Shown here piece by piece: positions 1 to 64,000 of a stretch of DNA of 64,000 nt. Each line of letters opens with the position of its first letter. Position 1 is the first letter of the stretch. The DNA is from Epilithonimonas lactis (GTDB lineage: Bacteria; Bacteroidota; Bacteroidia; Flavobacteriales; Weeksellaceae), in assembly GCF_900110605.1 (NCBI RefSeq), contig NZ_FOFI01000002.1, forward strand, positions 744,001 through 808,000, written 5' to 3'. Made by a program: the position numbers and the translations under genes. Under the pieces are notes generated by a model. The model was not told the DNA's origin. It was given only the letters and a program-made list of their open reading frames with translations, and made no database searches.

Positions 1-638
1 TTTTCTCAGGTACAAAAACCTATTTCTTAGGAAATCCAATCCGTCAAAACATCATCACAGATTTGATGGACAAAGATTTCGCTAAGGAAAAATTAGGCTT
101 AGATAAAAATAAATTAACGATTCTCTCAGTCGGTGGTTCACTCGGTTCCAGAACTTTGAACAACGGTTGGAAAGATAATTTAGATAAATTAAAAGAAAAA
201 GATTACCAACTCATCTGGCAGACTGGAAAAACGGATTTTGCGGAGATAACTTCTAGCATCCATCCTCCTGCTTCCATCCAGATTAGGGAATTTATCTCCG
301 ATATGGCTTTGGCCTATTCAGCGGCAGATGTGATAGTTTCCAGAGCTGGTGCAATTGCGATTTCGGAATTGGCTGTTGCGAAAAAACCAGTTTTGTTGGT
401 TCCATTTCCGTTTGCTGCAGAAGACCATCAAACCAAAAATGCTTTGACCTTGGTTGAGAAAAATGCGGCGAGAATGGTCAAAGATTCTGAGATGAAGGAT
501 AAATTCTGGAACACGCTTTCCGAGATTTGTGAGAGTGAGAACCTGAGAAATGAAATGTCAACAAATCTGGAGTTTTTTGCAAAGCCAAAAGCAGCGGAAG
601 GAATTGTGGATGAGATTTTTAAAGTGATAAAGAAATAA
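1..638 (+). CDS. murG: MurG, UDP-GlcNAc transferase (5' end outside window)
   Basis: MurG adds N-acetylglucosamine from UDP-GlcNAc to lipid I to make lipid II at the inner face of the cytoplasmic membrane. The frame is open from base 3 with no start, so only about the last 212 residues are present: the C-terminal nucleotide-sugar domain. Visible motifs are SVGGSLGSR, a region reading SAADVIVSRAGA, and the segment PFPFAAEDHQTKNA, all typical of the MurG donor site. The TTG at 63 and ATG at 66 are internal codons, not starts, because family-like sequence (FLGNPIRQN) continues upstream in frame. It heads the division/cell wall cluster here and is followed after 12 bases by a small lipoprotein gene. 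Confidence 0.95.
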   Translation, partial: FSGTKTYFLGNPIRQNIITDLMDKDFAKEKLGLDKNKLTILSVGGSLGSRTLNNGWKDNLDKLKEKDYQLIWQTGKTDFAEITSSIHPPASIQIREFISDMALAYSAADVIVSRAGAIAISELAVAKKPVLLVPFPFAAEDHQTKNALTLVEKNAARMVKDSEMKDKFWNTLSEICESENLRNEMSTNLEFFAKPKAAEGIVDEIFKVIKK

Positions 639-650
639 CACAAAATAATA

Positions 651-1121
651 ATGAAAAAACTATTCTGGTTAATGTCTTTAATGCTTTTTTGGAATTGTGC
701 GCCAAAATATTTTTTGCCACTTCCAAAAAATAATACATCAAATGAAAGAATTGATAAAGCAAGAAGCTTTGCAGAATATTATTATAATAAATGTAACACT
801 AAGGATTTTTCTGAGATACAGGGTTATGTAATGGATGTTAATACAAAGAAATTTGGATTCTCACCAGAAGAAATTGAAAAGTATTGTAGTAAAAAGACTG
901 AAAGATATGGTAAAATTACGGTTGGTGAGTTCAATAAAGCAATAACCGTTGCACGTCCAACAGACTTCTATGATTACTTCATTTTTAAAGCAAAATTAGA
1001 AAAGTCAGACAGTTTAAAATATATTGTAGTAGGGCTTTTTAGAGATAAGGATGTTATTGGAGGAATGAGATTTACTGGAACTGCCAATCCTAAACTAGTT
1101 AGAACAAAGAGAAAAAAATGA
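651..1121 (+). CDS. Small predicted lipoprotein of unknown function between murG and murC
   Basis: This 156-residue protein is not one I recognise. It begins with a short hydrophobic signal (MKKLFWLMSLMLFWNC) whose last residue, Cys16, fits a lipobox, so it is probably a lipoprotein. The mature part is charged, with aromatic runs (EYYYNK, DFYDYFIF) and no motif I can name. Its stop overlaps the murC start by 4 bases (ATGA), and it starts 12 bases after murG, so it is probably co-transcribed and translationally coupled. The base composition looks more AT-rich than murG and murC. In most bacteria murG and murC adjoin directly, so this looks like an insertion in the cluster. Confidence 0.75.
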   Translation: MKKLFWLMSLMLFWNCAPKYFLPLPKNNTSNERIDKARSFAEYYYNKCNTKDFSEIQGYVMDVNTKKFGFSPEEIEKYCSKKTERYGKITVGEFNKAITVARPTDFYDYFIFKAKLEKSDSLKYIVVGLFRDKDVIGGMRFTGTANPKLVRTKRKK

Positions 1122-2491
1122 GCATCTTAAATAAATATCAAAACTTCTATTTTATCGGAATCGGTGGGATTGGGATGAGTGCGCTCGCGAGATTTTTTCA
1201 CGCGAACGGCAAAAACGTTTTGGGCTATGACAAAACACCAACGAAACTGACGGCTCAACTCGGTTTTGAAGGCATTGATATTTCATTTGAAGATGTGATA
1301 GATGAAAAAATCGTAGCGTTCGACAAAGAGAAAACTTTGGTTATTTACACGCCGGCAATCAAAAAATTAGCGATTCTGGATTATTTTGCCAGCGAAAGTT
1401 TTGAGATTTTGAAGAGAGCGAAAGTTCTTGGTTTAATTACCGAAAACACAGATTGCATCGCCGTTGCAGGAACACACGGAAAGACGACAACTTCCACTTT
1501 GATAGCACATTTGTGCAAAGAAGCAAATCTGCCGTCATCCGCATTTTTAGGTGGAATTTCCGAGAATTTCAAATCGAATTTCGATTACAATGGAAACCAG
1601 TTTTCTGTAGTTGAAGCCGATGAATACGACAGAAGTTTCCTGAATCTTTCACCAGATTGGGCTGTAGTAACCTCGATTGATGCAGACCATTTGGATATCT
1701 ATGGCGATAGGGTTCAGATTGAAGATGGATTCAGACAATTTGCGTCTTTGGTTCCGAATGACAATCAGTTGTTTGTCAGAAAAGGAATTGCGATTGGAAG
1801 AGAACATTTGACTTACGCGGTAAACGAGGAAGCGGATTATTACTCCGATAACTTGAGAATGGACCACGATAAAATCTACTTCGATTTCCACACGCCAACG
1901 GAAGAAATCAATGATTTTGTTTGGGAAATTCCAGGAATTCACAACGTGGAGAATGCGACGGTTGCTTTGGCGATTCTCAGCAATTTGGGCGTTGATTTCG
2001 AAACTTTGAAGAAAGCAATCGCAAGTTTCAAAGGCATCAAGAGAAGATATACGAAACATATTTTTGATAACGGAAAGATTTATATCGATGATTACGCGCA
2101 TCATCCAACAGAACTGAACGCGGTCATTGGTTCCATAAAAACCTTTTACCCGACCAAGAAATTGTTGGTGGTTTTCCAACCGCATTTGTTCAGCAGAACG
2201 AGAGATTTTGCGGAAGATTTTGCAAGAAGTCTGGAAAAAGCTGATGACCTTTTGCTTTTGGATATTTATCCAGCGAGGGAACTTCAGGAAAATTATGATG
2301 GAATCACCTCAACGTGGTTATCGGACAAAATTGAAATCGAACATAAGAAAGTCTGCACATTACAGGAGACTTTTGAATTGATAAAAGAAAAGGAATTCGA
2401 CATTCTTTTGACAGTCGGAGCCGGAAACATCGATACGCTTTATGACGGCATCGTGGAATGGCTTCCAAATATTGAAAAGGTGAGCATCTGA
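1118..2491 (+). CDS. murC: UDP-N-acetylmuramate--L-alanine ligase MurC
   Basis: MurC ligates L-alanine to UDP-MurNAc using ATP in the cytoplasm, the first step of the peptidoglycan stem peptide. The 457-residue length is normal. The N-terminal UDP-binding glycine motif GIGGIGM is at residues 14-20, the ATP P-loop GTHGKTTT at 118-125, followed by the Mur-ligase segments EADEYDRSF and DDYAHHPTE. The ATG at 1118 overlaps the preceding stop by 4 bases, and the stop shares one base with the start of the next gene, so three consecutive genes are tightly coupled. Confidence 0.97.
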   Translation: MSILNKYQNFYFIGIGGIGMSALARFFHANGKNVLGYDKTPTKLTAQLGFEGIDISFEDVIDEKIVAFDKEKTLVIYTPAIKKLAILDYFASESFEILKRAKVLGLITENTDCIAVAGTHGKTTTSTLIAHLCKEANLPSSAFLGGISENFKSNFDYNGNQFSVVEADEYDRSFLNLSPDWAVVTSIDADHLDIYGDRVQIEDGFRQFASLVPNDNQLFVRKGIAIGREHLTYAVNEEADYYSDNLRMDHDKIYFDFHTPTEEINDFVWEIPGIHNVENATVALAILSNLGVDFETLKKAIASFKGIKRRYTKHIFDNGKIYIDDYAHHPTELNAVIGSIKTFYPTKKLLVVFQPHLFSRTRDFAEDFARSLEKADDLLLLDIYPARELQENYDGITSTWLSDKIEIEHKKVCTLQETFELIKEKEFDILLTVGAGNIDTLYDGIVEWLPNIEKVSI

Positions 2492-3015
2492 TGAGATTAA
2501 AGCTTTCCATCTTAATCAGCATTTTGGTCTTCGGTTTTGCTTTTTCGCAGTCGAAAGAAGTTTTGGTGGTAGTGGAAAATATCAATAAGTATTCAAAAGT
2601 AATTGATAAGGACCCAAAGGTCATTGAGTATAAATTTGAAGTAAAAGGTAAGGACAAAACAATCCTTTATCAATACTCAAAAAAGGGAAATGAGATTGTA
2701 AAGATTTCCCGAGAATGGAAGCGAGATAGTAATGATTGGTGGGAATTGTACAGGGATTATTTTCTGTTAAAAAACGGAGAGCGGATTTTTGCAATTCAAA
2801 GTATAACTTATACGAATATGTCCGATGCAAAGGATATCATTGGATGGAGTTCTACTTTCTGGATTGATAAAAAAGTAATTCATATGGTCTCTTTAGGCCA
2901 CGGAAAATCTGAAATGGATGACTGGGATTATGAATTGGAATTGAAGGACAACTTCAATTATATGCTGAAAACGGCAAAGGAATTTGATAAAAACCGATTG
3001 GCGAAAATAAAATAA
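2491..3015 (+). CDS. Predicted secreted protein of unknown function between murC and ftsQ
   Basis: A 174-residue protein with a clear signal peptide (MRLKLSILISILVFGFAFSQ) and probable cleavage near residue 20. The mature part is rich in charged and aromatic residues, for example a WKRDSNDWWELYRDY segment, and shows no domain I can name. The start ATG shares its first base with the murC stop, which argues for translational coupling. It could be a periplasmic or surface protein. It sits where ftsQ normally follows murC, so it is the second accessory gene inserted in this cluster. Confidence 0.75.
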   Translation: MRLKLSILISILVFGFAFSQSKEVLVVVENINKYSKVIDKDPKVIEYKFEVKGKDKTILYQYSKKGNEIVKISREWKRDSNDWWELYRDYFLLKNGERIFAIQSITYTNMSDAKDIIGWSSTFWIDKKVIHMVSLGHGKSEMDDWDYELELKDNFNYMLKTAKEFDKNRLAKIK

Positions 3016-3060
3016 TTAAAGAAAAAACTTAGCGCAAAGGCGTTAAAACCAAGATAAGAA

Positions 3061-4059
3061 ATGAAAAATAAGTGGAGAATATTGAAGATACTAGTGACAG
3101 TCGTCCTTTTTGGATTTCTGCTCAGTTTCTCATTGAAGCGTTTCAACGATGCTAAGATGGAGAACGTGTCTATCAATATGAACCAAGGCAAAACGCCGGT
3201 TTATTTTGTGGATGAAAAAGACATCAAAGAATTGGTGAAGCAGTACAATCCGACAAGAAAAATAGGCGATATCAATATTCCGGAATTGGAGAAGAAAATC
3301 AATCTGATTCCTTTTGTGGACAGCGCCAATGTTTATCTGAACCTGAATGGAAATCTGAATGTGGACATCAAACAAAGAGTTCCGGCTTTCAGATTGAACA
3401 AGGACGGAAAAGATTTCTACGTCGATAAAAAAGGTGTGGAGTTTCCGATTTCAAAAAACTTCTCACTGCCAAGTATGTTGGTGATGGGCGATGTAAAACC
3501 TTCGGAATATGAAGCATTAGGAGACTTAATTGAGAAGATTGACAAAGATGATTTCAGTAAAAAATATTTCATCGGCATCACAAAAGAAAAGGAGGATTAC
3601 AATCTCTTGACCAGCGATGGAAATTACAAAGTTGAAATCGGCGACCTCGATAATATCGATTTAAAAGTAAGAGGTTTCAAAACCTTTGTTGAGAAATATC
3701 TGGTGGACCAGAATACGCAGAAGTACAAGAAAATTTCATTGAAGTATGATAATCAGATTGTCACCACGCTGAATCCTTATTTCAAAGAAAATGACAGCAT
3801 TCTAAGAAATGCACCAAAAATTGAGTTAAAGACGGAAGATGGAAGTCATAAACTGGAAGCGAAAAAATCGGAATCCAAACCAGAAGTAAAAAAACCGGAA
3901 CCGAAAAAAGAGGTTAAGAAAGCAGAATCAAAAAAGGAAACTGCAAAACCGAAAAAGGTAGAGAAAAAAGCAGAAGCAAAGAAAGTTTCTACCAAGAAAA
4001 AAGAAACCGCTTCCAAAACAAATGATAAAAAGAAAAAAACAAAAGTAGTGGTCGAATAA
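3061..4059 (+). CDS. ftsQ: Cell division protein FtsQ
   Basis: FtsQ links early and late divisome proteins from the periplasmic side of the inner membrane. The 332-residue protein has a short cytoplasmic end, one membrane segment at about residues 8-25, then a periplasmic part resembling the POTRA/FtsQ fold, including IPFVDSANVYLNLNGNLNVD. Assignment rests on this architecture plus its place before ftsA and ftsZ, because FtsQ sequences diverge. The last 65 or so residues form a low-complexity tail of Lys, Glu, Pro and Ala (repeated KPEVKKPEPKK-like units), probably disordered. The gene ends 11 bases before the inverted repeat that bounds the GxxExxY unit. Confidence 0.88.
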   Translation: MKNKWRILKILVTVVLFGFLLSFSLKRFNDAKMENVSINMNQGKTPVYFVDEKDIKELVKQYNPTRKIGDINIPELEKKINLIPFVDSANVYLNLNGNLNVDIKQRVPAFRLNKDGKDFYVDKKGVEFPISKNFSLPSMLVMGDVKPSEYEALGDLIEKIDKDDFSKKYFIGITKEKEDYNLLTSDGNYKVEIGDLDNIDLKVRGFKTFVEKYLVDQNTQKYKKISLKYDNQIVTTLNPYFKENDSILRNAPKIELKTEDGSHKLEAKKSESKPEVKKPEPKKEVKKAESKKETAKPKKVEKKAEAKKVSTKKKETASKTNDKKKKTKVVVE

Positions 4060-4070
4060 AAATGCAGAAC

Positions 4071-4137
4071 TGAACACAAAGCGCACGAAGATAATTTTCA
4101 TAAGCATTGAAGATAATGTTCGCAAAGGCGCTTCGCT
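4071..4137. repeat. Left inverted-repeat block of the GxxExxY unit
   Basis: Two segments, 4071-4090 and 4117-4137, reappear in inverted orientation to the right of the GxxExxY gene. The outer 20-mer matches the reverse complement of 4611-4630 at 18 of 20 bases; the inner 21-mer matches the reverse complement of 4577-4597 at 19 of 21. The core GCAAAGGCG of the inner segment also occurs alone near 3032 and, with differences, near 8995. Confidence 0.8.
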
Positions 4138-4175
4138 CAGAAAAGATAAAAGATTATAAAATTTTAAACACACAA

Positions 4176-4562
4176 ATGAATGAAAATGAATTATCAAAAA
4201 TTGTTATTGATTCCGGATTAAAAGTTCATCGAAAGCTTGGAATGGGTTTATATGAAACTGTTTATGAACAATGTTTGGAATTTGAACTGAAAAATAGAGG
4301 GTTGAGTGTAGAAAGACAAAAATCCTTATCAATCAATTATGAAGGTTTGAAAGTGGAGAATGCCTTTAGAATTGATTTGGTGGTAGAAAATAAAGTAGTA
4401 TTAGAAATAAAAGCACAAGAGATACTTAATGATTTTAATTCAGCTCAACTTCTGAATTATTTGAAATTAGGAAATTACAAATTAGGATTACTGTTGAATT
4501 TCAATTCGAAATTATTTAAAACAGGAATAAAAAGAGTTGTGAACGGCTATATAATAGAATAA
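4176..4562 (+). CDS. GxxExxY family protein
   Basis: A 128-residue member of the GxxExxY family, whose function is unknown to me; the family is common in Bacteroidota and has a nuclease-like look. The naming motif GLYETVY is at residues 24-30. A later stretch, RIDLVVENKVVLEIKA, has the Asp...Glu-x-Lys spacing of PD-(D/E)XK nucleases, which is an inference. The frame is open to an ATG at 4107, but that start would include the inner inverted repeat in the protein; family members normally begin close to the ENELSK-like helix, so ATG 4176 is chosen. It lies between ftsQ and ftsA, which usually adjoin. Confidence 0.85.
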   Translation: MNENELSKIVIDSGLKVHRKLGMGLYETVYEQCLEFELKNRGLSVERQKSLSINYEGLKVENAFRIDLVVENKVVLEIKAQEILNDFNSAQLLNYLKLGNYKLGLLLNFNSKLFKTGIKRVVNGYIIE

Positions 4563-4576
4563 TTAAATCTTATATA

Positions 4577-4630
4577 AGCAAAGCGCCTTTGTGAACAAAA
4601 GAAAAAAAACCTTTGTGCGCTTAGTGTTCA
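4577..4630. repeat. Right inverted-repeat block of the GxxExxY unit
   Basis: Contains the inner arm 4577-4597 and the outer arm 4611-4630, which are near-perfect reverse complements of 4117-4137 and 4071-4090. The order inner-then-outer mirrors the left side, so the whole of 4071-4630 is symmetrical about the gene. No target duplication was visible at the outer edges. Confidence 0.8.
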
Positions 4631-4666
4631 AAAAAAATTAATTAGAAAAATCAAATCGAACATATA

Positions 4667-6061
4667 ATGGAAAATCAAGAGTATTCAGTAGGTCTGGACA
4701 TTGGGACAACCAAGATTGTCGTCATTGTCGGAAGACGAAACGCTCACGGGAAAATTGAAATTCTGGGCGTTGGAAAAGCAAAAAGTTTAGGCGTTCACAA
4801 AGGAATTGTCAATAATATTTCCCAAACCATCAACTCCATCAAGTCCGCCGTGGCAGAAGCACAATCCAGCGCTGGCGTGCCTATTACCAAAGTGACGGTT
4901 GGAATTGCAGGCAAACACATCCGTTCGCTTCAGCATTCGGATTATATTATGAGAGACCATCCGGACCAGTACATTACGGAGGAGGATATCGAAAAACTAA
5001 AAGACCAGGTGAAGAAGTTGGTGATGCTTCCAGGTGAAGAAATCATCCACGTTTTACCTCAGGATTATAAAGTAGATTCAGAAGGCGAAATCCAGGAACC
5101 AGTCGGGATGCACGGCAAAAGATTGGAAGCCAATTTCCACGTGGTGGTGGGACAAATGGGTTCTATCAGAAACATCGCGAGATGCGTTCGTGAAGCCGGT
5201 TTGGAAATGGAAGCTTTGACATTGGAACCTTTGGCATCGTCCGAAGCGGTTCTGACTAAAGAAGAAAAAGAAGCAGGTGTTGCGATTGTTGATATTGGTG
5301 GTGGAACTACGGATATTGCGATTTTCAAAGACAATATCATCCGTCATACTTGCGTGATTCCTTACGGTGGTGGGATTATCACCGATGATATTAAGGAAGG
5401 ATGTTCCATCATCGAGAAACACGCGGAGCAACTGAAAGTGAAATTCGGTTCGTCTGTTCCAGAATTGGAAAAAGACAGCACTTACGTGACAATTCCAGGA
5501 TTGCACGGTCGTCCAGACAAAGAGATTTCGTTAAAAGTTTTGGCTCAAATCATCAATGCGAGAGTTGAAGAAATTCTTGAAATGGTGAATACAGAATTGA
5601 AAGCTTACGGCGCATTCGAACAAAAGAAAAAACTGATTGCCGGAATTGTTTTGACAGGCGGTGGTTCCAATTTGAGAAACCTTCGTCAATTAGCGAACTA
5701 CACAACAGGCTTCGACAGCAGAATCGGTTTTGCTAATGAATATGTGGCTAACGACAAAAACCAATATTTGAAAGGTCCGGAATTTGCAACTTCCATCGGT
5801 TTGTTAATGGAAAGTCTGAAAATCCGCGACAAGAAAATGCTGGTGACAGAGGAAGAAATCATCGAAGAATTGAAACCTCAAATCGAAAATGCAATCCAAG
5901 CGCAGACTCAGACTCAATCTCAGGAAATCCAAACGCCTCAGGTTCAGAATGACATCGTAGAGATGGCGAAACACAAAGCAGAAGTGAAGAAAAATCGACC
6001 AACTTTCGGGCAATCACTGATGGACAAAGTCAAAAAATTCTTTGAAGAAGTAGAAGAGTAA
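4667..6061 (+). CDS. ftsA: Cell division protein FtsA
   Basis: FtsA is the actin-like ATPase that tethers FtsZ filaments to the membrane and recruits the divisome. The 464-residue protein shows the actin-fold signatures: phosphate-1 GLDIGTTK at 9-16, phosphate-2 VDIGGGTTD near residue 210, and the adenosine motif VLTGGGSNL near 325. After the ATPase core comes a Gln-rich linker and a C-terminal amphipathic helix (MDKVKKFFEEV) that fits a membrane-targeting sequence. It lies directly upstream of ftsZ, separated by an 84-base gap that can fold into a long hairpin. Confidence 0.97.
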   Translation: MENQEYSVGLDIGTTKIVVIVGRRNAHGKIEILGVGKAKSLGVHKGIVNNISQTINSIKSAVAEAQSSAGVPITKVTVGIAGKHIRSLQHSDYIMRDHPDQYITEEDIEKLKDQVKKLVMLPGEEIIHVLPQDYKVDSEGEIQEPVGMHGKRLEANFHVVVGQMGSIRNIARCVREAGLEMEALTLEPLASSEAVLTKEEKEAGVAIVDIGGGTTDIAIFKDNIIRHTCVIPYGGGIITDDIKEGCSIIEKHAEQLKVKFGSSVPELEKDSTYVTIPGLHGRPDKEISLKVLAQIINARVEEILEMVNTELKAYGAFEQKKKLIAGIVLTGGGSNLRNLRQLANYTTGFDSRIGFANEYVANDKNQYLKGPEFATSIGLLMESLKIRDKKMLVTEEEIIEELKPQIENAIQAQTQTQSQEIQTPQVQNDIVEMAKHKAEVKKNRPTFGQSLMDKVKKFFEEVEE

Positions 6062-6071
6062 AAAACATAAA

Positions 6072-6123
6072 TGATAATTGATAAACGATGACTGATTCAT
6101 CACTTATCATTTATCAATCATCA
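6072..6123. repeat. Long hairpin in the ftsA-ftsZ gap
   Basis: Arms 6072-6095 and 6100-6123 are inverted copies with 20 of 24 Watson-Crick pairs plus one G-T pair and a 4-base loop. The arms consist of TGATAA/TTATCA words. No long T run follows, so it is not a classical terminator. It occupies most of the gap between ftsA and ftsZ. The 13-mer at 6103-6115 recurs exactly at 57982-57994. Confidence 0.85.
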
Positions 6124-6145
6124 ACTATAAAAAAAACATACCATT

Positions 6146-8026
6146 ATGGACAATATATCAAATACACAAGGTTTTTCCTTTGACCTACCAAAAGGGAATT
6201 CTGCCATCATCAAAGTAATTGGTGTTGGTGGCGGTGGAAACAACGCTTTGAAGCATATGTACGAGAAAGGGATTTACGGCGTAGATTTCGTAATCTGTAA
6301 TACCGATGCACAGACTTTGGACAACAATCCGGTTTCTAACAAAGTTCAGCTAGGAATCTCAATGACAGAAGGTCTTGGCGCAGGTGCTGACCCGGAAGTT
6401 GGAGAGAAAGCGGCGATTGAAAGTATCGACGAAATCAAAGCGGCGATGGGACAAAACACCAAGATGGTTTTCATCACTGCCGGAATGGGCGGTGGAACGG
6501 GAACTGGTGCGGCGCCTGTGATTGCAAAAGTAGCAAAGGAAATGGGAATCCTGACTGTAGGAATCGTAACCGTGCCTTTTAGTTTTGAAGGAAAAAGAAG
6601 ATTGGACCAAGCTGAATTGGGTCTAGATAAATTAAGAAATAATGTTGATTCCCTGATTGTCATCAATAATGATAAATTAAGACAACAATTTGGAAATCTT
6701 GGTTTCAAACAAGGTTTTTCCAAAGCCGATGAAGTTTTGACCAACGCGGCGAAAGGAATGGCAGAGGTGATTACAGGTTATTTCGATGTCAATATCGATT
6801 TTCGTGATGCAAAATCTGTCCTTCAGAATTCCGGAACAGCATTGATGTCAACCGGCGTTGCAACTGGCGAGAAAAAAGCGGAAGAAGCAGTGAAAAAAGC
6901 ATTGGATTCTCCATTGTTGAATGATAACAAAATCACCGGAGCGAAAAACGTTCTATTGTTAATCAGAAGCGGTGTTTCTGAGGTGACGATGGACGAAATC
7001 GGTGTGATTATGGACTATATCCAGAAGGAAGCTGGCCACACGGCTGATATTATTTTTGGAGTTGGAACGGATGAGGAATTGGGCGATGCGGTAAGCGTTT
7101 TGGTCATCGCAACTGGTTTTTCTAATGATGATAAAAAGCATACAGGAACAACTGAAACGATTAAATATTCTTTGGACGACAGACCAAATTCGTTTTCAAG
7201 AAACAGAGAATCCCCTTTCAAAAGCAGACTTCAGGAAGAGTCAAAACCTCAGCCTGAATCTGGAAAGAACTTTTTTCGTTTAGAAGATGAGGATGATTTT
7301 GGAACCTCCAATTTTCCAACTAATTCTTTAGTAGAAAGTTTGGTGGAAGAAGTGGAAACGGAAACTCAAATCATCGAGAACGAGGAAATCGTAGATTATT
7401 CTAATGATTACAACGATGGAAAGCAGGAGTACAATCTTTTCAATTTTGAAGATGATGCAAATGACGACTTCGATTTGGAGCCACAATCTTTCACTTTCGA
7501 AGTAGAGGACAAGCCAAAAGCGTCTTTCAAAACTGAGGAAGTAGAAAAACCGGTTGAAGTTACTTTTACCATCAACGAATCTCCAGCGGAAGAGGAATTT
7601 CCTGTCATCGAAAAGCAAGTCATTTCCGAAGTTAAAGAAGAAATCGTACACGAGGTTGTCGAAGAAAAAATCGAGGAGCCAAAAGCTAACAATTACGCTT
7701 TCACATCAGAAGGAAAAGAAGAAATCGTAGAAGACAAAAAACCAGAGCCAGTTCAGGAAACTGAAAGTGGATTCACGTTTTTCAACAAAACTTCCGACAC
7801 GGCTTCAAAGGCGATGGACAGAAGAAATAAGTTGAAAGAATTCAATTCCCGTTACCAACAATTGGACAATGAGAATGTTTTCGAAACAGTTCCGGCTTTC
7901 AAAAGAAAAAACATCATCATCGATGGCGCCAACGCATCAGACCAAAACATCAACACATTTTTGTCTGACAACAACGGAAATATGCAACTGAGAGAAAACC
8001 GTTTTCTTAATAAAGATGTAGATTAA
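6146..8026 (+). CDS. ftsZ: Cell division protein FtsZ
   Basis: FtsZ is the tubulin-like GTPase that forms the division ring. The GTPase core (about residues 1-335) shows the glycine motif GVGGGGNNAL near 27-36, the tubulin signature GGGTGTGAAP, and the T7 synergy loop NIDFRDA with its two Asp residues, so it should be catalytically competent. At 626 residues it is much longer than E. coli FtsZ. The extra length is an acidic, Glu/Val-rich linker (about 345-580), followed by a conserved-looking end that includes VPAFKRKN, the probable partner-binding peptide. Long linkers are usual in Flavobacteriia. Confidence 0.97.
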   Translation: MDNISNTQGFSFDLPKGNSAIIKVIGVGGGGNNALKHMYEKGIYGVDFVICNTDAQTLDNNPVSNKVQLGISMTEGLGAGADPEVGEKAAIESIDEIKAAMGQNTKMVFITAGMGGGTGTGAAPVIAKVAKEMGILTVGIVTVPFSFEGKRRLDQAELGLDKLRNNVDSLIVINNDKLRQQFGNLGFKQGFSKADEVLTNAAKGMAEVITGYFDVNIDFRDAKSVLQNSGTALMSTGVATGEKKAEEAVKKALDSPLLNDNKITGAKNVLLLIRSGVSEVTMDEIGVIMDYIQKEAGHTADIIFGVGTDEELGDAVSVLVIATGFSNDDKKHTGTTETIKYSLDDRPNSFSRNRESPFKSRLQEESKPQPESGKNFFRLEDEDDFGTSNFPTNSLVESLVEEVETETQIIENEEIVDYSNDYNDGKQEYNLFNFEDDANDDFDLEPQSFTFEVEDKPKASFKTEEVEKPVEVTFTINESPAEEEFPVIEKQVISEVKEEIVHEVVEEKIEEPKANNYAFTSEGKEEIVEDKKPEPVQETESGFTFFNKTSDTASKAMDRRNKLKEFNSRYQQLDNENVFETVPAFKRKNIIIDGANASDQNINTFLSDNNGNMQLRENRFLNKDVD

Positions 8027-8031
8027 AAATT

Positions 8032-8121
8032 GTACTAATGTATTGACGTAAAATGTATTAACGATTAAAAGTTACATTGCATTTTCAGTCATAAATACAT
8101 TAATACTTTTTACATTAATAC
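8032..8121. repeat. Imperfect hairpin in the ftsZ-yqeY gap
   Basis: Outer arms 8032-8042 and 8111-8121 pair at 10 of 11 positions, and inner arms 8052-8059 and 8094-8101 pair at 8 of 8. The arms are made of TAATGTATT/ACATTAATAC words. It fills most of the 102-base gap between ftsZ and yqeY and has the same design as the hairpins at 6072 and 29399, though with different words. Confidence 0.7.
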
Positions 8122-8128
8122 AAAAATT

Positions 8129-8575
8129 ATGAGTTTAGAACTTACCATAAACGATGCGATAAAAACCGCAATGAGGGAGAAGGACAGAGTTGCTCTGGAT
8201 TCTCTCCGTGCTGTGAAAGCGCAAATATTATTGCTGAAAACAGAAGCCATTGGAGCAGAAGTTTCAGCAGAGCAGGAAATTGCAATTTTGCAAAGAATGA
8301 TTAAGCAAAGAAAGGATTCCTACGACCAATTTACGGCTCAGGGAAGAACGGACCTTGCGGAAGTAGAAGAAGCGCAATCCAAAGTGATTGAGAAGTTTCT
8401 TCCACAACAGCTTACTGCAGAAGAATTGGAAACGGAAATCAAAAGAATCATTTCTGAGACCGGCGCAGAAAGCATCAAGGATTTAGGAAAAGTAATGGGT
8501 GTCGCTTCCAAAGCATTGGCCGGAAAATCAGACGGAAAGAGCATTTCCGAAATGGTGAAAAAATTGCTTTCTTAA
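8129..8575 (+). CDS. yqeY: GatB/YqeY domain-containing protein
   Basis: A 148-residue stand-alone YqeY protein, related to the C-terminal tRNA-binding helical domain of the amidotransferase subunit GatB. The role of the free-standing form is not settled; a link to tRNA metabolism is inferred from the domain. Family features are the N-terminal helix ending RALDSLRAVKA-like (here DSLRAVKAQILLLKTE), the RMIKQRKDSYDQF segment, and the C-terminal DLGKVMGVASKAL region. Position directly after ftsZ is common in Flavobacteriia. A terminator follows at 8703. Confidence 0.93.
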   Translation: MSLELTINDAIKTAMREKDRVALDSLRAVKAQILLLKTEAIGAEVSAEQEIAILQRMIKQRKDSYDQFTAQGRTDLAEVEEAQSKVIEKFLPQQLTAEELETEIKRIISETGAESIKDLGKVMGVASKALAGKSDGKSISEMVKKLLS

Positions 8576-8580
8576 GTTGT

Positions 8581-8659
8581 TGGAAGCTGGAAGTCAGATG
8601 CTGGAAGTTAAATTATGACAGAATATTTTAAACTTCGAACCTCCATCCTCCAGCTTCCA
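8581..8659. repeat. Long imperfect hairpin after yqeY
   Basis: Arms 8581-8609 and 8631-8659 pair at 21 of 29 positions, including a perfect outer 11-bp block (TGGAAGCTGGA with its complement). The words GGAAGCTGGAAG are unrelated to the AT-rich words of the hairpins at 6072 and 8032, but the overall design is the same. It starts 6 bases after the yqeY stop. Confidence 0.8.
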
Positions 8660-8702
8660 TCCAAAAACTGGATATTCAAAATATGCATATCGATTTGATT
8701 TG

Positions 8703-8733
8703 AACCCAAAGTCTAAGGATTTTGGGTTTTTAT
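8703..8733 (+). terminator. Rho-independent terminator after yqeY
   Basis: Perfect 8-bp stem AACCCAAA / TTTGGGTT (8703-8710 with 8721-8728), 10-base loop, then a T-rich run. It probably ends the division cluster transcript. Confidence 0.8.
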
Positions 8734-8818
8734 TTATAGTGTAATCCTAAGTTATAATCAAAATTTAATGTCAAAAATGAATTGAATCTCTATCTTGAAG
8801 GTTTATTTAAAATTAAAA

Positions 8819-8885
8819 ACCGCAGAGCGGAAAATCCATTGGTAGAAAATCTATTAATTGTAAAAAAAGCTTCAAAGAAGCGACC
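8819..8885 (+). repeat. Two-hairpin dispersed repeat, copy A1
   Basis: A small hairpin CCGC-AGA-GCGG (8820-8830), a spacer containing CCATTGGTAGA, and a second hairpin GCTTC-AAA-GAAGC, followed by GACC. Copies A2 and A3 at 16148 and 16279 keep both stems and the spacer but with different stem bases. Confidence 0.85.
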
Positions 8886-9133
8886 TATTTTTCGCCAGTA
8901 AACGCAATAGATATTTTCAAAATTTCATACAATCCCGATTTCATCGAAGATAAAAACTTTGCAACTTTCAAAACATCATATTCATAATTCTTGCGCCTTT
9001 GCGCTAATTTTCCACACAACGCTTTAAAGCAAAAAGCCATTCGCTGTAAGTCATTTTCCTGTCAAAATGGCTCAATAGATTTTCGGAATGGTTTTAATAG
9101 AATGAAAGATGAGCCAAGCAAAATAATTATGAT
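8886..9133. other. Intergenic DNA without a recognised gene
   Basis: About 250 bases between repeat A1 and the promoter of the bacilliredoxin gene. No start-to-stop frame with protein-like composition was found. It contains near 8992 a word resembling the GCAAAGGCG core of the GxxExxY flanks. One frame stays open through the repeat to 8987 but has no start codon. Confidence 0.5.
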
Positions 9134-9141
9134 TAAATTTG
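9134..9141 (+). promoter_or_regulatory. Promoter -7 box of the bacilliredoxin gene
   Basis: TAAATTTG matches the Bacteroidota -7 consensus TAnnTTTG, 46 bases before the ATG at 9188. No TTG was seen at the expected upstream distance. Confidence 0.5.
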
Positions 9142-9187
9142 CAACTCAAACGAAACTTTGAACGTTAAACTTTTAAACAAATCAATT

Positions 9188-9598
9188 ATGTATCCAGCAG
9201 ATTTAGTATTGCCAATGAAGGCAGAACTTACAGATAAAGGCTTCCAGGACCTTACAACACCAGCAGAAGTTGACTCGGCACTTAAACAATCGGGCACAAC
9301 TTTATTAGTCATCAATTCAGTTTGCGGATGTGCGGCAGGCGCAGCAAGACCAGGAGTTTTGTACTCTTTGACGGGCGAGAAGAGGCCAGACCATTTGGTA
9401 ACAGCTTTTGCAGGATTTGATACGGATGCAGTCGCTGAAGCAAGAAGATTGCTGGCGCCGTTCCCTCCAAGTTCTCCAGCTGTGGCACTTTTCAAGGACG
9501 GAGAGTTGGTGCATATGTTAGAGAGACATCACATCGAAGGAAATCCTGCAGGCGCAATCGCTGCGAATCTTCAGGCGGCTTTCGACGAATATTGTTAA
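9188..9598 (+). CDS. BrxA/BrxB-type bacilliredoxin
   Basis: A 136-residue member of the YphP/YqiW (DUF1094) family of thioredoxin-like disulfide reductases. In Bacillus these remove bacillithiol from proteins; whether this organism makes bacillithiol cannot be read here. The signature CGC motif is at residues 46-48 (NSVCGCAAG), and the family start MYPADLVLPM is intact. An in-frame TTG at 9158 would add 10 residues, but the ATG at 9188 gives the conserved N-terminus and is preferred. Monocistronic, with a promoter box at 9134 and a terminator at 9603. Confidence 0.93.
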   Translation: MYPADLVLPMKAELTDKGFQDLTTPAEVDSALKQSGTTLLVINSVCGCAAGAARPGVLYSLTGEKRPDHLVTAFAGFDTDAVAEARRLLAPFPPSSPAVALFKDGELVHMLERHHIEGNPAGAIAANLQAAFDEYC

Positions 9599-9602
9599 GA
9601 AT

Positions 9603-9637
9603 AAAAAACCAAAATAGAAATATTTTGGTTTTTTTTA
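9603..9637 (+). terminator. Terminator after the bacilliredoxin gene
   Basis: Perfect 14-bp stem (9603-9616 with 9621-9634), GAAA tetraloop, and a T run. Strong intrinsic terminator. Confidence 0.9.
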
Positions 9638-9680
9638 TGACTATAGATAAAAATCACCTTTTATAGTTTTTATTATTTTT

Positions 9681-9688
9681 TAAATTTG
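9681..9688 (+). promoter_or_regulatory. Promoter -7 box of prs
   Basis: TAAATTTG matches TAnnTTTG and lies 18 bases before the ATG at 9707, implying a short leader. Confidence 0.6.
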
Positions 9689-9706
9689 CAAAAAAGTAAA
9701 GAAAGA

Positions 9707-10648
9707 ATGTCAGATCATCAAGCCAGTTATCTATTTTCAACAAGGACCAGCCATGAGTTGGCAGAAAAGATTGCCAAAAGTTACGGGCAAACACTTGGAA
9801 TCATTAATTTTCAACATTTCAGCGACGGAGAGTTCGAGCCTGTCTTGGAACAGTCAGTAAGAGGAGCGCGAGTTTTCCTTATCGCCTCTACATTTCCACC
9901 AGCGGACAATCTTCTGGAATTACTATTAATGATAGATGCTGCAAAAAGAGCGTCTGCCAAAAATATCACCGTCGTGATTCCTTACTACGGTTTGGCAAGA
10001 CAAGACAGAAAGGATAAACCAAGAGCACCAATAGGCGCAAAATTGGTTGCCAATCTTTTGACTGCAGCCGGAGCTACAAGAATTATGACAATGGATCTCC
10101 ACGCTGATCAGATCCAAGGTTTCTTTGAGATTCCAGTGGATCACCTTTATGCTTCCACAATTTTTGTAGATTACATCAGAAATCTGAATTTAGAAAATCT
10201 TACCATTGCTTCACCAGATATGGGTGGTGCAAAGAGAGCAAAAAATTACGCCGGACATTTGGGAGCCGATGTCGTAATTGCTTATAAAGAAAGAAAAAAA
10301 GCCAACGTGATAGAAGAGATGTTCTTGATTGGTGATGTAAAAGACAAGAACGTGATCCTGATAGATGATATGATCGACACTGCGGGCACACTTTGCAAAG
10401 CGGCGGACATCTTGATGGAAAAAGGAGCCCGTTCGGTAAGAGCAATGGCAACACACGGCGTTCTTTCTGGCAAAGCTTATGATAACATCGAGAATTCTCA
10501 ATTGTTGGAGGTGATCGTAACAGATTCTATCCCAGTTAAAGCAGGTTTGTCTTCCAAAATCAAAGTGCTTTCTTGTGCGGATCTGTTTGCTGATGTCATG
10601 AAAATGGTACATGAGCACAAATCCATCAGTGATAAGTTCATTATTTAA
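9707..10648 (+). CDS. prs: Ribose-phosphate pyrophosphokinase
   Basis: Makes PRPP from ribose 5-phosphate and ATP, feeding purine, pyrimidine, histidine and NAD synthesis. The 313-residue length is normal. Visible signatures are the SDGEFEP start of the N-terminal domain, the DLHADQIQGFF segment, SPDMGGAKRA, and the PRPP-binding loop LIDDMIDTAGTL. An in-frame TTG at 9686 lies within the promoter box, so the ATG at 9707 is taken as the start. The gene is followed 43 bases later by rplY with its own promoter box. Confidence 0.97.
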   Translation: MSDHQASYLFSTRTSHELAEKIAKSYGQTLGIINFQHFSDGEFEPVLEQSVRGARVFLIASTFPPADNLLELLLMIDAAKRASAKNITVVIPYYGLARQDRKDKPRAPIGAKLVANLLTAAGATRIMTMDLHADQIQGFFEIPVDHLYASTIFVDYIRNLNLENLTIASPDMGGAKRAKNYAGHLGADVVIAYKERKKANVIEEMFLIGDVKDKNVILIDDMIDTAGTLCKAADILMEKGARSVRAMATHGVLSGKAYDNIENSQLLEVIVTDSIPVKAGLSSKIKVLSCADLFADVMKMVHEHKSISDKFII

Positions 10649-10658
10649 AAAAAATTAA

Positions 10659-10666
10659 TACCTTTG
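10659..10666 (+). promoter_or_regulatory. Promoter -7 box of rplY
   Basis: TACCTTTG matches TAnnTTTG, 25 bases before the rplY start at 10692. Confidence 0.6.
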
Positions 10667-10691
10667 CACCCTTAAAATAATTTTATACAAA

Positions 10692-11330
10692 ATGAAATCA
10701 ATTACAATTCAAGGTACAAAAAGAGAAAGCGTGGGCAAAAAGTCTACTAAAGCTTTACGTGATGCTGAATTAGTTCCTTGTGTTGTTTACGGAGGTGGCG
10801 AGCCATTGAACTTCTCTGCATTGGAGAAAGCGTTCAAAGGTTTGGTATATACTCCCGAAGCACACACGGTATCTATTGAAGTTGACGGACAGGTAATTCC
10901 TGCAGTTCTTCAAGATATTCAGTTCCACCCAATTACGGACAAGATCATTCACGCAGACTTCTACAGATTATCTGACGACAAGCCAGTAGTTATGGAAGTT
11001 CCAGTAAGAGTGACAGGTCGTTCCAAAGGTGTGGTTGCCGGAGGTGTTCTTAGACAAACTTACAGAAAACTAAAAGTAAAAGCTATCCCAGCTAACTTGC
11101 CAGACGAGATCGTAGTAGATATTACGCCTCTTAAAATTGGTAACAAGTTCTATGTAGAAAGTCTTAAAAATGACAAATATACATTCATGCACCCAGACAA
11201 CGCAGTTATCGTAGCTGTTAAAATGTCTAGAAATGCTAGCAAAAATGCTGCTGCAGCAATGGATGATGACGATGAAGAAGTAACAGAAGGAGGAGCAGAA
11301 GCTACTACTGAAGAAACTTCTGCAGAATAA
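10692..11330 (+). CDS. rplY: 50S ribosomal protein L25/general stress protein Ctc
   Basis: Binds 5S rRNA in the large ribosomal subunit. The 212-residue protein is the long (CTC/TL5) form: an N-terminal L25 domain (about 1-90, with [20 protein letters not shown] and the [17 protein letters not shown] segment) and a C-terminal beta domain (about 95-185), then an acidic tail rich in Asp, Glu and Thr. It has its own promoter box and a strong terminator at 11357, so it is probably a single-gene unit. Confidence 0.96.
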
Positions 11331-11356
11331 TTTTTTTTCTGTAAAAATAAAATTTG

Positions 11357-11387
11357 ACCGTCTCGTTTTTTGCGAGACGGTTTTTTT
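11357..11387 (+). terminator. Terminator after rplY
   Basis: Perfect 9-bp stem ACCGTCTCG / CGAGACGGT with a 7-base loop and a T run. Its core is shared by the terminator at 20441. Confidence 0.9.
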
Positions 11388-11419
11388 ATATATTTACATC
11401 AATCAAAAAAATTCAAACA

Positions 11420-12244
11420 ATGAAAAAACTTTTATTTTCTGTTTTATTATTACCAGTCATTGGAATGGCTCAAAGTTCTATCTACACAGAAAGCTTTGAA
11501 GAGATCACATCATTGCAAGACGCAGGATGGACTTTATACAATGATACTAATACGCCATTTGGAACTTATGCAGGTACATTCCCGAATGCGTGGAACATTG
11601 TGAATTGGCAAGTTGAAAGTGGAAATCTCGTTGCATCTTCGCCGTCTTGGTTTACTTCCATTGCGCAGGCAGACAGATGGTTGATCTCGCCAGCGATCAC
11701 TGTACCAGCAAATTCTACAGCGGCACTGGAGTTCTTTGCCAGATCTCACGATGTGAGTCCATATGATGATGGTTTCAAGCTCAAGATTTCCACGACCAAT
11801 ACAGCGAAAGCGTCATTCACCGATATTTTGAGTGTAGCGCACGCAGCCAATGTGCCGATCAGTAGCCAGACAGCGCCTTATGCTGTTGATCTGTCAGCTT
11901 ATGCCGGGCAAACGATCTATTTGGCTTGGGTCAATGATTATACGAACGGCAATCTTCTTAGTATTGATGATATCGATGTCACTTCCAAACCATTGATGGC
12001 GGTGAATGAAACTAATAAAAAAGATATCAACCTATTTCCAAATCCGACAGTAGATTATTTTAGTATTAGTAATATCAGTGATATTCAGTCTGTTAAAATC
12101 TATGATCTGTCAGGCAAATTGGTGGTGTCAAAATTAGAATCGGTGAATAACAAATTCGATGTTTCTAAGCTTGAAAAAGGGATCTACACAGTTTCTATTG
12201 AGACCAAAGCGGGAACTGTAAGCAAGAAGATCATCAAGAAATAG
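11420..12244 (+). CDS. T9SS cargo protein with a choice-of-anchor J-like domain
   Basis: A 274-residue exported protein. It has a signal peptide (MKKLLFSVLLLPVIGMAQ), then a jelly-roll choice-of-anchor J-like domain (about 20-195; SFEEITSLQDAGWTLYN, ADRWLISPAI, LSIDDIDV), and a type A T9SS sorting domain in the last 75 residues (LFPNPTVDYFSI ... LEKGIYTVSI ... KKIIKK). The sorting domain directs export across the outer membrane and attachment or release. Catalytic residues are not evident, so adhesion or carbohydrate binding is only an inference. An upstream in-frame start at 11354 would run through the rplY terminator and is rejected. A weak terminator follows at 12267. Confidence 0.85.
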   Translation: MKKLLFSVLLLPVIGMAQSSIYTESFEEITSLQDAGWTLYNDTNTPFGTYAGTFPNAWNIVNWQVESGNLVASSPSWFTSIAQADRWLISPAITVPANSTAALEFFARSHDVSPYDDGFKLKISTTNTAKASFTDILSVAHAANVPISSQTAPYAVDLSAYAGQTIYLAWVNDYTNGNLLSIDDIDVTSKPLMAVNETNKKDINLFPNPTVDYFSISNISDIQSVKIYDLSGKLVVSKLESVNNKFDVSKLEKGIYTVSIETKAGTVSKKIIKK

Positions 12245-12266
12245 GTGAGTAAAAAATATTTATATC

Positions 12267-12297
12267 AAAGGCATTTCAATTCGAAATGTCTTTTTTT
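12267..12297 (+). terminator. Terminator after the T9SS cargo gene
   Basis: Eleven-base arms (12267-12277 with 12283-12293) with one G-T pair, a 5-base loop, and a T run. Confidence 0.75.
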
Positions 12298-12318
12298 ATT
12301 TCCATTCACAAAAATTGT

Positions 12319-12326
12319 TATATTTG
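12319..12326 (+). promoter_or_regulatory. Promoter -7 box of the GH3 gene
   Basis: TATATTTG matches TAnnTTTG and ends only 6 bases before the ATG at 12333, so the transcript may start at or next to the start codon. Confidence 0.55.
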
Positions 12327-12332
12327 TGAAGA

Positions 12333-13850
12333 ATGGCAACCAAAGCACTTTTTAATACCGTCGTCAATTGGTTTATCCGTCAGCGGATAGATCAGATCGA
12401 GCATTTCAAACAAAACCCTGTGGAGACGCAGGAAGGTTTGCTTTTCTCTCAGCTCTTCAATGCAGAGGAAACTGAGTATGGTCTGAAATATGGTTTCAGC
12501 TCGATCTCCAATTACAAAGATTTTAAGAAGAAAGTTCCGATCGTATGCTACGAGGACTTCGAACCGTATATAGAAAAGGCACGTCAGGGACAAAAAGATG
12601 TCTTCTGGCCAGGTGTTATCAAGCAATTCGCCAAATCTTCTGGCACGACGAATGCCAAAAGCAAGTACATTCCAATCACTGCCGAAAGTTTGGAAGATTG
12701 CCACTACAAAGCAGGAAAAGACCTCATTTCCATTTATGTCAACAACCATCCGGAAAGTGAGTTGTTCCAGCACAAAAATCTGAGGTTAGGCGGAAGTGCG
12801 GAGATGTATCAGGATTTCAATACCAAATTTGGGGACTTGTCAGCCATATTGATAGAGAACCTACCTTTCTGGGTAGAGATCATCAATACGCCTAGCAAGA
12901 AAACATCCTTGATGTCCGAATGGGAAAGCAAAATGAAAGCAATCATCGGAGAGGTGAAGAATGAAGATGTGGGAAGTCTCACAGGTGTTCCTAGCTGGAT
13001 GATGGTTTTGCTTCAAAGAACTTTGCAGGAGACAGGGAAAGAGTCTATTTCGCAGCTTTGGCCCAATCTCGAGGTGTTCTTTCACGGCGGAATCAGCTTC
13101 AAGCCCTATAAAAATCAGTACAAAGAGATTTTTGGTAAAGACGTTCGCTATTACGAGATCTACAACGCATCCGAAGGGTTTTTCGCCATCCAGGATCAGG
13201 CAGGAAGTGATGAGATGCTTTTGATGTTGGATTACGGGATTTTCTACGAATTCATTCCCATGGATCTATATAACACAGGAGTTCGGGAAGCCATTCCAAT
13301 TTCGGAGGTAGAGATCGGTAAAAATTATGCGGTTGTGATCACTACCAACGGCGGACTTTGGCGTTATTTGATAGGCGACACGGTCAAGTTTACATCTACA
13401 AGTCCTTACAGGATCAAGATCTCAGGAAGAACAAAGCATTACATCAATGCATTTGGGGAAGAGCTGATGATAGACAATGTGGAAACAGCGCTCAAAACGG
13501 CTTGTGAACAGTTGGAAGCGAGCATCTCTGACTACACAGGCGCGCCCGTTTTTATGACCAACAGCAGCAAAGGCTGTCACGAATGGATTTTTGAATTCAC
13601 CAAACAACCAAAATGCCTGGAGGAATTCACACAGGTTTTTGACAGATCCCTTAAAACTTTAAATTCCGATTACGAAGCAAAAAGGTACAACGACATTACG
13701 CTAAAATGCCCAATCGTACATTCCGCAAAGCCCAATCTATTTTATGAATGGATGGCTAGCCGAGGAAAACTTGGTGGGCAAAACAAAGTGCCTAGACTTA
13801 GCAACGATAGAGAGTATATCGAACCTTTGCTGAAATTAAACGAGCTTTAA
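12333..13850 (+). CDS. GH3 family acyl-adenylate-forming enzyme
   Basis: A 505-residue member of the GH3 (auxin-responsive promoter) family, relatives of plant enzymes that join amino acids to carboxylic acids through an acyl-adenylate. The bacterial substrate is unknown. Visible features are the ATP-binding SSGTTNAKSKYIP motif near residues 106-118, the YNASEGFFA segment, and ISGRTKHYINAFGEEL before the C-terminal cap. Length is normal for the bacterial branch. The start is fixed by a promoter box immediately upstream. It stands alone, with no evident partner gene. Confidence 0.88.
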   Translation: MATKALFNTVVNWFIRQRIDQIEHFKQNPVETQEGLLFSQLFNAEETEYGLKYGFSSISNYKDFKKKVPIVCYEDFEPYIEKARQGQKDVFWPGVIKQFAKSSGTTNAKSKYIPITAESLEDCHYKAGKDLISIYVNNHPESELFQHKNLRLGGSAEMYQDFNTKFGDLSAILIENLPFWVEIINTPSKKTSLMSEWESKMKAIIGEVKNEDVGSLTGVPSWMMVLLQRTLQETGKESISQLWPNLEVFFHGGISFKPYKNQYKEIFGKDVRYYEIYNASEGFFAIQDQAGSDEMLLMLDYGIFYEFIPMDLYNTGVREAIPISEVEIGKNYAVVITTNGGLWRYLIGDTVKFTSTSPYRIKISGRTKHYINAFGEELMIDNVETALKTACEQLEASISDYTGAPVFMTNSSKGCHEWIFEFTKQPKCLEEFTQVFDRSLKTLNSDYEAKRYNDITLKCPIVHSAKPNLFYEWMASRGKLGGQNKVPRLSNDREYIEPLLKLNEL

Positions 13851-14041
13851 TTTCCCATTCTCCATTAGATTTACATTCTGTATTGGATTTTCCCATTTTT
13901 CTGAATTAAACAAGACTTTGAAGTGTTGTAAGATTGTCTTGTGCCAATAAGATTTCATTTCTGTAAATGCTTATATTTAAAATATTTTTTCACAGGTTTT
14001 GATTATTTTAATTAACTTTAATTACATTAAAACTAAAAACT

Positions 14042-14695
14042 ATGACAGAAACAAACAAAGTGATCTCCACGGCAGAGAAAGTCAAAGCTTTTGCAATGGG
14101 CTTTATTGGTGCCGGAATCTTCAGTATGGGAACGACGTACTTTTCCGAGCAGGCAGAATATCGCATTCCGAGGATTCTTTGGCCGGTCTATGAGATTTTC
14201 GGGAACATTGGTTTGGCGATCGGGATGATTCTCTTGGGAAGCTTATTGATGTTTTATGCTTACCGGAAATTCATTTCAAACGGTGGCAAGGCCATTTATT
14301 TATTGGCAGTTTTAGTAGTTGCTATTATAGGATTCTACGCCATTATCTTTTCAACGACTAAAAAATCAACTTCCATCGAGGATGTGAGAGCAAGTCTGGA
14401 GGCCAATCAAAAGAAGACAGAAAACGAAATTGCCAATAGCGACAGACCAGATCTGGAAAGCGAATCGGCGAATAATTACCTCAATCAATTGGAAGCTTTG
14501 AAAGTAAAATATGAAAAAGCGGTCAATGAAAAAGATAAGACCAAAATTGACGCATGCGAAAAAGAATATGTCAACTTGGTCTCGGTAGAATTCGGGAAAG
14601 TGGCAAAAGAAATTGCTACCAAGCCAGAATACAGAGATTTTGCGATGTATAATGCCAAAGTGCTGAATGAAATCCAGGTCTCAAGAACTAAATAA
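14042..14695 (+). CDS. Predicted three-span inner membrane protein with coiled-coil tail
   Basis: A 217-residue protein I do not recognise. It has three hydrophobic segments at about 14-33, 50-72 and 81-100, then a soluble charged tail (105-217) with heptad-like Lys/Glu/Leu spacing, probably coiled coil, that includes LNQLEALKVKYEKAVNEKDKT. No catalytic motif is visible. It is bounded downstream by a clear terminator at 14706 and upstream by a 191-base gap in which I found no convincing promoter. A scaffold or stress-envelope role would be speculation. Confidence 0.8.
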   Translation: MTETNKVISTAEKVKAFAMGFIGAGIFSMGTTYFSEQAEYRIPRILWPVYEIFGNIGLAIGMILLGSLLMFYAYRKFISNGGKAIYLLAVLVVAIIGFYAIIFSTTKKSTSIEDVRASLEANQKKTENEIANSDRPDLESESANNYLNQLEALKVKYEKAVNEKDKTKIDACEKEYVNLVSVEFGKVAKEIATKPEYRDFAMYNAKVLNEIQVSRTK

Positions 14696-14705
14696 AATCA
14701 TATTA

Positions 14706-14730
14706 ATCCCGAAAAGCTTCGGGATTTTTT
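14706..14730 (+). terminator. Terminator after the three-span membrane protein gene
   Basis: Perfect 8-bp stem ATCCCGAA / TTCGGGAT, AAGC loop, then a T run. Confidence 0.9.
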
Positions 14731-14804
14731 AGTTATTAATTGATTACAGATCCACAAAGAAGTGATACTTTAGTAATGGCTTACAAATTTGATATGATCG
14801 AACG

Positions 14805-16115
14805 ATGAAATATTACTTCAAGATCTTCCTGCTTTCCGTTGGTATCGGCGTCGTCAATATTTTGATGTACCTATTTTTGTTGCAATTTCAGATTGTCCAA
14901 AACAGTTCATATGTTCCTCAGGAAGCTTTTGATATTTTTCTGATCCTTGTAGCAATTCCTGTTCAGTTTTTGATTTTAGCCTTGGTTGCTTACGTTTCGA
15001 AGAAAAATAAACAAACGGTTTTAATGACTTCAGGATTATTTGTAATCGCCTGTCTCTTATTGATTTTGATTAATACTAACGAGGAACGAAGCACTTTCAA
15101 TAAAGAACAAGTTTACAGAAGCACCGAAAAATATGACTACCAGCAAGGCATCGCCACACCCGAAGGTTATCCGATCAAGTTGCTTTCAAATAGTGAATTT
15201 ACGCTTGCAGTCAAAGGGCACCGAAATCCATACACGCTTTTGGAAACCAGCAAAGTCTATTCTACAAACTGGGGAAATGCCGAATCTACCTTCAAATCGT
15301 CCGAAGATGGCGACGTGGTTTTGCCGGATAGTTTGAAACTCTACTGGTTTTCATTTCTTGAGAATAAATATTATGGATTGCGTACAAAACTAGATAAAAC
15401 CAAAATTTCCAATTACTTCAAAAAAGGATATCCGCGCGATATGAGTGGTAATTTAGATCGAATGATAACGGCCGATTATCAAGATCTGAATGCCGGAATT
15501 GCTCCGGGCGGCGATGTGATTCTATGGATTTCGGGTGCCAGTGAAACAAGGGAAATCAGCGTTTTCAAAGCAAAGGAGATGAATATCAATCAGTTTAAGG
15601 CTGAAGATATCGTACAGGCGGACGAAATAAAAAAGGTTTTGAGTGATACTTGCAAATGCAAAGACGACTTACAACAAAGAAGAATCGTTCATAACAATCA
15701 AAAAATTCCTTTTGGAATTTGGACTAATCAATACCGCGAAAAATATAATTGGAAAGTGGATTTGGGTAAGATAAGACCAACGAAATCTGAGCTTGAATTT
15801 TATTTTTACAACGGCGAGAATTTTTCATTCTTTGATGAAGAAGTTATCAAAAGCAGACATCAAAATCAAGTTGTGCCAAGCTATATTATTTTTCATTTTT
15901 TCAATAATAAAGACGAGTACAAAGCTTTTTTTCAATTTGATGAAGAAGAGATCTATAACAATTTTAAAACTTTGACAAAGGAAAATCGCAATGAGCCACT
16001 TGATATCGTTTTGAATTTCAATGAAGATTTTACCACAGCTACAGTGAAAATAAAATCAAAAAACAAAACGCTGGATTTTACGAAAATGAAAACTTTGCAA
16101 ATAAGGAAAGATTAA
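14805..16115 (+). CDS. DUF2931-like membrane protein
   Basis: A 436-residue protein with three N-terminal membrane segments (about 6-27, 43-63, 72-90) followed by a DUF2931-like region from about residue 110: EGYPIKLL, YWFSFLENKYYGL and the hallmark GIAPGGDVILWISG near 230-243. DUF2931 proteins are usually small lipoproteins of unknown function, so the membrane-anchored form and the extra C-terminal 180 residues are unusual. The C-terminal part (KCKDDLQQRR onward) shows nothing I can name. The gene ends where the tandem A2/A3 repeats begin. Confidence 0.7.
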   Translation: MKYYFKIFLLSVGIGVVNILMYLFLLQFQIVQNSSYVPQEAFDIFLILVAIPVQFLILALVAYVSKKNKQTVLMTSGLFVIACLLLILINTNEERSTFNKEQVYRSTEKYDYQQGIATPEGYPIKLLSNSEFTLAVKGHRNPYTLLETSKVYSTNWGNAESTFKSSEDGDVVLPDSLKLYWFSFLENKYYGLRTKLDKTKISNYFKKGYPRDMSGNLDRMITADYQDLNAGIAPGGDVILWISGASETREISVFKAKEMNINQFKAEDIVQADEIKKVLSDTCKCKDDLQQRRIVHNNQKIPFGIWTNQYREKYNWKVDLGKIRPTKSELEFYFYNGENFSFFDEEVIKSRHQNQVVPSYIIFHFFNNKDEYKAFFQFDEEEIYNNFKTLTKENRNEPLDIVLNFNEDFTTATVKIKSKNKTLDFTKMKTLQIRKD

Positions 16116-16347
16116 GGATTCAAAGTGAACTACATTCACTTACAAAAGCCACAGAGTGGCAACCCATTGGTAGATAGGCAATTACCAAATTAAAAAAAGC
16201 TCTGAGGAGCGACCAACAGCTATTTGTATGGAAATAAGAAATATTAGGGATTCAACTAAACTACATTCACTTACAAAAGCCACAGAGTGGCAACCCATTG
16301 GTAGAAAGATAATTACCGAATTATAACAAAGCTCCAGAGGAGCGACC
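16112..16347. repeat. Tandem two-hairpin repeats, copies A2 and A3
   Basis: Two units with a 131-base period, beginning near 16112 and 16243. Each has a shared lead-in (CTACATTCACTTACAAAA), hairpin GCCAC-AGA-GTGGC (16148-16160 and 16279-16291), the spacer CCCATTGGTAGA, and a second hairpin (16199-16210 and 16331-16343) followed by GACC. The second stems differ (GCTC/GAGC versus GCTCC/GGAGC). They lie between the convergent genes for the DUF2931-like protein and recN, and relate to copy A1 at 8819. Confidence 0.88.
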
Positions 16348-16367
16348 AATAACAAGCAATTACATTT

Positions 16368-18017
16368 CTACCCAATCAACTCCTTCGCCTGAGAAATCGC
16401 CGCTTCCGTGATCTTGGAACCGGAGATCAACTGTGCAATCTCGTTGAGTTTTTCGTCGTTGGAAAGCTTTACGATGGTAGTTTTGGTAATTCCATTTTCG
16501 TCAAATTTCACCACTTTGTAATTCTCGTTCCCTTTCGCGGCAACTTGCGCAAGATGCGTGATGATGATGAGTTGAAGGTCTTGCGACATTTCCTGCATCA
16601 GTTTTCCCATTTCCTCGGCAATTCTTCCGGAAACGCCCGTGTCGATTTCGTCTAATATTAATGTTGGAAGGTCATTGTTCTCCGCCATTATTTTTTTAAT
16701 GGCTAGCATTACGCGGGAACGTTCTCCACCAGAAACGGCGCTTTGGATTGGTTTCAATGGAAAACCAGAGTTCGCCTGGAAAAGGATTTGGATATTATTT
16801 TTCCCGTGAGGATTGTAAGTGTTGGAATCTGTCAAATCGATTTTCAAGATGGCTTTTTCCAAACCTAGTTTTGAGAAGATTTCTTTGGCTTGGTTTTCCA
16901 GATTTCCTGAGAATTTCTTTCTGTTCTCTGATAATTTTTGACTGAGAGTTTGAAGTTCTTTTTCAATCAGCTTAAGGCTTTTTTCTTTTTCTTCGATTTG
17001 ATTTTCAATCGTTTCTAAAGAGTTTTGGCTGGCAGACAATTCTTCTCGGATTGCCAAAAGTCCCTCAATGTCATTCACCTGATGTTTCAGGAAAAGCGAA
17101 TTCAATCGGTTGACAGTCGTTAACAAAGCTTGCAAAAGTTCGGGATCCATTTCCAGATTTTCTGCCTTGTTCTCGATTTCGAGATTGATGTCTTTCAGCT
17201 CCAGATAAGAAGTTTCCAGGCGTTCGCTGAGGTCTTGATATTCTGATGAAAGTTCTGAAAGTTTAGCGATTTTGTTTTTAACTTCGAAAAGTCCAGACAA
17301 GATCCCGAAATCTTCCTGGTTCAGTTTGGATACTATTTCCGAAAGATATTCATTGATCTGTCCTGCGTTTTCCTGCGTATTGAGTTGATTCTGGATCTCT
17401 TCAAAATCCAGATCGTCCAATTGCATTTCTTCCAATTCTGCAAGAAGGAAATTTTTGTAATCTGATTCTTTGTTGTTTTCTGCAAGTGCCGATCTCAGTT
17501 GTTCGATTTCTCTTTTGGTAGTTTGATAACCAATGTAATGGTTTTGATAATCGGACAGCAAGCTTTTATTCTTTGCCAATCCATCCAGAATTCCGAATTG
17601 AAATTGCTCGGTGAAAAGGTCAGACGTTTCGAATTGGGAATGAATGTCGATCAATCTTGAAGATAATTCCTTCAAAACATCCAAGGTCACAGGAACATCA
17701 TTGATGAAAGCTCTCGACTTTCCACCAGACGAAATCTCTCTTCTGATGATGGTCTGTGTTTCAAAATCCAAATCCCTGTCTTCAAAAAAATCTTTGAAAT
17801 TTTCGCTGATCTGGAACTCGGTTTCTACGATGCTTTTGACGTCAGACTTTGCGAAGGATTTCACATCGGCTCTTTCTCCCATTATGAGACGTAGCGCACC
17901 AAGAATGATGGATTTTCCCGCACCGGTTTCTCCTGTGATGACCTGAAGACCTTTCTTGAGGTCGATCTCAAGTTTGTCAATTAACGCAAAATTCTGAATG
18001 AAAATTCTTGAAAGCAC
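16368..18017 (-). CDS. recN: DNA repair protein RecN
   Basis: An SMC-like ATPase that acts early in double-strand break repair. At 549 residues it has normal length. The Walker A motif GETGAGKS is at 29-36, a long coiled coil occupies the middle (about 150-370), the ABC signature region reads VSGGERSRVMLA, and Walker B is LILDEIDTGVSG. It is the last gene of the minus-strand group bamD-rpoZ-coaBC-porD-recN, separated from porD by a repeat (B1). Confidence 0.96.
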   Translation of the reverse strand: MLSRIFIQNFALIDKLEIDLKKGLQVITGETGAGKSIILGALRLIMGERADVKSFAKSDVKSIVETEFQISENFKDFFEDRDLDFETQTIIRREISSGGKSRAFINDVPVTLDVLKELSSRLIDIHSQFETSDLFTEQFQFGILDGLAKNKSLLSDYQNHYIGYQTTKREIEQLRSALAENNKESDYKNFLLAELEEMQLDDLDFEEIQNQLNTQENAGQINEYLSEIVSKLNQEDFGILSGLFEVKNKIAKLSELSSEYQDLSERLETSYLELKDINLEIENKAENLEMDPELLQALLTTVNRLNSLFLKHQVNDIEGLLAIREELSASQNSLETIENQIEEKEKSLKLIEKELQTLSQKLSENRKKFSGNLENQAKEIFSKLGLEKAILKIDLTDSNTYNPHGKNNIQILFQANSGFPLKPIQSAVSGGERSRVMLAIKKIMAENNDLPTLILDEIDTGVSGRIAEEMGKLMQEMSQDLQLIIITHLAQVAAKGNENYKVVKFDENGITKTTIVKLSNDEKLNEIAQLISGSKITEAAISQAKELIG

Positions 18018-18070
18018 GAAATTATTTTTTAATAACTAAATTATAGCCTAAGTTGATTTGAAACCGAAAG

Positions 18071-18176
18071 CCCGCAGCCCGACTTGAACGGAAATCCTTT
18101 TTTGCGTGGTATCAAGTTCTACTGACTGAAAATAGTATGCAAAAAAGATTGGGAGTGGAAGGCGGAAAAGCTGCCC
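18071..18176 (-). repeat. Dispersed repeat B, copy B1
   Basis: On the minus strand it begins GGGCAGCTTTTCCGCCTTCC and ends TCAAGTCGGGCTGCG, like copies B2 and B3. Its core can pair TTTTTTGC with GCAAAAAA. It sits between porD and recN. The short words after CCTTCC and before TCAAG (CCACT and CCGTT) are exchanged relative to the other copies. Confidence 0.85.
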
Positions 18177-18199
18177 AAAAGATAAGACTCACAAAATGT

Positions 18200-19105
18200 C
18201 TATTTCCACTTATTCCATTTGGTGTCAATGTCTTTCGGAGCGAAGGTGCTCATCATTGTTTTCAGTTCGCTGATGTTGACAGAAGCATTGTTCCCAGTAT
18301 CAAAGATGTTGAAGATCTCGGTGCTTTTGCTTTCCAAAAAGACATTGAAAGGATAATTCATCTGGAAATTGTTGTCATAGAACTTGAGTTGCATCAGAGA
18401 TTCTGCAATCGTTTTTTTCGCTGGGCCTTGGTCTGGTTTTGCCAAGTTATCAAGACCAGCACGGTGATAGCTGTAGAAGACAGTTCTCAAGGTGGAGGAG
18501 TTTTCGTTTTGCAATCCGGAGATCAACGCCCCTCTATTTCTTTGGCTTTCTATTTGATTCCAGCCATCATAGTTTTGATTCTGAGAGTTTTGCGCGATTT
18601 TAAAAGCTTTGTCAAAATGTGCTTGTCCGCCTTTCAATTGGAAACTGTCACCATCGTAACCGAGAATTAGATAGATGTAGAAACTGATGACATCGGTAAG
18701 ATTCTTCCCAGAGAATTGTCTCTCGTTGAAGATCAAGTTTTCATTTTCGTTGTATTCAAAAGAAAAACTTGTGTCATTGATGTTCATCAAAGGTGACTCA
18801 TATTGCGAGTTGAAAACCGGGCGCGTGGCTTGTACGACCATTGTTCCTTTGAAACCGCTGTTTCCGTTGCGTTCAGATATAACGATTGCAAAGTTGCACT
18901 TGATCTTTTCAAAGTTCTGAAGCTTTTTCCCTGTCCAGCTGGTATTGTTAATGAAGTCTCTGAGGGATTTTTCCAAGGTTCGGAAAACCTGTGTGTTACT
19001 TCCTGCAATTTGTTGTGAGTTGATCTGTACATTGGCCAAAAGCTCCTGTGAGAAAGCTGTTTGAGCAAAAAACAAAGCGCAGATTATAAAAAGTAGTTTT
19101 TTCAT
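18200..19105 (-). CDS. porD: PorD-like (DUF4835) type IX secretion protein
   Basis: A 301-residue exported protein of the DUF4835 family, which contains the T9SS component PorD. It has a signal peptide (MKKLLFIICALFFAQTAFSQ) and family sequence such as VFRTLEKSLRDFINNTSW, RPVFNSQYESPLMN and FYIYLILGYDGDSF. Its exact role in the secretion machine is unclear. The ATG encoding MKKLLF (start at 19105) is preferred to one 30 bases upstream because it gives a proper signal peptide. Its place between coaBC and recN matches an arrangement I associate with Flavobacteriia. The window also carries two T9SS cargo genes. Confidence 0.88.
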   Translation of the reverse strand: MKKLLFIICALFFAQTAFSQELLANVQINSQQIAGSNTQVFRTLEKSLRDFINNTSWTGKKLQNFEKIKCNFAIVISERNGNSGFKGTMVVQATRPVFNSQYESPLMNINDTSFSFEYNENENLIFNERQFSGKNLTDVISFYIYLILGYDGDSFQLKGGQAHFDKAFKIAQNSQNQNYDGWNQIESQRNRGALISGLQNENSSTLRTVFYSYHRAGLDNLAKPDQGPAKKTIAESLMQLKFYDNNFQMNYPFNVFLESKSTEIFNIFDTGNNASVNISELKTMMSTFAPKDIDTKWNKWK

Positions 19106-19197
19106 CCAAATAAAAATGTTTGTAAAAATAAGCAATCTTTGTCAAAGAAAATAATCTAAAACAAGGATAAAATGATAACGTAAAACACGAGGTTTTC

Positions 19198-20391
19198 TTA
19201 CAATTTCTGCTCAATAAAGTTCAGAATATCCTTTGCAACGTCTTCTTTTGATTTTAAGGCAAATGATTGCTCTTCTGTGGGCGTGAAGATCTTGATCTTG
19301 TTGGTAGCATTTGCAAATCCAGCGCCTTCGTCCCGAAGTGAGTTGAGGATGATCATGTCCAGATTTTTCTTGACTAATTTTCCCTTGGCATTTTCCTCTT
19401 CATTCTGCGTTTCCAGAGCAAATCCTACCAAAAACTGTTTAGACTTTTTCTCACCCATAGTTCGGAGAATATCTTTGTTTTTGATCAACTCGATGGTGAG
19501 TTCATTATCATTTTTCTTGATCTTCTCTGTGGCTTTCACTTTTGGTGTGTAGTCCGCGACGGCGGCGCTCATGATCGCAACATCTGTCGATTCATAATAT
19601 TTGAAAACCTCGTCAAACATTTCCTCAGCTGAAGTCACTCTGTGAAGTGTAATGTTTTTGTCATCAACTTTCTGAGAAGATGGACCAGAGATCAGAATCA
19701 CTTCTGCGCCACGTTTTGAAGCCTCTTTGGCGAGATCAAAACCCATCTTTCCCGAAGAGTGATTGCCGATGAATCTTACTGGGTCGATGTTTTCATAAGT
19801 TGGTCCAGCCGTGATCAGGAATTTTTTCCCTGATAAGGTTTGTTCGGCATCAGAAAATTGATTTTCCAAAACTGATAAAATGGTTGATGGTTCTGCCAAT
19901 CTGCCTTGTCCATTAAGTCCACTTGCCAATTCTCCAAATTCTGCTGGAATGATCTTGTGGCCAAAACTTTCAGCGGTTTGTAGATTTTTGGTTACCGTCG
20001 GATGTGCGTACATATCAAGATCCATTGCAGGTGCGATGGCCACCGGACATTTTGCGGACATATAAACTGCCATCAAAAAATTGTCACAAATACCAGTGGT
20101 GATCTTTGCCAAAGTGTTTGCTGTACAAGGTGCAATGAGTATCAGATCTGCCCAAAGTGCAAGTTCTACGTGGTTGTTCCAAGTTTTATTGTCGTCATAA
20201 AAATCGGTGAAGACCTTGTTCTTGGAAAGCGTAGAAAGCGTGAGTGGCGAGACAAATTGCTCGGCCGATCTCGTCATTACAATTTTCACTTCTGCTCCAG
20301 ACTTTATGAGGTCCCGAACGAGGTAATTCATTTTGTAAGCGGCGATTCCACCAGTGATTCCAAGGATGATCTTTTTGCCTTGTAAGCTCAT
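19198..20391 (-). CDS. coaBC: Bifunctional phosphopantothenoylcysteine decarboxylase/synthetase CoaBC
   Basis: Joins cysteine to 4'-phosphopantothenate and decarboxylates the product, two steps of coenzyme A synthesis. The N-terminal flavoprotein half (about 1-180) has GITGGIAAYK, the active-site His in NNHVELALWAD, and the PAMDLDMYAHP segment. In this last motif Asp replaces the usual Asn of PXMN, a substitution I recall from Bacteroidota. The C-terminal synthetase half has TAGPTYENIDPVRFIGNHSSG and the FALET end motif. The gene is downstream of rpoZ, but a terminator lies between them, so it probably has its own start site. The window also holds coaX. Confidence 0.95.
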   Translation of the reverse strand: MSLQGKKIILGITGGIAAYKMNYLVRDLIKSGAEVKIVMTRSAEQFVSPLTLSTLSKNKVFTDFYDDNKTWNNHVELALWADLILIAPCTANTLAKITTGICDNFLMAVYMSAKCPVAIAPAMDLDMYAHPTVTKNLQTAESFGHKIIPAEFGELASGLNGQGRLAEPSTILSVLENQFSDAEQTLSGKKFLITAGPTYENIDPVRFIGNHSSGKMGFDLAKEASKRGAEVILISGPSSQKVDDKNITLHRVTSAEEMFDEVFKYYESTDVAIMSAAVADYTPKVKATEKIKKNDNELTIELIKNKDILRTMGEKKSKQFLVGFALETQNEEENAKGKLVKKNLDMIILNSLRDEGAGFANATNKIKIFTPTEEQSFALKSKEDVAKDILNFIEQKL

Positions 20392-20436
20392 TTTGCTTTG
20401 ATTTATATTAACGAAAGTATTAATAATTTTGATAAC

Positions 20437-20481
20437 AAAAAAACCGTCTCATAAAGGAATACTTTAGCGAGACGGTTTTTG
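20437..20481 (-). terminator. Terminator after rpoZ
   Basis: Ten-bp stem AAACCGTCTC / GAGACGGTTT (20441-20450 with 20469-20478) with an 18-base loop, flanked by A and T runs so that it could act on either strand. On the minus strand it follows rpoZ. Confidence 0.8.
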
Positions 20482-20499
20482 TATTTTCAAATCCGAGGA

Positions 20500-20823
20500 T
20501 TAGTTTTTTTCTTCAGTTTTTCTGTGGTAGATCTCATCATCCAACCATTCTCTAATAGCGATAGAGGTTGGTTTTGGCATTTTTTCGTAATGCTTGGAGA
20601 TCTCGATCTGCTCTCTGTTTTCGAAAACTTCTTCCAAAGTAGAGTTGTGAACAGCAAACTCATCAAGTTTTCCGTGAAGTTCTGTACGGATCTCACCGTT
20701 GATCTGCTCTGCTCTTTTACCCATGATCACGATAGCTTCGTAGATGCTGGCTACTTTTGCTTCGATCTTATCTTTGTCGTAAGTGATTGTACTTACTTCT
20801 GCTTTTGTATCTTTAAGGCTCAT
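20500..20823 (-). CDS. rpoZ: RNA polymerase omega subunit (bacteroidete type)
   Basis: A 107-residue Rpb6/omega-like protein that supports assembly of RNA polymerase. The central part, SIYEAIVIMGKRAEQIN, is the conserved omega helix. The C-terminal region (KPTSIAIREWLDDEIYHR) is characteristic of the Bacteroidota form. It lies 33 bases downstream of bamD and upstream of coaBC, a linkage I associate with Flavobacteriia, and a terminator follows. It may be transcribed with bamD. Confidence 0.9.
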   Translation of the reverse strand: MSLKDTKAEVSTITYDKDKIEAKVASIYEAIVIMGKRAEQINGEIRTELHGKLDEFAVHNSTLEEVFENREQIEISKHYEKMPKPTSIAIREWLDDEIYHRKTEEKN

Positions 20824-20856
20824 TGGACGAATTGTTTAGGGTTGCAAATATACTAA

Positions 20857-21849
20857 TTATCTTTTAAACTTGAAAGTCGCTTGTGGTTCTGGCGAATTCA
20901 CCTTTGCGCTGTCTCTTCTTGCCTGTTCTGCAGAGTTTTCCATCTTCGCCTGGTTTTTCTCCTGAGCTACTTCTTTTTTCTCAGCTTCTTTGGCATCGGC
21001 ATTTTTCACCTTTGCTTCGTATTCTGCTTTTCGTTTTTCTACATCTGCTTGCAAGATGGCAAATTTAGCTTTTTCTGCTTCCAGCTTTGCGCCGAGGTCA
21101 TCAGCTGTTTTGGAGTATTCAGAATTTGGAAGTTCTGTGGAAACTCTTTTTGCATAAGAAGCGGCCGCGTCCAGTCTTTCTTTTTTCAGATCATAGATGG
21201 AATTGACTGCCAATTCATATTTAGATTTCAAAATGATATCGTAGATCTTTGGTCTCAACTTGGTTGCTGGGAAGTCTTCCAAAACGTTTTCAAAAGTTAC
21301 CGCAGCAGCTTTGTATTCGCCCATTTTGTAATATTGCTTCGCATTTTCAAACGCTTTGAATTCCAATTTGTACGCCAACTCATCTACCAATTGGGTGATG
21401 TTTTTGGAACGCTCAGAGTCTGGATATTCATTCAAAAAATTCTGTAGTTCTGTGATTGCAGACTCAGTATTGCTTTGGTCGAGGTTGTACTGCAAAGAGC
21501 CTTCGTAGTAACAAAGAGCCGAAAGATAAGCTGCCTCCTCCTTTCTTGGGTCCTGAGGAAAACTGATCACAAAATTCTTGAACTGATTGGCTGCGAGTCT
21601 GTAATTCTTGTCATAATAATTAGAATAGGCAGAGTTGAAGACCACATTGGGCGCATCATCTGTTCCGGCAACTAGATTTGGTAATCTATCGTACAATGCC
21701 AAAGCATCTGACCATTTTTTCTTTGCGAATTTTTCATTGGCAACCTTCAAGATAAAATCTTTGTCGGCACTCTTCATAGCCTGATCCATTTCTGTTTTGC
21801 AAGACAGCAAAATCACAGACAACACTAATAAACTAATATATTTCTTCAT
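20857..21849 (-). CDS. bamD: Outer membrane assembly lipoprotein BamD
   Basis: BamD is the TPR-repeat lipoprotein of the BAM complex, which inserts beta-barrels in the outer membrane. The 330-residue protein has a lipobox ending at Cys17 (VILLSC). TPR-like repeats run from about 30 to 245 (FAKKKWSDALALYDRLP, NYRLAANQFKNFV, EYKAAAVTFENVL). The last 80 residues are a Lys/Glu/Ala-rich coiled-coil tail, longer than in proteobacterial BamD. A -7 promoter box lies upstream at 21894-21901. It is the first gene of the minus-strand group. Confidence 0.92.
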   Translation of the reverse strand: MKKYISLLVLSVILLSCKTEMDQAMKSADKDFILKVANEKFAKKKWSDALALYDRLPNLVAGTDDAPNVVFNSAYSNYYDKNYRLAANQFKNFVISFPQDPRKEEAAYLSALCYYEGSLQYNLDQSNTESAITELQNFLNEYPDSERSKNITQLVDELAYKLEFKAFENAKQYYKMGEYKAAAVTFENVLEDFPATKLRPKIYDIILKSKYELAVNSIYDLKKERLDAAASYAKRVSTELPNSEYSKTADDLGAKLEAEKAKFAILQADVEKRKAEYEAKVKNADAKEAEKKEVAQEKNQAKMENSAEQARRDSAKVNSPEPQATFKFKR

Positions 21850-21893
21850 AATTCCCGCCAGAATAAATCTGTCACTTGATTGTAATTAATTTG

Positions 21894-21901
21894 CAAAAAT
21901 A
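21894..21901 (-). promoter_or_regulatory. Promoter -7 box of bamD
   Basis: On the minus strand TATTTTTG matches TAnnTTTG, 45 bases before the bamD start. No TTG at the expected distance. Confidence 0.45.
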
Positions 21902-22035
21902 AAACTTTTTTCTGCAATAGCTTTTTTTTATGAAAGATTAACGTTTTTCTTATTAATATATTAAATATTGATTTATAATTTCAAAAACTTTAGAACAATC
22001 CGCCATTCCAAGTTTCGGACTATCAATAAATAGTG

Positions 22036-22043
22036 TATTTTTG
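22036..22043 (+). promoter_or_regulatory. Promoter -7 box of lepA
   Basis: TATTTTTG matches TAnnTTTG, 19 bases before the lepA start. At 19 bases upstream the sequence reads TTC rather than TTG. Confidence 0.55.
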
Positions 22044-22062
22044 CAAATTACAAGAATTTTAA

Positions 22063-23859
22063 ATGAAAAACATCAGGAACTTCTGCATCATTGCACATAT
22101 CGACCACGGTAAAAGTACATTGGCAGATCGTCTTTTAGAATATACCAACACCGTTACCCAAAGGGAATTGCAGTCGCAAACCTTGGATGATATGGACTTG
22201 GAAAAAGAACGCGGAATCACCATCAAGTCTCACGCGATCCAAATGGATTATGAGCTGAATGGCGAAAAATATATCCTAAACCTTATCGACACGCCCGGAC
22301 ACGTGGATTTTTCTTACGAAGTTTCCCGTTCCATCGCGGCTTGCGAAGGTGCACTGTTAATTGTTGATGCGGCGCAAAGTATTCAGGCGCAGACCATCAG
22401 TAATTTGTATCTGGCTTTAGAAAACGATTTGGAAATAATTCCGATCCTTAATAAAATCGATCTTCCATCTGCAAATCCGGAAGAAGTGACCGACGAGATC
22501 ATGGGACTTCTAGGTTGCAAATACGAAGACGTTCTCAGAGTTTCAGGGAAAACAGGTGAAGGTGTTCACGAATTGCTAGAGCAGATCGTCAAAAGAGTTC
22601 CGCCACCAGTTGGTGACCCGAAAGCGCCACTTCAAGCTTTGATCTTTGATTCTGTTTACAATCCTTTCCGAGGAATTGAGGCTTATTTCAAAGTTGTGAA
22701 CGGAAGTATTTCCAAAAACGAAAAGATCAAATTCTTCGCTACGGGAAAAGAATATGGCGCAGACGAAGTTGGAACTTTAAAACTAAAACAGCTTCCAAAG
22801 AAAACCATCGAATGTGGTGATGTAGGTTACATCATTTCCGGAATCAAAGATGCCCGCGAAGTAAAAGTGGGTGATACAATTACATCGTTTGTAAATCCAG
22901 CTTTGGAGGCAATCGACGGATTCGAAGAGGTGAAGCCAATGGTTTTTGCAGGAATCTATCCAATTGAATCTGAGGATTTTGAGGAATTAAGATTCTCATT
23001 AGAAAAATTAAGATTGAATGACGCTTCCCTGGTTTTCGAGCCGGAAAGTTCTGCAGCACTTGGTTTTGGTTTCCGTTGCGGATTCTTGGGAATGTTGCAC
23101 ATGGAAATCGTTCAGGAACGTCTCGACCGTGAATTCAATATGGATGTGATCACGACGGTTCCCAACGTTTCTTACCACGGTTTCTCCAAAAAAGAACCAG
23201 ACACACCGATCTTGATCAACAACCCATCCGAAATGATCGACCCAAATCTTTTGGACAGAGTTGAGGAACCATATATCAAAGCTTCTATCATCACAAAATC
23301 TGATTTCGTAGGCGGAGTAATGACGCTTTGTATCGAGAAAAGAGGCGAGATTGTCAACCAAAGTTATTTGACGGCGGACAGAGTAGAATTGACTTTCAAT
23401 ATGCCTTTGGCAGAAGTTGTTTTCGATTTTTATGACCGACTGAAATCTATCTCCAAAGGTTACGCTTCATTCGATTATTCTCCGATCGGGATGCGTGCTT
23501 CCAAATTGGTAAAAATGGATATTTTGATCAATGGTGATATGGTGGATGCCTTATCTTCATTGATCCACGATAGCAATGCGTTTTACATAGGAAAGAGAAT
23601 GTGTGAGAAATTGCGCGAATTGATTCCGAGACAACAGTTTGATATTGCTGTTCAGGCGGCCTTGGGAGCGAAAGTTATCGCCAGGGAAACCATCAAAGCT
23701 TTGAGAAAAGACGTTACCGCAAAATGTTACGGAGGTGATATTTCCAGAAAACGTAAACTTCTTGAGAAGCAAAAAGAAGGTAAGAAAAAGATGAAACAAA
23801 TTGGTAGAGTTGAAGTTCCACAATCAGCGTTTATGGCTGTTTTGAAACTGAATGATTAA
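22063..23859 (+). CDS. lepA: Elongation factor 4 (LepA)
   Basis: A ribosome-associated translational GTPase related to EF-G. At 598 residues it has normal length. G1 is AHIDHGKST (11-19), followed by the switch segment [11 protein letters not shown]3 DTPGHVDF, and G4 NKIDLPSA. The C-terminal LepA-specific domain is present, including [19 protein letters not shown], which binds tRNA. It has its own promoter box and a strong terminator at 23885. Confidence 0.98.
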
Positions 23860-23884
23860 AATCTAATTCATTCTTGATAAATAT

Positions 23885-23912
23885 AATCCACAGAATTTTC
23901 TGTGGATTTTTT
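23885..23912 (+). terminator. Terminator after lepA
   Basis: Perfect 11-bp stem (23885-23895 with 23898-23908) followed by a T run. The two-base loop is tight, so the innermost pairs probably stay open. Confidence 0.85.
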
Positions 23913-24708
23913 ATTCATAATATTTATTGTACTGATTTTTAAGAATTTTATCATCAATAGAAATTTCAAATTCTTTTGAGGAAGCTTTGTAGAATTTCAT
24001 TTTGGCCTTTTGTTTTGTTCCGGATTTAAAATACGGATAAGCATAAACTAAAATCTCATTTGGCTTGAGTTCAATATAGGAATAACTACCACCAGTAGTT
24101 CCACAAATCATATAGTTACTGTTTCTTGCAAAATAGAACCTATCTAAACTGTCTTCATAAATATATAATGCTGTACTTTTTGACTCAGTTGGAATTCTTA
24201 AAATTTTATTAGAAATGTTTTTAATGAAAATTGGAAAAGCAAAATATTTATTTATAATTTTTGTATCGTAATTCTCTTTGTACAAAGGAATCGTATCATT
24301 TTCTTTAACGATGATTTGAAGATTTTTGTTTGATAATGAATCTACAGAATTTTCATTCTTTGAGAATAATAAAGGAATTTCCTCATTCTTGAAAAAAGGA
24401 TTTTTTAATTGGAATAAGGAGTCTTTCTCTTTTTTAATTCTAATAGAAAAATCTTTTTCTGATTCAGTTGGCAATGGAGGTGGTGGAGGCGGTGGAAAAA
24501 TTGCTTCGTAATATTTAACTTCAATATTTTGGTTTAATTTTCCAATATAAAGTAAATTCTCTCCGCCTTCATTACTATCTTCATTAAAATCCTGAACCTT
24601 CATCTGCGTATCCTTCGGAAAAGTCAAAACAATATCATCTGCAAAAGTTTTTTCCTCTTTGCAACCAATTAGAAATAGGAGAATCAAAACAAAGAAAAAT
24701 GATTTCAT
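23911..24708 (-). CDS. Predicted lipoprotein of unknown function
   Basis: A 265-residue protein with a lipoprotein signal (MKSFFFVLILLFLIGC; Cys16). A striking proline run (PPPPPPPLP) lies near residues 72-80, followed by a charged segment. The C-terminal half contains VFIKNISNKILRIPTESKS-like beta-strand sequence but no named domain. It is transcribed divergently from the M14 peptidase gene, and its stop region meets the lepA terminator. A minus-strand promoter box sits 14 bases upstream of the start. Confidence 0.75.
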   Translation of the reverse strand: MKSFFFVLILLFLIGCKEEKTFADDIVLTFPKDTQMKVQDFNEDSNEGGENLLYIGKLNQNIEVKYYEAIFPPPPPPPLPTESEKDFSIRIKKEKDSLFQLKNPFFKNEEIPLLFSKNENSVDSLSNKNLQIIVKENDTIPLYKENYDTKIINKYFAFPIFIKNISNKILRIPTESKSTALYIYEDSLDRFYFARNSNYMICGTTGGSYSYIELKPNEILVYAYPYFKSGTKQKAKMKFYKASSKEFEISIDDKILKNQYNKYYE

Positions 24709-24721
24709 TAATGGGTTTTCT

Positions 24722-24729
24722 CAAAGATA
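24722..24729 (-). promoter_or_regulatory. Promoter -7 box of the proline-run lipoprotein gene
   Basis: Minus-strand TATCTTTG matches TAnnTTTG and lies 14 bases before the start at 24708. Confidence 0.5.
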
Positions 24730-24764
24730 TTAATTATTTATCTTCGTTCTAATATTTTTAAAAA

Positions 24765-26480
24765 ATGAAAAACCTTTCAATTCTCTTCCTTGTTATCTCC
24801 ACTTTCACATTCTCCCAATCCTTAAAAACCCCTTTTGAAAAAGGCAACGGCAACCAAACCGTCACGTTTGAGGAAATGAGAACTTATTATCAAAAACTAG
24901 ATAAGGAATTTGAAAGCATCACTTTCCTAACAAAAGGCGAAGATGACAACGGCGCTCCAATCGATGTTGTGATTTTCAACCCAACAAAGCAAAGTTTCGA
25001 AGAAGCCAGAAAAGGAAAATCGGTTTTGTTCGTCAATAACGGAATCCATCCAGGCGAACCGGACGGCATTGATGCAACGATGATGTTAATGAGAGATTTA
25101 GCCACCGGAAAAATCAAAGCGCCGATAAATGTAATCATCGCGTCCATCGCAAGTTACAACATCAGCGGAATGATGAGTCGTGGCAGTTTCTCCAGAGCGA
25201 ATCAAAATGGTCCGGAAGAATATGGTTTCCGTGGAAATGCGAGAAATTATGATTTGAACAGAGATTTCATCAAAACAGATTCAAAAAATTCCAGAAGTTT
25301 CCAGCAGATTTTTCAATGGCTGAAACCTGATGTTTTCATAGACAATCACGTGAGCAACGGTGCAGATTATCAATACACTTTTACTTACATTTCGACTAAC
25401 AAAGAACGATTGGGGAATGTTCTCGGTAATTATTTCAATGGCGAAATGCAGAAAACGCTTCTGAAAAATATGGAAAAAAAAGGTGTGATTTCTGTGCCTT
25501 ATGTCAACATTCACGGTGATGTTCCAGACGGCGGTTTTCCCGCTTTCATCGATTCTCCGAGATATGCGACAGGTTACACGACGCTTTTCAATTCCATCGG
25601 GACGGTTGTCGAGACGCATATGCTGAAGCCGTACAAAGACCGAGTGAAAGTGACTTACGATTATATGGTCGATAACATTAATTATATCGATGAAAACTAC
25701 AAAACCATTCAGCAAAAACGAGCCGAAAATCTGAAGCAATACAAAGTGGGAAACCAATATGCGATTGCCTGGAAACTAGATTCTACAAAATACGAAACGA
25801 TTGATTTCAAAGGTTTTGAAGCGAAGTATAAACCAAGCGACGTTTCGGGAAAAACCAGACTTTGGTACGACAGAAAATCGCCGTTTTCCAATCCCGTGAA
25901 ATATTACAACACGTACGTTTCAGCAAAAGAAGTCACAATCCCAAAATATTACGTCATCCCACAATCCGAGTGTAAAGTAGTTGATTTACTGAAACTTAAC
26001 CAAATAAAAATGATTCAGATAAAGCAGGATTCTGCATTTACAGTGGAAAATTACAGGATTAAAGATTTTAAGACCGTTCCAAATCCTTACGAGGGTCATT
26101 ATCTGCATTACGACACATTTGTGACCAAGGATTCAGGCAAAATGAAGTTCCGAGCCGGCGATTTTCTTGTTCCATTGAATCAAGATGGTGTGAAATTTCT
26201 CTTAGAAACTTTGGAGCCGGAAGCGGTGGATTCTTACTTCAACTGGAATTTCTTTGATGCGATGTTGGGTCAGAAAGAATATTATTCGGCTTATGTTTTC
26301 GAAGATACGGCCAGTAAACTTCTAAAAGAAAATAAAACCTTGAAAACCGCGTTCGAAATGGAGAAATCCATCAATCCAAAATTTGCAAACGATGGCGAAG
26401 CGCAACTGGATTGGGTTTACAAACATTCCAACTACTACGAGAAAACGCATAGACTTTATCCGGTTTTTAGGATTAATTAG
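24765..26480 (+). CDS. M14 family zinc carboxypeptidase, exported
   Basis: A 571-residue metallopeptidase with a signal peptide (about 1-18, ending FTFSQS). Zinc ligands are visible as His95 and Glu98 (GIHPGEPDG) and His195 (FIDNHVSNGADYQ). The substrate-binding Asn-Arg pair is at 165-166 (YDLNRDF), and the catalytic Glu is probably Glu283 (VVETHML). The N-terminal catalytic half is followed by about 270 residues without a named domain. It probably trims peptides in the periplasm or outside the cell. Single gene; the region downstream holds repeat B2. Confidence 0.9.
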   Translation: MKNLSILFLVISTFTFSQSLKTPFEKGNGNQTVTFEEMRTYYQKLDKEFESITFLTKGEDDNGAPIDVVIFNPTKQSFEEARKGKSVLFVNNGIHPGEPDGIDATMMLMRDLATGKIKAPINVIIASIASYNISGMMSRGSFSRANQNGPEEYGFRGNARNYDLNRDFIKTDSKNSRSFQQIFQWLKPDVFIDNHVSNGADYQYTFTYISTNKERLGNVLGNYFNGEMQKTLLKNMEKKGVISVPYVNIHGDVPDGGFPAFIDSPRYATGYTTLFNSIGTVVETHMLKPYKDRVKVTYDYMVDNINYIDENYKTIQQKRAENLKQYKVGNQYAIAWKLDSTKYETIDFKGFEAKYKPSDVSGKTRLWYDRKSPFSNPVKYYNTYVSAKEVTIPKYYVIPQSECKVVDLLKLNQIKMIQIKQDSAFTVENYRIKDFKTVPNPYEGHYLHYDTFVTKDSGKMKFRAGDFLVPLNQDGVKFLLETLEPEAVDSYFNWNFFDAMLGQKEYYSAYVFEDTASKLLKENKTLKTAFEMEKSINPKFANDGEAQLDWVYKHSNYYEKTHRLYPVFRIN

Positions 26481-26491
26481 AATATTTATTT

Positions 26492-26610
26492 GGGCAGCTT
26501 TTCCGCCTTCCGTTCCCGCTATTTTTATCATTGCGAACGACGAGAATTATTTCGTTGAACTTTTATAGAATCGCAATGAAAAAAATGAGCTCCACTCAAG
26601 TCGGGCTGCG
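26492..26610 (+). repeat. Dispersed repeat B, copy B2
   Basis: Begins GGGCAGCTTTTCCGCCTTCC and ends TCAAGTCGGGCTGCG. The core has a hairpin CATTGCGA / TCGCAATG with a second pairing inside (AACGA with TCGTT). It lies between the convergent M14 peptidase and DUF5958-like genes. Confidence 0.88.
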
Positions 26611-26700
26611 AATTCACATAGAACAACAGTAAGCATAAAACCCAATTTTGTCATTCCGTAGGAATCTAAACGGAGCTATAAATTTGTCAGTAAGGAAACG

Positions 26701-27102
26701 CTAATCGATATTATGCCAAAAATGACCGCATCCATTTCTACAATCTGTACTTCGTCTTTCAGAATCGATGACTTTGAAAATCCAAACAAGTGAGGTTATA
26801 ATTTTTTCTTCTTCATACTTTGGCAAATCTTTAAGTTTTCCGAAAGCAATTTTAGTTGAATTCTTATTTAAAATTACAATAGGAGTTACAGTTGGTTTTA
26901 GTGGAATAGTTGATATTGCTTTTCTATATGCTTCGGATTCATAACTGGATTTATTTGGAATAGCATTAAGGATAAATGTTTCCAATGATTGGATAGTTTG
27001 AATAAAATCAAATTGAGGATGTTGCAAAATAATTTTCACACCATCTTTGTAGTCGACTTTATCTTGAGCAACTTTATTAATTATGATTTCGATTTCTGTC
27101 AC
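26701..27102 (-). CDS. DUF5958-like protein
   Basis: A 133-residue cytoplasmic protein that resembles the DUF5958 family through its C-terminal pattern: LKPTVTPIVIL, then DSERRSTDCRNGCGHFWHNID, with Cys and His residues that could bind a metal. The function is unknown to me. Its start overlaps the stop of the next upstream small gene by 4 bases, so the two form a coupled pair. The pair sits alone between repeat B2 and the M1 peptidase gene. Confidence 0.6.
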   Translation of the reverse strand: MTEIEIIINKVAQDKVDYKDGVKIILQHPQFDFIQTIQSLETFILNAIPNKSSYESEAYRKAISTIPLKPTVTPIVILNKNSTKIAFGKLKDLPKYEEEKIITSLVWIFKVIDSERRSTDCRNGCGHFWHNID

Positions 27103-27389
27103 TTAGTTTTAATTATAAAGAAATCATCTTTAATTACACCTTTATCATCGTAATTCAAAGAATAATGTCCAATCTCCAATCCATTTTTTAAAATTGGTGA
27201 TTGAAAGGAATGAAAACCAGTTTCAAGCAGTTTATATTTGATGACATTTTCATTTATTGAAATATTTTTGTCTTCAATGTCTAAATCTCCTGAAGAATTC
27301 TTTTCAAGCAAATAGTTGAACGAATTTAAAAGTTCATTCTTTAAGTTATGATTTTCAATAAATTCATTAATTTGATTGGTATCTTTCAT
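27099..27389 (-). CDS. Small protein of unknown function, paired with the DUF5958-like gene
   Basis: A 96-residue acidic protein with no signal peptide and no domain I recognise. It opens with a helical, Asn-rich region (NQINEFIENHNLKNELLNSF) and ends with beta-like sequence (GLEIGHYSLNYDD). Its stop overlaps the start of the DUF5958-like gene by 4 bases, indicating coupled translation. Size and arrangement would fit a toxin-immunity or toxin-antitoxin pair, but nothing in the sequence proves it. Confidence 0.65.
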   Translation of the reverse strand: MKDTNQINEFIENHNLKNELLNSFNYLLEKNSSGDLDIEDKNISINENVIKYKLLETGFHSFQSPILKNGLEIGHYSLNYDDKGVIKDDFFIIKTK

Positions 27390-27433
27390 AAGATTTCACA
27401 TAAGTATTCAAATATACTAAGTTCTGATAAAAC

Positions 27434-27463
27434 TTGTCATTCAACAAAAACTTAGTATTTTTG
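27434..27463 (+). promoter_or_regulatory. Promoter of the M1 peptidase gene
   Basis: TTG at 27434-27436, 19 bases, then TATTTTTG at 27456-27463: a full match to the Bacteroidota TTG-N19-TAnnTTTG form. Predicted leader is about 58 bases. Confidence 0.7.
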
Positions 27464-27481
27464 AGACAATTAAAAATAGAA

Positions 27482-27512
27482 AACCTTCAGGAGCGTCAAA
27501 TCTCCAAAGGTT
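27482..27512 (+). promoter_or_regulatory. Hairpin in the leader of the M1 peptidase mRNA
   Basis: AACCTT pairs with AAGGTT and, inside it, GGAG pairs with CTCC, leaving an 8-base loop. It lies between the promoter and the ATG at 27528 with no T run, so it is not a terminator; it could affect translation or mRNA stability. Confidence 0.5.
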
Positions 27513-27527
27513 CACAAAAATAATTCT

Positions 27528-29387
27528 ATGAAAAAACTGCAATTCTCTTTAGTTTTTATTCTTTTCTCTTTGGTCGTTTCGGCGCAGCAAAGTGCTTATT
27601 CCCAACAATATGCAAAATACAAAATGGATATTGATGTAGATGCGGCCAACTTCACTTACCAAGGGAAGCAGACTTTGCAATATCAAAACAATTCGCCAGA
27701 CGAATTGAGAGTGGCGTATTTCCATTTGTATTGGAACGCCTTCAAAGCAGGTTCTATGATGGACCAGCGTGTGACTGGTCAAGGTGTGAATGCGGACAGC
27801 AGATTGGCAAAACGTGTTGGGAATACAGTCATTTCCAGATTGTCTGAAATTCCTAAAAATGAAGAAGGCGCACAAAACATCCGTTGGATAAAGCAGAACG
27901 GAAAAGATCTGAAATTCGAGATTCAGGGAACGGTGATGAAAGTTTATTTGGCAGATGCTATCAAATCAAATGCTTCCACCACGTTCACCATGGAATGGGA
28001 CGCTGTGATCCCAATGCAGATTAGAAGAAGCGGACGTAACAACCGCGAAGGTGTCGATATGACCATGAGCCAATGGTATCCGAAGATCGCGGAATATGAT
28101 TATGACGGCTGGGCAGCTTTTGATTATATCGGAAGAGAATTTCACGCTCCGTTTTCTGATTATGAAGTCAATATCAAAATCGATAAAAACTACGTTATCG
28201 GCGCTGGCGGAAATCTGGAAAATCCATCAGAAGTGAAAGGTTATGATGCAAATGCTGCAACGAAACCGGACATCGCGGGTAAAGTGACCTGGAAGTGGAC
28301 AGCGAAAAACATCCTAGATTTTGCTTGGGCAGCGGACAGAGATTATACTGTTGAAAGTTTCCCAATTCTTGATGGACCAAAGGTTTTCTTAGTTTATCAA
28401 AAATCTGAGAAGACAAAATATTGGTCCGAAATGAAACCGTACATCACAAAATATTACCAGTTGATGAACGCCACTTTCGGCCGTTACAAATGGCCAAGTT
28501 ACTCCTTCATCCAAGGTGGTGACGGTGGAATGGAGTACGGCATGTGTACCATGATCTTGGGTGAAGCCACAAGTTTGGAAGGTCTTAGCGGACTGATGTT
28601 CCACGAAGGCGCGCACTCTTGGTTCCAGCAGATGCTCGCGACCAACGAAAGTGTGAGACCTTGGATGGATGAAGGTTTCACACAGTATGCAGAAGATTTT
28701 GTATCCTACAGATTGTTTCCGCCGAGCGAAGCAAAACCAAATCCTTTTGCGGATGCGATCAGAGCTTATGTTAATTTCACAAAGTCAGGGAAAGAGGAGC
28801 CAGCAGTTTGGTTGGCAGACCACCACGATAATGGCACAGCTTACACCTATGCGAGTTACATCAAAGGTGAAATGTTTTTGGTGCAGTTAGGTTACATCGT
28901 TGGAGAGGAAAATCTCAACCGAATTATGTTGAAATATTACGATGAATGGGCGATGAAACATCCGACAGAAAGAGATTTCATCCACATTGCGCAACAGATC
29001 ACCGGAATGGATCTTAAATGGTTCCAACATTATTGGATCAATACTACCAAAACCATCGACTACGGCATCAAGAATGTAAAATATGATCCAGAATCCACCA
29101 CAATTACTTTAGTGAACAAAGGCGGCGTTCCAATGCCAATCGATTTCAGTATTTTGACCAAAGACAAGAAGGTCGTTAATTATAACATTCCACTCAGTCT
29201 TACCAGAACTTGGAAGTCGAAAGACATCTACGGACCATTTAAAACTTTGCCTTATTGGTCTTGGACACAGCAGGAATATACGTTTACGATTCCTTACACC
29301 AAAACACAATTGTCAGCCATCGGAATTGATTTCAGTCAGCGTTTGGCGGATGTGAATCCTGAGGATAATTATTTGGAAGTAAAATAA
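27528..29387 (+). CDS. M1 family zinc aminopeptidase, exported
   Basis: A 619-residue gluzincin with a signal peptide (about 1-19, ending VVSAQ). The active site is complete: HEGAH at 359-363 (HEXXH) and the third zinc ligand Glu382 in WMDEGFTQYAE, with the expected 18-residue spacing. The exopeptidase motif appears as GGMEYG near 333-338, a variant of GXMEN. The N-terminal beta domain spans about 25-220. It probably removes N-terminal amino acids from peptides in the periplasm or outside the cell. It has a full-consensus promoter and a leader hairpin. Confidence 0.93.
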   Translation: MKKLQFSLVFILFSLVVSAQQSAYSQQYAKYKMDIDVDAANFTYQGKQTLQYQNNSPDELRVAYFHLYWNAFKAGSMMDQRVTGQGVNADSRLAKRVGNTVISRLSEIPKNEEGAQNIRWIKQNGKDLKFEIQGTVMKVYLADAIKSNASTTFTMEWDAVIPMQIRRSGRNNREGVDMTMSQWYPKIAEYDYDGWAAFDYIGREFHAPFSDYEVNIKIDKNYVIGAGGNLENPSEVKGYDANAATKPDIAGKVTWKWTAKNILDFAWAADRDYTVESFPILDGPKVFLVYQKSEKTKYWSEMKPYITKYYQLMNATFGRYKWPSYSFIQGGDGGMEYGMCTMILGEATSLEGLSGLMFHEGAHSWFQQMLATNESVRPWMDEGFTQYAEDFVSYRLFPPSEAKPNPFADAIRAYVNFTKSGKEEPAVWLADHHDNGTAYTYASYIKGEMFLVQLGYIVGEENLNRIMLKYYDEWAMKHPTERDFIHIAQQITGMDLKWFQHYWINTTKTIDYGIKNVKYDPESTTITLVNKGGVPMPIDFSILTKDKKVVNYNIPLSLTRTWKSKDIYGPFKTLPYWSWTQQEYTFTIPYTKTQLSAIGIDFSQRLADVNPEDNYLEVK

Positions 29388-29398
29388 TCTAACAGTGT

Positions 29399-29467
29399 AG
29401 TAATGTAACAATGTATCAATAGCAACGAATTTAAGATTTTCAAATATTGGTAAACTGTTACATTTAT
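29399..29467. repeat. Long imperfect hairpin between the M1 peptidase gene and coaX
   Basis: Arms 29399-29421 and 29445-29467 pair at 18 of 23 positions, including the perfect 9-bp block AATGTAACA / TGTTACATT (29402-29410 with 29456-29464). No T run follows. Same design as the hairpins at 6072, 8032 and 8581, with another word set. Confidence 0.75.
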
Positions 29468-29489
29468 AAATTGGTAAATTAAAAGATTT

Positions 29490-30248
29490 ATGAACAGCAT
29501 CGTAATCAACATAGGAAACACCAATATCCGCTTCGGATTGTTTGATGATGACAATTGTGATCTCTCTTGGGTCATCAACACAAAGCCTTATAAAACGACG
29601 GATGAACTGTATGTTCAGATCCTAATGTTGTATCAGACCTATAAAATTGATGTTGATAAAATTGATAAGATCATCATTGGCTCTGTGGTACCGCAGTTGA
29701 CCAAAGTGGTTGCGAGCGGCATAAAAAAAATTCATAACAAAACGCCCATTATTGTTGACAGGAACACGCCTTCTGGTGTCATTCCCAAATCAAAACAGAT
29801 GGGAACCGATATCTATGCGAATCTTGTGGCGGCGCATAATCTCTATCCTAAACAGAAAAAAATTATTTTGGATTTTGGAACCGCACTCACAGCAAGCTGT
29901 CTAGATGCAAATGGAGAAACTTTGGGTGTGATCATCGCCCCGGGAATTATTACTTCATTAAATAGCTTGATCCAGGGAACGGCGCAATTACCAGAGATAG
30001 AATTGGTAAAGCCGAAATCTGTGCTTGGATTGGACACCATCAGCTGTATGCAAAGCGGAATGGTTTACGGTTTCCTCGGAATGGTGGAAGGTTTTATTGA
30101 TAGGATCAATGATGAGGTTCAAGATCAATGTTTTGTCATCGCAACTGGCGGAGTAAGCCACGTTTACAAACCTTTGACAGACAAGATCAACATCGGTGAT
30201 AGATTGCATACATTAAAGGGACTTTATTTTTTGGGTAAAGATTTTTAG
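29490..30248 (+). CDS. coaX: Type III pantothenate kinase
   Basis: Phosphorylates pantothenate, the first step of coenzyme A synthesis; the later CoaBC step is also encoded in this window. The 252-residue protein has the ASKHA phosphate motif as IGNTN (8-12), TPSGVIPKSKQMGTDIYANL around 90-110 and DFGTALTA for the second phosphate loop. The glycine motif ATGGVSHV lies near the end. The gene follows a hairpin-bearing gap and converges, after 10 bases, on the VOC gene. Confidence 0.95.
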   Translation: MNSIVINIGNTNIRFGLFDDDNCDLSWVINTKPYKTTDELYVQILMLYQTYKIDVDKIDKIIIGSVVPQLTKVVASGIKKIHNKTPIIVDRNTPSGVIPKSKQMGTDIYANLVAAHNLYPKQKKIILDFGTALTASCLDANGETLGVIIAPGIITSLNSLIQGTAQLPEIELVKPKSVLGLDTISCMQSGMVYGFLGMVEGFIDRINDEVQDQCFVIATGGVSHVYKPLTDKINIGDRLHTLKGLYFLGKDF

Positions 30249-30258
30249 TATAGTTTTT

Positions 30259-30639
30259 TTAATTGATATAATTGCTCACTTCGACGAGGTTAAAATCTGG
30301 GTCGCGGAAATAGATGGATTTGATCTTTCCGCTTGCGCCAGTTCTTTCTACGATGCCTTCGATGATTTTGATGTCTTGTTGTTTTAATTCTGTTAAGATA
30401 TCTTCGATTTTGGTTTCGGCGATGAAGCAAAGATCTGCAGAACCAGTTGTTGGCTTTTCAGCTTTTGGTTCAAACTCATTTCCTTTTTGATGAAGGTTGA
30501 TCTTTTGATTTCCAAATTTTAAAGCTTTTCTATCATGGAAAATCACCAATTCAAAACCTAGTACTTTTGTGTAAAATTCAATACTGTTATAAATATCCGA
30601 AACAGTTAGGACAAGATGGTCCAGGTGAGAAATCTTCAT
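30259..30639 (-). CDS. VOC family (glyoxalase-like) protein
   Basis: A 126-residue single-domain protein of the vicinal-oxygen-chelate superfamily. It shows HLDHLVLTVSD at the start (His near residue 8 as a likely metal ligand), the YTKVLGFEL helix, and a C-terminal FRDPDFNLVEVS with the Glu ligand. Substrate unknown; a dioxygenase, lyase or binding role are all possible. It is the last gene of a tight unit Rrf2-tadA-VOC, with 3 bases separating it from tadA. Confidence 0.88.
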   Translation of the reverse strand: MKISHLDHLVLTVSDIYNSIEFYTKVLGFELVIFHDRKALKFGNQKINLHQKGNEFEPKAEKPTTGSADLCFIAETKIEDILTELKQQDIKIIEGIVERTGASGKIKSIYFRDPDFNLVEVSNYIN

Positions 30640-30642
30640 TAG

Positions 30643-31074
30643 TTACCTTTTGTTTTTAAAGAAATCCTTTACGATTTGGGAACATTCATTTTCCATAATT
30701 CCAGTCACGACTTCCGTTTTTGGATGAAGCGATAAAGCCTTATTGATGAAACCTCGTTGTTCATCTCTGGCACCAATCACAACCTTCGTAATCTGGGACC
30801 AACTGAGCGCACCAGCACACATCACGCAAGGCTCCAACGTCACATACATCGTACACTTCTGAAGGTACTTTCCTCCGAGATAATTAGCGCCAGAAGTGAT
30901 GGCCTGCATTTCTGCGTGCGCGGTTACGTCGTTTAAAGTTTCTGTGAGATTGTGTGATTTTGCAATGACCCTATTGTTGGAAACGATGACACAGCCAATC
31001 GGAACTTCATCCTTTTCCAAGGCCAATTCAGCTTCCTGGAAAGCCATTTTCATGAAGTATTCGTCGGTGAACAT
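30643..31074 (-). CDS. tadA: tRNA adenosine(34) deaminase TadA
   Basis: Deaminates A34 to inosine in the anticodon of tRNA-Arg(ACG), an essential reaction in most bacteria. The zinc site is complete: His53 and Glu55 in HAEMQAI and Cys83/Cys86 in EPCVMCAGAL. Length 143 residues is slightly short but intact. It lies directly after the Rrf2 gene with no spacer and before the VOC gene. Another cytidine/guanine-type deaminase is possible, but the motif set favours TadA. Confidence 0.9.
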   Translation of the reverse strand: MFTDEYFMKMAFQEAELALEKDEVPIGCVIVSNNRVIAKSHNLTETLNDVTAHAEMQAITSGANYLGGKYLQKCTMYVTLEPCVMCAGALSWSQITKVVIGARDEQRGFINKALSLHPKTEVVTGIMENECSQIVKDFFKNKR

Positions 31075-31500
31075 TTAGATAGGTGTTGTTTCAGATCTTG
31101 TCATGTCGGCTATGCTCGTGTCTAGAACGGGCAGCATGTTATCTCGCACGTTGATGAGTAATTTTCTGATGCTGCATGTTGCCTCATCTCTACAATCCGA
31201 ACATTTTTCGTAGAAGTTGAGCGATGCACAGGGCAACAGTGCTACGGGACCATCCACAATTCTTATCACATCCAAGACTTTAATGTCTGCCGGATCTTTC
31301 ATCAATGTGTAGCCACCTTCGGCACCTCGCTCACTTTTCAGGATCTTGTTTTGCTTCAACTCGCGAAGGATCTGCTCCAGGAATTTGAGCGGAATACGTT
31401 CGTTCTCCGAAATTTTTTTAGCGGAAAATAATGACGAATTGTCTTTCCTGTTTAAGAAAAGCAAAGTCTTGATTGCGTATTTGACTCTTTTTGAAAGCAT
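31075..31500 (-). CDS. Rrf2 family transcriptional regulator
   Basis: A 141-residue winged-helix regulator. The helix-turn-helix region is at about 25-65 (ISENERIPLKFLEQILRELK), and the wing has SERGAEGGYTL. Four cysteines, Cys91, Cys100, Cys103 and Cys109, lie in the loop where IscR/NsrR-type regulators bind an Fe-S cluster, so redox, iron or NO sensing is likely. The target is unknown. It heads a unit with tadA (zero spacing) and the VOC gene. Confidence 0.92.
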   Translation of the reverse strand: MLSKRVKYAIKTLLFLNRKDNSSLFSAKKISENERIPLKFLEQILRELKQNKILKSERGAEGGYTLMKDPADIKVLDVIRIVDGPVALLPCASLNFYEKCSDCRDEATCSIRKLLINVRDNMLPVLDTSIADMTRSETTPI

Positions 31501-31552
31501 AGTGTAAAAATAATCAAATTTTTATAATTCAGAAATAATATTAATTTCAAAT

Positions 31553-31590
31553 AAAAAAAGCCGTCCTGTTATTAAAAACAAGACGGCCTT
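31553..31590 (-). terminator. Terminator of the fadL-like/SGNH operon
   Basis: Eleven-bp stem with one mismatch (31560-31570 with 31577-31587), followed on the minus strand by a T run. It lies downstream of the SGNH lipoprotein gene. Confidence 0.85.
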
Positions 31591-31607
31591 ATCAAGATTT
31601 TCTATCC

Positions 31608-33140
31608 TTAATTTGGAAATGAAACGCCTGAGTAGGAGTTAGGATTTACAAAAGGAAGATTGGATCTGTATTTTGAGTTGATCGCTTTCAGGAATTCGTT
31701 TGCAACCACTGCGTATCCACGTCCTGTAAGGTGTACACCGTCCAGAGAGAATGTTCCGCCAGTAATGAATTTAGCAGTGTATTTCACACCATTAAATTGA
31801 ATTCCGGACATCGAGTTCAGTTCAGTCATTTTAGCGTTTGCGTTCACGAAAGCCAATCCGTAAGCAGTCGCAAGATTCGCTATTTGTGAATTGTAGGCAT
31901 CCACGGCGGTTTTCACCAAAGCTGCTTCTGTTTTGGTCAATACATATTGATTCTCCAATGGGTAAGAAACTCCGTTTACATTGATAGCAGCTGGTGCAGC
32001 CGGATTAGTGGTTGCAATGACAGAGCTTGCGGTCAACAATACATGATCCTCAGCTGTTGCTTGTCTAGCTTGCCCATAGATTTGTCCAAATGCAGCTGCA
32101 GTAGGAGCACCCAAAGCAGGTGTCAAAGCTGCGGTAAGTTGAACGGATAAATTTGCCAATGACGTATCTTTTATCAACACAGGATTTGCAGAAGTTGCCG
32201 ATAAAAGATTAATTCTATTTCCTTGTCCAAATGCTGTCAAAGCTTGTTTAAGTGGCCCGTATAAACTGGTGTTCAATGCTGTGATGTTTGCACCTAGCGC
32301 CGCTGGCGTCAATGGATTGTAAGGTACCGTTGTGAAATAAGGAATAGAGGTTACATAAGGAATATTCCCGATCACACCTTGTGTAGATCCTGCAGCCTTC
32401 AAAGCATCCAAAACGCCTTTGATGGATCCTGCTACTACAGCTGGGTCTGAGATATCATTAGACCCATATGTTGCGGGATTTGTATTTCCCTTTTGGTCAA
32501 CTCCAGAACCACCGCTCGTTGCGTAGCTTAGAACATCATTATTCCCGATCCAAAGCGAGAAGAATGTTGGTTTTTGAGCAGCAGCATCGCCAGCAACAGT
32601 CGAAGTATTGCTTGTGGAGAATCTTACATAATAAGGATTTGCCGTACCAGCCAAAATCCCGTTTATGTTTCCATAGCCAGGTGCAACAAGATGGAATGAT
32701 TTTGCACCAGGAACTCCCATGTTATTAATGGTTCCTGTAATTTTTTTAGTAACATCCGTTGTAGGTGTCGCGGCAACATTTTTCAATACCGGACTACCAT
32801 TGGCAAATGATTCAATGAACAATTTTGTTCCTAAGATCACGGTGCTTCCCAGTACCATTCCTCCGTTGTTATCTGCCATCAAAGGTTGTACGAATTCTCC
32901 TCCTCCAGCAAACTTCATTTGAGTGGCCACAAGATTTGGATAAGATTCGTTTTGGCCGTCGATGTATAAAGCGTTGTCTCTGTAGCCAGAAGTCAATGAG
33001 TTTCCTAGAGCGATATATTTGGAGAAGTTGGCATCTCCAGAAGTTACAACAACGTCTTCCGTACTGTTTTCAAAATCATTCTGACAGCTTACCGCAAGTA
33101 AAAGTGAAGCTGCTATACTTGATAAAAATATCTTTTTCAT
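31608..33140 (-). CDS. SGNH/GDSL-type hydrolase lipoprotein
   Basis: A 510-residue lipoprotein (signal ending at Cys19, LLAVSC). Block I reads GNSLTSG, with the catalytic Ser48 in a GDSL-variant motif. Block III is WIGNNDVL, and block V is DGVHLTGRGY with the Asp/His of the triad. Long inserted regions rich in Ala, Thr and Asn separate the blocks. It is probably an esterase or lipase on the periplasmic or outer surface. It is transcribed with the FadL-type porin gene 15 bases upstream, which suggests that the two handle a lipid or ester substrate together; this is inference. Confidence 0.88.
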   Translation of the reverse strand: MKKIFLSSIAASLLLAVSCQNDFENSTEDVVVTSGDANFSKYIALGNSLTSGYRDNALYIDGQNESYPNLVATQMKFAGGGEFVQPLMADNNGGMVLGSTVILGTKLFIESFANGSPVLKNVAATPTTDVTKKITGTINNMGVPGAKSFHLVAPGYGNINGILAGTANPYYVRFSTSNTSTVAGDAAAQKPTFFSLWIGNNDVLSYATSGGSGVDQKGNTNPATYGSNDISDPAVVAGSIKGVLDALKAAGSTQGVIGNIPYVTSIPYFTTVPYNPLTPAALGANITALNTSLYGPLKQALTAFGQGNRINLLSATSANPVLIKDTSLANLSVQLTAALTPALGAPTAAAFGQIYGQARQATAEDHVLLTASSVIATTNPAAPAAINVNGVSYPLENQYVLTKTEAALVKTAVDAYNSQIANLATAYGLAFVNANAKMTELNSMSGIQFNGVKYTAKFITGGTFSLDGVHLTGRGYAVVANEFLKAINSKYRSNLPFVNPNSYSGVSFPN

Positions 33141-33155
33141 AATTAGTTCTTATTT

Positions 33156-34391
33156 TTAAAATGCGTTGTAAGATAATCCTAGACCAAAATAGAATGCTTT
33201 GGCTTTGGCCTGTCCGTAGAAACTATTATAAGAGTTGTTCACATTTCTGCTTTGTGGCATCGCGTAACCTCCCGCAAGATCTACTCCAAGCTTGTTGAAT
33301 TTGAATCCAAGTCCAGCAGTTACTACATAAGAGTCAAAGGAAGGGGTTTCTGGGATGAAGTTCTCATCAGAATATGGAGATTCATCGTAGTACCATCCTA
33401 GTCTTGCAGCGATCATGTCGGTCACCATGTATTGGGTTCCAACTCTAAAAGTTTTTGTGTTCTTGAAATTTTTAGGCGCTACCAAGATTGTTGGATCCGC
33501 TTGATTTCCTACAGGCGCATTGGCAAAATCCAAAGTCAACTTGTTATATCTCTCCCAACCGTGATAGTTGAAATCTGCAGAAACCTGCCATTTCGGTGTT
33601 ACTTTGTATGTTGCTCCCAAAGTGATCTCATCTACCAAAGGTAAAGTTGCTGTGAAGTTATCTACACCGCCTGTCGCTGCCAGTCCGATGTTCGGGTAAA
33701 GTGCTGGAGAAATATTGAAGGTCGCTTTTCCTTCTTTTGCTTCCATGTCCACTGGCGAACGGTAAGCAATACTGACGTCCCACTTGGTGTCTGGCTGGAA
33801 ATAGAAACCAAATCCAAAACCGTGACCAGTAGCTTCGTCATCTAAAAGATTAAGAGAACCGCCTAATTGAGTGACTCTTTTGGTCCAATCTACTTTTCCT
33901 TTTGCGTAGATATAGCTAGCTCCGAAAGAAGCCCATGGTGCCAATTTTACAGAGATCATTGGTTGGAAGAAGAAACTTTTCAATTCTAATTTTTCTACCA
34001 ATTCTGCACCTTCCCAATTGGTGGGATACTGGATTGTACTTCCAAAAGGCGTCGAGAAGCTGAAACCTAAGGACAAGTTGTCTAGTACTTTATAAGCAAC
34101 CGCCGCGTAGATCGGTGTTCCCAAAGGATTATCGGTTTCGGTTTGTTGCAATGTGCTTGTGTTTTGGAACGTCACTTTGTTGGATGCTCCAAAGCCACCT
34201 GCTACAACACTCAGTTTTGCAGGGATAAAAGAAATACCGGCAGGATTGAAAAATGCAACACTTGCATCTTCTGCATGGGCGCTGGTATGAGCCATTGCCA
34301 ACTGCTTTACGCCCTGAAGAGATACTCGGAATCCTCCTGCGTATGCCATTACACCGGCTGTGAGAGCCGCGGTCATCAAAATTCTTTTCAT
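33156..34391 (-). CDS. OmpP1/FadL family outer membrane transport protein
   Basis: A 411-residue outer membrane beta-barrel of the FadL family, which passes hydrophobic compounds such as long-chain fatty acids. It has a signal peptide (about 1-18, ending VMAYA) and the N-terminal hatch signature AHTSAHAEDASVAFFNPAGI, and it ends in an aromatic-rich strand (FGLGLSYNAF) as expected for BAM recognition. It forms an operon with the SGNH hydrolase gene. A promoter box lies 20 bases upstream. Confidence 0.93.
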   Translation of the reverse strand: MKRILMTAALTAGVMAYAGGFRVSLQGVKQLAMAHTSAHAEDASVAFFNPAGISFIPAKLSVVAGGFGASNKVTFQNTSTLQQTETDNPLGTPIYAAVAYKVLDNLSLGFSFSTPFGSTIQYPTNWEGAELVEKLELKSFFFQPMISVKLAPWASFGASYIYAKGKVDWTKRVTQLGGSLNLLDDEATGHGFGFGFYFQPDTKWDVSIAYRSPVDMEAKEGKATFNISPALYPNIGLAATGGVDNFTATLPLVDEITLGATYKVTPKWQVSADFNYHGWERYNKLTLDFANAPVGNQADPTILVAPKNFKNTKTFRVGTQYMVTDMIAARLGWYYDESPYSDENFIPETPSFDSYVVTAGLGFKFNKLGVDLAGGYAMPQSRNVNNSYNSFYGQAKAKAFYFGLGLSYNAF

Positions 34392-34410
34392 ATGATTATT
34401 ATTAATGTTC

Positions 34411-34418
34411 CAAATTTA
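34411..34418 (-). promoter_or_regulatory. Promoter -7 box of the fadL-like gene
   Basis: Minus-strand TAAATTTG matches TAnnTTTG. A TTG lies 15 bases further upstream, shorter than the usual 17-23. Confidence 0.5.
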
Positions 34419-34737
34419 TAATTATTTTAATAACAATGACGAAAAAACACAAAAAATGTTAAACATTGTTATTCAAAGAATAGTTGTTTAATACTTACTC
34501 ATTATTAACTATTTGAAGTACATTTAATTATGTGTCTATTTCGAATTTATTTCATCTTAGTTTAGTTTTAAACAATATCATGTAAAACATAATAAAATGA
34601 TTGTTTTACATTTGTGTTAATCATAAATTTATGTCATTTTAGGTATTGATTTATTAATATTAACTTTATATTAACTAAAAATTAATAAAAAAGTGTTTTT
34701 AAAAAATATATTCATCAAGCTTAAATAAAATTTATAT
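34419..34737. other. AT-rich divergent intergenic region upstream of ricT
   Basis: About 320 very AT-rich bases without a gene between the fadL-like gene and ricT. It holds a 13-base palindrome (34455-34467), a 10-bp inverted repeat with a 12-base spacer (34580-34611) and a -7-like box TACATTTG (34607-34614) that overlaps the right arm. Confidence 0.6.
34580..34611. promoter_or_regulatory. 10-bp inverted repeat, candidate operator
   Basis: ATGTAAAACA (34580-34589) and its exact reverse complement TGTTTTACAT (34602-34611), separated by 12 bases. The right arm overlaps a TAnnTTTG box at 34607-34614. The symmetry fits a dimeric regulator, but no regulator is identified. Confidence 0.5.
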
Positions 34738-34745
34738 TAACTTTG
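34738..34745 (+). promoter_or_regulatory. Promoter -7 box of ricT-gldH-pbp1A
   Basis: TAACTTTG matches TAnnTTTG, 25 bases before the start at 34771. Confidence 0.55.
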
Positions 34746-34770
34746 CAATCAGACATAAAAAAATTAAAAT

Positions 34771-36243
34771 ATGAGTTGTGGATGTAAAACATCCGGCGAT
34801 TCTTCCCACTCTTGCGGTACGAAGAGTGCCAGTGGGTGCAGTAGTGTAGATACTTGTGGCAATAGTTATAAATTAAGTGTTTTTGACTGGCTTTCCGACG
34901 TTAATCCATCGGGTTCAAAAAGTTCAGAATATGTGGAAGTTCGTTTCAAAAACGAGCGTAAATTATATTATAGAAACGTCAACAACCTGCCTTTACATAT
35001 AGGAAGTATCATTGCTGTAGAATCCAGCCCGGGTCACGATATAGGTGTAGTAAGTCTTTCTGGAGAACTGGTGAAGATCCAGATGAAGAAGAAAAATGTA
35101 CACATTGATAGCATACAAAAGGTGTATCGCCTTGCCAATCAAAAAGATGTAGAAACCTGGCAAGACCTTAGAAATAAGGAAAACGCCATCAAGGTGGATG
35201 CTCGTAAAATTGCTTACGGCCTCAACCTCGAAATGAAAATCACAGATGTTGAATATCAAGGAGATGGATCAAAAGTCACCTTCTATTACACAGCAGATAA
35301 TCGAATCGATTTTCGTGTGTTGATCAAAGAATATGCTTCTACTTTCAGAACGAAGATCGATATGAAGCAGATCGGCTTCCGACAAGAATCTGCAAAAGTT
35401 GGGGGAATTGGTTCTTGTGGTAGAGAACTTTGCTGTTCTACTTGGTTGACGGATTTCCGTTCGGTCAATACCAATGCAGCCAGATATCAGCAGTTGAGCA
35501 TCAATCCTCAGAAATTGGCAGGACAATGCGGCAAACTGAAATGCTGTCTCAATTATGAGCTAGACACCTATCTTGATGTTTTGAGAGATTTCCCATCGTC
35601 AAGCACAGTTCTGAATACAGAGAAAGGAAGAGCATTCTGCATCAAAATCGATGTTTTCAAAAAGAAAATGTGGTTTGCCTATGTAGAAAACTCAATGGCT
35701 TGGTATGATATCGATATCTACGAAGTTCAAAAGATGATCGCTCTAAACAAAAAAGGTGAAAAGTCACAGGCTCTTGAAGATCTGAAGGTTGTGGAAAATC
35801 GCATGGTGACGTCCGATCTGATCCAGGAAAACAGTGTAGACCGTTTTGAAAAGAAATTCAAAAAACCGAGATCGAACAATAACAACAATCGCGATAGAAA
35901 TCCGAAACAGTCCGAGAACAGAGCTCCAAGACAACCATCGGATAACAAGAACCCTAGACAATCTGACAACAGACCACGTTCCAACGATCAAAAACCTGCA
36001 GATAACAAATCTACGGCGCCTAAAGTTCAGTCAGCAGAAAATCAATCAGCGGGAAATAAGGGACCAAGACAGGGCGATAACAGAAACCGTCAGAATAATC
36101 AAAAATCTGTAGAGAACAGAGCAGAAGCACCAAAAGTTCAGGCTACAGATAATCAGTCTTCGGAAAATAAAACACAGAAAAAACCGTTCAAAAAACCGAA
36201 AAAGAAATTTCCGCCGAAAAATGAAGGTAATGGTAATGCTTAG
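34771..36243 (+). CDS. ricT: PSP1/RicT family protein
   Basis: A 490-residue protein of the PSP1 family, whose Bacillus member RicT (YaaT) works with partners in RNA processing and carries Fe-S clusters. The PSP1 core (about 45-280) contains the Cys-rich segment GIGSCGRELCCSTW and QCGKLKCCLNYELDTY, likely cluster ligands. The N-terminus also has six Cys within the first 30 or so residues. The last 120 residues are a low-complexity tail of Asn, Arg, Lys, Pro and Gln, probably disordered and possibly RNA-binding. It overlaps gldH and precedes pbp1A. Confidence 0.88.
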   Translation: MSCGCKTSGDSSHSCGTKSASGCSSVDTCGNSYKLSVFDWLSDVNPSGSKSSEYVEVRFKNERKLYYRNVNNLPLHIGSIIAVESSPGHDIGVVSLSGELVKIQMKKKNVHIDSIQKVYRLANQKDVETWQDLRNKENAIKVDARKIAYGLNLEMKITDVEYQGDGSKVTFYYTADNRIDFRVLIKEYASTFRTKIDMKQIGFRQESAKVGGIGSCGRELCCSTWLTDFRSVNTNAARYQQLSINPQKLAGQCGKLKCCLNYELDTYLDVLRDFPSSSTVLNTEKGRAFCIKIDVFKKKMWFAYVENSMAWYDIDIYEVQKMIALNKKGEKSQALEDLKVVENRMVTSDLIQENSVDRFEKKFKKPRSNNNNNRDRNPKQSENRAPRQPSDNKNPRQSDNRPRSNDQKPADNKSTAPKVQSAENQSAGNKGPRQGDNRNRQNNQKSVENRAEAPKVQATDNQSSENKTQKKPFKKPKKKFPPKNEGNGNA

Positions 36244-36697
36244 ATCGATTGTCGTTTTTATCCTATTTTTATCATTGAGTTCTTGTCAAAATGAAAACGA
36301 TAAGATCCTAATGAAAGATGTAGGTGAACAATGGAAAAAAAACGATGTGCAAACATTGGATTTTAAAATCGATGATGCTCAGAATCAGAAAAATATGATG
36401 ATCGTTGTCCGTAACAACAATGACTATCCATACAGCAATCTTAGGCTGATTGCAAGTCTAGAGCAGAACAAGAAGAAGATCTCTACAGATACGCTTAATT
36501 TTGTTCTCGCAAAGCCAAATGGAGAGTGGATAGGAACAGGTTTCGGCGATACGAAGGAGATCACTTTTCAATACAAACTCAATTACAAATTTCCGCAAAA
36601 CGGTAATTATTCTGTCAAAGTTGTTCAGGCAATGAGGAATAATAGCTTAAAGGGAATAGAAGATATAGGAATTAAAATTCAAAACTTAAAGCCATAA
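36221..36697 (+). CDS. gldH: Gliding motility lipoprotein GldH
   Basis: GldH is a lipoprotein required for gliding in Flavobacterium, and its homologues persist in non-gliding relatives. The 158-residue protein has a lipobox at Cys22 (LSLSSC). Family sequence includes VVRNNNDYPYSNLRL, the segment AKPNGEWIGTGFGDTKE, and VQAMRNNSLKGIEDIGI. Start choice: ATG 36221 gives a basic n-region (MK) but overlaps ricT by 23 bases; ATG 36236 would overlap by 8 and still leave a short signal. It sits 7 bases before pbp1A. Confidence 0.9.
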   Translation: MKVMVMLRSIVVFILFLSLSSCQNENDKILMKDVGEQWKKNDVQTLDFKIDDAQNQKNMMIVVRNNNDYPYSNLRLIASLEQNKKKISTDTLNFVLAKPNGEWIGTGFGDTKEITFQYKLNYKFPQNGNYSVKVVQAMRNNSLKGIEDIGIKIQNLKP

Positions 36698-36704
36698 TTT
36701 ATTA

Positions 36705-39062
36705 ATGGAAAATAAGAAAACTGAAAATAAAACTTTTCCTCTGCCAGACAAGAAAAAAGCGAAAACTGGAATCAAAAAATGGATCAAATTCATTTGGATT
36801 GGATTCTTTGCTGTCGTACTTGGGATCTCTGGATTGTTCTTCGCTGTTTCCCAAGGTTTTGTGGGAGATATGCCAGATGTGAAGGAATTAGAAAATCCCG
36901 ACATCTACGTTGCATCAGAGATCTATTCTTCTGACAACGTCCTACTAGGAAAATTCGAAAAAGAAAAGACCAAACCGGTGACCTACAAACAGTTGCCGCC
37001 ATTTTTGGTTTATGCCCTGATGGCGAAGGAAGATGAGCGTTTCAAGGAACATTCCGGGATTGACCTCAAGTCCATTGCCAGAGCAATCAGATTTGGAGGC
37101 GAAAGAGGTGGTGGTTCTACGATCACACAGCAGCTTGCAAAACTATTGTTCACAGGGAATGCTTCTCAAAACAAGATCGAAAGAGCCTTCCAGAAACTCA
37201 AAGAATGGAGCGTAGCTGTAAGTCTTGAAAAACGTTACACAAAGGAAGAGATCATTGCATTGTACTTCAACAAGATGGATTTCCTTTTCAATGCAAAAGG
37301 GATAGAAATGGCGTCTAGAGTTTATTTCAATAAATCCACGAATCAACTGACATTGCCAGAAGCCGCGACTTTTGTAGCAATGCTTGAAGCACCTAGAAGG
37401 AATAATCCTTACAGAAATCCAGAAAGAGCAAAAGTACGTAGAGATGTCGTTTTGAAGCAGATGCTAGAGACGCAGTACATCGATAATGATACTTACGAAA
37501 AAGCCGTTGCAACACCAGTTGTTGTAGATTTCCACGAGATCAAAACGGTGGAAGATGGATTTTCTTCTTATTACAAATTCTATCTGAGAAAAGAAATTGC
37601 ACAATATCTTGAAACTTACGAGAAAGAAACAGGCAAAGAACTGAATCTTTACAAAAACGGGCTGAAGATCTATGTGACATTGGATTCCAGAATGCAAAAA
37701 TATGCTGAAGAGGCGATCAAAGAACATTTGACCAATCTTCAGAAAAGTTTTGATGGCGAGATGAGACGTAACCCAAATCGGCCTTATTATAACCTTAGCA
37801 AAACTCAGATCAATGGTTTGATGATGTCTGCCGTTAGAAGAACGGGACGATATAAGCAATTGAAAGCAGAAGGAATGCCAGAAGATTCTATCATGATGGA
37901 TTTCCACAAACCTGTGAAGATGTCCAGATTTACTTGGCAAGGAGAGGAAGAGGTGGAGATGTCACCTTGGGATTCTATCCGCTATCATAAGCAGATCGCG
38001 CAGGCAGGTCTAATGTCTATGGAACCAGCAACAGGCGATATCAAAGCTTGGGTCGGTGGTATCGATTGGCAGCACTTCCAGTACGATCACGTAAAACAGG
38101 GGAAACGTCAGGTAGGATCTACTTTCAAACCATTTGTTTATGCAACAGCTATTATGCATCTAGGGATGACGCCTTGTTCTACGGTTTCCAACGCATCTTA
38201 TTCCAAAGGTAGCTGGAACGTTAGAGGTGGTGGCGGAAGTGTTACCATGAAAGAGGGTATTGCAAAATCTCTAAACCCGGTTGCAATTAGATTAGCAGAA
38301 ATGGCAGGAACGCAAAATGTCATCCAATTAGCAAGGGATCTAGGCGTTACAAGTCCTATAGATAAACATTTGCCAATGGCTTTGGGTACTTCTGATATTA
38401 CGATTTATGAAATGTTAGGCGCATTCAGTACTTTTGCCAATTTCGGAAATTATACCAAACCAGAAATGATTTGGAGGATTGAGGATGCCAATGGTCGTGT
38501 GATCAAAGAAGTGAAACCGGTCGTAAAAGAAGTGATGAATGAAATGTACGCTTACACCATGATCGATTTGATGAAAGGCGTGACAGAATTCGGTACAGCT
38601 TCTGGAGAATTGAGACGAAGAGGAATCCCTGCAAGTGTAGAAATCGCAGGTAAAACCGGGACAACGCAGAAAAACTCAGATGGATGGTTTGTAGGAATTG
38701 TTCCAAAACTAGCAACTGATGTCTGGGTAGGATGGGAAGACAGAGCAACCCACTTCTGGAGTACAGGAGAAGGTCAAGGTGCGAAAATGGGATTGCCAAT
38801 TTGGGCGATTTACATGAAAAAGGTCTTTGCAGATAAAGCTTTAAATATTCTTCCAGAGGACAAATTCATCAAGCCTGCCAACTGGACAGGAAGTTGTTCG
38901 GACCTCAATAATCTGAGAAATGGTTATGGCGACGATGGCGGATTGCAGTCAATAGAAGAGCTGAAAAATCCTACGCAGATCGTTCCAGAGAAACCCGTGA
39001 AAAAAGAAGATCGTACCAACGAGGCACTTAATTCCGGAGAAGATATAGATTTTAACAAATAA
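36705..39062 (+). CDS. Penicillin-binding protein 1A, bifunctional
   Basis: Polymerises glycan strands and cross-links the peptides of peptidoglycan. The 785-residue protein has a cytoplasmic basic N-terminus and one membrane segment (about 27-47). The glycosyltransferase domain includes the catalytic Glu in AKEDERF near residue 109 and GGGSTITQQLAKLLF. The transpeptidase domain has the nucleophile Ser in GSTFKP near residue 472 and KTGTTQ near 650. Cotranscribed with ricT and gldH; a terminator follows at 39072. Confidence 0.95.
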   Translation: MENKKTENKTFPLPDKKKAKTGIKKWIKFIWIGFFAVVLGISGLFFAVSQGFVGDMPDVKELENPDIYVASEIYSSDNVLLGKFEKEKTKPVTYKQLPPFLVYALMAKEDERFKEHSGIDLKSIARAIRFGGERGGGSTITQQLAKLLFTGNASQNKIERAFQKLKEWSVAVSLEKRYTKEEIIALYFNKMDFLFNAKGIEMASRVYFNKSTNQLTLPEAATFVAMLEAPRRNNPYRNPERAKVRRDVVLKQMLETQYIDNDTYEKAVATPVVVDFHEIKTVEDGFSSYYKFYLRKEIAQYLETYEKETGKELNLYKNGLKIYVTLDSRMQKYAEEAIKEHLTNLQKSFDGEMRRNPNRPYYNLSKTQINGLMMSAVRRTGRYKQLKAEGMPEDSIMMDFHKPVKMSRFTWQGEEEVEMSPWDSIRYHKQIAQAGLMSMEPATGDIKAWVGGIDWQHFQYDHVKQGKRQVGSTFKPFVYATAIMHLGMTPCSTVSNASYSKGSWNVRGGGGSVTMKEGIAKSLNPVAIRLAEMAGTQNVIQLARDLGVTSPIDKHLPMALGTSDITIYEMLGAFSTFANFGNYTKPEMIWRIEDANGRVIKEVKPVVKEVMNEMYAYTMIDLMKGVTEFGTASGELRRRGIPASVEIAGKTGTTQKNSDGWFVGIVPKLATDVWVGWEDRATHFWSTGEGQGAKMGLPIWAIYMKKVFADKALNILPEDKFIKPANWTGSCSDLNNLRNGYGDDGGLQSIEELKNPTQIVPEKPVKKEDRTNEALNSGEDIDFNK

Positions 39063-39071
39063 AAAAATAGG

Positions 39072-39097
39072 ACCCACATTTCTGATGTGGGTTTTTT
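39072..39097 (+). terminator. Terminator after pbp1A
   Basis: Perfect 8-bp stem ACCCACAT / ATGTGGGT with a 5-base loop and a T run. The selO start follows at 39104. Confidence 0.88.
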
Positions 39098-39103
39098 ATA
39101 CCA

Positions 39104-40639
39104 ATGAAACTCGATCTTATTACCCAAAAATTCACCAAGTTGTTTCCAGGTGATCTCTCAGGAAACACAATGCAGAGACAAACGCCCGATGTGATGTTTT
39201 GTTCGGTAAAACCTGCCGACTTTATTAATACTGAACTAATTGATTTTAATGAAAATCTGTCGGTAGAGATTGGCTTGGGAAATCTGGAAAGTGATAAGAA
39301 TTTTCTTGCCGCACAGGATCTTCCTGACAATGTCGAAACTTACGCCACAGCCTACGCTGGACATCAATTCGGAAATTGGGCAGGACAACTCGGCGACGGA
39401 CGAGCCATCTACGCAGGAGAAGTCCAAAATGGCAACAAACAGACCGAGATCCAATGGAAGGGCGCCGGCGCAACACCTTATTCCAGAAACGCCGATGGAA
39501 GAGCGGTTCTGCGTTCCTCGATTCGGGAATATCTGATGAGTGAAGCCATGTTTCACCTCGGCGTTCCGACAACCAGAGCTTTGAGCCTTTCCAAAACGGG
39601 AGAAGATGTGATCCGCGATATTCAATATTCTGGGAATCCACAGAAGGAGCAAGGCGCAGTAGTCGTAAGAACGGCTGAATCTTTCCTGCGTTTCGGCCAT
39701 TTTGAATTGTTGTCCGCCAGAAAGCAGGACGATCTACTCAAAGAATTAGCGGATTATGCCATTGACAATTTCTTTCCAGAAGTTCGGTCAGAAAATAATT
39801 CCACAAAATACATCGACTGGTTTCAAGCCATTTGCAACCGAACTTTGAAAATGATCATCGATTGGTACCGCGTCGGTTTCGTTCACGGCGTGATGAACAC
39901 CGATAATATGTCGGTTCTTGGTTTGACAATCGATTATGGACCTTACTCTATGATGGATGGCTACGATCTGGAGTTCACGCCTAACACCACCGATCTGCCG
40001 GGAAGGCGTTACGCATTCGGGAAGCAAGGCCAGATCTCGCATTGGAACTTGGCAACTTTGGCAAATGCTATTTTTCCTTTAATTAATGACGCTGAGGTTT
40101 TGGAGAAGATCCTTGATGATTTCGGAAAACAATTTTGGGTAAAGCACGACAAAATGTTGGCGAACAAATTTGGTTTCGATGAGGTTTTAAAGGAAGACGA
40201 GAAGTTCTTCACCGAATGGCAACAAACGATGCAGGATCTCACTTTGGACTACACCTTATTTTTTCAACAACTAGAAAAACCAATTTCCGAAATTAAAATC
40301 GAAGATTTCTCAAACTCTTTTTACCGAAGTCTAAATGAAATTGAATTAAAAAAATTATCGAATCTCATCGAAAAATATCAGGCAAGAAAACTTAAAAATA
40401 ATATTTCAGAAACTGAGTCTTTAGAACTAATGTCCAAAACGAACCCGAAGTTCATTCTCAGAAACTATCTCTTGTTCGAAGCGATTCAGGAGGCGGAAAG
40501 TGGAAATTATGAGATGTTCTTCAAACTGAAAAAAGCGTTGGAAAATCCTTACGAAAATCTGTTTCCGGAGTTCAATAAAAAACGACCTTCGAAGTATGAT
40601 AATCAGACTGGAAGCAGTCAGTTGTCTTGTAGTTCTTAA
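39104..40639 (+). CDS. selO: Protein adenylyltransferase SelO (YdiU family)
   Basis: SelO is a pseudokinase-fold enzyme that transfers AMP to Ser, Thr or Tyr of proteins, linked to oxidative stress. The 511-residue protein has the family motifs GHQFGNWAGQLGDGRA, the segment GAGATPYSRNADGRAVLRSS, and the metal-binding stretch MNTDNMSVLG with DYGPY. It ends QLSCSS: a cysteine takes the place where some eukaryotic SelO proteins carry selenocysteine. It starts just after the pbp1A terminator, leaving little room for a separate promoter. Confidence 0.94.
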   Translation: MKLDLITQKFTKLFPGDLSGNTMQRQTPDVMFCSVKPADFINTELIDFNENLSVEIGLGNLESDKNFLAAQDLPDNVETYATAYAGHQFGNWAGQLGDGRAIYAGEVQNGNKQTEIQWKGAGATPYSRNADGRAVLRSSIREYLMSEAMFHLGVPTTRALSLSKTGEDVIRDIQYSGNPQKEQGAVVVRTAESFLRFGHFELLSARKQDDLLKELADYAIDNFFPEVRSENNSTKYIDWFQAICNRTLKMIIDWYRVGFVHGVMNTDNMSVLGLTIDYGPYSMMDGYDLEFTPNTTDLPGRRYAFGKQGQISHWNLATLANAIFPLINDAEVLEKILDDFGKQFWVKHDKMLANKFGFDEVLKEDEKFFTEWQQTMQDLTLDYTLFFQQLEKPISEIKIEDFSNSFYRSLNEIELKKLSNLIEKYQARKLKNNISETESLELMSKTNPKFILRNYLLFEAIQEAESGNYEMFFKLKKALENPYENLFPEFNKKRPSKYDNQTGSSQLSCSS

Positions 40640-40680
40640 AAATAGATGGTAGATTTTTAGATATTAGACGGTAGACTTTT

Positions 40681-40688
40681 TATTTTTG
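40681..40688 (+). promoter_or_regulatory. Promoter -7 box of the polytopic membrane protein gene
   Basis: TATTTTTG matches TAnnTTTG, 16 bases before the TTG start at 40705. Confidence 0.5.
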
Positions 40689-40704
40689 CAGAAATTATCA
40701 AACT

Positions 40705-41982
40705 TTGAAACTCCTGAACAAATTTTTATCCTTTCTGAAGATCGTTTTTCCATCCACCAAGACCGAAGGTTTTATCTTCCTATTTTTCGTGATCGCTTAT
40801 GGCGCCAACGCCTGGTTTATCGCTGATAATTTCACCATTGTCTATGACGACAGGATTCCGTGGGATGGTTATTTTAGTTTTGATAATCGGGCAATTGTTC
40901 AGACTGGTGGCGGTTTTGAGAGACATCCGTTGGCCAATTATTTCTTTGATTGCATTCGGGAATTTGCATTGTGGATTTCGCGCAATCGCTACAATTCGGC
41001 ATTCAGGTTGGTTTTGGCGCTGCTTTCGACCTTGGTTGTAAGCCTTGCCAATGTTCAGATCTTCAAATATTTGAACAACATCATCCAACTTCCACTGAAG
41101 ATCAGTTTGTTGATCTTGGCTTTCTATGGGTTGTTTGTGACGAATATTCTGTTGAGTTTCACGCCGGAAACTTACACTTATACTTTGCTTTTCCTTTCGG
41201 TTTTCAATTATTATTCGGCGAGGAAGATCAATGAGGACCAACCAATTTCTTTTGGGGCGAGCATTTTAGGCTCCGTTTTCATCGGCGGACTCACGATCAC
41301 CAATATTGTCAAAGTTTACATTCCATTTTTGTTTGAAAAGAAGATCTTCTGGAACTGGAAGAAAATTGGAATTGCCGTTTCGAAAATGGCAGTTAGTGCT
41401 GGTGTTTTTATCTTTTTGTTCCTGTTGAGATTGGATTTTAACCTTCAAAACTTCGTCAACAAAACGGGTGAACAGTACGACAAATTCTCCAAACCGAAAG
41501 TGACACCGCTTTGGGATATGATCTCTTCCTGGTTTTTTGGTGGCAATATTTTATTTCCAAGTTTCGTGATCCGAGATTACCACAACAAGGACAAAACCTT
41601 TTACTACAAAGCTTTGTTTATGGATGTTTACTCGTCCGCAATTTCTTATGTTTTCATCGCCATTATTTTGTTGATGATTTTCTGGAGTGTTTTCAAAAAC
41701 TATAAGAACAAGTTGGTTTGGGTCTTGGTAATTTCTCTGTTGGTGGATGTTGTGATCCATTGCGTTTTGAAGTTTGGCCTTCATACGTCTTACATCTACG
41801 GTGGTCACTTCGTTTTTGTCTTTCCAATGTTGATCGGTTGGCTATTTTTTAGCTTTAAAGACAAGACCTTACCACTCACATTCTTGTACGGAACATTGAT
41901 GATCCTGACCGTTTATCTTGGCTTCAATAATTTTTACCGACTTGGCGAGTTCTACCAATTCCTGGAAACTTACTACAAATAA
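40705..41982 (+). CDS. Polytopic membrane protein, possibly DUF6080
   Basis: A 425-residue protein with about ten hydrophobic segments. The early loop YDDRIPWDGYFSFDNRA and the segment FERHPLANYFF suggest the DUF6080 family of uncharacterised membrane proteins, though I am not certain of that name. The overall layout resembles lipid-linked sugar transferases of the GT-C type, an inference from topology only. The start is TTG at 40705: there is no in-frame ATG until deep inside the protein, and a promoter box lies just upstream. It converges on the T9SS cargo gene. Confidence 0.75.
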   Translation: MKLLNKFLSFLKIVFPSTKTEGFIFLFFVIAYGANAWFIADNFTIVYDDRIPWDGYFSFDNRAIVQTGGGFERHPLANYFFDCIREFALWISRNRYNSAFRLVLALLSTLVVSLANVQIFKYLNNIIQLPLKISLLILAFYGLFVTNILLSFTPETYTYTLLFLSVFNYYSARKINEDQPISFGASILGSVFIGGLTITNIVKVYIPFLFEKKIFWNWKKIGIAVSKMAVSAGVFIFLFLLRLDFNLQNFVNKTGEQYDKFSKPKVTPLWDMISSWFFGGNILFPSFVIRDYHNKDKTFYYKALFMDVYSSAISYVFIAIILLMIFWSVFKNYKNKLVWVLVISLLVDVVIHCVLKFGLHTSYIYGGHFVFVFPMLIGWLFFSFKDKTLPLTFLYGTLMILTVYLGFNNFYRLGEFYQFLETYYK

Positions 41983-41985
41983 AAA

Positions 41986-42012
41986 AGCCTCCGAAAAAAT
42001 CCGAAGGCTCTT
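41986..42012 (-). terminator. Terminator between convergent genes
   Basis: AGCCTCCG / CCGAAGGCT stem with one mismatch. On the minus strand a T run follows, ending the T9SS cargo gene; on the plus strand the T run is weak. Confidence 0.7.
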
Positions 42013-42028
42013 ATTGTAAAAATTAAAA

Positions 42029-43930
42029 TTAGTTCTTGATGATCTTCTTGGTCACTGGTTTCCCGTTTTCCGGTTCGATTTTCAAGAAGTAAACACCATT
42101 GTTCAAATTAGAAATATTGATGTCTGATCTGTTCTCGGTCGTCAAAATGACTTGTCCAGCCGCATTGTAAAGACTCGCTTTGAATTTCGAAACGTTCTTG
42201 TCCAATTTGATATTGATGATATCCTGGGTTGGATTTGGATAAACACTGATTCCGTTTTTAAGATTTTCAACATCAGGGTTTCCTAACACTTCAAGGCTGA
42301 TCTTATCTTTCAAAATTCCCAGAGATTGCGAGGTCAAATAAACTTCCACATTCGTATTGTCAACAAATCGAACAGCACCTGAGAGTACAATCGTATTGAA
42401 ATAATTGGTCGATGCTTTTTCTGTCCACGTTTCGCCGTTGTTGCTAGAGTAGATCACTTTTGGAAGCGTGTCCAGATAAGAATATCCAATAGCTACGATC
42501 TGACCATTTTGTTTTGTTGAATGCTCTACTTTGTGAACCATTCCATTGTAGATCTTTGTCCAGCTGCTTCCGCCGTCCATAGAAGTGTAGATCCCGTTTG
42601 ATGCCGTGATGGTATATTGATTCAGATTCAAAGGATTCTGAGTCAGTTCCAACGCGATGTTTGGTAAGGTAAGATCTTCTAGTCCATTGGTGATCTTGGT
42701 CCAGGTTGTGCCGCCATCTGTGGTTTTCAAAAGTTCGTTTCCTACAGTTACCAGAACTTCATCCGGATTATTTTTATTCACTTTGATCCCATAGATGTAG
42801 TCATCACTGTAAGGCAACATCATGAACTCGGTTTGCACATCATCCGGATTTGTAAAATTAGCTTTGAGCAATGTGGCATTCACACCGTTGAACGTCGCCA
42901 GCCAAGCAATATTCGGATTGGATGAATCTGTTTCTGCAGCGGTGAATCCTGTGTCATAGGTCGTGTAGATCGGCGTTTTGTTGACGCCATAATCATTACT
43001 GACATTGATTGTGCTTCCCATAAAAGAAGAGTCAAAGGTGAAAACTCTTCCTGGATAATCTTTATCTGTGTGCACCAGACCGATTTGTCCGCCCATAGGA
43101 CTTTCATTCAATGGGAAAACGTTGATCGGTGTTTCCTCAGTGGTTTCTAGATTCTTAACGGTGTAGCCGTATTGAACGCCGTACATCAGTTTGTCGGTTC
43201 CGTTGTCATTGAAGATATTCAGATTTCCCATCCCTTCAAAAAATGGATTTTTAAGGCTGGATATAGTGATGCCTTTATCTGTTGAGATTTTAGGATAACG
43301 ATTGCTCGCAATCAAAACTTCATTACTGTTGAAAGGATTGAAAGCTGCGCCAATGCCGTAGAAATAAGAATGTCCGTCATTCAATCCATCGTGTGTGGTT
43401 GTGGTCCAAGTGGTTCCACCGTTTGTGGTGACAGCCACTCGGTCATCAGCTAAGATCAAAACATGATTGCTATCGTTTGGATTGATGTGGATCTTTGGAA
43501 CATTTTTCAGTCCGAAATCACTATCTGACCAGGTGATCTGCGTTTGCTCTGTCCACGTTGCGCCACCATCAGTTGATTTGTAAACCGCTTCGTACTGATC
43601 CAGGTAAGTCCAAAGAACGCCTGTTCCCACGTAGATGATGTTGCTGTTGTTTGGGTCAATGTCAATAGATTGTAAGATCAGGCCGTCCAAAGTTTCCGTC
43701 CAGGTCGCACCACCGTCCGTGGAACGGAAGAAGCCGCCGTCCTCGTTTCCAGCACCGCCATTGCGGGCGATGTAAAGGTTTTGAGGATTTTTAGGATCCA
43801 TCTTCGCATCGTTCAGGATGACACTTTCGTGGTCGGTTCCGTCATAGACTTTGTTCCAGGATGTTCCGCCGTTGTTGGTTGTGAAGAATTTATCCTGGTC
43901 GCCACTTGTTAAGATGGTCGCTGTATTCAT
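42029..43930 (-). CDS. T9SS cargo with BNR/sortilin-like repeats, 3' fragment of a frameshifted gene
   Basis: This 633-residue frame encodes most of a secreted beta-propeller-like protein. It contains many BNR/VPS10-type repeats with Ser/Thr-x-Asp-x-Gly-x-Thr-Trp boxes (STDGGATWTE, TTNGGTTWTT, SMDGGSSWTK). It ends with a type A T9SS sorting domain (VYPNPTQDIINI ... LNNGVYFLKI ... KKIIKN). It has no signal peptide; that lies in the overlapping 43927-44355 frame. Restoring one base near 44000 joins the frames into a 775-residue protein. Similar proteins are annotated as sialidase-like, but no sialidase catalytic set was seen. Confidence 0.85.
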   Translation of the reverse strand: MNTATILTSGDQDKFFTTNNGGTSWNKVYDGTDHESVILNDAKMDPKNPQNLYIARNGGAGNEDGGFFRSTDGGATWTETLDGLILQSIDIDPNNSNIIYVGTGVLWTYLDQYEAVYKSTDGGATWTEQTQITWSDSDFGLKNVPKIHINPNDSNHVLILADDRVAVTTNGGTTWTTTTHDGLNDGHSYFYGIGAAFNPFNSNEVLIASNRYPKISTDKGITISSLKNPFFEGMGNLNIFNDNGTDKLMYGVQYGYTVKNLETTEETPINVFPLNESPMGGQIGLVHTDKDYPGRVFTFDSSFMGSTINVSNDYGVNKTPIYTTYDTGFTAAETDSSNPNIAWLATFNGVNATLLKANFTNPDDVQTEFMMLPYSDDYIYGIKVNKNNPDEVLVTVGNELLKTTDGGTTWTKITNGLEDLTLPNIALELTQNPLNLNQYTITASNGIYTSMDGGSSWTKIYNGMVHKVEHSTKQNGQIVAIGYSYLDTLPKVIYSSNNGETWTEKASTNYFNTIVLSGAVRFVDNTNVEVYLTSQSLGILKDKISLEVLGNPDVENLKNGISVYPNPTQDIINIKLDKNVSKFKASLYNAAGQVILTTENRSDINISNLNNGVYFLKIEPENGKPVTKKIIKN

Positions 43931-44355
43931 CGTTCCATCATCCAGAAGAGAATAATTTTTGATCCCAAAGACTGCCTCGTCCAGCGGAATATTGATCTCT
44001 TAATGATTGATTTGGATTGCAGGTCGAAAACGGCAACCTTGTTCATAGTGCTTCCGCCGCCATAAAACTCGATAAAACTTAATGCAGTGCCGTTGTTCGT
44101 GAGGCGCATTTCCTGGATTGCGGGTGCCCATTCCGGATCAGGAAGTGTGTAAAGGACATTCCAAGTGAGACCATTATCAGTGGAGGTCAAAATGTGTGAA
44201 CCAATGTAGCTGGTTGCGTAGATCTTGTTGGGAGTTATTTTGTCGTAAGCAAAATTCCGCATCATCCCATAATCCTGATTTCCTGCAAAACCCACTTGCG
44301 AAAAGTAAAGCTGTACGAACAAGATGAAAAATAAAGTAAAAGTTGTTTTCTTCAT
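43927..44355 (-). CDS. T9SS cargo with BNR/sortilin-like repeats, 5' fragment of the same gene
   Basis: A 142-residue frame with a signal peptide (MKKTTFTLFFILFVQLYFSQ) and the first BNR-like repeat (STDNGLTWNVL). After VFDLQSKSIIK the sequence turns unlike the family (RSIFRWTRQSLGSK) and stops. In the +1 frame at the same place the DNA reads EINIPLDEAVFGIKNYSLLD, which continues into the downstream fragment. The simplest explanation is loss of one A from an AAA (minus strand) at 44000-44001. It is either a real inactivation, a phase-variable tract or a sequencing error. Confidence 0.8.
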   Translation of the reverse strand: MKKTTFTLFFILFVQLYFSQVGFAGNQDYGMMRNFAYDKITPNKIYATSYIGSHILTSTDNGLTWNVLYTLPDPEWAPAIQEMRLTNNGTALSFIEFYGGGSTMNKVAVFDLQSKSIIKRSIFRWTRQSLGSKIILFWMMER

Positions 44356-44460
44356 ATCAAATTAGATTTAATTGTTGTACAAATATATTTTCGTATTCGT
44401 AGCAAACATTGTAGATGACAAGAATAAACAGGACTTATATAGAAAAAACGTGACATTTTG

Positions 44461-46068
44461 TTATATGCTTGATAAATACGCATATAAATCGTTGGAGTTT
44501 TCCAAATTCAGTTTTTTGGAAATCCTTTCTTTTCGTTTTCGGCAGGCTTCAATGGTGATGTTGAAGATGGAAGCGATCTCTTTGGTGGAGAGATTCATAT
44601 AGATGTAGGAAATGTATCGAATGTCGTTCAAGGTCAAATCGTTGTGTTTTTCCTTCAATGAATTGATGAACTTGCTGTTGATCTCCTGGAAGTGATTAAG
44701 AAAATCGTCGCCATTGTCTTCTTTTGAAAGAACTTCTTTCAGTTGATCCAATTGTTTTGCTAACAGAGGATTGGTCAACATTTCTGGTCGCTCCTTCAAT
44801 CGCAGGATGTAGTCCTCGATCTTGTCATTTTTCTGAGCAAGATGAATGGCGTTGGCCGCGATCTTTCGGTTTTTGTTTTCGAGTTCGTTCTTTAGTTTTT
44901 CTTTTTCGAGAAGCGCGTCGGTTTCCTTTTCCTTGATCTGTTTTTCAAGAAGTAAAGCGTAGTTTTCTTTGTTTTTAAGTTCCAAAGCAATGATCTGCTC
45001 CTTCTGCTCGGCAAGTCTTCTTTTCTGTTTGTTCTTCTGAAGATAACCTCGGAAAAGCCATAGAATAAAGGCAACCACAGCAATCCAAAAACCGATGATG
45101 TAAAATTTTAATTTTTTCTCATTGATCAGTTCCTTTTGAGAATCCTGAAGTTTCAGTTTGATCTCACTGTTCTGATACATTGCCCGATTTTGGATTGCGT
45201 TCAGAGAATCTTTTACCACAAGCACAGAATCTTTGTATTGAAGCGACTTTCTGTAATCGCCTTCCGCGAAATAATTATCAGAAAACCGATTGTAGATATC
45301 CGTCATATTGCTGTAATTCAGATTCTCCTTCTGGGCTTGCTTGATGAATGAAAGGGCTTTTTGCTGGTCTTTTTGGTCTTCATATACTCTGGATAATATC
45401 AGAAAAGCGGAAACCTTGTGATCGTTATATTCCGGTGTGTTTAGCTTACTGAGTAAGGGATTGAGAAGCGAAAGTGTTTTGGTATAGTCCTTTTGCTCCA
45501 TTGCATTTTTGGCTTCGGCAATGTCAAGTGATCTTTGGATATCCAGTTTTGCAAGTGGTCTGGCGACAGAAATGTAGTAGGAGGCTTTGTCCAACTCTTT
45601 GGTCGTGTTGTAAAGTTCGGCGAGATTGGCGGCATACAAAGAAATCCCGATGGTATCCTTATTCGCTATGGCAAGGTCATAAGCTCTTTTTTGATGTTTT
45701 TCGGATTCTTTATATTTTCCCTGCCGTAGATAGACCAGTGCGATATTGTTAAGTACGGACATTTCCCTATCGCTGTTCAGATGCTTGAGAGCGATTGTAT
45801 AAGCTTCAAGGTAATAATCCAGGGCTTCGCTGTAATCCAGCATCTGATAATAATTGAGACCGATGCAATTGGTGGAGATGAATTGCTGCTCGTACCAATT
45901 GTTCTGTTCAGAAAGGCTTTTGGCTTCGGTAAACAATTCTAAAGACGCCGTGTGTTTTTTCTGGTACAAAGCCTCGATTCCTTTGGATATCAGTTCATCA
46001 CAACGTTTTTTGGAACTGTCATTTTGCAAGACAGAAATTAAAACGATAAAGGAGAACAGAAACTTCAT
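44461..46068 (-). CDS. TPR-containing membrane protein with C-terminal HTH
   Basis: A 535-residue membrane regulator. An N-terminal signal or anchor precedes TPR repeats (about 25-290; YSEALDYYLEAYTIAL, KYKESEKHQKRAYDLA). One membrane segment follows near 315-335, then a long coiled coil (about 340-420). The C-terminus is a LuxR-like helix-turn-helix (LTLNDIRYISYIYMNLSTKEI then IASIFNITIEACRKRKERIS). The TPR part would be periplasmic and the HTH cytoplasmic, so it probably relays an envelope signal directly to DNA. Targets are unknown; it lies 105 bases upstream of the T9SS cargo gene on the same strand. Confidence 0.88.
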   Translation of the reverse strand: MKFLFSFIVLISVLQNDSSKKRCDELISKGIEALYQKKHTASLELFTEAKSLSEQNNWYEQQFISTNCIGLNYYQMLDYSEALDYYLEAYTIALKHLNSDREMSVLNNIALVYLRQGKYKESEKHQKRAYDLAIANKDTIGISLYAANLAELYNTTKELDKASYYISVARPLAKLDIQRSLDIAEAKNAMEQKDYTKTLSLLNPLLSKLNTPEYNDHKVSAFLILSRVYEDQKDQQKALSFIKQAQKENLNYSNMTDIYNRFSDNYFAEGDYRKSLQYKDSVLVVKDSLNAIQNRAMYQNSEIKLKLQDSQKELINEKKLKFYIIGFWIAVVAFILWLFRGYLQKNKQKRRLAEQKEQIIALELKNKENYALLLEKQIKEKETDALLEKEKLKNELENKNRKIAANAIHLAQKNDKIEDYILRLKERPEMLTNPLLAKQLDQLKEVLSKEDNGDDFLNHFQEINSKFINSLKEKHNDLTLNDIRYISYIYMNLSTKEIASIFNITIEACRKRKERISKKLNLENSNDLYAYLSSI

Positions 46069-46148
46069 AAGGCTTTGGACGAAAACTGATTATCAAGTAA
46101 AATTAATCAAATTATTGATGTGATGAAGCCGACAACTTCCTTAGAGAA

Positions 46149-46175
46149 CAAAAAAAACCGGAACTGAATCCGGTT
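46149..46175 (-). terminator. Terminator after the SPOR protein gene
   Basis: Perfect 7-bp stem AACCGGA / TCCGGTT with a 6-base loop; on the minus strand a T run follows. Confidence 0.85.
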
Positions 46176-46187
46176 GATATTTTAAAA

Positions 46188-46697
46188 TTATTTCGCTTCT
46201 ACACAAAAGACAGCGTAAGGAATAACGATGGCCGATGGATAGATTCTCTTTACATTCCTAAGGTCTTCCGATGCACTCTGTTTGGAAAAGTAGCTTCCGG
46301 CCAATATTTTATAATTGGGTCTGAGAGAAGCATCTTTTTCAACTTTCAAATTTCGAAAGTTATTTCTGAAATGTAAACTGATTTTGCTGGCTTCTTCATT
46401 GCTTTTTACCACCACAACCTGGATCTTGTATCCCATGATCTTCGGATTTTTTCTGCAGATCTCGGCATTTGTAAGTTCTCTGTTCGCTACCAAAATTTTT
46501 GGCGGTGCCTTCACAATTGTTCCGGCAGAACGGTTGCAGTTGCCTTCTACCTTTTCCAAAGCATCATTAATACGTTCGTCCAGCGAGAAGGAAAGCTCGG
46601 TTCCAGAGAGTGTGTCTTTCTTCACAATGTATTGAGCATCAATTTGGTAAAAAGAAAATACAGTTGCGATTATGAAAAGCTTAAGCAGATTGTTCAT
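46188..46697 (-). CDS. SPOR-domain-like exported protein
   Basis: A 169-residue protein with a signal peptide (about 1-21, ending YQIDA). The C-terminal 80 residues resemble a SPOR domain: GYKIQVVVVKSNEEASKI, then YKILAGSYFSKQSASEDL. SPOR domains bind peptidoglycan with bare glycan at division or turnover sites. The N-terminal half has no named domain. It is transcribed divergently from the act operon and has a full-consensus promoter. Confidence 0.8.
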   Translation of the reverse strand: MNNLLKLFIIATVFSFYQIDAQYIVKKDTLSGTELSFSLDERINDALEKVEGNCNRSAGTIVKAPPKILVANRELTNAEICRKNPKIMGYKIQVVVVKSNEEASKISLHFRNNFRNLKVEKDASLRPNYKILAGSYFSKQSASEDLRNVKRIYPSAIVIPYAVFCVEAK

Positions 46698-46714
46698 TTA
46701 ATATTTATTTTAGG

Positions 46715-46744
46715 CAAATTTAAAATAAATTGATGGAAACGCAA
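46715..46744 (-). promoter_or_regulatory. Promoter of the SPOR protein gene
   Basis: On the minus strand TTG (46744-46742), 19 bases, then TAAATTTG (46722-46715), a full TTG-N19-TAnnTTTG match, 18 bases before the start. Confidence 0.7.
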
Positions 46745-46827
46745 ACCTTGTTATTTAGAACGTTTACAAATTAATTGGATTTGACAAAAAGCATGCGATA
46801 AGGTCTTCTTAATTTTTGTTAATGTGC

Positions 46828-46835
46828 TATTTTTG
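46828..46835 (+). promoter_or_regulatory. Promoter -7 box of the act operon
   Basis: TATTTTTG matches TAnnTTTG, 51 bases before the actA start. The expected upstream position reads TTC rather than TTG. Confidence 0.55.
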
Positions 46836-46886
46836 CGGAATTGAATGTAAACAGTCAATAGAATTTACTAACCCAAGATTATATAA

Positions 46887-48257
46887 ATGATTAGTTGGAG
46901 AAAGCATTACAAAAAGGGTCTGATAGCAATTAGTTTATTGTTGTCAACCGGCGCTTCCGTTTATGCACAAGGCGATCCGAAAAAAGGACAGGAGCTTTTC
47001 AAAGCGAACTGTACAGCTTGTCACGCTTTGGACAAAAAAGTTGTAGGGCCTGCACTTGGCGGTGTTGTTGAGAAAGTCAAAAAAGATGGTCAAGATGTTG
47101 ACTGGCTTCACAAGTGGATCATGAACAATGAGAAACTGAGAGCGTCAGGCGATGCATACGCAAACAAGATCTATGAAGAAAATGGAAAAGTTGCGATGCA
47201 GGTATTCGAAGGGAAACTTTCTGATCAGGATATCGATGATATCTTGGAATACACAACCAACCCTCCAAAAGAAGAAGCTGCTGCTGAAGCTCCAGCAGGA
47301 GAAGCTGATGCAAATAGCACAGCTGCCATCGAAGCTCAAAAAGCACAACAGCTTAATTCTAAAATCGTAATTGCTGCATTGATCGCAATTGCTGGACTAT
47401 TGGTTTGGCTACTATTGAAGATTCGCCAGTTGGTGAAACTACAGCAAACACCAGAATTGTCAGAACTTAATTCTTCAAGAGTGGTTTCTTACTCAGCTTT
47501 GTATGAAAAATACAGCTATGTAGGGAAAGCTTTGGTAGGATTATTAGCATTGATCGCTGTTTATGGCGTTTGGAACTGGTTGATGTGGATCGGTGTTTAT
47601 AAAGGATACGCTCCTGAACAGCCAATCTACTTCTCTCACAAGATCCACGCAGGCGAAAACAAAATCGACTGTCAGCTTTGTCACTCCGGTGCAAAATATG
47701 GTAAAGTTTCTGAGATCCCGTCACTTAACGTTTGTATGAACTGTCACCGTTCTATTTCTGAATACAAAGGAAAATACCTTGAGCCAGGAAAAGACAGAGA
47801 ATTCTACACAGGCGAGATCAAAAAGATCTATGCTGCTGCAGGATGGGATGAAGATAAGCAAGCTTACACTGGCAAGACTCAGCCGGTGGAGTGGACAAGG
47901 ATCCACAATATGCCGGATTTCGTTTACTTCAATCACTCTCAACACGTTGTTGCAGGTGAGCAAGCGATCATCAATGGATTCAATTCTAAACAAAAAGATG
48001 CAGCCAACAAAATTGATGTGGTTTGTAAAGCTTGTCACGGAAAAATTGATACAATGAATGTGGTTCAAATGGCCAACGACTTCACCATGGGATGGTGTAT
48101 CGAATGTCACAGAACTACAGAAGTAGATATGAATAACGGTTATAATAAAGAATACTTCAAAAATCTGCATGATAAGTTGAAAAAACAATATGGTGAAGGA
48201 AGTAAGATCACTGTAGATGCAATTGGAGGTCTTGAGTGTGGTAAATGTCATTATTAA
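46887..48257 (+). CDS. actA: Alternative complex III subunit ActA, multiheme cytochrome c
   Basis: ActA carries electrons within alternative complex III, the quinol oxidase used by many Bacteroidota in place of the bc1 complex. The 456-residue protein has a signal segment (about 10-27) and six CxxCH haem sites. One is in an N-terminal monohaem domain (CTACH at 42-46). Five are in the C-terminal pentahaem domain: CQLCH 262, CMNCH 283, CKACH 380, CIECH 404 and CGKCH 451. A membrane segment (about 158-178) and another (217-235) lie between. The monohaem fusion is a Bacteroidota trait. First gene of actABCDEF. Confidence 0.95.
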   Translation: MISWRKHYKKGLIAISLLLSTGASVYAQGDPKKGQELFKANCTACHALDKKVVGPALGGVVEKVKKDGQDVDWLHKWIMNNEKLRASGDAYANKIYEENGKVAMQVFEGKLSDQDIDDILEYTTNPPKEEAAAEAPAGEADANSTAAIEAQKAQQLNSKIVIAALIAIAGLLVWLLLKIRQLVKLQQTPELSELNSSRVVSYSALYEKYSYVGKALVGLLALIAVYGVWNWLMWIGVYKGYAPEQPIYFSHKIHAGENKIDCQLCHSGAKYGKVSEIPSLNVCMNCHRSISEYKGKYLEPGKDREFYTGEIKKIYAAAGWDEDKQAYTGKTQPVEWTRIHNMPDFVYFNHSQHVVAGEQAIINGFNSKQKDAANKIDVVCKACHGKIDTMNVVQMANDFTMGWCIECHRTTEVDMNNGYNKEYFKNLHDKLKKQYGEGSKITVDAIGGLECGKCHY

Positions 48258-48278
48258 TAACAAAAATTAGAAGTATAA

Positions 48279-51200
48279 ATGGCTTCAAATAAAATACAAT
48301 TCAGAAGTATTCACGAACTAAAAGATCCAACCCTGAACGGGAAGTTGGCGCTGAAAGAGTTTCAGAATGAGATTCCGGTAGATGAATTCTTGGAAGATGC
48401 TGGTAACTCAGGAACTTCTCGTAGAGACTTTCTTAAGATATTAGGTTTCTCTACAGCAGCTGTTACTTTGGCAGCGTGTGAGGCTCCAGTTCTTAAAACG
48501 ATTCCTTATGTGGTAAAGCCACACGATATTATTCCAGGGATCCCGAACTATTACGCCTCTTCATATTTCGACGGATTCGATTTCGCTAGTGTTTTGGTTA
48601 AGACCAGAGAAGGTCGTCCGATCAAGATCGAAGCAAATCCAGCAGCAGGTTCATTAGGTACAACCAATGCAAGAGCGCAGGCAAGTGTACTTTCTCTTTA
48701 TGATAATGATAAAGTGAAAAGACCAGCTTTGAATGGAGATGAGCAAACTGATTTTAACAAGATCGATGATTTCGTTCTAAAAGGTTTGACAGAATCTCAG
48801 GCGACTGGTAAAAAGATCGTGGTATTGTCACACTCTTTCCCAAGTCCAACTTTCAAGAAGTTGTTTGGAGATTTCAAAACGAAATATCCTTCTGCAGAAC
48901 TGATCACTTATGATGCAATTCCGTACGCTGCAGCATTAGACGCAGCTCAGGAAGTCTTCGGACAAAGAGCATTGCCAGTTTATGATCTTAGTACTTCTCA
49001 GTTGGTGGTTTCTTTCCAGGCAGATTTCTTAGGAGATTATAATGCTTCTAGCTTAGAAGTATCTTATGCTGCGGCAAGAAAGCCAGGTCCAGAGATGTTG
49101 AGACACATCCAAGTTGAATCCAATTTGAGTTTGACTGGTGCTAATGCCGATTCTAGATACAGATTGAAGCCTAGTGCTGTTTTCAAAACTTTGGTTGAAG
49201 TTTACAACGGACTAAATGGTGGAACGGCTGATAAAACAGCTTCCGAAATTGTAAAAGAACTTCAGGCAAAAGGAAGCAACGCAGTTGTTTTGGCAGATGG
49301 TTCAAAAGCAGCTTACGTTCTAGCTCACTTAATTAATCAAAAATTAGGATCTAAAGCTTTCACAGGTAAAGCTAATTTCCTTAAAGAATATGACAACGCG
49401 AGATTCAACGAATTTTTATCTTGGTTGAATGGTGGACAAGTTGGCGTTTTGATCTCTAACAATGTTAACCCAATTTATTCTCACGCAAAAGGAGAAACTC
49501 TAAAAGCAGCTTTGTCGAAAGTTCCTTATTCTGTAGCAATTACAGATAAGAAAAATGATATCTACAAAGCTTCCAAAGCAGTTATTCCTGCGACACATTG
49601 GTTAGAATCTTGGGGAGATATCGCTCCGGAAACTGGTGCATATTCATTAATGCAGCCGACAATCCAAAAGATCTTTACATCAAGACAGGTTGAAGAATCT
49701 CTTTTGGTTTGGATCAATGGAAAAAACAATCCTGCGAATAACTATTACGAATATCTTAAAGCAAATGCTTTAACGCTTAACGAAGGGAAAACTTTCAATA
49801 AGACTTTATACAATGGTTTCACAACTGGTGGTCTTTCTACAGGATTGGCCTACACAGGTGGAAACGCAGCTCAGGCTGTTGCTGAATTGTCAGCTTTCAA
49901 ATCGAATCAATTAGAATTACAACTTTATACCAAATCTGCAATTGGTGATGGAACGCAATCTAACAACCCTTGGTTGATGGAGCTTCCAGATCCGATCTCT
50001 AGATTGTCTTGGGATAATTACTTGACAATCTCTCCAAAAGATGCAGAAGTTTTAGGCCTAGAAAATAGCCTGAATGCTAGAATGCAGTTGGACGGAGACT
50101 TGGTAAATGTCACTGCAAATGGTGTAACATTGAATGATGTTCCTGTTTTCATCCAGCCTGGACAAGCTGAAGGATCTTTGGGTCTTGCTTTAGGTTATGG
50201 TAAAAAAGATTCAGGGAAAGTGGCTGATACTGGTATCAACGTTTATCCATTATTTGATGGTTACAATACAGTTCTTACTAATGTAAAAATTGAAAAGACC
50301 GGAGAAGATTATGAGTTCGCAGGAATGCAGCTTCAGAATACCTTGATGGGTCGTTATGAGATCGCTAAAGAAGTTTCTTTGGAAGATTTCATCAACAAAC
50401 CAACAGATGAGTGGAACAAGCCTTTGGCAATGCACACCATCGGAGGTGAACTTCCTATTGGAAAGATCGACCTTTGGGATGCTTTTGATGATACAGATGG
50501 TCCTCACTTCAACTTATCTGTCGATCTTAACTCTTGTACTGGTTGTGGTGCTTGTGTAGTTGCTTGTCAGGCAGAAAACAACGTAGCTGTTGTTGGTAAG
50601 GAAGAGATCAGAATGTCTAGAGATATGTATTGGTTGAGAATTGACCGTTACTACTCTGCAATCGAGAAGATTGAAACCAAAGAACAAATTGACAGGGGTC
50701 TTAATGCACCAATGTTATATGGTGGTCCTTTCTCAGAAGGTATCTTGAACCATCCAGCTGATAATCCAGATGTGATCTTCCAGCCGGTAATGTGTCAGCA
50801 CTGTAACCACGCACCTTGTGAGACTGTTTGTCCAGTTGCGGCAACTTCTCACGGTAAGCAAGGTCAAAACCAAATGGCTTACAACAGATGTATCGGTACA
50901 AGATATTGTGCGAACAACTGTCCATATAAAGTAAGAAGATTCAACTGGTTCAACTATGCGTTGAATGACAGATTTGACTTCAATATGAACAATGACCTTG
51001 GAAGAATGGTTCTTAACCCAGATGTTGTTACAAGAACAAGAGGGGTAATGGAAAAATGTTCTATGTGTATCCAAATGACTCAGTCTACAATCCTTGAAGC
51101 TAAGAAAGATGGTAGAAGAGTGAAGGATGGCGAATTCCAGGTTGCTTGTGCTAATGCTTGTTCTACAGGTTCACTTAAATTTGGAGATATGAATGATGTA

Positions 51201-51329
51201 GCTTCCGAAGTTCGTAGCTTGTTCAACAGCGAAAGAAAATACGTATTGCTAGAAGAGATTGGTACAAAACCAAACGTATTCTATCATACAAAAATCAGAA
51301 ACAGAAAAGAAAGTTTAAATAATAAATAG
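48279..51329 (+). CDS. actB: Alternative complex III subunit ActB, Fe-S protein
   Basis: A 1016-residue fusion. An N-terminal twin-arginine motif (SRRDFLKILGF, 47-57) is followed by a lipobox Cys67 (LAAC). A molybdopterin-oxidoreductase-like domain spans about 70-740 and in ActB lacks the cofactor. A ferredoxin-like domain at the end holds the cysteine sets CTGCGACVVAC, CQHCNHAPCETVC, the segment CIGTRYCANNC, and CSMC with CANAC, enough for four clusters. It passes electrons from the membrane quinol site toward the ActA and ActE haems. Starts 21 bases after actA. Confidence 0.95.
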   Translation: MASNKIQFRSIHELKDPTLNGKLALKEFQNEIPVDEFLEDAGNSGTSRRDFLKILGFSTAAVTLAACEAPVLKTIPYVVKPHDIIPGIPNYYASSYFDGFDFASVLVKTREGRPIKIEANPAAGSLGTTNARAQASVLSLYDNDKVKRPALNGDEQTDFNKIDDFVLKGLTESQATGKKIVVLSHSFPSPTFKKLFGDFKTKYPSAELITYDAIPYAAALDAAQEVFGQRALPVYDLSTSQLVVSFQADFLGDYNASSLEVSYAAARKPGPEMLRHIQVESNLSLTGANADSRYRLKPSAVFKTLVEVYNGLNGGTADKTASEIVKELQAKGSNAVVLADGSKAAYVLAHLINQKLGSKAFTGKANFLKEYDNARFNEFLSWLNGGQVGVLISNNVNPIYSHAKGETLKAALSKVPYSVAITDKKNDIYKASKAVIPATHWLESWGDIAPETGAYSLMQPTIQKIFTSRQVEESLLVWINGKNNPANNYYEYLKANALTLNEGKTFNKTLYNGFTTGGLSTGLAYTGGNAAQAVAELSAFKSNQLELQLYTKSAIGDGTQSNNPWLMELPDPISRLSWDNYLTISPKDAEVLGLENSLNARMQLDGDLVNVTANGVTLNDVPVFIQPGQAEGSLGLALGYGKKDSGKVADTGINVYPLFDGYNTVLTNVKIEKTGEDYEFAGMQLQNTLMGRYEIAKEVSLEDFINKPTDEWNKPLAMHTIGGELPIGKIDLWDAFDDTDGPHFNLSVDLNSCTGCGACVVACQAENNVAVVGKEEIRMSRDMYWLRIDRYYSAIEKIETKEQIDRGLNAPMLYGGPFSEGILNHPADNPDVIFQPVMCQHCNHAPCETVCPVAATSHGKQGQNQMAYNRCIGTRYCANNCPYKVRRFNWFNYALNDRFDFNMNNDLGRMVLNPDVVTRTRGVMEKCSMCIQMTQSTILEAKKDGRRVKDGEFQVACANACSTGSLKFGDMNDVASEVRSLFNSERKYVLLEEIGTKPNVFYHTKIRNRKESLNNK

Positions 51330-51336
51330 GTAAAAA

Positions 51337-52734
51337 ATGTCAGGACATTACGAAGCTCCGATAAGGGAACCTTTAATTATTGGTCACAAGACTTATCACG
51401 ATATCACAGAGGATATCGCAAGACCTATCGAAGAACGCGCAGGGAAATTATGGTGGGCATCATTGTATGCTGCTTTGATTCTGTTTGTTTACGGATTTGG
51501 TTGTATTGCATACACCATCGGAACCGGTATCGGTGCCTGGGGACTAAACAGAACGATCAACTGGGGTTGGGATATTACCAATTTCGTTTGGTGGGTAGGT
51601 ATTGGTCACGCAGGAACATTGATCTCTGCCGTACTATTATTATTTAGACAAAGATGGAGAATGTCTGTAAACCGTTCTGCAGAAGCGATGACGATTTTCG
51701 CGGTTTGTCAGGCGGCTATCTTCCCTGTAATCCACATGGGTAGAGTTTGGGTTGGATATTGGGTTTTCCCTTTGCCAAACCAATTTGGTTCTCTTTGGGT
51801 GAACTTCAACTCACCACTACTTTGGGACGTATTTGCAATCTCGACTTATTTCTCAGTGTCCGTTGTATTCTGGTTTATGGGATTGATCCCTGACTTTGCA
51901 ATGATCAGAGATAGAGCGAAGACGCCTTTTAATAAAAAGATCTACACACTACTTGCATTCGGTTGGGGTGGTAAAGCAAAACACTGGCAGAGATTCGAAG
52001 AACTATCTTTGGTTCTAGCAGGTTTGGCAACACCACTTGTATTCTCGGTACACACGACGGTATCATTTGACTTTGCTACATCGGTGATCAAAGGATGGCA
52101 CTCAACGATCTATCCACCATACTTTGTGGCTGGAGCGATCTTCTCAGGATTTGCAATGGTACAAACACTATTGTTGGTCGCTAGAAAAGTTTGTCACTTG
52201 GAAGACTATATCACCATGTATCATATCGAAATTATGAACATCGTAATCGTGGTAACTGGTGGAATGGTAACTGTAGCTTATGCAACTGAGTATTTCATCG
52301 GTTGGTATTCCGGATCTAGATTCGAAGATTTTACATATCTATCTCCAGGAGCAGCAACTGGTCCTTACTGGTGGGCATTCTGGGCATTGATTATTTGTAA
52401 CTTGGTTGTTCCTGCAGCATTCTGGTTCAAAAAAGTTAGAACCAATATCTTCTGGACATTCATTATCGCATTGATCATCAACATCGGGATGTGGTTCGAG
52501 CGTTTCGACATTATCGTGATCAACTTGTCAAGAGATTATTTACCATCTTCTTGGACAATGTTCAAACCAACAATTATTGATGTTGGAGTATATTTAGGAA
52601 CGATTGGTTTCTTCTCAGTATTATTCTTATTGTATGCAAGAACATTCCCTGTAATTGCACAAGCAGAATTGAAAAGTATTTTGAAAATTTCCGGTGAAAC
52701 TTATAAAGCAAAAGAAGGAGATGAGCACCACTAA
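51337..52734 (+). CDS. actC: Alternative complex III subunit ActC, NrfD-like membrane protein
   Basis: A 465-residue integral membrane protein of the NrfD/PsrC family with about ten spans; it binds the quinol near the periplasmic side and works with the ActB clusters. Visible features include GWDITNFVWWVGIGHAGTL and the segment HTTVSFDFATS before a KGWHSTIYPPYFVAGA loop. It begins 7 bases after actB and overlaps actD by 14 bases. Confidence 0.95.
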   Translation: MSGHYEAPIREPLIIGHKTYHDITEDIARPIEERAGKLWWASLYAALILFVYGFGCIAYTIGTGIGAWGLNRTINWGWDITNFVWWVGIGHAGTLISAVLLLFRQRWRMSVNRSAEAMTIFAVCQAAIFPVIHMGRVWVGYWVFPLPNQFGSLWVNFNSPLLWDVFAISTYFSVSVVFWFMGLIPDFAMIRDRAKTPFNKKIYTLLAFGWGGKAKHWQRFEELSLVLAGLATPLVFSVHTTVSFDFATSVIKGWHSTIYPPYFVAGAIFSGFAMVQTLLLVARKVCHLEDYITMYHIEIMNIVIVVTGGMVTVAYATEYFIGWYSGSRFEDFTYLSPGAATGPYWWAFWALIICNLVVPAAFWFKKVRTNIFWTFIIALIINIGMWFERFDIIVINLSRDYLPSSWTMFKPTIIDVGVYLGTIGFFSVLFLLYARTFPVIAQAELKSILKISGETYKAKEGDEHH

Positions 52735-53242
52735 AATTATATATGGACTTTACGGCGACGACGATGATCTAATGCACGGCGTTAAAGCCTTCATGGATAA
52801 AGGAATCAGTATAAACGAAGTGTATACACCGTTTCCTGTTCACGGACTAGACAAAGCTCTTGGACTAAAGAAAACCAGAATTTCTGACGCAGCATTTATC
52901 TATGCTTGTTATGGAGTAACGATCGGGATCACTTTGACCGCTTGGATCATGAACCACGACTGGCCGCAGAATATCGGTGGTAAACCAGCTTTTGACTGGT
53001 TGCACAATATGCCGGCTTTCGTAGATCCAATGTTCGAATTGATGGTATTCTGTTCTGCTCACTTGATGTCATTGACTTTCTTGGTTAGAAATAAAATGTA
53101 TCCAGGCGCAAAACCTCAGAATCCAGATCCAAGGACTACAGATGACAAATTTATGATGGAGTTCGTTTCTGATGATGTTGAAACTATTAAACAACTGTTG
53201 ATTGATACAGGTGTTGAAGAAATAACAGTTAAAGATGCTTAA
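52721..53242 (+). CDS. actD: Alternative complex III subunit ActD (DUF3341)
   Basis: A 173-residue membrane subunit of the DUF3341 family with two spans (about 67-87 and 108-127). Its exact role in the complex is not settled. Family sequence starts at IIYGLYGDDDDLMHGVKA. The frame stays open to an ATG at 52694, but the ATG at 52721 follows an AAGGAG-like sequence and gives the conserved start MSTTKIIYGL, so it is chosen. It overlaps actC by 14 bases. Confidence 0.93.
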   Translation: MSTTKIIYGLYGDDDDLMHGVKAFMDKGISINEVYTPFPVHGLDKALGLKKTRISDAAFIYACYGVTIGITLTAWIMNHDWPQNIGGKPAFDWLHNMPAFVDPMFELMVFCSAHLMSLTFLVRNKMYPGAKPQNPDPRTTDDKFMMEFVSDDVETIKQLLIDTGVEEITVKDA

Positions 53243-53243
53243 G

Positions 53244-53969
53244 ATGAAGAATAGTATATTAAAAATTACGGCAATCTTTGGTTTAACTACTGTTTTACTG
53301 AATTCTTGCGGTGGTCCAAAAGACAATCCACCTTTGGTATATTTTCCGGATATGTATTATCCTGTAGCTTATGATCCTTTGATGAAAGCGAAAGATGCTT
53401 ATTCGGATCATGAAAATGAAATCCCTGCATTTGTTGCACACAATGGTGCAACTGGACTTTCTCCTGTAGAAGGTTCTGTTTCACAAAACAGAGATGGGAT
53501 TGTAACTGAAGAAGCTTTACCAAAAAATGTAGATCAGTACAACGCAGGCTATGATGCTTCTAGATTGATCACAACTTCACCTTTGAAACCAGAAAATCTT
53601 GAAAAAGATCTGGCAAGAGGAAAAGTGTTGTTCGATCATACTTGTTCTGCTTGTCACGGAACTGGAGGTGACGGACAAGGACCGATTGTAAAAAGCGGTG
53701 CTTACTCAGGTGTTCCAAATTATGCTGACAGAGATATCACGATAGGTTCTATCCATTATGTTTTGACAAATGGTAGAAACGCGATGGGATCTTACGCAGG
53801 ACAACTTAATGTAGGTGACAGATGGAGAGTGGCTTTGTATGTTTACAATACATTCAAAGGTGCAGCTGCAACAACAGCGCCTGCTGCTCCAGCTGCGACA
53901 GCAACAGCTACGACAGAACAAACTTCTACTGCAGCCGCTGCACCAGAAGCTAAAACCAATGCTAAATAA
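53244..53969 (+). CDS. actE: Alternative complex III subunit ActE, monohaem cytochrome c lipoprotein
   Basis: A 241-residue lipoprotein cytochrome c with lipobox Cys22 (LLNSC) and one haem site (CSACH, about 134-138). A methionine in NAMGSYA may be the sixth ligand. The last 40 residues are an Ala/Thr-rich tail. It probably hands electrons to a soluble carrier or oxidase. The ATG at 53244, just after the actD stop, gives a normal lipoprotein signal; the alternative at 53235 overlaps that stop. Confidence 0.93.
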   Translation: MKNSILKITAIFGLTTVLLNSCGGPKDNPPLVYFPDMYYPVAYDPLMKAKDAYSDHENEIPAFVAHNGATGLSPVEGSVSQNRDGIVTEEALPKNVDQYNAGYDASRLITTSPLKPENLEKDLARGKVLFDHTCSACHGTGGDGQGPIVKSGAYSGVPNYADRDITIGSIHYVLTNGRNAMGSYAGQLNVGDRWRVALYVYNTFKGAAATTAPAAPAATATATTEQTSTAAAAPEAKTNAK

Positions 53970-53981
53970 AAAAAGAAAAAA

Positions 53982-55316
53982 ATGTATAGTTTTTCACCTA
54001 AATTAAAATTGTATTCTATCATACTCATTGTTGTAGGAGTTGTTTTATTCGGGATTGGTTATGCTCTTAACCATGGTTTGGATGATACTGCAATTTCTCA
54101 TTGGATGGAGTCTGTTCATTCAAAAGGTCATGACGCACCTTCTCATTCTAGTGAGTTAGTAGGTCCGCAGGATCACAACGCTCATTTGGAGCACGCAAAA
54201 CACCAGATCCACAATCAGCCTTTGGCCGCAGTTCATACATTTGCAGTGTTCTTTTTCGGGATCAGCTGTTGTGCATTGTTCTTCTATAGTATTCAACACG
54301 CGGCTCACGCTGGTTGGTCTATTATTGTGACGAGAGTGATGGAGGCAGTGGCTTCGTTCATTCCTTACGGAGGTGTTATTTTAATTATCTTGACGCTTCT
54401 TAATGCGACTCACAACGGACACTTGTTCCATTGGATGGATCCGAATCTTACCGATCCGAATTCTCCTGAGTTTGACATTATCCTGTACGAAAAATCAAAA
54501 TTCCTTAATATTCCTTTCTACATCGTTAGAACATTGATCTACACCATCGGAGCATCTTTCTTCGTTTGGAAATTGAAAAGTATTTCTAAGAAAGTAGATG
54601 AGAACAAAGGAGACAGAAAGATCTACGCTAGTCTTTATAGCTGGAATGTAGGTTACATCGCATTCTTCGGGTTTGCATCTGCAGCTTGGGCTTGGGATTG
54701 GTTGATGTCTATCGATCCACACTGGTATTCTACGCTTTACATTTGGTATTCAATGGTTAGTTGTTTGTCAACTGCTGTTGCTTGTATCATTTTGGTGAGT
54801 GTTTATATTAAGAAAAAAGGAGTATATCCTCAATTCAATAACAACCACCTTCACGATCTTGGTAAATTCTTATTCGCAACGAGTATGCTTTGGAGTTACC
54901 TTTGGTTCTGTCAGTTCATGTTGTATTGGTATGCGAACATTCCGGAAGAGATCAATTATTTCTTCGGTAGATTCGAATATTACAAACCGACTTTCCTACC
55001 AATGTTGATCATCAACTTCCTTGTGCCATTGTTGGTATTGGTAAGTAGTAGCATCAAGAGAAATTACAAAGTGGTAACATTTATGGCTTGTGTTGTAATA
55101 ATTGGTCACGCGGTTGATTATTTCAATATGGTGATGCCAGGAACAGTTGGTCCTTACTGGAACAATACTTCTATGTTATTCCTGATTTTCGGATCGTTCA
55201 TTTTCTTTGTTGGTCTTTTCGTTTTTGCAGTGATGACAGCTTTGTCAAAACTAAAACTGATGCCAACTGGAAACCCGTTCTTCCACGAATCAGAGATCTA
55301 CGAATATCCTTTCTAA
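53982..55316 (+). CDS. actF: Alternative complex III subunit ActF, membrane protein
   Basis: A 444-residue integral membrane protein, related in fold to ActC, with about ten spans. An early His-rich loop (GHDAPSHSSE, HNAHLEHAKHQIHN) lies between the first two spans. Later it has the segment LFATSMLWSYLWFCQFMLYW. It is the last act gene, and a strong terminator follows. No cytochrome oxidase genes come next, although Bacteroidota often have them adjacent. Confidence 0.93.
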   Translation: MYSFSPKLKLYSIILIVVGVVLFGIGYALNHGLDDTAISHWMESVHSKGHDAPSHSSELVGPQDHNAHLEHAKHQIHNQPLAAVHTFAVFFFGISCCALFFYSIQHAAHAGWSIIVTRVMEAVASFIPYGGVILIILTLLNATHNGHLFHWMDPNLTDPNSPEFDIILYEKSKFLNIPFYIVRTLIYTIGASFFVWKLKSISKKVDENKGDRKIYASLYSWNVGYIAFFGFASAAWAWDWLMSIDPHWYSTLYIWYSMVSCLSTAVACIILVSVYIKKKGVYPQFNNNHLHDLGKFLFATSMLWSYLWFCQFMLYWYANIPEEINYFFGRFEYYKPTFLPMLIINFLVPLLVLVSSSIKRNYKVVTFMACVVIIGHAVDYFNMVMPGTVGPYWNNTSMLFLIFGSFIFFVGLFVFAVMTALSKLKLMPTGNPFFHESEIYEYPF

Positions 55317-55339
55317 TTAATTTTAGAATTGAAAATATA

Positions 55340-55366
55340 AACCCAGCAGCGATGTTGGGTTTTTTT
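55340..55366 (+). terminator. Terminator after the act operon
   Basis: Nine-bp stem (55340-55348 with 55353-55361) with one G-T pair, GCGA loop and a T run. Confidence 0.88.
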
Positions 55367-55392
55367 ATTAATTTTAAAGAAACTAAACACAG

Positions 55393-56088
55393 ATGATCCA
55401 TAAACTTCCAATAGAAAATATTCTTTTTCTAGATATAGAAACCGTTCCCCAAATTGACTCCTGGGATAACCTCGATGCAACGACGCAATATCTTTGGGAT
55501 AAGAAAACCAAATCTCAAAGAAAGGAAGAGATAGAAGCTTCTGACTTTTACGAACAACGCGCTGGAATCATGGCAGAATTCGGAATGATCATCTGTATTT
55601 CCATCGGAATGATCGATAGCAATTCCGGAAAGCTGAAGATTAAAACATTCGCAGGTGATGAAAAAACTTTATTAATAGAATTTTGTGAATTGTTCAATGT
55701 TCCAAGGATGAGTAACGTGATTCTCTGCGCACACAACGGAAAGGAATTTGATTTTCCTTATATCGCTAGACGACTATTGGTTCACGGGATGCAACCGCCT
55801 ATTCCTTTTCAGATGTTTGGAAAGAAACCTTGGGAAATCCCGCATATCGATACGATGGAACTTTGGAAATTCGGAGACTGGAAAAGTTATATTTCTCTGG
55901 AATTACTTGCTCACGTTTTCGGAATCCCAACACCGAAAGACGACATCGATGGCAGCATGGTAGCCGATATATACTACAAAGACGGCGATATAGACAGAAT
56001 CATTCATTATTGTGAAAAAGATGTCTTAACTTTGGCAAACGTTTTCCGGCGAATGCGTCAGGAAGATTTATTAAAAAGATTAGATTAA
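55393..56088 (+). CDS. DEDD-type 3'-5' exonuclease
   Basis: A 231-residue stand-alone exonuclease related to the proofreading domain of family B DNA polymerases. The acidic metal ligands are visible as Asp14 and Glu16 (FLDIET), the Asp in HNGKEFDFPYI near residue 118, and the Exo III motif YCEKDVLTL near the end. The substrate is unknown. It follows the act terminator and is one base from the DUF59 gene, so the two are probably coupled. Confidence 0.9.
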   Translation: MIHKLPIENILFLDIETVPQIDSWDNLDATTQYLWDKKTKSQRKEEIEASDFYEQRAGIMAEFGMIICISIGMIDSNSGKLKIKTFAGDEKTLLIEFCELFNVPRMSNVILCAHNGKEFDFPYIARRLLVHGMQPPIPFQMFGKKPWEIPHIDTMELWKFGDWKSYISLELLAHVFGIPTPKDDIDGSMVADIYYKDGDIDRIIHYCEKDVLTLANVFRRMRQEDLLKRLD

Positions 56089-56089
56089 A

Positions 56090-56416
56090 ATGAAACTGAC
56101 AGACGATCAAATAGCAGATATAGGAGAAGAAATTATTAAGGAACTGAAATCCGTTTATGACCCGGAAATCCCAGTGGATATTTACGAATTGGGATTGGTT
56201 TACGATGTTCAGATCTCAGAAGAAGCAGATGTTTTGGTTATAATGACACTCACATCTCCAAATTGCCCGGTTGCCGAAACTTTACCAGTAGAAGTGGAGG
56301 ACAAGGTACGAGGCGTAGATGGCGTAAAATCTGCCAAAATAGAACTCACCTTTGAGCCAACCTGGACCAAAGAAATGATGAGCGAAGAGGCCAAGTTTGA
56401 GCTTGGTATGTTATAA
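56090..56416 (+). CDS. DUF59/MIP18 family Fe-S cluster assembly protein
   Basis: A 108-residue protein of the MIP18 (DUF59) family, used in maturation of Fe-S proteins. Motifs are DPEIPVDIYELGLVY (24-38) and the conserved Cys59 in SPNCPVAE. It may be the SufT-like factor that works with the Suf system; sufE is also in this window at 59349. It lies one base after the exonuclease gene and is followed by a terminator. Confidence 0.92.
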   Translation: MKLTDDQIADIGEEIIKELKSVYDPEIPVDIYELGLVYDVQISEEADVLVIMTLTSPNCPVAETLPVEVEDKVRGVDGVKSAKIELTFEPTWTKEMMSEEAKFELGML

Positions 56417-56420
56417 AACA

Positions 56421-56446
56421 AAATCCTGCAACTAGCAGGATTTTTT
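56421..56446. terminator. Terminator between the DUF59 and OsmC-like genes
   Basis: Perfect 9-bp stem AAATCCTGC / GCAGGATTT with a 5-base loop, T run on the plus strand and A run on the other side, so it can serve both convergent genes. Confidence 0.88.
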
Positions 56447-56449
56447 ATT

Positions 56450-56854
56450 TTAATTTTGGTATTCGAAAAGTAAGATCTTCTTGATGTCAGGATGCAAGCT
56501 GAGATAGACCGGACTGGTTTTCACAGTATGCTCGATGAATTCCTGCTCTTCCGTAGTGTAAGAATTCGGAAATTTGAAAACCGCGAAGATCTCGCCAATT
56601 CTTCTTGGCTCGAAGTACATGGTTTTCTTTAGTTCGCAAGTGGCTCCCGTAATGTCAACATGTCTGTCTTTCCCTAAAACAGCAAGCGAAGCAAATGCAC
56701 TCTCTGCCAACGCAGTTGCGAAGATGTCGGTAGGAGAGAAGTGTTCTCTCACAGTAAAGTCATTGGATGGAACATAAGTCGAGAAAACGTCGCCAGAAGC
56801 TTCGTGTACAGATTCAATTTTGAAGTCGCCTAAGTATGTAGTTTTTGAAGTCAT
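56450..56854 (-). CDS. OsmC-like protein lacking both family cysteines
   Basis: A 134-residue OsmC/Ohr-fold protein. OsmC enzymes reduce hydroperoxides through two cysteines. Here the first site, normally in a PTDLFATALGSCMLTMMG-like context, reads PTDIFATALAES with Ser52. The second, normally CPV before SLHPDI, reads TSPV with Ser114. Everything around them is typical of the family (SLHPDIKK). A lone Cys73 is elsewhere. It is therefore unlikely to be a normal peroxidase; a binding or scaffold role is possible. A single gene next to a bidirectional terminator. Confidence 0.85.
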   Translation of the reverse strand: MTSKTTYLGDFKIESVHEASGDVFSTYVPSNDFTVREHFSPTDIFATALAESAFASLAVLGKDRHVDITGATCELKKTMYFEPRRIGEIFAVFKFPNSYTTEEQEFIEHTVKTSPVYLSLHPDIKKILLFEYQN

Positions 56855-56971
56855 AACGATGGTTTTTTAAATTGTTTTTCTGTAATAAATTTACACTATT
56901 TTTTCGAATTCTGAAATTTTAGAAACTATTTATTATCAAAATATGACAAAAATTACAATTCAATCATCAAT

Positions 56972-57820
56972 CTAAAAATGAAAAATATCCTTCGCCATAT
57001 TATAAGCACTTTCAAAATGAAGAAGATTCTGATAGATATCAATTTTCTCAGATGACATAAAAGTGAAGACTTTCTCCGTCGGCATATTTCCAACCAGGTC
57101 ATCCTTTGCCATCGGACAACCGCCAATGCCTTTTATTGCGCTGTCAAATCTCCTGCAACCTTCATCGTAGGCCGCTTTCAGTTTCATATAAGAATCTTCA
57201 TAACGGTTATGAAAATGCGCTCCGAAGTTGATTTCCGGATATTTGTGAGGCACTTTGCTGAAGAGAAGTTTGATTCTTTCCACATCGCCCACGCCAGTCG
57301 TGTCAGAAAGCAGAATATCCTTGATTCCAACCTCCTCAAAACGTTTCGCCCAAAAATCCACATCTTCCCATTTCCAGCTTTCGCCATACGGATTTCCAAG
57401 CGCCATCGAAAAATAGAGATTCAACTGTCGGCTTTCAGACTTTGCCAATTCGAAGATTTTCACCACTTCCGAGAAAGCTTCTTCACGACTTTTGTTCGTA
57501 TTTCTATGTTGGAAAGTTTCAGAAATTGAGAAAGGAAATCCCAAAATATCCACCTGCTCGTGACTCAACGCTTTTTCCGCACCTTTGAAATTTGCCACAA
57601 TTACGGAAAGTTTGGTATTGGAAAGCGACTTGTCGATTTCGTCCAGCACAGTTCCAGAATCCGCCATTTGAGGCATCGTTTTAGGGTTCACAAAACTGCC
57701 ACAATCCAGCACATCAAAACCAACTTCCATCAGCCTGTTGATGTAATCTATCTTCGTTTGCGTAGGAATCATTTCTCCCCAGCCTTGCATCGCGTCTCTA
57801 GGACATTCGGTTAAGAACAT
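56972..57820 (-). CDS. mvaB: Hydroxymethylglutaryl-CoA lyase
   Basis: Cleaves HMG-CoA to acetoacetate and acetyl-CoA, the last step of leucine breakdown. The 282-residue TIM-barrel protein has the family start ECPRDAMQGW, DCGSFVNPKTMPQMAD, the segment LSDTTGVGD, and the metal ligands in GAHFHNRYED. The active-site loop is GIGGCPMAKDDLVGN with the catalytic Cys. Other leucine-pathway genes are not in the window. Repeat B3 lies 24 bases before its start. Confidence 0.92.
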   Translation of the reverse strand: MFLTECPRDAMQGWGEMIPTQTKIDYINRLMEVGFDVLDCGSFVNPKTMPQMADSGTVLDEIDKSLSNTKLSVIVANFKGAEKALSHEQVDILGFPFSISETFQHRNTNKSREEAFSEVVKIFELAKSESRQLNLYFSMALGNPYGESWKWEDVDFWAKRFEEVGIKDILLSDTTGVGDVERIKLLFSKVPHKYPEINFGAHFHNRYEDSYMKLKAAYDEGCRRFDSAIKGIGGCPMAKDDLVGNMPTEKVFTFMSSEKIDIYQNLLHFESAYNMAKDIFHF

Positions 57821-57844
57821 TGGTTTATTTTTAAATTTAATTTA

Positions 57845-57930
57845 GGGCAGCTATTCCGCCTTCCGTTCCCGCTTTTTTTTGCCTAGCTTTTCCCATTGCA
57901 AAAAAAGAGCTCCACTCAAGTCGGGCTGCG
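57845..57930 (+). repeat. Dispersed repeat B, copy B3
   Basis: Begins GGGCAGCTATTCCGCCTTCC and ends TCAAGTCGGGCTGCG, with a core hairpin TTTTTTTGC / GCAAAAAAA. It lies in the divergent gap between mvaB and pepT. TATC-rich sequence follows (57960-58000), sharing CTTATCATTTATC with the ftsA-ftsZ hairpin. Confidence 0.88.
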
Positions 57931-58020
57931 GTTACGAGTTGCAACATCTTTCAACAGTCAACAATCAATCATCATCTATCGCTTATCATTTATCGCTTAA
58001 CTCTAGCCACGAATTGTTTG

Positions 58021-58048
58021 TTGTTCACTCCATAAATATATAACTTTG
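58021..58048 (+). promoter_or_regulatory. Promoter of pepT
   Basis: TTG at 58021-58023, 17 bases, then TAACTTTG at 58041-58048. The ATG at 58056 lies 7 bases after the box, so transcription may start next to the start codon; an in-frame ATG at 58068 would leave a leader of about 13 bases. Confidence 0.6.
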
Positions 58049-58055
58049 CGCAGAT

Positions 58056-59318
58056 ATGGCAAATTATATGGAAAACATCCAATTGGACGGAGTTTGGAAA
58101 GAAAAACTCCTGAGCAGATTCATCACCTACATCAAGATATTTTCAACCAGCGACGCAGAAAGTGATACCACACCTTCTACAGAAAGACAGTGGGACATTG
58201 CGAATTACCTTCACAAAGAATTGCAGGAACTCGGACTGGAGGATGTCAGTATCGATGACAAAGGCTATGTTTTTGGATTCATTCCATCCAATATCGAGGA
58301 AACGGTTCCACAAGTTGGATTCATTGCGCATTACGATTCTTCACCGGATTTCAATGGTGAGAATGTGAATCCGCAGATTTGGGAAAATTATGACGGCGAA
58401 GATTTGTTATTGAACAAAGAAACAGGATTTACCTTGTCTTCAACCAAATTTGAAGCTTTAAAAAAATACATCGGACAAACCATCATCACGACAGACGGAA
58501 CGACTTTGCTAAGTGCAGATGACAAAGCTGGTGTTGCAGAGATTGTAACGGCTGCAGAATTTTTGTTAGCAAATCCTCAAATCAAGCACGGAAGAATTTC
58601 CATCGGTTTCAATCCAGATGAGGAAATTGGAAGAGGCGCCCATCATTTCGATGTTGAAAAATTTGGTGCAGAATGGGCTTACACAATGGATGGCGGCGAA
58701 ATCGGCGAATTGGAATACGAAAACTTCAACGCAGCCGGAGCAGTCGTGAAAATCCACGGATTGTCTGTTCATCCAGGTTATTCTTTTGGTAAAATGCTGA
58801 ATGCAGGATTGGTGGCTTCAGAGTTCATCAATTCATTACCGGAAAATGAAACGCCTGCCACAACAAAAGGTTTTGAAGGATTTTTTCACTTGACAGATTT
58901 CGAAGGCGATGTTTCCGAAGCTAAACTTCAGTACATCATCCGCGACCACGATGACCAGAAATTTGAAGACAGAAAAAAACTGATTGCTGAAAAAGTAGAA
59001 GCAATCAACCAAAAATATGGAGAGAAAACGGCTGAGATAGAAATCAAACCGCAATATCTCAATATGAAAAAACAATTCGAAGGCAAAATGCACATCGTGG
59101 ACATCGCTGAACAAGCAATGAAAAACGCTGGTATCACCCCGAAAATCAAAGCCATCCGTGGCGGAACAGACGGCGCACAGTTGTCTTATATGGGATTGCC
59201 TTGCCCGAACATTTTCGCTGGTGGACACAATTTCCACGGACCGTACGAATTTGTACCTTTGGAAAGTATGATTGCGGCCGTAAGCGTAATCGTTCATATC
59301 TCACAATTGGTAAAGTAA
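58056..59318 (+). CDS. pepT: Peptidase T (tripeptidase)
   Basis: A cytoplasmic M20 zinc peptidase that removes the N-terminal residue of tripeptides. The 420-residue protein shows the metal site HYDSSPD (His92, Asp94), the bridging LLSADDKAG (155-156), the Glu pair in NPDEEIG (189-190), and a later His in AGGHNFHGPYEFVP. The dimerisation domain lies between about 215 and 330. Start: ATG 58056 is taken; ATG 58068, four codons on, is possible given the promoter position. Confidence 0.95.
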   Translation: MANYMENIQLDGVWKEKLLSRFITYIKIFSTSDAESDTTPSTERQWDIANYLHKELQELGLEDVSIDDKGYVFGFIPSNIEETVPQVGFIAHYDSSPDFNGENVNPQIWENYDGEDLLLNKETGFTLSSTKFEALKKYIGQTIITTDGTTLLSADDKAGVAEIVTAAEFLLANPQIKHGRISIGFNPDEEIGRGAHHFDVEKFGAEWAYTMDGGEIGELEYENFNAAGAVVKIHGLSVHPGYSFGKMLNAGLVASEFINSLPENETPATTKGFEGFFHLTDFEGDVSEAKLQYIIRDHDDQKFEDRKKLIAEKVEAINQKYGEKTAEIEIKPQYLNMKKQFEGKMHIVDIAEQAMKNAGITPKIKAIRGGTDGAQLSYMGLPCPNIFAGGHNFHGPYEFVPLESMIAAVSVIVHISQLVK

Positions 59319-59348
59319 TTGATTCATTAAATCAAATAAAATCTCTGA

Positions 59349-59768
59349 ATGACAATCAAAGAAAATCAACAAGAATTAGTAGAAGAATTCTCCTTTCTGG
59401 AAGATTGGGAACAGAAATACGAATACATCATCGACCTCGGAAAAGAGTTGGAAGGACTTCCCGATGATAAAAAAACGGACGACAATCTCATCCGTGGTTG
59501 CCAGTCCAAAGTTTGGATAGATGCCGAACACAAGGACGGAAAATTGTTCTTCAACGCAGATTCTGACGGAATTTTGCCAAAGGGAATCGTTTCGCTTTTG
59601 GTAAGAATCTACAGTGGACATTCTACGCAGGAGATTTTGGATTCGGATTTTGATTTCATTTCACAAATCGGTTTGCAGGAATTCCTTTCGCCATCGCGCG
59701 CAAATGGACTAATGGCTATGACCAAGCAAATCAAATTTTACGCAGTCGCATTTCAACTAAAGAAGTAG
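59349..59768 (+). CDS. sufE: SufE family sulfur transfer protein
   Basis: SufE accepts sulfur from the cysteine desulfurase SufS for Fe-S cluster assembly. The 139-residue protein has the active-site Cys51 in IRGCQSKVW and the conserved end FLSPSRANGL. No other suf gene is beside it, although a DUF59 protein gene lies 3 kb away. Its stop abuts the GTG start of the glycosyltransferase gene, which suggests co-transcription. Confidence 0.94.
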   Translation: MTIKENQQELVEEFSFLEDWEQKYEYIIDLGKELEGLPDDKKTDDNLIRGCQSKVWIDAEHKDGKLFFNADSDGILPKGIVSLLVRIYSGHSTQEILDSDFDFISQIGLQEFLSPSRANGLMAMTKQIKFYAVAFQLKK

Positions 59769-60734
59769 GTGAAGACTATTTTAGCATATCGTTTTTCCGC
59801 ATTTGGGGACGTTGCAATGACTGTTCCTGTGTGCGTCGAGTTTCTGGAGCAGAATCCTGATGTGCAAATTATTTTCATCAGCAGGGATAATTTCAAGGAC
59901 CTTTTTGACAGACATCCAAGACTGATTTTCAAAGGCATCAGCTTTGATGATTACAAAGGTGTTTTCGGAATTCGAAAGCTGACCAGACAATTGAGAAGAG
60001 AATTCAAACCCGATTATGTCGCTGACCTTCACGATGTCATCAGAACAAAAATGGTGAATTCCATCTTCAAAAGACACCGTTACAAAGTTTTTAAAATCAA
60101 CAAAGGCAAGGAGGAAAAAGAGAAACTGACCAACGTTTGGAATCTCGACAAAAAACCACTGAAAAGAACTGTGGAACGTTATGCCGATGTGTTCAGAAAA
60201 ATGGGATTTCCATTAGAATTATCTCACAAATTGAGACCTCAAACTGACGAAAAATGCGGAGTAGGTTTTGCGCCTTTCGCTCAACACAAGGGAAAGATGA
60301 TGCCTATGGAAAAGTCTTTCGAATTGGCTAGAGTTCTTGCAAAATCACATAAAATTTACTTCTTCGGAGGCGGAAAAGAGGAGGACGAAATCCTGAGAAA
60401 ATGGGAAAGTCAAATCCCGAATACGTTGAGTTTGTCAGGGAAATTATCTTTAAAAGAAGAACTTCAAAAAATCTCCGAACTGGAAACAATGATTTCTATG
60501 GATTCTGCGAATATGCATTTGGCAAGTTTGATGGGAACCAGATGTGTTTCTGTTTGGGGTTCCACGCATCATTTTGCAGGCTTTTTGGGTTACGGGCAAA
60601 GTGAAGATGACATTGTCCACGTCAAAGATTTGTCTTGCAGGCCTTGTTCTGTTTTTGGCGATAAAGAATGTTTCCGAGGCGATTATGCTTGTCTGGAAGA
60701 ATTGAACATCCAGAAAATCATCGACAAAATATGA
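59769..60734 (+). CDS. Family 9 glycosyltransferase (heptosyltransferase-like)
   Basis: A 321-residue GT-B enzyme of family GT9, the family of lipopolysaccharide heptosyltransferases. The N-terminal half begins ILAYRFSAFGDVAMTVP. The donor-site region reads SMDSANMHLASLMGT with SVWGSTHH. It probably adds a sugar to lipopolysaccharide core or a surface glycan; the sugar is unknown. The start is GTG at 59769, directly after the sufE stop; upstream is sufE coding. A four-base overlap joins it to the family 2 glycosyltransferase gene. Confidence 0.92.
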   Translation: MKTILAYRFSAFGDVAMTVPVCVEFLEQNPDVQIIFISRDNFKDLFDRHPRLIFKGISFDDYKGVFGIRKLTRQLRREFKPDYVADLHDVIRTKMVNSIFKRHRYKVFKINKGKEEKEKLTNVWNLDKKPLKRTVERYADVFRKMGFPLELSHKLRPQTDEKCGVGFAPFAQHKGKMMPMEKSFELARVLAKSHKIYFFGGGKEEDEILRKWESQIPNTLSLSGKLSLKEELQKISELETMISMDSANMHLASLMGTRCVSVWGSTHHFAGFLGYGQSEDDIVHVKDLSCRPCSVFGDKECFRGDYACLEELNIQKIIDKI

Positions 60735-61648
60735 AGCTGAGCATTTGCATTCCTGTTTTTAATTTTGATGTCAATGAATTGATTGATGATCTTCAAAATC
60801 AAATTGATTCTGAAAAGTTAGATGCAGAAATCATTTTGATTGATGATGCTTCTAGTCAGGAGTTTGTTAACATCAATAAAAATCTGGAGACAAAAGTCAG
60901 CCAATTTATATTCCTTGAAAAAAATATCGGACGTTCGAAAATCCGAAATCTATTTTTAAAATATACCAACTCAGAATATTTGCTTTTCCTTGATTGCGAT
61001 GGGAAGGTGATTAATGAAAATTTTCTCAAAACCTATTTTGAATTTATCAGTAGACAAAATCCCGATGTCATTTTTGGAGGAAGAAAAGTAAGTGAAATTG
61101 AGCCAGATTCAGAATATGGATTGCGATGGAAGTTTGCCACTGAGAGGGAAAATCTACCCGTAGATCAACGTTTGAAATCGCCCTATTTAAGTTTTCAGAC
61201 CAATAACTTTGTGGTTAGGAAATCTGTTCTTGACAAAATTAGGTTTAATGAAGGAATCACACAGTACGGCTACGAGGATCTCATATTTGCAAAAGACCTC
61301 TACAACCATCAGGTGAAAGTGGACCATATAGACAATCCAATTTTTAATAATGATGTAGAGACCAATGTCGTTTTCCTTGCGAAAGCGGACCAATCTGCAA
61401 AAAGTTTGGCGCAATTGATTAATACGGATAAGAATTTTGACAGAGTTTCAGAGATCAAATTGGCAAAAGCTTATCTGATGATGAAGAAGAGTGGAACTGT
61501 GCATCTTTATCAGCTCCTTTACAAACTATTCAAATCCCAAATAGAAAAAAAGCTCCTCACGGGCAATGCCTCGCTAAGAGCTCTAGATTTTTATAAATTG
61601 GGTCAGCTTATCGGGTATATGAGTAAGCCGGAGATTCGTCGTAATTAA
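60731..61648 (+). CDS. Family 2 glycosyltransferase
   Basis: A 305-residue GT-A enzyme. The nucleotide-sugar region reads SICIPVFNFDV and IILIDDASSQE, and the DxD-type metal site is FLDCDGK. A catalytic segment YGYEDLIFA fits the GT2 ED motif. Product unknown; with the GT9 gene it suggests a small surface glycan unit. ATG 60731 overlaps the preceding stop (ATGA); the frame extends upstream to 60668, but that part lies within the GT9 gene. Its 3' end overlaps the VanZ-like gene by 41 bases. Confidence 0.9.
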   Translation: MKLSICIPVFNFDVNELIDDLQNQIDSEKLDAEIILIDDASSQEFVNINKNLETKVSQFIFLEKNIGRSKIRNLFLKYTNSEYLLFLDCDGKVINENFLKTYFEFISRQNPDVIFGGRKVSEIEPDSEYGLRWKFATERENLPVDQRLKSPYLSFQTNNFVVRKSVLDKIRFNEGITQYGYEDLIFAKDLYNHQVKVDHIDNPIFNNDVETNVVFLAKADQSAKSLAQLINTDKNFDRVSEIKLAKAYLMMKKSGTVHLYQLLYKLFKSQIEKKLLTGNASLRALDFYKLGQLIGYMSKPEIRRN

Positions 61649-62072
61649 GGTCAATTCTAAGATTTGCCACATTCATCCAAGTGGCCACTTTCAATCCGAA
61701 ATATCCTATCAACATTCCAAATGTATTAAGGAAAACATCGTCTATATCAGCAGTTCCTCTCGCTGTGTAGTATTGGGCAAGTTCTATCGCCGATATTCCA
61801 CAAACGAAGAGGAAGAATAGCAAGGGCAAATTGTTCAGTTTTTTAATTAATAAGCCAAGTCCTCCAAATGGGATAAATACCAATATGTTCCCTACGATAT
61901 TGACCATAAAGGTCTCTGAGAAAAAATTATTGTATCGTAGAAAGTAGGTGATGCTTTGAAGCGGATTGAGTTGTAAGAATCCAAATTCGGGATGCCTGCC
62001 ACAACCGTAAAACATCATATATAATAGGAAAATAGTGTAGAAGGGAATTAACACTGCATAATATCTTTTCAT
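61608..62072 (-). CDS. VanZ-like membrane protein
   Basis: A 154-residue protein of the VanZ-like family with four hydrophobic segments. Family features are NIVGNILVFIPFGGLG and the later stretch IELAQYYTARGTADIDDVFLN, which matches the RxxDxxDxxxN-like signature. VanZ itself gives low-level teicoplanin resistance in enterococci, but most family members are uncharacterised, so no resistance role is implied. It converges on the GT2 gene with a 41-base overlap of coding ends. Confidence 0.9.
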   Translation of the reverse strand: MKRYYAVLIPFYTIFLLYMMFYGCGRHPEFGFLQLNPLQSITYFLRYNNFFSETFMVNIVGNILVFIPFGGLGLLIKKLNNLPLLFFLFVCGISAIELAQYYTARGTADIDDVFLNTFGMLIGYFGLKVATWMNVANLRIDLNYDESPAYSYTR

Positions 62073-62259
62073 AGGTTTCCTTTTGAGGGGATTAGTAATT
62101 AAAAGAGTTTTATACCAAAAGAAGGCGAAACAATTTTATTTTTCTACACGCATCAAAAATCTTTCCTAAAACAAAAATTAAACAAGCGATTAACCTTTTT
62201 TATAAACTTTAACATTTATGTGAGGTCGAAATTAAGGAATTAACAAAATTTTAAGAAAG

Positions 62260-62334
62260 TGGGCAGTACAGGATTCGAACCAGTGACCTCTGCGATGTCA
62301 ACGCAACGCTCTAAACCAACTGAGCTAACTGCCC
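62260..62334 (-). tRNA. tRNA-Val (anticodon GAC)
   Basis: A 75-nt cloverleaf on the minus strand. Acceptor stem GGGCAGT/ACTGCCC, D-stem GCTC/GAGC, anticodon stem TTGCG/CGCAG with loop TTGACAT, giving GAC. The T-stem ACTGG/CCTGT has a U-U mismatch at its third pair. CCA is not encoded. Last gene of a three-tRNA group. Confidence 0.95.
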
Positions 62335-62388
62335 AAAATTTCATCAAAGTAGAAAGAAAAAAATCTCCCAGTTTCCTGAGAGATTTTG

Positions 62389-62463
62389 TGGGCCCTGAGG
62401 GATTCGAACCCCCGACCCTCTGGGTGTAAACCAGATGCTCTGAACCAACTGAGCTAAGAGCCC
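62389..62463 (-). tRNA. tRNA-Val (anticodon TAC), copy 1
   Basis: A 75-nt cloverleaf on the minus strand. Acceptor GGGCTCT/AGGGCCC with one G-U pair, anticodon stem TCTGG/CCAGA, loop TTTACAC, giving UAC. T-stem GGGGG/CCCTC has one G-U pair. Identical to the neighbour at 62498. Confidence 0.97.
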
Positions 62464-62497
62464 TGAAATTTTTTGAAAGGCTTCAGTATCCTTTTTG

Positions 62498-62572
62498 TGG
62501 GCCCTGAGGGATTCGAACCCCCGACCCTCTGGGTGTAAACCAGATGCTCTGAACCAACTGAGCTAAGAGCCC
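62498..62572 (-). tRNA. tRNA-Val (anticodon TAC), copy 2
   Basis: Identical in sequence to the tRNA at 62389-62463. First gene of the three-tRNA group, 29 bases downstream of the -7 box at 62602. Confidence 0.97.
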
Positions 62573-62601
62573 CACTGAACGGCTTACCGTTTTGAGTGGT
62601 G

Positions 62602-62631
62602 CAAATATACAAATTATTACGAAGTCAGCAA
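62602..62631 (-). promoter_or_regulatory. Promoter of the tRNA-Val group
   Basis: On the minus strand TTG (62631-62629), 19 bases, TATATTTG (62609-62602): a full TTG-N19-TAnnTTTG match. The TTG lies inside the 3' end of folC. Confidence 0.75.
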
Positions 62632-63858
62632 ATTTTTTTCTAAAAAATCTCCCACTACAAAGTTGCTTCCGCCAATAAAAATCATTTCTCCAGCTTTACA
62701 ATTCTGTGTTGCAGAAAGATAACCATCCTGAACGTTTTGAAAAATTTTGTAATTAATTTCACTTTTTTTCAGCAGGTCTTCATAAGTTTCGGGATTTCGG
62801 CCTCGGTTGACGTTTGGTTTTACAAAATAGTAGTTTTCATTTTTGGGCAAAATTTCCAAAACTTCATCAATTTTTTTATCATTTACAAAACCAAGAACTA
62901 TATGTTTGTGCTGAGAATATTCATTCAATTGATTGAAAACTTCTTCCAGTCCAGCTTTGTTATGACCAGTATCACAAATCGTCAAAGGATTTTGTGAGAA
63001 CTCAAACCAGCGTCCGATGAAGTTGGTGTTTTTAGATACATTCGAAAGGCCATAATTTATATTTTCCTCAGTAATTGTCAAATTCTGTCTTCTCAACTCA
63101 TCAATCAAAGCTAAAACGACTCTGATGTTCTTTTTTTGATACTTGCCTTTAAGGTCAGATTCTAACGAAGTTTCAATCGTTGTTGCATCAATGAACTCAG
63201 CATTCATTTCTTTTGCTTTATTAATGATAATGTCGCGAACAGGAATCTTCTCATCTCCAGAAATAATAGGAATGTTTTCTTTGATGATGCCTGCTTTTTC
63301 AAAAGCAATTTCTTCAATCGTCTCACCCAAAAGGTCTTGATGGTCCAATTGAACATTCGTAATTGCAGAAACCAACGGCTTAATGATGTTCGTAGAATCC
63401 AATCTTCCGCCCAAGCCAACTTCGATGATTGCATAATCAACTTTTTGCTGATGAAAATATTCGAAAGCCATTATGGTTGTGAATTCAAAAAAAGAAGGCT
63501 GGATTTCGCTCGGTAATTCTTTTAATTTCTGGATGAAATCGTAAACAAATTCCTTATTGCAATTCTTACCATTCACTTTGATTCGTTCCGTAAAATCTAC
63601 CAAATGTGGCGAATTATAAAGCCCGATTTTATAACCTGATTCCTGAAGCACGGAAGCCAACATATTGCTCGTAGAACCTTTACCGTTGGTCCCGCCGATA
63701 TGAATCGTTTTGATTTTATCCTGAGGATTTCCAAAAAAGTCACAGAGTTTTTTGATGTTTTCAAGTCCAGGTTTGTAGGCTGAAGAACCATCTCTTTGAT
63801 AATTTGGAGCCTGGGCAAAAAGCCAATCAACGGCTTCCTGATATTCGTGTGAATTCAT
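62617..63858 (-). CDS. folC: Folylpolyglutamate/dihydrofolate synthase FolC
   Basis: Adds glutamate to dihydropteroate or folates with ATP. The 413-residue protein has the P-loop GGTNGKGS (55-62), the family segment YNSPHLVDFTERI, DYAIIEVGLGGRLDSTN, and the C-terminal domain with ICDTGHNKAGLEEV. A promoter box lies at 63875-63882, so its leader is short. The promoter of the tRNA group overlaps its 3' end. Confidence 0.95.
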   Translation of the reverse strand: MNSHEYQEAVDWLFAQAPNYQRDGSSAYKPGLENIKKLCDFFGNPQDKIKTIHIGGTNGKGSTSNMLASVLQESGYKIGLYNSPHLVDFTERIKVNGKNCNKEFVYDFIQKLKELPSEIQPSFFEFTTIMAFEYFHQQKVDYAIIEVGLGGRLDSTNIIKPLVSAITNVQLDHQDLLGETIEEIAFEKAGIIKENIPIISGDEKIPVRDIIINKAKEMNAEFIDATTIETSLESDLKGKYQKKNIRVVLALIDELRRQNLTITEENINYGLSNVSKNTNFIGRWFEFSQNPLTICDTGHNKAGLEEVFNQLNEYSQHKHIVLGFVNDKKIDEVLEILPKNENYYFVKPNVNRGRNPETYEDLLKKSEINYKIFQNVQDGYLSATQNCKAGEMIFIGGSNFVVGDFLEKNLLTS

Positions 63859-63874
63859 ATTTCAAAATGAATTA

Positions 63875-63882
63875 CAAATTTA
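63875..63882 (-). promoter_or_regulatory. Promoter -7 box of folC
   Basis: Minus-strand TAAATTTG matches TAnnTTTG, 17 bases before the start at 63858. The rest of the window to 64000 holds no gene I can support. Confidence 0.5.
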
Positions 63883-64000
63883 AAAATAAGAAGAATGTAA
63901 GGGAATTAAATCTGAAAAATTTTGACAATGAATAAAATGAAAATGAGTGAAAGCTTAAAATCTACATTTCCGATGCTCAAATTTTAGGAGATTACAAGTT

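Follow-up and report, generated by a model that had tools for sequence, protein, structure and literature searches.

Several described systems resemble the locus reported here. In the accessible parts of two reports on RAYTs and REPs, the gene lies between inverted cognate repeats with which it has co-evolved, the repeats are dispersed as singlets and doublets, and their abundance is tied to the cognate gene (PMC2817692, PMC3116915). Insertion sequences carry a single gene between inverted ends and are accompanied by MITEs, miniature derivatives without the gene. Homing endonuclease genes are small nuclease genes that sit in conserved genes or operons, at the same place in several species. For GxxExxY proteins, no role was found in the open-access literature searched, and neither was any description of a link between the gene and a repeat. 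One source mentions a GxxExxY call next to a reverse transcriptase of the CRISPR type, at a place that a different tool annotated as cas4 (PMC8934634), and the genome of Chrysochromulina parva virus BQ1, a virus of a eukaryotic alga, lists a GxxExxY protein (PMC12085832).

Results

A GxxExxY gene lies between inverted arms in the division cluster

The window, that is, the whole stretch of 64,000 nt of the Epilithonimonas lactis genome analysed here, contains a gene for a 128-residue protein (4176-4562, forward strand) between an ORF at 3061-4059 and ftsA at 4667-6061, both also on the forward strand. The protein matches TIGR04256 with 138.6 bits (cut-off 35) and PF13366 with 137.4 bits (cut-off 22), and the right-hand neighbour matches TIGR01174 with 365 bits, which confirms the GxxExxY gene and the FtsA neighbour of a preliminary description of this DNA. 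The left-hand ORF is presumably ftsQ, as that description also had it; the name rests on position only, because an NCBIfam search with this ORF gave no match at 1e-5. The profile matches of the gene between the arms contain no known transposase, only GxxExxY/PDDEXK_3 and weak unrelated families.

The left arm (4071-4145, forward strand) has its inverted copy in the right arm (4567-4632, reverse strand). Each arm consists of two parts, an outer double box and, beyond a T-rich spacer, an inner box with a small hairpin-like end; these lie at 4071-4090 and 4117-4147 on the left and at 4611-4630 and 4567-4597 on the right. A recount reproduced the inverted matches first reported, 18 of 20 for the outer pair (4071-4090 with 4611-4630) and 19 of 21 for the inner pair (4117-4137 with 4577-4597), and a repeat search extends the inner pair to 31 nt at 84% complementarity. 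When the same geometry is moved across the window in 50-nt steps, an arm score of 37 is reached at 1 of 1262 positions, the GxxExxY locus itself. Among the 68 window ORFs of at least 100 codons, the GxxExxY gene is the only one with inverted-matching flanks above 50 shuffles.

The solo arm copies previously suggested near 3032 and 8995 do not rise above chance level by score within the window: the stretch 2983-3048 scores 34 as an arm, against up to 39 for unrelated window stretches, and position 8995 is absent from the nine best-scoring stretches. It is nonetheless plausible that the copy near 3032 is real, because GxxExxY genes precede ftsQ by about 0.1 kb in five congeners. The feature in question would be an eroded right arm 5' of ftsQ (3016-3060, reverse strand); it is weak, with a chance-level score, and lies near the positions of sister GxxExxY genes in congeners.

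Inverted arms recur at GxxExxY loci in several phyla

Arms were called where the inverted similarity of the two flanks exceeded that of all 50 shuffles, and other ORFs of 300-900 nt at the same loci served as controls. The 241 GxxExxY loci comprised 72 from the genus, 3 from viral contigs, 5 from plasmids, 30 from a Bacteroidota sample, 28 from a pseudomonadotal sample, 23 from six genomes of other groups, and the best 80 of at least 551 in named genomes. Removal of 6 duplicates and of 21 loci with a protein shorter than 105 residues or a flank shorter than 100 nt left 214 loci. The results show inverted arms at 168 of these 214 loci and at 13 of 232 control ORFs; earlier counts were 53 of 70 in the genus, and 61 of 81 GxxExxY loci against 11 of 146 controls. 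By set, arms are found at 51/65 loci in the genus, 59/75 in named genomes, 21/30 in the Bacteroidota sample, 20/23 in the pseudomonadotal sample, 11/13 in other-group genomes, 3/5 on plasmids and 3/3 on viral contigs, and on a plasmid of a named Gemmatirosa strain the arm score is 113 against a shuffled maximum of 29. The counts vary with the random shuffles (a repeat run gave 23/30 for Bacteroidota and 17/23 for the pseudomonadotal sample), the genus loci are not independent because they are distributed over 17 sites, and some of the non-Bacteroidota genomes are metagenome assemblies that are possibly misbinned. Arms thus recur at other GxxExxY loci (the preliminary description had proposed looking for the same arms at those of this genome), and their sequence differs between lineages.

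By the shuffle test, 46 of the 214 loci have no arms, including the Sphingomonas fabD-fabG copy and those in two restriction-type operons; on plasmids, none were found at the Sphingomonas and Fusobacteria copies. On the Sphingomonas parapaucimobilis plasmid (L262), the GxxExxY gene lies between fabD and fabG, co-directional with them, with arms undetected. Three further armless genes, L071 and L075 at site S11 and L082 at site S16, lie in restriction-modification-like operons, which we take from their translations to be of type III and type I. A weak specificity-subunit profile match was obtained at a restriction-type operon with a GxxExxY gene, and the genes in such operons are perhaps a separate use of the nuclease.

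GxxExxY genes over the cut-off occur in 73 of 148 sampled Bacteroidota genomes and in 18 of the 120 genomes of the pseudomonadotal sample. They are found in 6 of 72,556 plasmid records, phage records gave no GxxExxY match, and viral contigs yielded three relatives.

Arm sequence co-varies with the protein

The arms are iterated boxes of about 9-10 nt that match within a locus and differ between loci. Their self-similarity is highest at lags of 9-10 nt, a signal that is weak in the genus and clearer elsewhere; two sets show a second rise near lag 21-22. We scored each left flank against each right flank at 138 loci. The median score of a locus's own left-right pair is 36, while cross-locus scores stay at about 19, the noise level, when the proteins are less than 60% identical, and average 35 at 75-90% protein identity and 41 above 90%. 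The own pair beats at least 95% of the dissimilar-protein pairs at 105 of the 138 loci. Arm similarity is correlated with protein identity (Mantel r 0.32 in the genus and 0.26 in the wider set, with 0 of 1000 permutations each reaching these values); the tests were limited to pairs below 70% identity and were otherwise not corrected for orthologous insertions. On the genus GxxExxY tree, arm types follow clades. A first k-mer enrichment for arms was dominated by AT-rich words. The arm ends read TTTAAC/GTTAAA, and the likeness of these ends to integron attC-like cassettes is, we suspect, a coincidence.

Bare, arm-only and occupied junctions in congeners

The ftsQ-ftsA junction was inspected in all 23 genomes of the genus sample. 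Comparison of this junction in relatives for empty sites, as had been suggested, revealed a bare junction of 20 nt from stop to start in three congeners (G002, G007, and G021), while G012 has 34 nt there; computed against the 20-nt junction, the whole inserted stretch of the window is 587 nt long (4060-4646, forward strand). Gene and arms are present in the window genome and in G003, which has an additional inverted arm. Judged by eye, ten genomes (G001, G005, G006, G009, G010, G015, G017, G018, G019, and G022) carry one gene-free arm, G011 possibly has a degenerate arm, and five (G004, G008, G013, G014, and G016) have other sequence, while G020 has an arm and another repeat. The junction also hosts a repeat family resembling REPs (AGTCCCATCGGGACG...ATAGGGTTTCAACCCTAT), at L034 in G020, L037 in G013, L039 in G004 and L044 in G008.

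A second site lies between genes for a permease and an acyl-CoA thioesterase, and 15 of the 23 genomes have a close orthologue of the latter. The site is occupied by a GxxExxY gene in five of the 15 (G000, G004, G012, G013, and G022), and in six (G001, G003, G005, G007, G009, and G020) the permease and thioesterase genes overlap by 11 nt. Only the right-hand arm, beside other sequence, is present in G010, G015 and G018, and G021 has something else. Both genes are intact in the occupied genomes, and each side of the insert therefore has the 11-nt overlap; the two sides still share nine identical nucleotides (AAACAAAAT) in G013, and fewer in the window genome. A third site separates the gene of an iron- or B12-type permease from that of its ATPase; there, 10 of the 23 genomes have the GxxExxY gene and G016 a decayed copy; a direct junction of 2-12 nt is seen in five (G002, G008, G011, G014, and G018), and other sequence in seven. 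Bare junctions exist in congeners, either as the ancestral state or as products of deletion.

The proposal that gene and arms behave as a unit would have been refuted by the absence of arms from all other GxxExxY loci together with the presence of the gene at this junction in every relative, and neither is found. The unit is further supported by the bare and arm-only junctions, by the recurrence of arms across the 214 loci and by arm matching that holds inside each locus and is lost across distant lineages. On the tree, the neighbours of the window and G003 copies are division-cluster genes that, in six genomes, precede ftsQ: by about 0.1 kb in G002, G005, G014, G019 and G020, and by about 0.7 kb in G011. 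The window copy has probably long resided in the division cluster.

Inheritance and position of the gene copies

Estimated from substitutions at seven sites, where the median dN/dS is 0.06-0.20 and synonymous distances are high at some, the GxxExxY gene is under purifying selection. Clades mostly equal sites, so that most gene copies in the genus appear to be old and vertically inherited. Recent multiplication of the gene within a genome was not seen, the highest within-genome identity being 86%; relatives up to 86% identical occupy two sites, S00 and S06, also inside G001. We also observed re-use of some intra-operon junctions, in which distinct clades with distinct arms occupy one junction in different species, namely sufB-sufC (S01) and a fumarylacetoacetase junction (S08), with flanking genes that are 92-100% identical. 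The distribution is patchy, with 0-8 GxxExxY matches per genome within the genus. Broken or partial copies occur in congeners (G001:C1:99180, G016:C24:47029, G018:C28:18962, and G020:C1:1026376) and show gene loss. The gene is co-directional with both neighbours at 67 of 69 classed genus loci (of 72) and at 56 of 67 classed wider loci (of 80); for comparison, this holds for 29 of 53 window genes.

The protein is modelled as a PD-(D/E)XK nuclease

The residues D67, E77 and K79 of the predicted PD-(D/E)XK nuclease are invariant in nine of nine diverse congeners, and across 75 sequences E77 is invariant while D67 and K79 are kept in at least 90%. The structure model is confident (pLDDT 95.3, pTM 0.88). 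Its closest solved fold is 4ic1 (SSO0001; Z 9.7, 3.3 A over 100 residues), which we take to be a Cas4 protein, followed by 3ijm (Z 8.8) and, lower, by Holliday junction and restriction nucleases. A sequence search for a solved relative found none, a search of defence profiles gave only a weak Cas4b match (E 0.0043), and phage-family profiles gave weak matches of unknown function. No Y1/HUH tyrosine transposase of the IS200/IS605 kind is among the profile matches of the protein, which belongs to PF13366 and has a confident nuclease-fold model.

Gene-free arms and doublets are dispersed in the genomes

The pattern CRCAARGN{2,3}CRCWARG has 11-51 matches per genome in 23 congeners, against 0-3 for the reversed control. 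The window genome has 41 matches, against 1 reversed, and of the 41 just one has a GxxExxY gene within 400 nt. Most of the 30 matches inspected there are stereotyped single arms of about 85 nt, and six (L238, L241, L243, L244, L247, and L251) continue into an inverted second arm. Right-arm orientation was found in 17 of 21 matches whose neighbours agree in direction (p=0.007); four of the 21 are near-symmetric doublets, for which orientation has little meaning. G015 has 25 CRCAARG matches and no GxxExxY gene. Across genomes, GxxExxY gene number shows only a limited correlation with CRCAARG matches (Spearman 0.47, p=0.025, not corrected for phylogeny).

The CACATAG arm type is that of the gene clade at site S03, beside tilS. 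We searched it with one mismatch allowed, and the reversed control gave zero matches. The seven genomes with the S03 gene have 23-64 CACATAG arms and the 16 without it 0-27 (p=1.3e-4, uncorrected for phylogeny); the mismatch also admits some CACAAAG arms, and the counts among the latter are raised by them. For this arm type, then, abundance goes with the cognate gene, phylogeny being left uncorrected. Mismatched combinations of gene and arm are not significant (p=0.30-0.69), and the second arm type, GCAGAT, has a weak tie to its site S05 (p=0.063, again without correction for phylogeny).

In the two genomes listed in full, 52 of 64 (G005) and 38 of 48 (G006) CACATAG matches form converging pairs within 130 nt. 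All 40 CACATAG places that were fetched, mostly picked for their paired appearance, are inverted doublets with a median length of 108 nt. An inner inverted repeat was recognised in them by eye only; a regular expression for the inner box, poorly chosen, matched 2 of the 40. A larger repeat of the GAGCCTGTTTAAA type encloses the doublet in 11 of the 40 places (L350, L352, L353, L356, L357, L368, L370, L373, L375, L378, and L382), and this composite may have been spread by another transposase. Target duplication of a fixed length could not be shown among the flanks. Shared flank words average 5.46, against 4.68 (sd 0.33) in shuffled pairs, and 3 of 200 shuffles are as high.

Discussion

As far as the accessible parts of the literature on RAYTs (TnpA-REP) with their REPs, BIMEs and REPINs go, the GxxExxY system resembles them in that inverted cognate repeats flank the gene, repeats and protein co-vary, singlets and inverted doublets are dispersed, the gene phylogeny is largely vertical, and, for one of the two arm types tested and without correction for phylogeny, abundance goes with the cognate gene. 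Unlike RAYT, GxxExxY is a lone PD-(D/E)XK nuclease and not a tyrosine transposase; its arms are arrays of boxes of about 9-10 nt with doublets of about 108 nt, whereas REPs are palindromes of 20-40 nt; and its gene copies lie inside operons, co-directional with their neighbours. From the shared features and the unrelated enzyme we conclude that the GxxExxY system works like RAYT-REP without being a member of it.

Like insertion sequences and MITEs, the system comprises one gene with inverted ends and small derivatives that lack the gene, but it has no known transposase family and no demonstrated fixed target duplication, its arms are internally iterated, and its gene copies are old and not recently multiplied. 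Like homing endonuclease genes, GxxExxY genes are settled in conserved operons at places common to several species; unlike them, they lie between genes and not in an intron or intein, and have inverted repeats of their own that also occur alone. Fold, catalytic residues and the weak Cas4b profile match (E 0.0043) link the protein to Cas4, Hjc and other PD-(D/E)XK nucleases, from which it differs in its length of about 125 residues, in not having been seen here with CRISPR genes, and in its flanking cognate repeats.

We propose, with a probability of roughly 0.6, a two-part repeat system, selfish or domesticated, with GxxExxY as its dedicated endonuclease; binding, cutting and mobilisation are inferred. 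Each nuclease lineage is paired with its own arm, an array of boxes of about 9-10 nt. The arms occur as singlets and as MITE-like inverted doublets of about 108 nt, and they also form the inverted ends of copies that bear the gene. A gene copy thus amounts to a doublet whose loop contains the nuclease gene. The nuclease is predicted to bind and cut its own arms as DNA, and cutting would allow arms and doublets to spread in trans. Gene copies would persist at intra-operon junctions, where they would be co-transcribed and hard to delete, and may occasionally move between them. No movement of arms, doublets or gene has been observed. The suggestion that the window locus is perhaps a non-autonomous mobile or domesticated element is thus upheld as to the unit and revised as to the role: the gene-bearing copy is better regarded as the autonomous or mobilising member, and the gene-free arms and doublets are better seen as the non-autonomous ones.

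Alternatively, another host enzyme, an IS transposase or a RAYT, could move the repeats, with GxxExxY as a trapped passenger kept for another reason. The GAGCCTGTTTAAA-type composites around 11 of the 40 doublets, the solo arms that persist in G015 without any GxxExxY gene, and the GxxExxY genes without arms are all in keeping with this explanation. A passenger is not expected to co-vary with a repeat, and the co-variation therefore disfavours it: one protein family goes with many arm sequences that track its own phylogeny in several phyla, and CACATAG arms follow the lineage of their own gene and not a different one. We regard passenger status as unlikely, and it is not excluded.

Nor is a domesticated site-specific role excluded, in which the host has adopted GxxExxY as a site-specific DNA-processing enzyme for repair, recombination or chromosome organisation that acts at the arms, these being immobile at present. 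Vertical inheritance with clades that mostly equal sites, the low dN/dS, a fold nearest to Cas4-type, restriction-type and Holliday junction nucleases, and the scarcity on plasmids (6 of 72,556 records) and lack of any phage match would all suit such an enzyme. It is harder to reconcile with a distribution that is patchy even within one genus (0-8 per genome) and includes broken copies, with dozens of doublets of about 108 nt in lineage-specific sequence, and with unrelated clades that have unrelated arms at one junction; we give this role somewhat less credence still than that of a passenger.

The co-directional intra-operon position and the long inverted repeats could also mean that the arms act as RNA, forming a stem around the gene in a polycistronic message from which inserts are tolerated through processing, as with the intervening sequences of 23S rRNA. 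Arms often stand alone, without a partner, and sense-wobble mismatches between arms are fewer and not in excess (58 vs 89 in the genus, 39 vs 54 in the wider set), so that the strand-asymmetry test points in the opposite direction; no Rfam family reaches threshold at the arms (window 1-12000). The RNA reading is accordingly disfavoured and very improbable. Chance likeness in AT-rich intergenic DNA, where the AT-richness of the flanks does raise background scores, is refuted by the single position among 1262 of the same geometry in the window and by 168 of 214 loci against 13 of 232 controls.

The recurrent pairing of nuclease and repeat across many bacteria suggests an overlooked kind of mobile DNA. 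With GxxExxY tied to lineage-specific repeats, a binding sequence can be predicted for every protein, and the family is open to direct tests. Should mobilisation be demonstrated, GxxExxY would be a second type of enzyme, beside RAYTs, that founds bacterial repeat populations, and a source of insertions inside conserved operons such as ftsQ-ftsA, sufB-sufC and that beside tilS. More tentatively, and at somewhat less than even odds, a lone PD-(D/E)XK nuclease of about 125 residues, without a transposase, may mobilise its arms in trans and settle inside conserved operons as a broad class of selfish DNA. Such a class, if real, would make sense of both an unexplained protein family and various dispersed bacterial repeats with a periodicity of 9-10 nt.
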